A stretch of DNA of 22,578 bases from a virus, in IMG/VR virus record IMGVR_UViG_3300050116_000046, positions 1 through 22,578 of that record; one strand, given 5' to 3'. The position numbers and the translations under genes are program-made. Shown one piece after another: positions 1 to 22,578 of the stretch (within the stretch, counting starts at the first letter, position 1; each line of letters opens with the position of its first letter). Under the pieces are notes generated by a model. The model had not been told where the DNA came from and searched no databases. It saw only the letters and a program-made list of their open reading frames with translations.

Positions 1-19
1 CGACCGTCGGACTCAAAAT

Positions 20-48
20 CGTATAAACAAGATTACAAAGAGGTGCAA
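20..48 (-). promoter_or_regulatory. Possible leftward sigma70-type promoter
   Basis: Read on the minus strand, TTGCAC (43-48) is followed after 17 nt by TATACG (20-25). The -35 matches the consensus at four of six positions and the -10 at the first four. It would drive transcription leftwards out of the window, so its target is not visible. This is a weak call. Confidence 0.3.
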
Positions 49-179
49 TAGGTCAAATTGATAAAAGTTACGGTGTTTGTAAACAACGGATACTGGTGGT
101 TTTAGGGTGCTGACCCCTTATAGCGCCTCATGTTTTATAGCTATCTCATACACTAGTAACAACGTGAGGAAACAGTCAA

Positions 180-266
180 ACGTATAATTGATATTCGCCT
201 TTTGCTTTTAGGAGGGGGTCGGCAGCCCGACCAACCAAAACACGAATGCGAATATCAATTATACGT
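180..266. repeat. 19-bp inverted repeat with nested hairpin
   Basis: Bases 180-198 and 248-266 are perfect reverse complements over 19 bp (ACGTATAATTGATATTCGC in the left arm). The 49-nt interior contains a second hairpin, GGTCGG (217-222) against CCGACC (227-232) with a CAGC loop. The arms are AT-rich and the inner stem is GC-rich. This could be a structured RNA, a binding site for a dimeric protein, or a recombination or replication site. No gene overlaps it. Confidence 0.75.
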
Positions 267-357
267 AAGGACTGTAACCTCAGTGTATATAGATTCAGAT
301 AGTCATATATAAAAGCCTTTTTTCTTCCTACTAAACACTGGGGACTCCGAGATTTCC

Positions 358-376
358 GTAGCCAAGGCTTCAAATT
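358..376 (+). repeat. 19-nt near-repeat, copy 1
   Basis: GTAGCCAAGGCTTCAAATT here matches GTAGCCATGGCTTCAAATT at 9259-9277 with one mismatch. The second copy lies just before the terminator hairpin upstream of the major capsid gene. Both copies are in non-coding DNA, which favours a shared recognition element over coding similarity. Its function is unknown. Confidence 0.5.
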
Positions 377-466
377 TGGCCAAAAACAAGCTAAGTAATT
401 GGTTTTGTTCATCTCTGTCGACTAGTAGCACTCTGTATCATACCGTAGGATAGTCAATCTGGACGC

Positions 467-497
467 AAAAAGGCCTCGCAAGTTGCCCTGCGAGGCC
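467..497 (-). terminator. Intrinsic terminator of the leftward gene
   Basis: On the minus strand a 9-bp GC-rich stem, GGCCTCGCA against TGCGAGGCC with an 8-nt loop (472-497), is followed directly by TTTTT (467-471). It sits 24 nt past the stop codon of the leftward gene at 521-1093, exactly where its terminator should be. Confidence 0.9.
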
Positions 498-520
498 AGT
501 CTATAAGTTTGGTAGAGTGA

Positions 521-1093
521 TCAGGCCTTAGCAGCCTTCGCAACATCTGTCACGAACGAGCGCAGCACGTCGCCTATGTCGCCGACCACAAACTTAGGCG
601 ACGCGTTGATGAACTTGGTTACGTTGGCAGCCATACGCAACGCGTAGGCATGCACATCTGCGACGCTCTTGGCTTTGACGATTGCAGGCAAGTCGCTCAC
701 AACGACCTTGCCGTCCTTCGGTTCGTTGACCTTGGTAGCCTTGGGCTTGCGCTGGCCTCCGGTCTGCGCTGACGGCGCGCCACAGAGCTTGCGGATATCA
801 GACCATTTCGCAGTCGCATGCTTGACCGCGAGTTGCTGGCCAAACGTGCGGCAGCCGTCGCTCGCGCCATCCTTGTGCGGCTTCAAGGCCATGATCGCGA
901 GCGCGGCAATCTCTGATTTGAGATTGAGTTCAGTCACTACCTGGCCGGCCTTGTAAGTGTCGCGCAATGCGCCGTCTTTCGTCCAATCAGGATTGCAAGC
1001 CTTGACGGCTGCGACGACGATTGCACGTGACTTGCCTTCATTACGTGAAGCGACAAACACCGCTGACAGAAGTTCTTTTGAGATTGTGGACAT
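521..1093 (-). CDS. Hypothetical phage protein, leftward, 190 aa
   Basis: I do not recognise this protein. It begins MSTISKELL and contains a lysine-rich middle (around GGQRKPKATKVNEPK, residues 115-130) and an Ala/Val-rich C-terminal third. No signal peptide or membrane segment is seen. The start at 1093 is chosen over an upstream ATG because AAAGG lies 11 nt before it on the minus strand, and the extra 21 upstream codons read like leader sequence. It is the only gene transcribed leftward apart from the antisense endonuclease. It is a single-gene unit with its own strong promoter (1169-1197) and terminator (467-497), about 76 nt of leader, and a dyad next to the promoter. Such placement suits an early or regulatory protein, but this is inference from context. 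There is no evidence for a specific activity. Confidence 0.8.
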   Translation of the reverse strand: MSTISKELLSAVFVASRNEGKSRAIVVAAVKACNPDWTKDGALRDTYKAGQVVTELNLKSEIAALAIMALKPHKDGASDGCRTFGQQLAVKHATAKWSDIRKLCGAPSAQTGGQRKPKATKVNEPKDGKVVVSDLPAIVKAKSVADVHAYALRMAANVTKFINASPKFVVGDIGDVLRSFVTDVAKAAKA

Positions 1094-1168
1094 GATGTAA
1101 CGACCTTTCATGAGTGGAGTCTTGGGAGACTCGGTGAAGCAGCAACGCGAATGCATTGCCGGACAAAC

Positions 1169-1197
1169 ATATTACTCAACAACTGTAGCTTAGTCAA
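1169..1197 (-). promoter_or_regulatory. Strong leftward sigma70-type promoter
   Basis: On the minus strand TTGACT (1192-1197) is followed by a 17-nt spacer and TAATAT (1169-1174). Spacing is optimal, the -35 is five of six and the -10 four of six. It points at the gene starting at 1093. Confidence 0.8.
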
Positions 1198-1227
1198 GAT
1201 GAGTCTGACTCTCGGACTCAGCTAAGC
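1188..1227. promoter_or_regulatory. Operator-like dyad at the leftward promoter
   Basis: GCTTAG (1188-1193) pairs with CTAAGC (1222-1227), and inside lies the near-perfect palindrome GAGTCTGACTC (1201-1211) followed by a further GACTC half-site (1215-1219). The outer arm overlaps the -35 element. This would suit a repressor or activator site, but no regulator is identified in the window. Confidence 0.45.
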
Positions 1228-1423
1228 AATCCCCATCAAGTAATACTTTGCGCGAGGTGCGGGCGGAGGGGGATTTAGTCGAGAGACTGGGGGTCGTTCA
1301 CCATCCCCCATACATAATTTCCCTAAATTTCATCCTCCCTCATACCACAAAGTCTTGCACTATACTTACAAGATACAAGGTGTCGGCAACAAACCCCTCA
1401 CACCCGACGCCATCTCTCAGCCC

Positions 1424-1460
1424 TTGACGTCTGTCCGAAGTTTGTCGTATCTTTCGGACA
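1424..1460 (+). promoter_or_regulatory. Rightward promoter with overlapping dyad
   Basis: TTGACG (1424-1429) is followed after 18 nt by TATCTT (1448-1453). The arms TGTCCGAA (1432-1439) and TTCGGACA (1453-1460) form a perfect 8-bp inverted repeat that covers the spacer and ends on the -10. It lies about 70 nt upstream of the small-terminase start, so it is the best candidate promoter for the structural operon and may be controlled at the dyad. Confidence 0.6.
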
Positions 1461-1527
1461 CAGGCTTCATTCCGGATGCGTCTGATTAAACTGCGAGGCA
1501 CCCCTCGCTGGCCCCGCACAGGACGTC

Positions 1528-1977
1528 ATGGAACAGCTGATCATTCCGCCCGAACCTGAGACGCTGCCGGCGCGCGTACGTGACCCGGCGACGTTTGGCT
1601 ACCCGCCCGGCCTCCCCGTCGAGATCGCCCTTCAGGAATACGCGCCGCAGTATGTCTGCGAGTCCTACGGCATCGACGCGAAGGAATGGGATCGCATCCG
1701 TCAGGACCCGGTCTTCATCTCCGACCTGCACGCGCGGCTCATTGAGTTGAAAGCCGAGGGCGCGAGCTTCAAGATGAAAGCTCAGCTTCAGTCCTTGGAG
1801 TATCTCAAGGAGCTGTGGAAAATCTCGCACAACGACAAGGTCGACGCCGAGGCCCGCGCCAAGATCATGCTCAACGTCATCAAGTATGCAGGCTACGACG
1901 CGTCCAGGGACCAGGCTGCCGCCGTGCAGGGGGCCGCCATCGGACAGGCGCTTCAGATCAACATTCACCTCAAATGA
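1528..1977 (+). CDS. Probable terminase small subunit
   Basis: This 149-aa soluble, mostly helical protein is the first gene of the rightward operon. Residues about 35-65 (from EIALQEYAPQYVCESYGID onward) read as a helix-turn-helix, the usual DNA-recognition element of small terminases. A long helical segment with KMKAQLQSLEYLKELW follows, which would suit ring oligomerisation. Its length fits the family. The start has AGGA four nt upstream. Small terminases recognise the packaging site on concatemeric DNA and hand it to the large subunit, whose gene begins about 900 bases downstream. The call rests on position, size and helical character rather than a diagnostic motif, so another DNA-binding protein is possible. 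Confidence 0.6.
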   Translation: MEQLIIPPEPETLPARVRDPATFGYPPGLPVEIALQEYAPQYVCESYGIDAKEWDRIRQDPVFISDLHARLIELKAEGASFKMKAQLQSLEYLKELWKISHNDKVDAEARAKIMLNVIKYAGYDASRDQAAAVQGAAIGQALQINIHLK

Positions 1978-1993
1978 AAACGAGGACTGTAAC

Positions 1994-2206
1994 ATGACCG
2001 CTTCGGCCAAAGAAAATCTCGGCACATGTATTGTGTGGGGGCGCGATTATACCCTGACCGATATAGAGCAGGCGGAGTTCGACACCACGTTCGACATGAT
2101 GGCGGAGATGGACGACGCCAACTTCTTCAAGCTCTCGCGGTTCGAGTTGGAGATGCGGTTGGTGGAGATGCGGTTGGTGGACCGCCGTGCGAAGGACAAG
2201 TCATGA
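1994..2206 (+). CDS. Small acidic hypothetical protein, 70 aa
   Basis: I do not recognise this protein. It begins MTASAKENLG and is acidic in the middle (EQAEFDTTFDMMAEMDD). Near the end a 15-bp tandem duplication gives the repeated peptide EMRLVEMRLV. GAGGA lies 7 nt before the ATG. It follows the small terminase after 16 nt, and its stop overlaps the next start in ATGA, so it is translationally coupled to the membrane protein behind it. No function can be assigned. Confidence 0.7.
   Translation: MTASAKENLGTCIVWGRDYTLTDIEQAEFDTTFDMMAEMDDANFFKLSRFELEMRLVEMRLVDRRAKDKS
2149..2178 (+). repeat. 15-bp exact tandem duplication inside a gene
   Basis: GGAGATGCGGTTGGT occurs twice in direct succession (2149-2163 and 2164-2178). 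It keeps frame and duplicates the peptide EMRLV at the C-terminal end of the 70-aa protein. It looks like a recent slippage or unequal-recombination event. Confidence 0.9.
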
Positions 2207-2340
2207 CTCGACGCACCTCTTGGTATCGGCGCTGGCGCGTCACGCCCTTGGTCTGGTGGCTTGAGGTCACTCTCGCGTTTGCCTTAGGCTGCCTTGCTGT
2301 GCTAATCCTCGCCATCGTCAGCTTCATGCCCAAGCACTAG
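2203..2340 (+). CDS. Small single-span membrane protein, 45 aa
   Basis: A basic N-terminus (MTRRTSWYRRWR) is followed by one hydrophobic stretch from about residue 15 to 41, rich in Leu, Ala, Val and Ile, and a short tail ending in KH. The start is fixed by the ATGA overlap with the previous stop and by GAAGGA just upstream. The basic N-terminus predicts an inside N-terminus and a periplasmic C-terminus. In T7-type phages the holin gene lies beside the small terminase, so a lysis or membrane role is possible. A second small membrane protein next to the endolysin (20428-20616) is an equally good or better holin candidate. The function is unproven. Confidence 0.65.
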   Translation: MTRRTSWYRRWRVTPLVWWLEVTLAFALGCLAVLILAIVSFMPKH

Positions 2341-2349
2341 GAGATCCTC

Positions 2350-2604
2350 ATGGCCAAGCTCAGCGCCGCCGCGCGCAAGAAACTTCCCGCCTCCACATTC
2401 GCGGGCCCCGATCGCAGCTTTCCGATTCCTGACAAGTCGCACGCGGCCAACGCCAAGTCGCGCGTCGCCGACAAGTCGCCGGCGCTCAAGGCCAAAGTCG
2501 ATGCGGCTGCGAACAAGGTCCTCGGCAAAGACAAGAGCGGGCCGCCCGCCATCGACAAGAAGACGCTCGGCAGCATGGCCAAGAGTTTGAACTTCAACAA
2601 GTGA
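2350..2604 (+). CDS. Small basic Lys/Ala-rich phage protein, 84 aa
   Basis: The protein begins MAKLSAAARKKLPASTFAG and continues with FPIPDKSHAANAKSRV. This pattern recurs in short phage and prophage proteins near head genes (it resembles the family I know as DUF6582, a recollection and not a search). It is rich in Lys and Ala, with no membrane segment or enzyme motif. AGGAGA precedes the ATG at good spacing. It lies 9 nt after the membrane protein and 6 nt before the next gene, so it is co-translated in the packaging operon. Its role is unknown, and a virion- or DNA-associated role is a guess from charge and position. Confidence 0.8.
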   Translation: MAKLSAAARKKLPASTFAGPDRSFPIPDKSHAANAKSRVADKSPALKAKVDAAANKVLGKDKSGPPAIDKKTLGSMAKSLNFNK

Positions 2605-2610
2605 TCACAT

Positions 2611-2883
2611 ATGACCGACCGGGACCGCCAGGAGTTCACATATGATGGAACCGTCGAGAGCGCCAAGCTCCTGATCGGTTTCATCTGGAACGGCGACTTC
2701 GATACGCTGGTGCCGAAGGAGTGCGGCGACCCCAGGATGGGCAACCAGGTCATCAACACCAACAGCGAGATCCTCACTATCAAGGCCGGCGACGTCGTGC
2801 AGCGGGAAGACTGGGGCGAGACGAACGAGGACTACAACGTCCCAAGATTTCGCTTCGGCATCATCCGCAGGCGTCTGCAATGA
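2611..2883 (+). CDS. Hypothetical protein, 90 aa
   Basis: I do not recognise this protein. It is mixed alpha/beta in character, acidic in the middle and ends in a basic FRFGIIRRRLQ. Its ATG is 6 nt after the previous stop and has only a weak ribosome site, suggesting coupling. Its stop overlaps the large-terminase start as ATGA (2880-2883), so it is probably translated together with the terminase. No motif supports a function. The position just ahead of the large terminase is suggestive of packaging but proves nothing. Confidence 0.7.
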   Translation: MTDRDRQEFTYDGTVESAKLLIGFIWNGDFDTLVPKECGDPRMGNQVINTNSEILTIKAGDVVQREDWGETNEDYNVPRFRFGIIRRRLQ

Positions 2884-5300
2884 GCACTCTCAACACCATC
2901 GACTATACGCCGGCACCGACCATTAATGAGTTTATCAAATCCTACAAGCCAGGGCATCTATTTTATGAGTGGATCGTTGGGCCTGTCGGGTGTCTTGCGC
3001 CGGAGACGCTTGTCCTCACTGAGTCAGGTCCTCGCGCCATCGCCGCAATAGATCGGCCAACGCGCGTTCTATCGTGGAACGCGACGTCATGTCGATACCA
3101 GCTTTCTTGGTGTGGTGGGTCGTTCCTGAAAGGAACGGACTATCTCTACCGAGTGACAATGCAGCGAGGAGAATTTGATGCAGCCGCCCAGCACCAGATA
3201 CTTTGCGCCGACGGTAAGTATCGACGAGTGTGCGACCTGCGGGCGGGTCAAAGCGTTCAAGTATGTTCTTCTTCCCAGCTTCCGACCATAGCGGAACACA
3301 CCCCGCAAGAGTCTCTTGGAGATGCTCCGCGTTGGTTGCGAAATGCCGTAGGTTATCTGGGGCGTTATGCAGATGCAGCCCGTCTTTATGGTCAACGACT
3401 TCTTCAGGAAGAAGGTAGCGGTTTAGCTTTCGCTCCATCACCAAGCGGTGTTCAAACATTAACTTCGTTTCACGACGGGTTCGTTGACGAGCGTAGGGAT
3501 GATCGGGCGGAGCTGTCACGATTACGTAGCCGTCCCGATCAATTCTCCGTCCGGACACAAATTGATGGTTCAGCGCTCCCAGCCCACCACCCTCTCGTCG
3601 GCGGGGCAGATCGAGACGCAACATCACCTTTCTCACAGATCGCGGGTTTTCTCCGAGGAGAGTTGCGATCTCGATGGATGATCGCAAGCCGTCGCATAAA
3701 GCAATTATTTTTTCGATCTCGAGACGCCGCATCTCATTACTCCGGAACCGACGGGTCAATACTACGAATCGAGCGTCGTGATGTCAAGCAGGAATTTTGG
3801 GACCTTCAGGTTTTAGACACACACAATTACGTCACGGTGGATGGTTGCGTGCATCACAACTCAGGCAAGACCACCGCGCTGTTTATGAAGCTGGTCTACA
3901 TGGCCATGTTGCAGCAGCCGAGTCCTGACGGCGTCCGGCGCACCAAGGCTGTCGTCGTGCGCAACACCGCGCCGCAGCTTAACGACACCACGCTTGCGTC
4001 ATGGTTCTACTGGTTCAAGCCAGGGCAGGCCGGCGACTGGCACGCGACCGACAAACGCTTCGTGCTGCGCTTCGGCGACGTCGAGTGCGAGGTGCTCTTC
4101 CGGCCACTCGATACGCCGCAGGACGTGGCGCGCGTGCTGTCGCTCGAAGTCACCTTCGTCATCATCGACGAGTTCGTGCAGATCCCTAAGGAGATTGTCG
4201 AGGCGCTCTCCGCACGTTGCGGACGCTACTTTCCCGACAAGGGCGGCAAGGGCGCGACCAACTGGGGCATGTGGGGGTCGAGCAATCCCGGCACCGAGGA
4301 CAACTGGTGGTTCGACCATCTGCACGATCAGCGGGTCGTGCGGCGCTGGGTGCCTGTGCTCGAAGATCCCGATGCGCGCGTCATGCAGCGCGCCATGGAG
4401 GCCGGCCGCCACGAGGACCCTGAGGGCACCAAGATCAACGAATGCTATTACAAGCAGCCCAGCGCCTTCGATGACGACGCGGAGAACTTGGAGAACTTGC
4501 CGCCGTATAAAGTCGGCGATCGGTCCTATTACAACGACGTCGTGAAAGGTAAATCGGATGACTGGATCAAGCAGTTCGTCGAGTGCGAGTGGGGCTATTC
4601 AATTGCAGGTAAGGCCGTCATCGCCGGATTCAAACCCCTCCGGCACATCTCGAAATCACCACTTCGCTACAACCATCATCTCCCGCTGGTGGCTGGCTTC
4701 GATCCCGGACTCGCCGGATCTGCTCTCGTGTTCGGGCAGCAGGACCTCCACGGACGACTACTCATCTTGGGAGAACTCGTGCAGGAGAACATGGGTTCGG
4801 AGCGAATTATTTCTGAACGTTTGAAGCCATTCATGCGGCGCGTCTTCCCGCAGTGCCAGAACCTGATTATCGCCTCCGACCCGGCCGGCAACAACCGCAG
4901 CGCCGGCAACGAGCAGGAGATCCTCCGGCCCTTCAAGGACAAGTATCAGGTCGTAACCGAGAGCAATAATCGGCTCGCGCTGCGCGTCGATTCGCTCGAC
5001 TACTTTTGCGGGTTCAGCCCAGCCACTGTCGACTCGGGGCTGCTGATCGACGAGCAGGCATGCCCTATCGTCATTCGTGCGCTCAAAGGGGGCTGGCGGT
5101 TCGCGATGGACACCAAGAAGGACCAGATCCGAGGCATCACCCCGGAGAAGAATGCATGGTCCCACCCCGGCGACGCCACTGGCTACCTTGCAAGATATTT
5201 CCGGCGTGAATCAGACCGAGAGTTGCGCTATGGCGCTGGAACGGCTAATAAGAGGTTCGTCCCGCCCCGTAAATGGGGTCCGGCCTACCATCAGGTCTGA
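2880..5300 (+). CDS. Terminase large subunit, intein-containing precursor
   Basis: This is the ATP-driven DNA-packaging motor and headful or site-specific nuclease. The precursor is 806 aa, and removing the intein (residues 38-327) leaves 516 aa, normal for the family. The P-loop is split by the intein: GPVG (34-37) joins SGKTT after splicing, giving GPVGSGKT. Walker B is FVIIDEF with D430 E431 in precursor numbering. The RNase H-like nuclease domain shows D608 in GFDPG, D667 in ASDPAG and D765 in HPGDATGY. The start overlaps the previous stop as ATGA, and the next gene, portal, begins two bases after the stop. Because the intein sits in the ATP-binding loop, the unspliced protein should be inactive, so packaging depends on protein splicing. 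Confidence 0.95.
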   Translation: MSTLNTIDYTPAPTINEFIKSYKPGHLFYEWIVGPVGCLAPETLVLTESGPRAIAAIDRPTRVLSWNATSCRYQLSWCGGSFLKGTDYLYRVTMQRGEFDAAAQHQILCADGKYRRVCDLRAGQSVQVCSSSQLPTIAEHTPQESLGDAPRWLRNAVGYLGRYADAARLYGQRLLQEEGSGLAFAPSPSGVQTLTSFHDGFVDERRDDRAELSRLRSRPDQFSVRTQIDGSALPAHHPLVGGADRDATSPFSQIAGFLRGELRSRWMIASRRIKQLFFRSRDAASHYSGTDGSILRIERRDVKQEFWDLQVLDTHNYVTVDGCVHHNSGKTTALFMKLVYMAMLQQPSPDGVRRTKAVVVRNTAPQLNDTTLASWFYWFKPGQAGDWHATDKRFVLRFGDVECEVLFRPLDTPQDVARVLSLEVTFVIIDEFVQIPKEIVEALSARCGRYFPDKGGKGATNWGMWGSSNPGTEDNWWFDHLHDQRVVRRWVPVLEDPDARVMQRAMEAGRHEDPEGTKINECYYKQPSAFDDDAENLENLPPYKVGDRSYYNDVVKGKSDDWIKQFVECEWGYSIAGKAVIAGFKPLRHISKSPLRYNHHLPLVAGFDPGLAGSALVFGQQDLHGRLLILGELVQENMGSERIISERLKPFMRRVFPQCQNLIIASDPAGNNRSAGNEQEILRPFKDKYQVVTESNNRLALRVDSLDYFCGFSPATVDSGLLIDEQACPIVIRALKGGWRFAMDTKKDQIRGITPEKNAWSHPGDATGYLARYFRRESDRELRYGAGTANKRFVPPRKWGPAYHQV
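3016..3732 (-). CDS. HNH homing endonuclease encoded antisense to the intein
   Basis: This is a 238-aa protein on the strand opposite the intein. Residues about 5-45 (EIEKIIALCDGLRSS ... SVRKVMLRLDLPRR) form a helix-turn-helix. There follow the typical GRRIDRDGYVIV strand, EHRLVMERKLNRYLLPEEVV (H95), DHKDG (H115) and N123/N127 before RHFATNAEHL, which together are a complete HNH_3-type nuclease core with intact catalytic and metal residues. The segment VPLWSEAGKKN near 146-156 is also usual for the family. ATG 3732 is preferred over TTG 3759: GGAG lies 7 nt upstream, and TTG 3759 falls inside the -10 of a strong promoter. The canonical domain ends near residue 161 (base 3250). The last ~75 residues are antisense to the intein's N-terminal splicing blocks and are probably read-through extension. 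Confidence 0.85.
   Translation of the reverse strand: MRRLEIEKIIALCDGLRSSIEIATLLGENPRSVRKVMLRLDLPRRREGGGLGALNHQFVSGRRIDRDGYVIVTAPPDHPYARQRTRRETKLMFEHRLVMERKLNRYLLPEEVVDHKDGLHLHNAPDNLRHFATNAEHLQETLAGCVPLWSEAGKKNILERFDPPAGRTLVDTYRRRKVSGAGRLHQILLAALSLGRDSPFLSGTTHHTKKAGIDMTSRSTIERALADLLRRWREDLTQ
3759..3787 (-). promoter_or_regulatory. Promoter for the antisense HNH gene
   Basis: On the minus strand a perfect TTGACA (3782-3787) is followed by 17 nt and TAGTAT (3759-3764). Transcription would begin around 3752, giving a leader of about 20 nt that contains the GGAG of the HNH gene (3740-3743). The element is embedded in intein codons just ahead of block F. It lets the endonuclease be made early by host RNA polymerase, independently of the rightward operon. 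Confidence 0.75.
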
Positions 5301-5302
5301 GC

Positions 5303-7546
5303 ATGTCCGATACCGTCCCCCTGACATCCGCAATGGCGCAACCGTCGCTCGACATCCTGCCGCCTGGCGTCAAAGTGCCGGATGCAGAGACCGCGCCGGT
5401 CAGTCGGCTCAAACCCGTCGAACTCAAGATGCTCGGGATGAAGCTCGGGCAGCTGTTCATGCAATATCGATCGGACCGCCGCCTCGCGGAGCTGCGCTGG
5501 TTGCGCAACGAGCGTCAGTATCTCGGCATCTACGATCCTCCTGTCGACAAGGAGCTGTCCGAGAGCCGGTCGCGGTCTTTCCCCAAGGTCACGCGCACCA
5601 AATGTGTCAGCGTCCTCTCGCGGCTCATGAGCCTCATGTTCCCCGGCAACGAGCGCAACTGGGAGCTGAAGGCGACGCCGTCGCCTAACATGGACCCAAA
5701 GGATGTGGCGCTTGCCATCCAGGCGATGCAGAAGCGTGACAAGGACAGCGGCGCGGACCCACGACCTCTCGACCTTGACTACGTCATGACCGCCATTAAG
5801 GCTGAGGCCGACAAGCGCGCGTGCGATCTGTCGATACTGCTTGACGATCAGCTCGAAGAACTTGGCGGCGCTCAGACGCTCGACTACATCGCGCTCAACC
5901 GATCGGTTATACGCTCCGGCATCATCTTCGGTCTGGGCATACTCAAGGGTCCCTATGCTCGCGAGTGCAAGCAAACGACATGGTCCATGCCTCCCGGAGC
6001 GACTGTGCCGAAGTCGACGACCCGCACCGTTTACAAACCCATGTTCGAGTTCCTCCGCATCTGGGACTTCTACCCCGACATGGCGGCCAAGAACTTCGAC
6101 GGCATGGACGGCCACTTCATTCGTAAGGTCATGTCGCGCGCCCAGGTTAAGAAGCTGAGCGAGCGAGAGGACTTCTTCGAGGACGTCATCGACAAGTTTC
6201 TCACTAACAATCAGATGGGTAATTATCGACCGTTGGAGTTCGAGACCGAGTTGCGCTCCATGGGCGTCAAGTCCAACACCAACGAGCAGAAGACCGAGAC
6301 TTCTAAATACGAGGTCATCATCTGGCACGGCATGACCGACGGAGCGATGCTACGACTAGCTGGGATCGACGTGCCTGAGGACAAGGTCTCCGACAATATC
6401 GACGCCGAGATCTGGATGATCGGTGACGACGTCATTAAGGCGACACTCAACCCGTGGGCTTCGCTTGACGTCGATGTCAAGACTCTACACACCTTCCTGT
6501 TTGATGAGGACGACACCAGCCCGATCGGGATGGGACTTCCAGTCATCATGCGCGACAGCCAGATGGCTATCTGTGCCGCGTCGCGCATGCTGCTCGACAA
6601 CGCGAGCGTCATCTGCGGGCCCAACCTTGAACTCAACACCGACCTATTGCGCCCCGATCAGGATCTGACGAGCACCAGCGCTTACAAGATGTGGTATCGT
6701 GAAGGCACCGGCAACGACGCCTCACAGCCAGCTGTCAAGAACATCCAGATCGACGGGCATCTGCCTGAGCTTCAAAACATCATGAAGCTCTACATGGACA
6801 TCGCGGATCAGGAGACCTTCGTAGGCCCTGCGACGGGCGGCGACATGACGCAGCAGAGCAGCGAGCCCATGCGGACAGCGGCGGGCGCGAGCATGATCCG
6901 TAGCGACTCCGCGCTGCCCTTCAAAGACATCGTGCGGTCCTTCGACAGCATGACTCAGTCCATCCTCGAATCGATGGTGCAGTTCAACCGCGCGCTCAAC
7001 CCCAGTCTGATGGCCGAGGCCGATTATAACGTCATCGCACGCGGCGCGACGTCGCTGGTGGCCAAGGAGGTGCGCGGGCTTCAGATTGACCAGATGGCGG
7101 CGACGCTTCAAAATTCTCCCGAGGAGAAGCAGGAGATCGACTTCCGCAAGTTCACCAAGGCGCGCTTTGAAGTGCGCGACATGGGTGACATGCTGGTCAG
7201 CCAGGAAGAGTCCGATCGTCGCCAGGCAGCCAATCAGGCGAGCCAAGCGTCGCAGGCCGACCAGGCTCAGAAGCTCGCCGAGGCGACGTTGCGCAAGCTT
7301 CTGTCCGACTCCTACAAGAATATCGCGGCGGGTGCGAAGAATCAGTCTGCTGCGAATGCGACAGATGTTGAGACGGCTCTTATGGTCCTGGAGCGTGGGC
7401 TCTCAGGCATGGCAGGTGGAGATACGAGTGGACAGACAGGTGGACAAGACCCGACGCAAACACCGCAATCAGGAACTACGGACTCAGCTTTACCAGCAGC
7501 GGGGGGAACTCCATCAGGTGGTGGAGTTGCTCCAGATCAGACTTGA
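5303..7546 (+). CDS. Portal (head-tail connector) protein
   Basis: This 747-aa protein forms the dodecameric ring at the head vertex through which DNA enters and leaves. It follows large terminase by two bases, the standard order. Diagnostic features include the N-terminal RWLRNERQYLGIYDP with SRSRSFPKVTRTK and SRLMSLMFPGNERNW, the central FLRIWDFYPDMAAKN, and the region around residues 515-545 with GPATGGDMTQQSSEPMRTAA and GASMIRSDSALPFKDIVRSF, which is typical of large podovirus portals. An Ala/Gln-rich helix near 650-690 suits the barrel or crown, and the last ~45 residues are Gly/Pro/Thr-rich and disordered. The ATG at 5303 is preferred over an upstream in-frame start that would overlap terminase, with AGG about 8 nt before it. 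The tail overlaps the next gene by 119 nt. Confidence 0.9.
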   Translation: MSDTVPLTSAMAQPSLDILPPGVKVPDAETAPVSRLKPVELKMLGMKLGQLFMQYRSDRRLAELRWLRNERQYLGIYDPPVDKELSESRSRSFPKVTRTKCVSVLSRLMSLMFPGNERNWELKATPSPNMDPKDVALAIQAMQKRDKDSGADPRPLDLDYVMTAIKAEADKRACDLSILLDDQLEELGGAQTLDYIALNRSVIRSGIIFGLGILKGPYARECKQTTWSMPPGATVPKSTTRTVYKPMFEFLRIWDFYPDMAAKNFDGMDGHFIRKVMSRAQVKKLSEREDFFEDVIDKFLTNNQMGNYRPLEFETELRSMGVKSNTNEQKTETSKYEVIIWHGMTDGAMLRLAGIDVPEDKVSDNIDAEIWMIGDDVIKATLNPWASLDVDVKTLHTFLFDEDDTSPIGMGLPVIMRDSQMAICAASRMLLDNASVICGPNLELNTDLLRPDQDLTSTSAYKMWYREGTGNDASQPAVKNIQIDGHLPELQNIMKLYMDIADQETFVGPATGGDMTQQSSEPMRTAAGASMIRSDSALPFKDIVRSFDSMTQSILESMVQFNRALNPSLMAEADYNVIARGATSLVAKEVRGLQIDQMAATLQNSPEEKQEIDFRKFTKARFEVRDMGDMLVSQEESDRRQAANQASQASQADQAQKLAEATLRKLLSDSYKNIAAGAKNQSAANATDVETALMVLERGLSGMAGGDTSGQTGGQDPTQTPQSGTTDSALPAAGGTPSGGGVAPDQT

Positions 7547-7715
7547 CGAAACAAAAGAAGGTATGGTGGTTTGCCCTCCTAGCGAATTACCAAGACTCCA
7601 AGGTGCGGCTATCGCTCTCGACGCGCTGCTCACTGTGTTTTTAGTTCCGCAAGCAAGTATCGAGGCTCCGTTGTCTTCGCCGACCCCGGAAGGGATCACT
7701 CTGAGGGAAAATTGA
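7428..7715 (+). CDS. Small protein overlapping the portal 3' end, 95 aa
   Basis: A GTG start at 7428 has GGAG six nt upstream and opens a frame of 95 codons in a different frame from portal. The body (ELRTQLYQQRGELHQVVELL, then RLDETKEG, CPPSELPRLQGAAIALDALL) is a predicted helical hairpin that resembles short phage proteins of unknown function found next to portal genes. The first ~40 codons overlap the low-complexity portal tail, and the remainder lies beyond the portal stop, where nothing else is encoded. A later GTG at 7440 is a possible alternative start. No enzyme motif is seen. The overlap suggests that the gene and the disordered portal tail evolved together. Confidence 0.65.
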   Translation: MDRQVDKTRRKHRNQELRTQLYQQRGELHQVVELLQIRLDETKEGMVVCPPSELPRLQGAAIALDALLTVFLVPQASIEAPLSSPTPEGITLREN

Positions 7716-7725
7716 GTTTTCGTCC

Positions 7726-8220
7726 ATGAGCCACATCATTGATCTTCTTGGAAAACGATTCGGTCGATTGATTGTTGTGCATCAGGCTGCGTCTATGGAT
7801 GGCGGGGCTGCTGCATGGGGACGTGTCTGTGATTGCGGCGCATCTGTTGTTGTCAAGTCATATCGTTTGCGAGTTGGGAAGACTAGGTCGTGTGGGTGTT
7901 GGAGAGTAGATAACGCTCGTGTTCAATTCACCACGCACGGGATGAAGCGTACACGCACTTATCGAACATGGATGAGTATGAGCAATCGATGTAGGGATCC
8001 GAATGGCAAAAACTTCCATTACTATGGTGGGCGCGGCATCGCGGTTTGCGAACGTTGGCGAAAATTTGAGAACTTCCTAGCGGATATGGGAGAACGTCCA
8101 GATGGTCGGACGTTAGACCGCAGAGACAATGATCGCGGATACGAACCAGACAATTGTCGTTGGGCGACTCTTATCGAGCAACGACGTAACCAACGGCGGT
8201 ATGTTCCGCCCAGTAATTGA
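7726..8220 (+). CDS. Free-standing HNH-type homing endonuclease
   Basis: This 164-aa protein belongs to the common phage family that starts with LLGKRFGRLIVV. It then has a zinc-knuckle-like pair CDCG...SCGC (residues about 45-65), TYRTWMSMSNRC, YGGRGIAVCERWRKFENFL, DMGERPDGRTLDRRDND and GYEPDNCRWAT. The last elements carry the catalytic core. The family acts as an intron-less mobile nuclease that nicks or cleaves related phage DNA and spreads its own gene. Base composition is visibly less GC-rich than the portal and scaffold genes on either side, consistent with separate acquisition. Its ribosome site is weak. It is not of the same subfamily as the antisense HNH in the terminase intein. It interrupts the portal-scaffold pair without damaging either gene. 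Confidence 0.9.
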   Translation: MSHIIDLLGKRFGRLIVVHQAASMDGGAAAWGRVCDCGASVVVKSYRLRVGKTRSCGCWRVDNARVQFTTHGMKRTRTYRTWMSMSNRCRDPNGKNFHYYGGRGIAVCERWRKFENFLADMGERPDGRTLDRRDNDRGYEPDNCRWATLIEQRRNQRRYVPPSN

Positions 8221-8231
8221 GGATGTGACCT

Positions 8232-9248
8232 ATGGCTGCCGAAAAAACTGCTGATGAGATCTTCGCCGAGTCGTTCGCGTTGATCAGTGAAGCCGATCGA
8301 AAGGAGGAGACGGTCTCGAAGGAACAGCTTGACAAGATCACTCCCGAGAAGACTCCTGAGGAGATCGCCGCCGAGGCCAAGACTGCCGAGGATGCTGCTG
8401 CTCTGAAGGCTGAGCAGGACGCGGCTGCCGCTGCGAACGCTGGCAAGACTCCCGAGCAGATCGCTGAGGAAGCCGAGGTCGTCCGCATCACAGCGGAGAA
8501 CCAGCGCCTCGCGGCTGAAGCTGCGAAGAAGACCGCGCAGCCGAGCCAGGAAGACGACGCCCTGCTAGGACGATTGGCGAAGCTGGTCCAGAAGGATGCC
8601 AGCGCCGAGGCCGCTGCCGCTGCTGAGGCCGTGCGGCAGCAGGAAGCCGCGCGTCAACGCGCGCCGACGCCTCAGATGTCCGAGCAGGATCTGGAAGCCT
8701 ACAACAAGTATGTGGCGGACTTCCCCGACGTTGCGGCGAATGAGGCTCGTATTCGTCGCACCGAATATCCTCTGGTGACGCGGCACATCTTCAATGAGGT
8801 CGAGACCTACGTCCAGAAGCGTCTCGAACAGGAGGTGATGCCCTACGTCGAGATCATCAAGACGATGGCCGAGCGCATGCACCTCGGCGATATGAAGCAG
8901 GCGATCCCGGACTACGACAAGATCCCGTTCGACAAGCTGAACGAGTGGGTGGCCGCACAGCCGGATTACCTTCAGGATGGCATGAAGTATGTGTTGAAGA
9001 GCGGCACGCAAGCGCAGGCTACCGACCTCCTCAAGCGCTTCCAGACGGAGACCGGCTTGATTCCTTCTAAGGCTGCCGCCGTTGCCGCACCAGACCCAGC
9101 CGCTGCCGCGCGCGCCAAGGCCGCCAAGGCCCTCGCACCGACCGACTCCAAGCGCGCTGGCGCTGTCGCCGCTGCTGATCCTACGGACTACGACGGCGCG
9201 TTCGATCACTTCTCCAAGCTTCTGAAAGCTGAGGACGACAAGTTCTGA
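8232..9248 (+). CDS. Capsid scaffolding protein
   Basis: This 338-aa, strongly charged, Ala/Glu/Lys-rich protein lies between portal and major capsid, the usual scaffold position. The N-terminal 150 residues are long helices with coiled-coil character and heptad-like Ala/Glu patterns (EEIAAEAKTAEDAAAL, EEAEVVRITAENQRLAAEAA). Residues about 160-270 are a more folded helical domain (YVADFPDVAANEARIRR, EIIKTMAERMHLGDMKQ). The C-terminal ~60 residues are Ala/Pro-rich and end in a charged FDHFSKLLKAEDDKF, matching the short capsid-binding helix of other scaffolds. Scaffolds guide procapsid assembly and then leave or are degraded. GAGG precedes the ATG by 9 nt. Position and composition give the call, as scaffolds share little sequence. 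Confidence 0.8.
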   Translation: MAAEKTADEIFAESFALISEADRKEETVSKEQLDKITPEKTPEEIAAEAKTAEDAAALKAEQDAAAAANAGKTPEQIAEEAEVVRITAENQRLAAEAAKKTAQPSQEDDALLGRLAKLVQKDASAEAAAAAEAVRQQEAARQRAPTPQMSEQDLEAYNKYVADFPDVAANEARIRRTEYPLVTRHIFNEVETYVQKRLEQEVMPYVEIIKTMAERMHLGDMKQAIPDYDKIPFDKLNEWVAAQPDYLQDGMKYVLKSGTQAQATDLLKRFQTETGLIPSKAAAVAAPDPAAAARAKAAKALAPTDSKRAGAVAAADPTDYDGAFDHFSKLLKAEDDKF

Positions 9249-9258
9249 TCCGCACTTT

Positions 9259-9277
9259 GTAGCCATGGCTTCAAATT
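9259..9277 (+). repeat. 19-nt near-repeat, copy 2
   Basis: GTAGCCATGGCTTCAAATT matches 358-376 with one mismatch and contains the palindrome AGCCATGGCT. It lies between the scaffold stop and the terminator hairpin, upstream of the capsid gene, a place where phages often put strong late control signals. Confidence 0.5.
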
Positions 9278-9279
9278 AG

Positions 9280-9308
9280 TGTGGCCGCTTGACAGCGGCC
9301 ACAGTTTT
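9280..9308 (+). terminator. Hairpin terminator between scaffold and capsid genes
   Basis: A perfect 10-bp stem (9280-9289 with 9294-9303, TGTGGCCGCT against AGCGGCCACA) closes a TGAC tetraloop and is followed within one base by TTTT. It probably ends or attenuates transcripts from the packaging and scaffold genes. A TTGACA hexamer follows at 9307-9312, but I see no matching -10, so a new promoter here is only a possibility. Confidence 0.65.
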
Positions 9309-9424
9309 GACATATGAGTGAAAACACAGGTTGCTAAGCTGCCTCAGACGCCCATGCAAGCGGGCCTCCGCAGGACCTAGTTGGAACCCCACCCCTTCCA
9401 TCTTTGATTCTAAAGGAGGCCATT

Positions 9425-10492
9425 ATGGCTGCCATGACAACTTACGGCGACATAAGCCCAGCCGTCGCCGCATATTCGGTCATCCGGATGCTGAAGCGAG
9501 CCATCCCTTACCTTCACATCGAGAAGTTCGGTCAGACGTATCCGTTGCCGACCAACTCCACGAACACTGCCAAGTTCCGTCGTTACTTCCTGCAAGGCGC
9601 TGCTGGCGCGGCGGGTCCTGACAATGGCGGCGGCACCAACGGTGCCGGAACCGCGTTCTTCACCCCGCTGGCCACGACCCCGCTGGTCGAAGGCGTCACG
9701 CCTGAGGGCACACTCTTGGCCGTGCAGGACTACACTATCTCTCTCCAACAGTATGGCAACTACGTCGTGATCACCGACGTGATCGAGGACGTCCATACCG
9801 ACCCTGTCCTGCAACAGGCGACTGAGGCGCTCGGTGAACAGGCGGCTCAGACCGTCGAGACGCTGCGCTTCAACGTCCTCAAGGCTGGCACCAACGTGTG
9901 GTATGCCAATGAGGTCGCGGCCCGCGCCGACATCATCACCCCAATCGCCCTGTCCGATCAGCGTCATGTCACGACTGGCCTCAACCGCCAGAACTCGCGC
10001 AAGATCAGCTCGGTCATCGCATCGACCACGGACTTCAATACGAAGTCGGTGGAAGCGAGCTACATGGCCATCTGCCACCCTGATCTGGAAACGGATCTGC
10101 GTAGCATGCCCGGCTTCAAGGTCTGCGCGGACTACGGCCCGCACACGACTCCGTTCGAAGGCGAGATCGGCTCCTGCGAGCAGGTCCGCTACCTCACATC
10201 GACCATCTTCGCTCCGTTCCTCAATGCGGGCGCGGCAGTCGGTTCGAGTGGCCTTCGCTCGACGGGCGGCACCGACATCGACGTCTACCCGATCCTGGTC
10301 TTCGGGCGCGACGCCTTCGGCATGGTGCCTCTCAAGGGCAAGTCCGCCATGACCCCCATGGTTGTCAATCCGAAGCCTACATCGGGCGACCCCCTGGCTC
10401 AGCGCGGCACCGTTGGCTGGAAGCTGTGGAACGGTACGATCATCCTCCAGGATGCGTTTATGGCGCGCTTGGAAGTGGGAGCTACGGCGTAA
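9425..10492 (+). CDS. Major capsid protein, N4 gp56 family
   Basis: This 355-aa coat protein has the HK97 fold as judged from family resemblance. Features include TTYGDISPAVAAYSVIRML, LHIEKFGQTYPLPTNST, KFRRYF, TPLVEGVTPEG, LQQYGNYVVITDVIEDVHTD, EALGEQAAQTVETLRFNVLK and AGTNVWYAN, in the order seen in N4 gp56-type major capsid proteins. A YPILVFGRDAFGMVPLKG segment near the end is also typical. The start at 9425 has the best ribosome site in the window, AAAGGAGG five nt upstream, consistent with very high expression. An in-frame TTG seven codons earlier would bury that site and is rejected. The gene is flanked by hairpins (9280-9303 and 10498-10515), so its message level is probably set separately from its neighbours. 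Confidence 0.95.
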   Translation: MAAMTTYGDISPAVAAYSVIRMLKRAIPYLHIEKFGQTYPLPTNSTNTAKFRRYFLQGAAGAAGPDNGGGTNGAGTAFFTPLATTPLVEGVTPEGTLLAVQDYTISLQQYGNYVVITDVIEDVHTDPVLQQATEALGEQAAQTVETLRFNVLKAGTNVWYANEVAARADIITPIALSDQRHVTTGLNRQNSRKISSVIASTTDFNTKSVEASYMAICHPDLETDLRSMPGFKVCADYGPHTTPFEGEIGSCEQVRYLTSTIFAPFLNAGAAVGSSGLRSTGGTDIDVYPILVFGRDAFGMVPLKGKSAMTPMVVNPKPTSGDPLAQRGTVGWKLWNGTIILQDAFMARLEVGATA

Positions 10493-10497
10493 TAACG

Positions 10498-10515
10498 GCG
10501 GGGCTCAGGCCCCGC
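10498..10515 (+). terminator. Hairpin after the capsid gene
   Basis: A 7-bp GC stem (GCGGGGC 10498-10504 with GCCCCGC 10509-10515) with a TCAG loop lies three bases after the capsid stop triplet region. No T-run follows, so it may be a leaky terminator, an RNA-stability hairpin or a processing site. Confidence 0.45.
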
Positions 10516-10543
10516 TCCCACCCCTCATTCTGGAGTAAAGCAA

Positions 10544-10990
10544 ATGACTCTCAACGCAAATGGCCCCATCCCCCTCATGGAGGCGGCCTCCATCGCCTCC
10601 TCGGCCTACGGCCAATACACCGGAGACGGCTCTGGCGCGATTACGATCCCTCTCGGTTTCTCGCCGAACTGGGTGAAGGTGTTTGATGAGACCGATCTCG
10701 TTGTCTGGGAGTGGAATGCCGGCATGGCTGCCACGCACTCGCTCAAGACCACGATCGCGAGTCCTTCCGTTGCCACGCTCGACACCGGTTCGGCGATTGT
10801 ATCAAACCACGTCATCTCGACGAAAACCGTCCCAGGTGTCTACCTGCCTTCGGGCAATGGCGCTGGCGACGGCACGATCGGCAACACGTCGGTCACGGTC
10901 GACGCACCCGATCAGACGCTGCCGAAGTTGATCTTCGCGACCGGCCTCAACACGACCAGTTCGCTCTACAGCTGGGTTGCTCAAGGCTAA
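10544..10990 (+). CDS. Probable virion protein after capsid, 148 aa
   Basis: I do not recognise a named family. The protein is rich in Gly, Ser, Thr and Val with alternating hydrophobic strands (SGAITIPLGFSPNWVKVFDE, DLVVWEWNAG, GNTSVTVDAPDQTLPKLIF), so it is probably a compact beta-structure. A gene of this size and style directly behind the major capsid gene often encodes a head decoration or minor structural protein, but this is inference from position. GGAG lies 8 nt before the ATG. It is bracketed by two intergenic hairpins (10498-10515 and 10995-11015), implying separate tuning of its message. No signal peptide, membrane segment or catalytic motif is seen. Confidence 0.75.
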   Translation: MTLNANGPIPLMEAASIASSAYGQYTGDGSGAITIPLGFSPNWVKVFDETDLVVWEWNAGMAATHSLKTTIASPSVATLDTGSAIVSNHVISTKTVPGVYLPSGNGAGDGTIGNTSVTVDAPDQTLPKLIFATGLNTTSSLYSWVAQG

Positions 10991-10994
10991 TGAC

Positions 10995-11015
10995 CTGGGG
11001 GCCTGCGGCCCCCAG
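10995..11015 (+). terminator. GC-rich intergenic hairpin
   Basis: CTGGGGGC (10995-11002) pairs with GCCCCCAG (11008-11015) across a 5-nt interior that can add one C-G pair. The stem is stable, but only TATCCTCTT follows, so it is a poor classical terminator. It may slow polymerase or protect upstream RNA. Confidence 0.45.
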
Positions 11016-11041
11016 TATCCTCTTCGTGAAGGTCGGTTCCG

Positions 11042-11326
11042 ATGTCTTATGATTGCTGTGTTCGGATCGAGCGGCTGACCAACGGCTACACCGTGACGGT
11101 GAAGGACCCAGCAATCATCAAGGCCAACCAGAAGCGGGACACGTCGAACGGGCCCTACACGCCGTATAAGGACCCGGAGCGACAATACATCTTCAAGTCG
11201 GTCGCGGAGGTGAACACCTTCCTGACCAGGAACCTGGACAAGGCCCTCCCGGCTCAAGTGGTTGAGGACTCGTTCGACACTGCATTCGACAAGGCGGCGG
11301 CTGCCGCGACCAAAGAGAAGGATTGA
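11042..11326 (+). CDS. Conserved-looking small phage protein, 94 aa
   Basis: The protein starts MSYDCCVRIERLTNGYTVTV and contains NGPYTPYKDPERQYIFKSVAEVNTFLTRNLDKALP, a pattern I have seen in short phage proteins located between capsid and tail genes. Its function is not known to me. It should fold as a small alpha/beta unit with a helical, Ala/Lys-rich tail (FDKAAAAATKEKD). GAAGG lies 9 nt before the ATG. The next gene starts 6 nt after its stop, so the two are probably translated together. The position suggests a virion-associated or assembly role, without direct evidence. Confidence 0.75.
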   Translation: MSYDCCVRIERLTNGYTVTVKDPAIIKANQKRDTSNGPYTPYKDPERQYIFKSVAEVNTFLTRNLDKALPAQVVEDSFDTAFDKAAAAATKEKD

Positions 11327-11331
11327 TCGCC

Positions 11332-11667
11332 ATGGCCAACCCCGTTCAGAAGATCATCGACGTCACGGAGAACTATCCGAGTGCTCTGAACCTCCAAAAC
11401 ATTGTCGCCAACTTCACCGCGCTGTTCGGCACTGCTGGTGGCTTGGCCTCGGCATTAGGCACATTTACGTCGAGCACAACCCCTGCGGCGGTCTCCGTGG
11501 CGGCTCCCAGTATCACTGCCAACTCAGTTATTCTGATCACGCTCAAGACCAAAAGCGGCACACCCGTCGCACAGGTTATCCAGACGATCACCCCCGGCAC
11601 TGGCTTCACGGTTGAAGGCGCGGCGTCGGGCGACACGTCGGTCTACAACTATCGAGTCATCGGCTAA
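11332..11667 (+). CDS. Hypothetical structural-region protein, 111 aa
   Basis: I do not recognise this protein. It begins MANPVQKIIDVTENYPSALN, is rich in Ala, Thr, Val and Ser, and its C-terminal half looks all-beta (SVILITLKTKSGTPV, IQTITPGTGFTVEG). The pattern VILITLK...FTV is like short phage proteins with beta-sandwich character. ATG 11332 is preferred over an upstream TTG because AAGGA lies about 10 nt upstream. The stop codon TAA (11665-11667) lies in the loop of a hairpin (11657-11678). Placement between capsid and adaptor genes suggests a head-completion or decoration role, but this is inference. Confidence 0.7.
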   Translation: MANPVQKIIDVTENYPSALNLQNIVANFTALFGTAGGLASALGTFTSSTTPAAVSVAAPSITANSVILITLKTKSGTPVAQVIQTITPGTGFTVEGAASGDTSVYNYRVIG

Positions 11668-11678
11668 GTCGCCGATGA
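11657..11678 (+). other. Hairpin with a stop codon in its loop
   Basis: TCATCGGC (11657-11664) pairs with GCCGATGA (11671-11678) around a 6-nt loop that begins with the TAA stop of the 111-aa protein. The last two codons are thus part of the stem. TATAAAG follows, with no T-run. It may be an RNA-stability or pausing element. Confidence 0.5.
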
Positions 11679-11722
11679 TATAAAGCCTCGATAACCTTGC
11701 CCACGAACAAAGGAATCGTATC

Positions 11723-12067
11723 ATGTCACTTCCGAACACACGCCCCGCTTCCGCCTCAAAACTCGCCTCGAACCTTGGCGAAGATGAGGCTCCCGCCAAA
11801 GCCGCCAAGATGACTCGCATTGTCTTGGACGACAGCGACAACATCCCTCCCACCGGCCAGTTCTTCGGCGTCAACGGTCGCAACTGGTATCTTCGCGCTG
11901 GCGAGGAGGTCTCAGTGCCGCAAGGCATCATTGACATTCTGGACAATGCGGTCGAGAAGCACCCGATCAAGGATGGTTCGAACCGCGTCATCAGCTATCG
12001 GAATCGTCATCGGTTTCCCTACCACGTCGTCAATGACGATCGTCGCGGCCGGGCGATTGCCCAGTAA
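11723..12067 (+). CDS. Hypothetical structural-region protein, 114 aa
   Basis: The N-terminal ~30 residues are disordered and Ser/Ala/Lys-rich. The core has IVLDDSDNIPPTGQFFGVNG, NWYLRAGEEVSVPQGIIDIL, then ENRVISYRNRH-like basic strands (actual SNRVISYRNRHRFPYHVVND). Proteins with this FFGVNGRNWYLRAGEEV-style core occur in several phages beside head-tail genes, with no function that I can name. AAAGGA lies 9 nt before the ATG. It lies 12 nt upstream of the adaptor gene start, so the two are likely co-translated. A role in head completion or at the connector would fit. The evidence is positional only. Confidence 0.75.
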   Translation: MSLPNTRPASASKLASNLGEDEAPAKAAKMTRIVLDDSDNIPPTGQFFGVNGRNWYLRAGEEVSVPQGIIDILDNAVEKHPIKDGSNRVISYRNRHRFPYHVVNDDRRGRAIAQ

Positions 12068-12079
12068 GGAGTATCGGTC

Positions 12080-12850
12080 GTGAACCTGGGACAACTCCTC
12101 GACGAGCTGCGCCACGGGATGCTTCACGACCGATCCGACCAGATCGCCGGGGACGCCTCCGACTATCTGTGGTCTGATAAGCGTCTGACAGAGTATATAA
12201 ATCAGAGCGAACGGAAGTTCGCCCGTGAAGGACTTGTCATCCGTGACGGCTCAACGCCCGAGGTCTGTATCCTCCAGACCATTCCCTTCCAGCAGGAATA
12301 CACGCTGCACCCGTCAGTGGTTGCGGTGATCTCTGCGAAGGGTGAGCATGATCGCGCGGATCTCGCGCGCGCGGGGCACTCACAGTTCCAGACCTACCGC
12401 ACGGTGGACACCTACTGGTTCAATCCGTCGGAGCTGTCAACGGTGCCGCCTGGTAAGATCCTCGCGTTCGGCACCGACGAGGAGTTGCAGCGCAACGATG
12501 AGGGCTCGACTCAGGTCGTCACCTTCCGCGCCTTCCCCAAGCCGGACCCGCTGCACGCATGCAAGATCCACCTCCGCGTCATCCGTAAGCCGCTCTACCC
12601 GCTCGTGAAGAAAGAGGATGTGCCGGAGATTCCGGACGACCACCATCTCGACATGCTCGACTGGGCGGCCTATCTCGCTCTGCGCATCGTCGACCATGAC
12701 ATTGGCGATCCGCAGCGCGCTGCTGACTTCGCAGCCACCTTCAAGGTCAACGTCGATCTTGCCAAGCGGGAAGCGATGAGGAAGATGTTTTCACCTGCCG
12801 CTTGGGGCTTCGGAAGGTCGGGATTTTCATGGGAGAGGGATTACCAGTGA
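12080..12850 (+). CDS. Probable head-tail adaptor (connector) protein, 256 aa
   Basis: The protein begins MNLGQLLDELRHGMLHD and has DYLWSDKRLTEYINQSERKF, a helical opening shared by phage adaptor proteins that bind under the portal (I associate it with DUF6682-like proteins, from memory). The middle is beta-rich (EVCILQTIPFQQEYTLHPSV, IHLRVIRKPLYPL), and the C-terminal third is helical again (DDHHLDMLDWAAYLALRIVD, AATFKVNVDLAKREAMRKMF). The size fits tail-tubular or adaptor proteins of podoviruses. The start is GTG 12080 with AAGGAG 8 nt upstream. Adaptors extend the portal and anchor the short tail. No second tail-tube gene is recognised in the window, so the nozzle may lie outside it or be one of the unknown genes. 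Confidence 0.65.
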   Translation: MNLGQLLDELRHGMLHDRSDQIAGDASDYLWSDKRLTEYINQSERKFAREGLVIRDGSTPEVCILQTIPFQQEYTLHPSVVAVISAKGEHDRADLARAGHSQFQTYRTVDTYWFNPSELSTVPPGKILAFGTDEELQRNDEGSTQVVTFRAFPKPDPLHACKIHLRVIRKPLYPLVKKEDVPEIPDDHHLDMLDWAAYLALRIVDHDIGDPQRAADFAATFKVNVDLAKREAMRKMFSPAAWGFGRSGFSWERDYQ

Positions 12851-12887
12851 GATATACACTGCGCAGTAAATATAGGGAGTTCGCATT

Positions 12888-13004
12888 GTGTCCGTAGCTC
12901 AAACTCGCCGCGCCGGGAAGCGAATTAAACTCCAGTATGGCACGCCTTATAAGGGCAAGACCGTCGCCGAGAAGCGTGCGATTAAGGCGTCGCGCAAGGG
13001 GTGA
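12888..13004 (+). CDS. Very small basic protein, 38 aa
   Basis: A GTG start at 12888 has GGGAG 8 nt upstream and opens 38 codons. The product (beginning MSVAQTRRAGKRIKLQYG) has 12 Lys/Arg and only one acidic residue. There is a 37-nt gap behind the adaptor gene, and nothing else is encoded here on either strand. The strong ribosome site and biased composition support a real gene. Its charge suggests nucleic-acid contact, for example a packaged DNA-binding peptide, but that is speculation. It ends 11 nt before an extended -10 promoter. Confidence 0.6.
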   Translation: MSVAQTRRAGKRIKLQYGTPYKGKTVAEKRAIKASRKG

Positions 13005-13014
13005 TTGCTTCATA

Positions 13015-13023
13015 TGCTATAAT
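13015..13023 (+). promoter_or_regulatory. Extended -10 promoter ahead of the Pro/Ala-rich and giant genes
   Basis: TGCTATAAT is a perfect extended -10 motif (TG, one base, TATAAT). No good -35 is seen 16-18 nt upstream, as is usual for extended -10 promoters. Transcription would begin near 13030 and reach the ATG at 13062 after about 30 nt. It could raise expression of the internal virion proteins within the operon. Confidence 0.5.
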
Positions 13024-13061
13024 GGCCTAATAATGGTCAAAACTGCATACGGAGTAATCCC

Positions 13062-13685
13062 ATGGCCGACCCGCTCCAGCTCCCCACCATGCCGACGCTC
13101 GGCCCTGCCGCCGCTCAGGCGATCACAAAGGCACCGCTAAGCATCAGCTCGGTCGCGGGCCGCTTGGTCAATCGCCTCAATGCGCCAATCCCTGCCGGTC
13201 AGGAATACACCGCGAATGCTCCGTCAGCCCCATACACACCTGCTGGCGTCCCCGGCGCGCCGCCTGCCCCAGTGCTTTCACCTGCCGCCGCTCCGGCGCT
13301 GTCCGCGCCCCTTGGCACCCCTATCGCGCCACCTCCTGACTTGCTCCCGGCTGATCGCGCCCCTGCGTTGACCGAGAGTCAGTATGGCGGCACCGCCGTC
13401 AATCGGATGCCGCGCACTATGAATGTCGCTCAGGCAACGAAGATGATGCCGCTGCTTGTCGGTCAGGCCGATCCACAGCATCGCATGGCTAACGAACTCA
13501 TGGATACTTATCAGAAACAACTTGCGGATTCGATCAATAGCGGGGCCCAAACCCCGGCGCAGGCTCTGGCAGCGCACGAGCTAAAGGTCATGGCTCTTTA
13601 TAAGGGCATGCAGGGCAACATGGCGGCGCAGATGGCTGGCACATATGCGCAGAAGTTGGATGTCAACGGTAACCCGACCCAGTAA
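13062..13685 (+). CDS. Pro/Ala-rich probable internal virion protein, 207 aa
   Basis: The first ~125 residues are low-complexity Pro/Ala (APSAPYTPAGVPGAPPAPVL, APALSAPLGTPIAPPPDLLP) and should be disordered. The last ~75 residues are helical (QATKMMPLLVGQADPQHRMA, ALAAHELKVMALYKGMQGNM). GGAG lies 7 nt before the ATG. The stop is 11 nt before the giant gene, whose N-terminus has a similar Pro/Ala style, so the two are probably translated together. In podoviruses, small proteins in front of the giant internal protein are often core or ejection proteins. I have no sequence motif for that. The name reflects position and composition only. Confidence 0.65.
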   Translation: MADPLQLPTMPTLGPAAAQAITKAPLSISSVAGRLVNRLNAPIPAGQEYTANAPSAPYTPAGVPGAPPAPVLSPAAAPALSAPLGTPIAPPPDLLPADRAPALTESQYGGTAVNRMPRTMNVAQATKMMPLLVGQADPQHRMANELMDTYQKQLADSINSGAQTPAQALAAHELKVMALYKGMQGNMAAQMAGTYAQKLDVNGNPTQ

Positions 13686-13696
13686 GGAAGCGATCT

Positions 13697-16600
13697 GTGG
13701 CTTATGCTGATCCGACCACCGGGCTGCCGACGAATACACCTCCGTCGTGGCTGGCGAATCTGCCGACGATGCCTGCACCGGCTGCACCTCCTCAGGGGGC
13801 GACAGGCTTCTGGGGAAACCCGATTGTTTCCGGCGTAGCATCAGGCACCCACGAACTCCTCGGGAATGTTTACGGTCGTCTTCCGCAAGCTGTCGGCGCG
13901 GCGACTGGCATCCAGTCTCTGCAAGATCTCGGTCAACGCATCTCAGCAAGTCAAGATGCCGCTGCCGCCGCTGCGTCGCGCCCTGATCTTGAGGGCAGTC
14001 CCTTCAGCTCGTTTAGCGCTGCCGGCTATAATCTCGCCAAAGCGTTGCCTACGCTTGCGACCGCGATCGGCGGTGGCGAGGCGCTTGGTGGTCTCGGACT
14101 TTTGACCGGTGCTGGACGTCTTGCTCAGGCCGCGCGCTTTGGCGTTCCGATGCTGCCGTCCGCGATCGGCTCGAACGTGCAGGAGTCGACCGGCCCGACG
14201 TCGCAGAACATCACACAGAGTGAAGGTCTCAAGGCGATCGCTCTCGGCGTGCCCGAGGCCCTCGGACAAGGCTTTGTGCCTGGCGGCATCACTCAGATGT
14301 TTGAGAAGGGTATTGCAGGCAACTGGGCGAAGCGCGCGCTGATCGGCGGCGGCGCGATGGGCGCTTACGGCGCGGCTGCGAGCGGTGCCCAGACGGCTGT
14401 CATGGATGCGGCCTACCATCCTGAGCTGCCGTTCGTCGATCGCGCGCAGCACGTCGTCGACTCGGCCCTGGCTGGTGGTTTCCAAGGTGCGTTCTTCGGC
14501 GGTCTCACCGGTCTGGCGAGTCGTGTGAAGCCGACAGACGACACCGACGCTATCAAGGGTGCGGTTGACCAAGCATTGCAGATCCCTGGACAGGAAGCTC
14601 CAGCTGAGACTCCTCCGGCGCAGCCGGAGCTTCCTGCGCAGCTGGCAGCACCTCCAGACCAGGCGGCGCTGGCACCTCCTGAGAAGGTCGGTGCCACTCC
14701 TCTACCTGACAATCTTGCGACAGCGCCTAGCGACACGCTCAAGGCCGCGCACGATGCGATGGCGCAGCAGGACAATATGGATCAGTCTCAGGTTGGCCAG
14801 ATGATGGCCTTCCGTGAAGAGCTGGCCAAGCGCACGCAGCCCGGCCTCAAGCCCGGCGAGGGCAATCTGTTCACGCCTGAGGATGTCGCGTCGCGGCAGC
14901 CGCAGGTGGACGCTGTCAAGGCGTCGCTCGATCTGCCAGCCAAGGCGCAGGACACACCGTTCTTCAAGAACCTGAACGCGGCCGACGAGCCTGATCTCAT
15001 TAACGCGATCGACGCGCAGCTCAAGACCTATGACCGCGTGACCAAAGCGGATGCGACCCCTGATCGTCCGGCGCAGGCTGAGAAGAAGATCCCTGACTGG
15101 CTGGTGAAGATCGCCGACGATCGCGGCCTGCTCAACGATGGTAAGAAACCACCCGAGGTTCCTCCCGATGCATCGCCACTCTCGTGGAAGCTGGAAGATC
15201 TTGGCGTCGACAAGACGCAGGCTGAGAAGGTGCGCGATGCGCTCAGACCGGTGGGTGGTGAGGATCTTCGCAACGCCAACGCACGTGTGTTGAAGGTCAA
15301 TGACGACATCGACAAGTTCACCAAGCTGGATGCCTTGCATCAGGAAGCCGCCGCGCGCCTTACCGATGCTGTGACGCCGAAGGACCCCGAGACCGGCGAG
15401 CCGATTGCACAACCCGGCCGTGTCGAGCCGCAGCCGCGCGCCGCGCCCGAGGGTCTTGCGCCTGAGATCCAGAAGCGGTGGGACGATACTGATGCGCTCG
15501 TGCGAGGCAACAACTCGGACGAGATCAAGAACCAAGCTCTCGCGCATCAGCAGGCGTTGGAGAACGGTCTGCGTGGACGGGATAGTGTGACGAAGACGAG
15601 TCAGCTGAAGTTGCTGGCCGCCAAGGAGCGTTCGAGATATACGGACGATGACCGCAGCTGGAGTGACCCCAATGCCGATATACAGCGAAGCGCAGCGCCG
15701 GAAGCTGTCGACCCTGCTGCCACCGGAGCAGTTCCAGAAGTTGCAAGCGGAGACGCCGGTGGGACCGTTGCCGGACCACGTGGCGAAGCCACCACGCCCG
15801 AAGCTGCCGCACAACAGCGTGCCACGGAAACGCCTCTTCAACAGCTTGCTGGCGCGCCAGCGGTAGACCCGACGCTGATCCAGAAGCCTGTGACGGTCAA
15901 GCGCGAGCCAGTCGTGAAGAAGTCTGTGTTGAATCCTAAACAGGAAGCCCCGATCGCGACAGCGAAAATCAAGGCTGGTCCGGCGCTAGACTACGTCATG
16001 CTCAAAGAGGCCCATGATCAGGCAGCTCCCGGCCCCGAGAAGGATGCTCTGGCTAAGGCGCTCGTTCGGGGAGTGAGTGGTGACGTCGCGGATCGCACCG
16101 CTGTCAAGGATGCCCTAGCCAATCTCGCTCAGAAGCGGAAGAACTTCGGCACCCCTGCAGCCTCGAAGGCGAGCGATCTGATCGCCGCCGATGGGAAGGG
16201 CTGGTCGCAGAGCGCGGCCGATGAGGTGCGAGGTCATGTGGCTCATGAGGACAAAGATAACGCGCTCATTGCAGGAAAGTCCTTCTTCGGTCGAGACATG
16301 TATTCTCTCGTCAACCGCGCGACCAATGTCCGCACTATCGGAGACATCGGCACGGCCAAGGTCCCATGGTTAAATGATGCCGGTGTTGCGAAGTATCGCG
16401 CCATCGCGGATAAATCGCGCGCCGCCGACGCCTCTGCTCTCAAGACGAAGCCCGACGGCCCATTCAACGGTAAGGCAGGACAGGTCACGACATCGGTTGG
16501 TGTGAAGCCTCAGCTAGGGCAGCTCGCGCGCGAGTGGCTGCAAGGGGTCGGTCTTGGTCACCTGCGTGTGGCTCTTGTGCATGAGACCGACACACGTGGG

Positions 16601-19600
16601 GATACTGCGACTGAGCATGGCTTCAATGGTCCTTATAGCTCCGCGCGCACGGCCGGCAAGGATAGCCTCGAATATGGGCACATGCGTCCGTTTGGTCCCG
16701 ATATGAACGACGCCTACATTTACCTGCGCAGCGGCATGAGCGACGCTCAAACGATCCAGACCCTCGGTCACGAGGTCGGGCACATCATGGAACAGACGCT
16801 GTTCCGGAACTCAGCACCTGAGGTCAAGCAGGCTGTCATGGATGCGTATCAGGCGTGGTTGAAATCCACGACCGGAATGAAAGCGCAGGAGTTGATTCGA
16901 TCGACTCGCAACAGTGAGATGGTCAACAACATCTTCACCGAAGACGCGCCTCTCTCGGCGATGGATAAGGCCAGCCAGGACTACATCACCAGCTTCCCGG
17001 AGTGGTTCTCCGATCATGTCGGGCGTGCGCTTACGAACGACGAGCAGCCTCGGTCGCCCGTTCAGAAGTTCTTCGCATCTGTCGCTCAGGCGTGGAAGAC
17101 GCTGCTCGGCCATATCACCGGCAATCAGTATCTGCCCGACGAAGCTGTCGCAAAGTTCTTGGATCAGGCGCGCGCGGTCGGTCGTCAGGACCAGTGGGCG
17201 AACGTCATTGGCAACCGTTCTGCATTTGGTCGCATCCCTGGAGACGATGCAGCATCTTCCGCTCGCACTCCTATGGCGGCGGAACAAACTGTCAAGGATG
17301 GGATTGGAATCGCAACGACGATGGCGAGCCGTTTCATGGATCGCGTCTCTACGCTCGGCGGCAAGGTCTTCAAGGCGGCGCTGCCGTGGGAGCGCAATGA
17401 GTTCATGTTCCGTAATGCACGGGACGTCCTCAAGAGCGGCACGGACTATTACAACAAGTCTGAGATGCAGAACGTTCGAGCGCAGATGCTTGACAAGACG
17501 GACGCAGGATCGTCGCAAGAATATCGTGCGCTTCCGACGCCTATGCGCGAGGCCATCAATAGCATGGTTGCGAAGTTCCAGAATAACTGGCAGTTCGACT
17601 TCCGCAAAGACATCAAGGATTACGCTGACGACATCAAGAAGATGCCGGACCCGGCGCGCGCGACCAAGTTCTTCAAAGAAGGTCAGGCTCAGCTGCAAGC
17701 GCTGCGTCAGGTCGTGAAGGCGGATGGCACGAACGCCAGTCTCGTCCCTATCATGGAGAAGATGTTCGGGATGATGCAGACGTCTGGCCTTAAAACCAGC
17801 ATCTCGCACATGCATGACCTGGCCGATCAGTATTCCGAGAAGGGTATCAAGCTGTTCGGGGATCAATACGAGAACCCGCTTGAGACGTTCCGCAGGATGC
17901 CGACCCTGCATGACGACCCAGCTTCTGCTCATGAGTGGTTCCGTGGTCTCCATAATGCTATGATGAAGGCGCTAGAGGGCCGTGTTGCGGATGCGACGAC
18001 GCGCGCGAACGAGCTGATGGGCAAGGATGCTTCCCCGGCCAGTAAAGCCCAAGGGCAGAAGCTTCTTGATGATGTGCAGGACATCAGCAATACGTTGTCT
18101 GATGCCCATGACCGGCAGCTGCTCATCAACAAGGGAACCTACGCGCCCCTGCGTCGCGAGAACTACGACCACTTCGTATCCGCTAAGATCGCTCGCGGTG
18201 CCGACGGCATGGTCAAACCTGAGGCGATTGCGGCCATCCAGGCCAAGCTAGCGAGCGGCGAGTTCAAGAGCATCGGTCTGTCACACCATAGTGAGAGCGA
18301 CGTCCTCATGGCGAAGCTCCCGAGCCGCGAGTCCATGAACCGCCTCAACGCAGTGTTTCAGGAACTCGCGGATCAGGGTCATCTATCGGACAACAAAGCC
18401 GGCTACGCTGATGCGCCGCACACCATGGATAAGTTCGGCACTCCTTTCATGCAGCAGATGGTTGCTCGCAGCGACTCGATCGCCAAGAGCCTCAATTTGG
18501 ATATGAAACAAACGGAGGCCCTTAAGAAAAAGATGATCGCCGAGATGATGGACACTGTCGGTGAGCACTCGATGCTCGGCAGCGAACAGGAGCGCGACTA
18601 TACATCTGGCTTCGACACGGACATGGGAGCCGCTATGATGGCGCACGCCATGAACTCTAACCGAGCTGCGACCCGCGTCGCCTCGCGTGGTGAGATCGCT
18701 CGTGCGTCAAAGGCTATGCTCGATGAGGTGAACGCCCAAAAGAGCAGCTCAATGAAGCCCTCCGATCGGGAGAAGTCGCAGGATGTGGTGAACGAGTCCA
18801 TGCGTCGTCAGACCGAAGGACAGTGGCACGTCCCGAACGGCTTCGTCGATGCGACCACGTCGCTCATGCACACCGCGCTCGTCGGGTTCAACCCGGCCTA
18901 TACAGTCACTGTGCTGTCTCAGGTCGCGACGCTGCTGCACGGAGAGCTGACTCGGAAGTATGGTGCAGCGCAATCGGCGAAGATCATCGCTCAGGTAACA
19001 CCCGAAGCGCTTCGGATCATGCGCGCCGTCTGGAGCAGTTCGGATCGAACGAGCTTCGGCATGCGAGAGGCCGCGCTTCGCGCTGCCGGTAACATCTCCG
19101 AAAAAAGCATCAAGACGATGATGAGCATCGAGACCGCAGGCGGTTTCACCAGCTACACGCAGGCCATGAGCGAGCTTGGTGAGGCCAAAGGCAAGAACGC
19201 TACCTACCAGAAGTGGCGCAAGTATTCGAACCTGATGGGTATCATGGCCGAGCAGTTCCCGCGCATCATCGCGGCTCTGTCTGCTGGGGCCTTGCACGAC
19301 TCTGACGGCGGCCGTCGCGCCGGGACGACCCGTGACGACTACGCGATGCAGATGGTCAACGGCTCGCAGTTCAAATGGGGTCCTGGTGAGAACTCGCGCA
19401 TGCTAGGCAAGAAGGGTCTGTTCGGTCCGTTGACTCCGATCATGCTCGGCTTTGCGCAATATCAGACGAACATGATTCAGAAGCTCTACGAGGAGGTCCA
19501 CGAGGCTGCGACGAACATGCATGGCAACCGCGCCGAGTCAGGGCGCTTCCTTGCATCCCATCTTGCTGCCGTGGTGGCGATTTCCGGCACGTTGGGCTTG

Positions 19601-20422
19601 CCCGGCGCGCAGTTCGCTGCCGGTGCCTTCGACAAGCTCTATGCCAACCTCACCGGTCGCGACGACATGGACATCCAGGGTGAGTATCGCAGCTACCTCG
19701 CGCACACCTTCGGACCCGACATCGCCGACATGATCGCGAAGGGCGCTCCAAGGGGGCTCGGTGTCGATCTGTCGAAGCTCGGCGACGAGAACATCATCCC
19801 CGGCTCGCAGTTCATGCAGGACAAGCGCCGCTGGGAGGACGCCTCGCGTGACTGGTTCAAGTCGATGGCGGGCGCTGGCGGCAACCAGATGGCCAATATG
19901 GTCAACTCCTCACGCGACATCATGAACGGCGATTTCATGAAGGGCGCGATCGGCTTCCTGCCTGAGGGCATCAAAGGCCTCGCGGAGGCCACATACTATT
20001 CGCAGCACGGTTTCATCAACAAGGACGGCACCACGCTGCCAGTTGGCAACCCTAAGGCGCTCGACCTCGTTTTGGCAGCGCTCGGGTTCGACCCCGCACG
20101 CCTCGCGCAATACAACGAAGCCAACCGCATCGTCCAGGGCTTGCACGCGGAGCACGAGTATAATTCGCAAAACATCTCGCAGCATCTCATGAAGGCTCAG
20201 CAGACTGGAGACCAAGCCGGGCTCATGAAGTGGATGTCCGCAGCTGTGGATATGCAGATGCACCACCCCGGCACGTCCGGTCCGGCTGAGACCTTCGGCT
20301 CGGATCTCAACCAGCAGATGGAGGCAGGTCAGATGGCTCGCTTCCGCAACGCCCCGATCGGTGTGGGCCCACTCGATACGGCCGGCAACGCCGCGAGCTT
20401 CCTCACCCCCTCCGGGAGTTGA
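13697..20422 (+). CDS. Giant internal/ejection protein with zinc-metallopeptidase motif, 2241 aa
   Basis: At 6.7 kb this is by far the largest gene. Residues 1-110 are Pro/Ala-rich. About 110-285 hold Gly/Ala-rich hydrophobic segments (LPTLATAIGGGEALGGLGLL, ALIGGGAMGAYGAAASGAQT) that could insert in a membrane. About 290-800 are charged and low-complexity. A zincin motif, HEVGH (1025-1029), is followed by PEWFSDH with E1102 as a likely third ligand. A long helical region (about 1250-1800) follows, and the C-terminal third contains LFGPLTPIMLGFAQYQ (about 1908-1923), resembling the PLxRFG signature of giant phage proteins. No transglycosylase motif is visible. GTG 13697 has AAGGAAG six nt upstream. 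It probably travels in the head and is ejected with DNA. Whether the peptidase cleaves itself, cell-wall peptides or host proteins is unknown. Confidence 0.85.
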   Translation: MAYADPTTGLPTNTPPSWLANLPTMPAPAAPPQGATGFWGNPIVSGVASGTHELLGNVYGRLPQAVGAATGIQSLQDLGQRISASQDAAAAAASRPDLEGSPFSSFSAAGYNLAKALPTLATAIGGGEALGGLGLLTGAGRLAQAARFGVPMLPSAIGSNVQESTGPTSQNITQSEGLKAIALGVPEALGQGFVPGGITQMFEKGIAGNWAKRALIGGGAMGAYGAAASGAQTAVMDAAYHPELPFVDRAQHVVDSALAGGFQGAFFGGLTGLASRVKPTDDTDAIKGAVDQALQIPGQEAPAETPPAQPELPAQLAAPPDQAALAPPEKVGATPLPDNLATAPSDTLKAAHDAMAQQDNMDQSQVGQMMAFREELAKRTQPGLKPGEGNLFTPEDVASRQPQVDAVKASLDLPAKAQDTPFFKNLNAADEPDLINAIDAQLKTYDRVTKADATPDRPAQAEKKIPDWLVKIADDRGLLNDGKKPPEVPPDASPLSWKLEDLGVDKTQAEKVRDALRPVGGEDLRNANARVLKVNDDIDKFTKLDALHQEAAARLTDAVTPKDPETGEPIAQPGRVEPQPRAAPEGLAPEIQKRWDDTDALVRGNNSDEIKNQALAHQQALENGLRGRDSVTKTSQLKLLAAKERSRYTDDDRSWSDPNADIQRSAAPEAVDPAATGAVPEVASGDAGGTVAGPRGEATTPEAAAQQRATETPLQQLAGAPAVDPTLIQKPVTVKREPVVKKSVLNPKQEAPIATAKIKAGPALDYVMLKEAHDQAAPGPEKDALAKALVRGVSGDVADRTAVKDALANLAQKRKNFGTPAASKASDLIAADGKGWSQSAADEVRGHVAHEDKDNALIAGKSFFGRDMYSLVNRATNVRTIGDIGTAKVPWLNDAGVAKYRAIADKSRAADASALKTKPDGPFNGKAGQVTTSVGVKPQLGQLAREWLQGVGLGHLRVALVHETDTRGDTATEHGFNGPYSSARTAGKDSLEYGHMRPFGPDMNDAYIYLRSGMSDAQTIQTLGHEVGHIMEQTLFRNSAPEVKQAVMDAYQAWLKSTTGMKAQELIRSTRNSEMVNNIFTEDAPLSAMDKASQDYITSFPEWFSDHVGRALTNDEQPRSPVQKFFASVAQAWKTLLGHITGNQYLPDEAVAKFLDQARAVGRQDQWANVIGNRSAFGRIPGDDAASSARTPMAAEQTVKDGIGIATTMASRFMDRVSTLGGKVFKAALPWERNEFMFRNARDVLKSGTDYYNKSEMQNVRAQMLDKTDAGSSQEYRALPTPMREAINSMVAKFQNNWQFDFRKDIKDYADDIKKMPDPARATKFFKEGQAQLQALRQVVKADGTNASLVPIMEKMFGMMQTSGLKTSISHMHDLADQYSEKGIKLFGDQYENPLETFRRMPTLHDDPASAHEWFRGLHNAMMKALEGRVADATTRANELMGKDASPASKAQGQKLLDDVQDISNTLSDAHDRQLLINKGTYAPLRRENYDHFVSAKIARGADGMVKPEAIAAIQAKLASGEFKSIGLSHHSESDVLMAKLPSRESMNRLNAVFQELADQGHLSDNKAGYADAPHTMDKFGTPFMQQMVARSDSIAKSLNLDMKQTEALKKKMIAEMMDTVGEHSMLGSEQERDYTSGFDTDMGAAMMAHAMNSNRAATRVASRGEIARASKAMLDEVNAQKSSSMKPSDREKSQDVVNESMRRQTEGQWHVPNGFVDATTSLMHTALVGFNPAYTVTVLSQVATLLHGELTRKYGAAQSAKIIAQVTPEALRIMRAVWSSSDRTSFGMREAALRAAGNISEKSIKTMMSIETAGGFTSYTQAMSELGEAKGKNATYQKWRKYSNLMGIMAEQFPRIIAALSAGALHDSDGGRRAGTTRDDYAMQMVNGSQFKWGPGENSRMLGKKGLFGPLTPIMLGFAQYQTNMIQKLYEEVHEAATNMHGNRAESGRFLASHLAAVVAISGTLGLPGAQFAAGAFDKLYANLTGRDDMDIQGEYRSYLAHTFGPDIADMIAKGAPRGLGVDLSKLGDENIIPGSQFMQDKRRWEDASRDWFKSMAGAGGNQMANMVNSSRDIMNGDFMKGAIGFLPEGIKGLAEATYYSQHGFINKDGTTLPVGNPKALDLVLAALGFDPARLAQYNEANRIVQGLHAEHEYNSQNISQHLMKAQQTGDQAGLMKWMSAAVDMQMHHPGTSGPAETFGSDLNQQMEAGQMARFRNAPIGVGPLDTAGNAASFLTPSGS

Positions 20423-20427
20423 TCGAT

Positions 20428-20616
20428 ATGTCAGGATGGACTAAGAAGGATGATGAGGATCTGCACACCAACTTCCTAATCGCCATGGTCATGTGCTTAG
20501 CGGTCTATGTCTTGGTGATGGCATCGGCCCAACATCACGATCAACCAGAACCGCAACCGAAGGATCAAAATCATGACGCTTCAGCTCCCAAGTCTAACGT
20601 GGCGATCGTCCCCTAA
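20428..20616 (+). CDS. Small membrane protein, holin or spanin candidate, 62 aa
   Basis: A charged start (MSGWTKKDDEDLHTN) is followed by one hydrophobic segment (FLIAMVMCLAVYVLVMASA, residues about 16-34) and a polar, Pro/Gln/Lys-rich tail. One membrane span and placement directly ahead of the endolysin, overlapping its start by 44 nt in another frame, make it the best lysis-protein candidate here: a single-span holin or an inner-membrane spanin-like protein. No lipobox for an outer-membrane spanin partner is seen. ATG 20428 is preferred over TTG 20419 because GGGAG lies 9 nt upstream and it clears the giant gene's stop. Function remains an inference from topology and context. Confidence 0.65.
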   Translation: MSGWTKKDDEDLHTNFLIAMVMCLAVYVLVMASAQHHDQPEPQPKDQNHDASAPKSNVAIVP

Positions 20617-21361
20617 TTACTCCTCAAGGGGAGGGCAAGCTGTAAGGTTGGTGGTCGCGCACGATTGTGAGGGCAGCTTCCTCGGATCGGCAAGTTGGTT
20701 TGCGATGACGAAGTCGCAGGTATCGGCGCACATCGTCCTCTCCGATGATGGACAGAGCGCGATTCAAATGGTCCGCTGGGCCAATAAGGCTTGGCATGTA
20801 TGTAATTTCAATCCATTCTCGGAAGGCATCGAGGCGGCCGGCTATGCTGCCAAGGGTCTCGGCGCACCGGAGTGGCAGGCGCTCGCCAATATCGTCGCGT
20901 TCCGCCTGCATGCGAACAGCCTGCCTTGTCAGGTCGCCACGGCTTCGAACGACTGGGTTGGCTTCTGCGAACACGCCAACCTCGGCGTCGCGGGGGGCGG
21001 CCATCACGACATCACCGACGACGCCGGCATATGGGCGTCGTTCGTTAAGCTCGTGCAAGACGCCTATGGCGCGCCGCAGCAAACGAGCTGGGTGCCTTTG
21101 GGCGCGCCTAGCATACCGAATACGCTTCCGGCCGGGTTCATCCCGAGTGCGACGGCTCGTCATGATCTTCAGCCTCCGTCGATTGAGTGGTGCCAGATGG
21201 TGCTGAACAAACTTCAGCTCGTTCCAGTTCCCTTGACCGTGGACGGCATGGCTGGCAAAGCGACCGATGCGGCTGTCGAAGCGTTTCAGACCAAGAATGG
21301 TCTTACGGTCGACGGCGAAATTGGCCCCAACACGATCGCCGCTTTGAAGAAGGCTGCGTAA
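20573..21361 (+). CDS. Endolysin: N-acetylmuramoyl-L-alanine amidase with PG-binding domain
   Basis: This 262-aa enzyme cuts the bond between muramic acid and the peptide stem of peptidoglycan to release phage. Residues about 20-165 are an Amidase_2 fold: VVAHDCEG gives H30 as the first zinc ligand, [11 protein letters not shown] and WHVCNFNP are the usual core strands, GFCEHANLG gives H134, and [12 protein letters not shown] supplies the final ligand region. Residues about 200-262 form a PG_binding_1 repeat ([48 protein letters not shown]). There is no signal peptide, so export depends on a holin. AAGGA lies 8 nt before the ATG. It overlaps the small membrane protein upstream and the fibre gene starts five bases after its stop begins. 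Confidence 0.92.
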
Positions 21362-21365
21362 TGCT

Positions 21366-22578
21366 ATGGCCCGGAGCTATTCTGACATTTGGATGGCGAC
21401 CGGGCCAACAGGCCCGACAGGCACTCGCGGTCCTATAGGACCGGCTGGCGGCCCTACCGGACCCACCGGGGCTACCGGTGCTCCCTCATCCGTAACCGGC
21501 CCCACAGGCCCCTCCGGAGCGACAGGAAATGGACCAACAGGACCGACCGGAGTCAGTGGCCCCACAGGTAGCCAAGGCACGCCTGGAGGCGATGGCGGCG
21601 TTGGTCCGACTGGGCCAACTGGACCCACCGGGTCTGATGGCGCTGTTGGCGATCAGGGACCTACCGGACCTCAAGGAACGGATGGGCCGACTGGCCCTAC
21701 TGGTGACGGCGGCTCAGAGGGTCCCACTGGGCCAACCGGGCCAGGCGTTGGTGATCCCGGCCCCACCGGACCAACTGGCGCTGACGGGACCCAAGGATTA
21801 ACCGGCCCGACAGGCCCAACAGGAGCACAAGGTGATGGCGGGGATCAAGGACCCACAGGACCAACTGGACCTGGCGGAACTACAGGCGTTGAAGGTCCCA
21901 CAGGCCCAACAGGAGCAGGCCCTACGGGACCGACTGGCGCGGGCGGATCTACAGGCGCAGAGGGACCGACAGGACCTACGGGACTTGAAGGCCCGACTGG
22001 ATCGGACGGTAGCACTGGAGCAGGAGGCCCGACAGGACCTACAGGCCCGACGGGCACTGGCGGTAGCACTGGCGCTGGAGGTCCAACGGGCCCAACTGGA
22101 ACTGGCGGAACTACGGGCGCTGAAGGTCCCACAGGACCCACGGGTGCGGGTGGAAGCAGCGGCATCGAAGGCCCCACCGGCCCCACGGGAGCTGGACCCA
22201 CAGGACCTACTGGTGCTGGCGGCGGTTCGGGAGCAGAGGGACCGACCGGCCCCACAGGAGCAGGTGGGAGCGCAGGAGCTGAAGGACCTACGGGACCGAC
22301 TGGATCTGGTGGAGGCACAGGTGCGGGAGGTCCGACGGGTCCAACAGGCGTATCCGGTCCGACCGGACCCACTGGCCCGACGGGTCTAGCGAACGCAGCG
22401 CCGCTGGTCATTGCCAACGGTGTGGTCTTCGAGGTCGCAACAAACACTCAGGTTCTGACCGACACACCGGTCTACATCCAGGCGGGTGGTCAGCTTTACA
22501 CGCAGGGCACTGGCGTTCTTATCAACGAGGTGCCGGTCTTGTCTGGTTTCGTCGGTCCTACCGGCCCGGCAGGCCCCG
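21366..22578 (+). CDS. Collagen-like tail fibre or spike, 5' part
   Basis: The frame opens at ATG 21366 ([19 protein letters not shown]) and stays open to the window edge: 404 complete codons, C-terminus missing. Residues about 11-340 are Gly-X-Y triplets, with about 20 copies of GPTGPTG spaced by variable linkers such as GAGGSTGAE and GTGGTTGAE. From residue 341 a non-collagen segment of ~55 residues ([20 protein letters not shown], then [19 protein letters not shown]) interrupts, and GPTGPAGP resumes at the edge. Collagen-like repeats form triple-helical shafts in phage fibres. Thr-rich Y positions replace hydroxyproline. GAAGAAGG lies 13-20 nt upstream, somewhat far. ATG 21393 is an alternative without a ribosome site. 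The receptor-binding tip is expected downstream of this window. Confidence 0.88.

Follow-up and report, generated by a model that had tools for sequence, protein, structure and literature searches.

A phage terminase intein with a putative HNH homing endonuclease gene on its complementary strand

The window analysed is an IMG/VR virus record of 22,578 bases. It contains a terminase large subunit gene that is interrupted by an intein, and a putative homing endonuclease gene is located on the complementary strand of this intein (Table 1). Extein homologues of the window terminase are 53-70% identical and do not contain the antisense-nuclease intein. Elsewhere in the window, positions 7726-8220 (+) encode a second, free-standing HNH endonuclease (PHROG_374, E=5e-58) between a portal-like gene and the capsid region, positions 13697-20422 (+) encode a 2241-aa protein, and positions 21366-22577 (+) encode a tail fibre with collagen-like Gly-Pro-Thr repeats that extends past the end of the record.

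Table 1. Features of the terminase intein and of the antisense nuclease gene (window coordinates; the slash marks the insertion point)
Feature	Position	Strand	Description
Terminase large subunit gene	2880..5300	+	806 codons including the intein; exteins 516 aa; PHROG_979, E=9e-7
Intein	2991..3860	+	290 aa, Cys1 to Asn290, +1 Ser; insertion in P-loop GPVG/SGKT
N-terminal splicing (Hint) half, blocks A and B	2991..3269	+	residues 1-90, pLDDT 91-98
Sense-strand linker opposite helix-turn-helix and HNH core	3270..3737	+	stop-free, mostly predicted disordered
C-terminal splicing half, blocks F and G	3738..3860	+	pLDDT 89-96 from residue 251
HTH-HNH homing endonuclease gene (putative)	3016..3732	-	238 aa plus stop, own ATG
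Nuclease N-terminal helix-turn-helix	3616..3726	-	residues 3-39; helices 3-12, 19-26, 30-39
Nuclease HNH core	3307..3465	-	residues 90-142, DHKDG at 114-118; invariant residues
Nuclease helical C-terminal domain	3022..3282	-	residues 151-237; antisense to the N-terminal splicing half
-35 box TTGACA	3782..3787	-	predicted promoter, sigma-70-like
-10 box TAGTAT	3759..3764	-	predicted promoter, sigma-70-like
Shine-Dalgarno GGAG	3740..3743	-	7 nt 5' of ATG 3732
Putative operator TGACCCGTCGGTTCCGGAGTA, copy of the uninterrupted insertion site	3738..3758	-	12/21 matches to own site

The intein contains Cys1, the block B residue His68 and a C-terminal His-His-Asn290; Ser+1 and the P-loop residues GKTT come next. 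In 71 sequences, H68, H289 and N290 are invariant, C1 is nearly invariant and the +1 residue is Ser or Thr. The Pfam family Intein_splicing was matched by 12 of 12 members, the window's copy scoring under the curated cut-off. The Hint fold was recognized in a predicted structure: the AlphaFold model was matched by Foldseek to the Ssp DnaB mini-intein (E=3e-7) and also to the RecA, DnaE and gp41-1 inteins. The pLDDT of the sense linker falls below 50 at residues 149-218 and 239-249. Neither a nuclease nor any constraint was detected in the sense frame of the intein middle, in line with the first-pass annotation, which had described an intein without a sense-strand endonuclease; the HNH domain is antisense. 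The Hint halves are encoded by one open reading frame with no stop in 83 sequences, and not by separate genes as in split inteins or fractured genes.

For the minus-strand open reading frame 3016-3759, a match to PHROG_10730 (HNH endonuclease, E=3e-51) covers residues 12-241 of 247. The HNH gene was thus correctly placed antisense inside the terminase intein by the first-pass annotation, and the same pairing is found at 91 of 91 loci. Its assignment to the HNH_3 type holds for the relatives, 13 of 13 of which match this Pfam family when aligned, and only in part for the window nuclease, whose match is under the cut-off (E=0.006). The proposed helix-turn-helix and DHKDG elements are both present. 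HTH family matches are weak and occur in several members, and the HNH motif is complete: an alignment of 72 proteins shows no variation at H95, H115, D117, H122, N123, N127 and H137. The AF2 model of the nuclease has a mean pLDDT of 91, and its closest PDB fold is I-HmuI (Foldseek E=0.15, probability 0.99). The C-terminal domain is composed of helices with a pLDDT mostly above 90 past residue 170. The two structure-job inputs contained no rows from GenBank phage records. The nuclease had been described as confined between blocks B and F, which had to be abandoned: the 3' end of its gene lies opposite intein codon 9, and its C-terminal domain extends beneath the N-terminal splicing half. The relative frame is as first described, with codon position 1 opposite position 1 and positions 2 and 3 opposite each other.

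The most likely start of the nuclease gene, judged from the sequence, is ATG 3732 and not TTG 3759. The ribosome site proposed earlier was retained as GGAG at 3743-3740, and the start was corrected to this ATG. Shine-Dalgarno-like motifs precede the nuclease start in 52 of 62 relatives, compared with 12% of control windows. A promoter-like site, TTGACA-17-TAGTAT, is located 5' of the ATG at 3787-3759 (-). In the 62 relatives, the mean best sigma-70 score of this region is 9.27 of 12, compared with 6.72 for control positions within the gene; 24 relatives score at least 10 and three are perfect. The conserved sigma-70-like promoter and Shine-Dalgarno motif, with a copy of the insertion site between them, are new findings of this analysis.

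Scans of IMG/VR with the HNH and with the intein, together with GenBank phages, yielded 91 distinct inteins among the matches listed. A nuclease gene or its deletion remnant is antisense at one offset in all 91, and 83 have a full-length nuclease with both strands open, as had been claimed for the window. The HNH profile match ends 46 nt from the first base of the intein, give or take a few bases. In an additional scan, an antisense intein was present at 75 of 76 HNH loci, many of them on contigs already collected. Wherever the flanks are readable, the insertion point is a terminase-type P-loop. Cultured carriers include eight Pectobacterium and Dickeya phages and Pseudoalteromonas phage PHS3, and prophage copies were found in Enterobacter cloacae DSM 26481, an Acinetobacter and E. 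coli MEI003. The prophage copies were retrieved with a clade alignment; a genome scan using the window's own HNH returned no relatives. The sequences are mostly metagenomic and mutually related, and inteins without a nuclease are under-sampled because the search patterns were partly taken from the dual-coding stretch.

Several variants were observed. Longer inteins of 336-358 aa occur at seven loci (L083, L087, L090, L099, L173, L181 and L264), and the nucleases of L083, L087 and L264 carry an additional, weak HTH-like segment N-terminally. Very distant P-loop inteins from a Methylomonas MAG (L267) and from L268 have an antisense HNH without the C-terminal domain. Their layout, in which the N-terminal splicing half is not overlapped, is possibly the older arrangement. 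Annotation of the carriers is uneven. The terminase of E. coli MEI003 (L271) is annotated without its N-terminus and that of PHS3 (L026) with a start that is too late, both errors resulting from an HNH gene call on the opposite strand. The annotation of Pectobacterium phage Sabo (L025) lists the terminase as a hypothetical protein and omits the HNH.

The copy of the uninterrupted insertion site is about 21 nt long and is located between the -10 box and the start codon of the nuclease gene. A fixed-register test was used since a 26-nt search for the copy across the whole intein was noisy. Compared with each phage's own joined extein site, the copy matches at a mean of 10.2 of 21 positions against a background of 5.33, and its register scores highest among all antisense positions tested. 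A free-register search gave a small excess (11.2 vs 10.7). Among 47 non-redundant GPxG members, the motif is invariant at positions 4, 5, 8 and 11 and nearly invariant at position 10, as in the target. Variation is found at positions 3, 6, 9 and 12, which correspond to the wobble positions of the target codons. These variable sites coincide with first positions of sense codons, so the pattern is not explained by either coding frame. Phages with GGAG, AGYG and GGFG sites have the copies GGNGGNGCNGG, GCTGGATATGG and GGNGGNTTCGG, respectively, and the copy in E. coli MEI003 equals its own phage site at 14 of 16 bases (TATGTTGCAGGTTTCG vs TATGTTGCTGGTTTTG). The copy is absent from the usual register in some members (L025, L082 and L091). 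In L025, L027 and L179, a site-like copy (CCTCACCCGAATCC or similar) is seemingly located on the other strand, between the -35 and -10 boxes.

Covariation between operator and extein site is strong in plain counts, which include few independent events and are mostly shared by descent. On the tree, P/G changes once and V against other residues about five times. In tree-aware tests, a mean of 2.3 of 3 supported independent pairs were concordant and almost none discordant, which was not significant. The covariation is graded as suggestive because the free-register excess is small and the tree-aware tests are not significant. The nuclease promoter and start include a homing-site-like sequence of the kind expected for an I-TevI-type autorepressor, with a weaker signal in the free-register test. 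By analogy with I-TevI, repression of the nuclease by itself through this copy is favoured by a small margin over its absence.

Several observations indicate that the element moves. An intact GPVG-SGKT junction is present in most of the intein-less terminases with 53-70% identity (L183, L184 and others). An allele empty at the exact codon was found in E. coli ET729, and its joined flanks are 93% identical to those of the Enterobacter locus L264. The inteins of L264 and E. coli MEI003 are 92% identical, and 900 nt of the downstream terminase are 70% identical. At L074, the terminase clusters with that of the window and the nuclease groups with those of other terminase types (97% SH-aLRT). In the mini-inteins L175 (143 aa), L162, L163 and L178, the HTH is gone together with some or all of the HNH core, and the sense frame is still open, as a homing cycle predicts. 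Homing is supported because empty alleles, a 92% identical intein in 70% identical terminases and mini-inteins all occur; transfer between terminases and the empty alleles place the nuclease gene in an element that moves between host-gene alleles. At L189:145-1056 (+), a sibling terminase (57% identical) is interrupted at the same P-loop codon by a sense intein that is unrelated and looks conventional, and at least two intein types thus invade the P-loop site.

The HNH protein could instead be a packaging factor acting with the terminase, as is the case next to HK97-like terminases, and not a homing enzyme. HNH packaging components are already known (Kala et al., as cited in PMC10448857), and the gene is always located in a terminase-type P-loop gene. 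However, close sibling terminases are entirely without the HNH, the mini-inteins have lost it, and its promoter includes a copy of the insertion site of the intein, which makes a packaging role improbable.

For the selection analysis, base differences in 21 independent close pairs were counted according to what they change in each of the two frames. In codons 1-15 and 245-289, the sense omega is 0.25 and 0.27, respectively, and sense third positions are the fastest; in the C-terminal splicing half, sense position 3 is fast and position 2 slow. Codons 1-15 and about 245-290 are constrained as intein only, because sense third positions vary most. In codons 93-240, omega is 0.27 for the antisense frame and 1.12 for the sense frame, and the fastest positions are sense second positions, which are third positions of the nuclease; this stretch is therefore constrained as nuclease only. 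Codons 16-92 are slow at all positions, with omega of 0.46 (sense) and 0.42 (antisense), so both proteins are constrained there. The earlier statement that neither frame is free to drift thus holds for codons 16-92 and fails for the regions in which a single protein is constrained. Sense stops are absent from the middle region in all 83 sequences, compared with 4.84 expected per sequence from shuffling synonymous codons of the nuclease, and antisense stops number 0 in the overlap and 233 in the C-terminal flank. The AlphaFold model is consistent with this map, with predicted pLDDT of about 90-98 in the Hint halves and below 50 in much of the middle.

The sense intein could be a non-splicing, stop-free passenger opposite a real and active nuclease, the terminase being made in some other way. 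This would suit a sense middle without protein-level constraint and an E. coli terminase that PGAP called incomplete, but purifying selection acts on block A and on the C-terminal block (omega about 0.25), Cys1, His68, His289, Asn290 and the +1 Ser/Thr are kept, and stops are absent from all sequences; we consider it very unlikely. Least likely of all is a decaying antisense relic kept open through constraint on the sense frame, since, despite some deletion derivatives, selection in the middle region acts on the antisense protein and not on the sense protein, and the promoter, the Shine-Dalgarno motif and all HNH residues are conserved. A chance mirror open reading frame was ruled out by homology, by the same-offset pairing in 91/91 loci and by antisense purifying selection.

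The locus is very probably a mobile intein with a separate HTH-HNH homing endonuclease encoded on the complementary strand, and self-repression of this nuclease is slightly more likely than not. A mobile intein with a separate nuclease had been proposed by the first-pass annotation and is still the best reading: the homologous inteins have no antisense stops, keep their HNH residues (both of which it had named as points on which the proposal could fail) and show purifying selection in each of the two overlapping frames, for which it had suggested a test. The terminase would be translated straight through the intein, and the two Hint halves would fold around the disordered linker and then splice out. 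The nuclease would be expressed from its own minus-strand promoter and would recognize the P-loop codons of an uninvaded terminase gene, approximately GGNCCNGTNGG/TCNGGNAAR in the clade of the window. Cleavage at the uninvaded P-loop would be followed by repair that copies the intein in. The nuclease probably binds the site copy between the -10 box and the start codon, which would limit its own synthesis.

On balance, we lean towards a widespread class of mobile inteins in phages, with the splicing domain encoded opposite the C-terminal domain of a separate, self-repressing homing endonuclease. Decay of the nuclease by point mutation would then be hindered because the splicing domain has to be kept, and a built-in copy of the target would regulate the nuclease. 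In this layout, the nuclease of a mobile intein would be uncoupled from translation of the host protein, which is impossible for in-frame intein nucleases. The family is also a large natural set of dual-strand-coding DNA, with two conserved folded domains both specified by codons 16-92. With it one can test whether homing endonucleases, which usually decay, do so more slowly when they overlap an essential splicing domain, and whether inteins, like T4 introns, evolved autorepression through a copy of the target.

The first-pass annotation treated this layout as possibly undescribed, and the literature searched, which mostly omits subscription papers, contained no account of an intein with its nuclease on the opposite strand. 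Inteins in the ATPase domain of TerL are known (PMC5050341). As in classical inteins with an in-frame endonuclease, including those of TerL, the window intein has a Hint domain, an insertion in a conserved ATPase motif, a nuclease between the Hint halves and empty alleles. Unlike in those inteins, the nuclease is a separate protein of the complementary strand, and its gene also lies under the N-terminal splicing half. The fractured genes of Dassa et al. 2009 reportedly consist of split inteins with a free-standing endonuclease between the Hint halves. The endonuclease of the window is likewise separate and between Hint halves, whereas the intein reading frame is unbroken and is overlapped by the nuclease gene in antisense.

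An out-of-frame HNH is located inside an insertion of the phage methylase of ShiLan, and according to its authors the domain is without an intein splicing domain (PMC11855218). In ShiLan, the HNH match and the methylase share one strand, and over 85 aa the HNH core has 44% identity with one member of the antisense-intein family. Both systems have an HNH in another frame within an open, in-frame insertion of a phage gene, but the window element is not of the ShiLan type, as its HNH is antisense and a Hint fold is present. Group I introns with antisense homing endonuclease genes are known, for example the His-Cys box open reading frames in Porphyra SSU rDNA (PMC2585584). The nuclease is on the complementary strand of its splicing element in both cases; the introns are RNA and place no protein demand on the other strand, whereas the window element codes for protein on both.

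In T4 I-TevI, a homing-site-like operator overlaps the start region of the nuclease gene with a 15/20 nt match, and repression has been proven (PMC2988022). The window element also has a homing-site-like sequence at the start of its nuclease gene, but the nuclease family and the splicing element are different and the operator is putative. The nuclease shares an HNH core joined to a DNA-binding domain with I-HmuI and the phage HNH endonucleases of PHROG_10730, and differs from them in having an N-terminal HTH and a helical C-terminal domain opposite the Hint domain.

What the first reader, a model, noticed from the sequence alone, without database searches (positions are those of the whole stretch)
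3759..3787. Consensus promoter for the antisense gene hidden in intein codons
TTGACA, 17 nt, TAGTAT on the minus strand lies 27 bases upstream of the HNH start, with GGAG between. A full consensus -35 at optimal spacing at exactly this place is unlikely to be chance, and it overlaps codons just before splicing block F. It implies that the nuclease is expressed by host polymerase and opposes terminase transcription, so it may also act as antisense control on the late operon.
Basis: partly seen in the sequence, partly recalled or inferred. Interest (0 to 1): 0.75.

Follow-up and report, generated by a model that had tools for sequence, protein, structure and literature searches.

The report
Self-regulating nuclease gene hidden inside intein
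Inside a self-splicing insert in a phage's DNA-packaging gene, the opposite strand carries a DNA-cutting enzyme gene whose promoter is written into the insert's codons and is followed at once by a near-copy of the enzyme's likely own target, which suggests that the enzyme switches itself off.

Summary
The hexamers are real: minus strand TTGACA (3787-3782), 17 nt, TAGTAT (3764-3759), 26 nt before an ATG with GGAG. In the window alone the site is not compelling (p 0.085 when the intein protein is kept and codons are redrawn). Comparison makes it so. In all 105 loci where the profile found this HNH (duplicates included) it lies antisense, in one phase, inside a terminase-gene intein. A sigma70-type site sits at the same place in 46 of 62 distinct regions, perfect in four; third-base choice favours it (z 10.7 in 47 clusters; z 6.2 in 14 held-out clusters).

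New point: the ~26 bp after the -10 are an imperfect copy of the intein insertion (homing) site in the terminase P-loop codons. The copy follows its own host's extein at codon positions 1+2 (309/384 vs 250±7.5 permuted; held-out 118/192 vs 96±5.4) and ignores position 3. This suggests DNA recognition by the HNH protein, hence autorepression as reported for I-TevI. In six GGAG-host clusters the promoter moved 16 bp and the copy stayed.

No transcript or binding data exist here.

The parts
3782..3787 (-). -35 hexamer TTGACA, opposite intein codons D-V-K
   Evidence: Val codon GTC in excess, 33 observed vs 13.4 expected, z 6.9 in 47 clusters
3759..3764 (-). -10 hexamer TAGTAT, opposite intein codons I-L
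   Evidence: third base A giving the first T of the -10 in excess, 32 vs 12.4, z 6.9
3733..3758 (-). Proposed operator: imperfect copy of the homing site, positions -12 to +14 around the insertion point
   Evidence: Covaries with own extein; in the window 11 of 12 codon-position-1+2 bases match over -12..+6, tied best of all positions on both strands, the other tie and the listed 10/12 matches lying at 21.6-22.4 kb in a repeat gene; 14 of 27 bases in all match
3740..3743 (-). Shine-Dalgarno GGAG, within the operator
   Evidence: a ribosome-binding-like stretch precedes the start in most homologues
3016..3732 (-). HNH endonuclease gene, 238 aa, ATG start, antisense to 239 of 290 intein codons
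   Evidence: phrog_10730 E 5.6e-51; HNH residues invariant; codon-position pattern; model mean pLDDT 85.5
2991..3860 (+). Intein, 290 aa, from Cys1 to Asn before Ser+1
   Evidence: Pfam Intein_splicing E 1.4e-5, 25.4 bits, below Pfam's cut-off of 35.8; C...HHN|S
2880..5300 (+). Terminase large subunit gene interrupted in its P-loop (GPVG | SGKTT)
   Evidence: phrog_979 E 8.7e-7; intein-free relative GPVGSGKS in phage Rollin
2979..2990 (+). N-extein half of the homing site, GGGCCTGTCGGG (GPVG)
3861..3875 (+). C-extein half of the homing site, TCAGGCAAGACCACC (SGKTT)

Best explanation
A mobile intein sits in the P-loop of a phage terminase gene and encodes its own HNH homing endonuclease on the opposite strand. 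A sigma70-type promoter for that gene is written into intein codons just before splicing block F (shown by comparison). Directly downstream of the -10 lies a ~26-bp imperfect copy of the endonuclease's presumed target, the P-loop codons at the intein insertion point (shown by covariation). Inferred: the endonuclease binds this copy as an operator and represses its own transcription, as I-TevI does. The copy lacks the target's Lys-codon AA (+7, +8) and its +2 base, which may be why it is spared from cutting. Repression would limit nuclease toxicity and antisense transcription through terL.
For: Antisense HNH in one phase in 105 of 105 loci with an HNH match, HHN[STC] in all 105 frames. Promoter at one place in 46 of 62 regions, z 10.7 over codon-redrawn sequences, held-out z 6.2 in 14 clusters. 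Homing-site copy: 309/384 vs 250.1±7.5 at codon positions 1+2 and chance at position 3 (39/192 vs 46.3) in 48 clusters; held-out 118/192 vs 96.0±5.4; near-relative pairs 22 for, 5 against, 2 ties. GGAG hosts: promoter moved 16 bp, copy kept. HNH under selection as a protein. Precedent: I-TevI operator, PMC2988022, passages and section 10 read.
Against: No RNA or binding data. The window site alone has p 0.085. Of 66 clusters counted as intact, L001, L085, L094 and L100 have neither promoter nor copy, and 8 of 66 fall below each threshold. Some -35 boxes are poor (L017 TTGCGC). Permutations ignore relatedness; the pair test only partly corrects this, and its 19 closest pairs give 13 for, 4 against, 2 ties. 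C-extein side is weaker in pairs: 19 for, 8 against, 7 ties, p 0.026. The cut site and target of this HNH are inferred, not measured.
Confidence: 0.74

Rival explanations
1. The promoter is real and the HNH protein recognises the copy, but the outcome is not repression: it could titrate the enzyme, block sense transcription of terL as a roadblock, or be a weak cut site.
For: Covariation shows recognition at most, not its effect.
Against: The copy abuts or overlaps the promoter in the clusters that have both, and stays with it when the promoter moves, as an operator would.
Confidence: 0.15
2. The leader copy works as RNA: the HNH transcript carries sense P-loop sequence, and the terL-intein transcript carries its complement, so pairing could control translation of terL or of the HNH gene.
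For: The copy lies in the predicted 5' leader (inferred).
Against: Position-3 bases match the own extein only at chance (39/192 vs 46.3; held-out 18/96 vs 20.3), so pairing would be broken at about every third base.
Confidence: 0.04
3. One reading: the promoter's main role is antisense control of the late operon.
For: The promoter points against terL.
Against: Codon pattern shows the HNH protein itself is selected, and the site has an SD and start for it; nothing here tests late transcription.
Confidence: 0.04
4. No promoter: intein residues and shared ancestry alone produce the hexamers.
For: The protein alone gives 7.19 of 12 at this place; window alone p 0.085.
Against: Third-base excess falls on hexamers and leader much more than on block F codons; held-out clusters repeat it, and GGAG hosts show a displaced promoter.
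Confidence: 0.03

Closest known systems
I-TevI autorepression in phage T4 (I-TevII and I-TevIII proposed)
   Same: Mobile-element endonuclease with its own promoter overlapped by an operator that resembles its homing site and lacks part of it (PMC2988022, passages and section 10 read).
   Different: I-TevI is a GIY-YIG enzyme in a group I intron, read in the host gene's direction from T4 late promoters. Here an HNH enzyme lies antisense inside an intein, with a host-type promoter and operator inside protein-coding codons. Binding and repression are not shown here.
ShiLan domain, hidden HNH in a phage methylase
   Same: HNH gene overlapping an open frame of the host gene (PMC11855218, abstract, discussion section and passages read).
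   Different: Same strand, another frame, no self-splicing domain and no RBS reported; how it is expressed is left open there. Here the opposite strand, a recognisable intein, promoter and SD.
Inteins in terminase P-loops of mycobacteriophages
   Same: Intein inserted in the Walker A motif of TerL (PMC5050341, passages read).
   Different: The TerL1-a site there lies between Lys and Thr; here the insertion is before Ser of GPVG|SGK. Passages read do not mention antisense genes (0 occurrences of antisense).
T4 segD
   Same: Homing endonuclease gene reversed among late genes (PMC2988022).
   Different: Free-standing, no promoter found, not overlapping a host frame.

Membership tests
sigma70-type promoter | -35 and -10 near TTGACA/TATAAT, about 17 bp apart | tested here: met
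   10 of 12 in the window; same place in 46 of 62 regions, four perfect
sigma70-type promoter | kept beyond coding need | tested here: met
   z 10.7 and held-out z 6.2 over codon-redrawn sequences
sigma70-type promoter | mapped transcript start | not testable with these tools
   no RNA data
Intein | N-terminal Cys, block B and F, C-terminal HN followed by Ser/Thr/Cys | tested here: met
   CLAPETLV at 2991, FWDLQVLDTHNYV and VHHN|S; Pfam Intein_splicing matched below its cut-off
Intein | intein-free homologue with the exact empty site | tested here: met
   phage Rollin TerL GPVGSGKS
Intein | protein splicing shown | not testable with these tools
   needs experiment
HNH endonuclease | conserved HNH motif residues | tested here: met
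   E94 H95, H115, N123, N127 invariant in 38 sequences, D114 in at least 90%; phrog_10730; Pfam HNH_3 below cut-off
HNH endonuclease | cuts or nicks the intein-free site | not testable with these tools
   needs experiment
I-TevI-type autorepressor | homing-site-like operator at its own promoter | tested here: met
I-TevI-type autorepressor | protein binds and represses with little cutting of the operator | not testable with these tools
   bases +2, +7, +8 of the target almost never present in the copy (6, 6, 7 of 48) fits but does not show it
I-TevI-type autorepressor | member of the same protein family (GIY-YIG) | tested here: not met
   HNH family; works like I-TevI, is not a relative
ShiLan-type hidden HNH | same strand as host gene, no splicing domain | tested here: not met
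   opposite strand in 105 of 105 loci, intein motifs present

The most novel reading that the evidence does not exclude
A widespread family of phage inteins carries its homing endonuclease on the opposite strand, and one stretch of about 70 bp is read three ways: as intein codons, as a host-type promoter, and as a decoy copy of the homing site through which the endonuclease switches itself off. When the element lives in a terminase with a different P-loop, recognition, operator and intein residues have changed together.
Probability: 0.65. Interest if true: 0.87.

Novelty: new variant of a known kind. Interest (0 to 1): 0.82.

Why it matters
It suggests how an endonuclease hidden on the wrong strand of an essential late gene can be expressed and kept in check, a question that PMC11855218 leaves open for hidden HNH genes. 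It would extend homing-endonuclease autoregulation from group I introns to inteins. It also gives a natural record of specificity change: operator and P-loop change together across terminases (GPVG, GPFG, GPIG, GGAG, GGFG, AGYG), which points to the bases the enzyme reads. And it is an extreme overlap: splicing domain and nuclease on complementary strands over 239 codons, with regulatory signals in between.

Tried and rejected
Chance promoter: rejected on comparison, not on the window alone.

Hairpin in the 5' leader: judged by eye on the output; the possible short stem had no consistent partner changes, so the homing-site copy was tested instead. RNA pairing of leader and terL: position-3 bases match only at chance.

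The first automatic search for the homing-site copy scored all 27 bases, wobble included, and gave mixed results: in many loci the best match within the intein lay elsewhere, and the script took a wrong Cys in some rows (for example L001, L003, L022, L079). re-anchored the sites and separated codon positions; one search is not used for counts.

Control of homologous inteins without an antisense HNH: none among the 80 viral loci kept. The one distant hit without it, L188, showed no splice end in the same script and was not used. Partial control: six clusters with a shortened HNH have lower operator scores (Mann-Whitney p 0.015) but not clearly lower promoter scores (p 0.09).

Fold search against PDB: no match with E below 0.3. 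Sequence search of solved structures: only a short match to residues 6-46, E 5e-7. Rfam: nothing in the window. Genome contigs: one relative. Plasmids: one partial relative.

Dropped rows: L106 (copy of the window); L027 (no HNH by profile); L024 and L061 (contig starts inside the intein, no N-extein); duplicates with identical intein C-terminus; six loci without a nearby HN anchor (L087-L090, L093, L099), restored. Of 209 viral relatives only the best 80 were held, and 80 of 111. L092 (HNH matched from residue 33 only) was counted as intact.

Full report
OBSERVATION. The minus strand at 3787-3759 reads TTGACA, 17 nt, TAGTAT. GGAG is at 3743-3740 and the ATG at 3732. The HNH ORF runs 3732-3016 on the minus strand. 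It lies inside an intein, 2991-3860 on the plus strand, which interrupts terL (2880-5300) between GPVG and SGKTT of the P-loop. The HNH gene covers 239 of 290 intein codons. Phage Rollin has a related TerL without the intein, reading GPVGSGKS.

IS IT CHANCE? With intein residues fixed and codons redrawn from the same ORF, the window's own site has p 0.085. That alone is weak. So I collected relatives by the HNH protein and by the intein N-terminus.

ARCHITECTURE. In all 105 loci where the profile found the HNH (duplicates included; L027 gave no match, L106 was left out as a copy of the window) it is antisense to a long open frame, in one phase. All 105 frames hold HHN followed by S, T or C; L024 and L061 were set aside only for lack of the N-extein. 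Searching by the intein instead, 80 of 80 viral loci had an antisense HNH match, 39 already known and 41 new; nine of the new ones match only from profile position 61 or later, so the gene looks shortened there. In the linker zone, HNH third positions, which are intein second positions, change most: 0.191 per codon against 0.028-0.033 in close pairs. Opposite intein blocks A-B, changes are low at all positions, 0.014-0.041. So the HNH is selected as a protein, the intein linker is largely a passenger, and both frames are held over blocks A-B. The AlphaFold2 model (mean pLDDT 85.5) has a helix-turn-helix-like start (residues 3-39), the HNH region, and a helical C-terminal part that is the one encoded opposite blocks A-B.

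PROMOTER. Of 62 distinct intein C-terminal regions, 46 have their best sigma70-like site at the same place with a 17-nt spacer; four are 12 of 12 (L057, L062, L079, L083). In 47 clusters (80% identity), over all offsets and spacers of 15-19, the greatest excess over codon-redrawn sequences is at this place with spacer 17: 8.45 against 7.19, z 10.7; spacer 15 with the same -35 gives 10.3. The z-scores elsewhere have sd 2.2-2.6 because the sequences are related, so the true margin is smaller than z suggests. Third-base excess lies on hexamer codons (z 5.3-6.9) and on the leader (up to 8.9). Codons of block F show little, except the Tyr/Phe codon before Trp and its neighbour (z 5.4 and 4.1). Fourteen held-out clusters gave 8.07 against 6.67, z 6.2.

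OPERATOR. The 12 nt after the -10 read, codon by codon, like the last four extein residues before the intein. In 48 clusters they match the own extein at codon positions 1+2 in 309 of 384 cases, against 250.1±7.5 when exteins are permuted (p 5e-5, the least that 20,000 permutations allow). At position 3 the match is 39 of 192 (46.3 expected). The match peaks at this offset, 6.44 of 8; the mean over offsets is 1.82 and the next best 3.75. Twenty-four held-out clusters: 118 of 192 against 96.0±5.4, p 5e-5; position 3 at chance, 18 of 96. Per position, the own match exceeds permutation at -11, -9, -8, -6, -5, +4, +5, +13 (32 of 48 vs 14.0±2.9) and +14 (29 of 48 vs 16.2±2.8); +2 (6 of 48), +7 (6) and +8 (7) almost never match the target. 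Nearest relatives with different exteins, paired: 22 for, 5 against, 2 ties, p 0.0008; of the 19 pairs at distance up to 1.0, 13 for, 4 against, 2 ties, counted from the same listing. The pairs are not strictly independent paths on the tree. The C-extein side is weaker: 19 for, 8 against, 7 ties, p 0.026. In the window, 11 of 12 position-1+2 bases match over -12..+6, and CCNGTNGGNTCNGG occurs once in the window, at this place.

BOTH TOGETHER. In 66 clusters counted as having an intact HNH, 58 have an operator score of 6 of 8 or better (small shifts allowed), 58 have a promoter of 8 of 12 or better at an allowed place, 54 have both; L001, L085, L094 and L100 have neither. In six GGAG-host clusters the promoter stands 16 bp further downstream (10.50 vs 6.74 expected, z 5.8), so that the copy lies in its spacer. 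Codon needs at one spot do not explain that easily.

MECHANISM. Shown by sequence: the gene, a conserved promoter-like site, the SD, the homing-site copy and its covariation. Inferred: the HNH protein recognises the P-loop codons while tolerating wobble changes; it binds the copy and represses its own promoter. A review (PMC2988022; passages and section 10 read) reports that I-TevI binds such an operator as well as its target, represses its promoter, and cuts the operator about 100-fold less. The copy here lacks the target's Lys-codon AA, which may play that part; the cut site is unknown.

NOVELTY. Searches of the open PMC library for antisense or opposite-strand endonucleases in inteins, terminase inteins with HNH, and autoregulated endonucleases listed no paper whose title or abstract start describes this arrangement; I read only the listings except for PMC2988022, PMC11855218 and PMC5050341 (parts). 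Subscription journals are not held. The parts are known one by one, so I call it a new variant of a known kind.

Right on the site and on expression from a host-type promoter; the late-operon control is open; the homing-site copy was not seen.

Noticed in passing
window 21405-22567, minus strand: GGNCCNGTNGG, the N-half of the homing site, occurs 31 times in the window (0.86 expected), 29 of them here, on the complement of a collagen-like repeat stretch. These half-sites could titrate the endonuclease.
   Followed up: partly
window 7726-8220, plus strand: A second, unrelated HNH gene (phrog_374, E 4.9e-58) between the head-tail adaptor-like gene and the genes before the major head protein.
   Followed up: no
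L002 (Pseudoalteromonas phage PHS3) and L001 (Pectobacterium phage Sabo): Public annotation splits the PHS3 terL into two terminase genes around the HNH and calls the Sabo one a hypothetical protein, with no HNH annotated; both are single open frames with the intein.
   Followed up: yes
L122, L129, L153, L156, L158, L160, L175, L186, L187: Inteins in which the HNH profile matches only from position 61 or later; seven of the nine have a splice end found and measure 203-226 aa. Possible stages of endonuclease loss.
   Followed up: partly
L087, L093, L099: HNH proteins whose N-terminal helix-turn-helix-like segment appears twice; intein longer.
   Followed up: no
L001, L085, L094, L100: Lineages that keep the antisense HNH but lack both the promoter and the homing-site copy; how they express the gene is unknown.
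   Followed up: no
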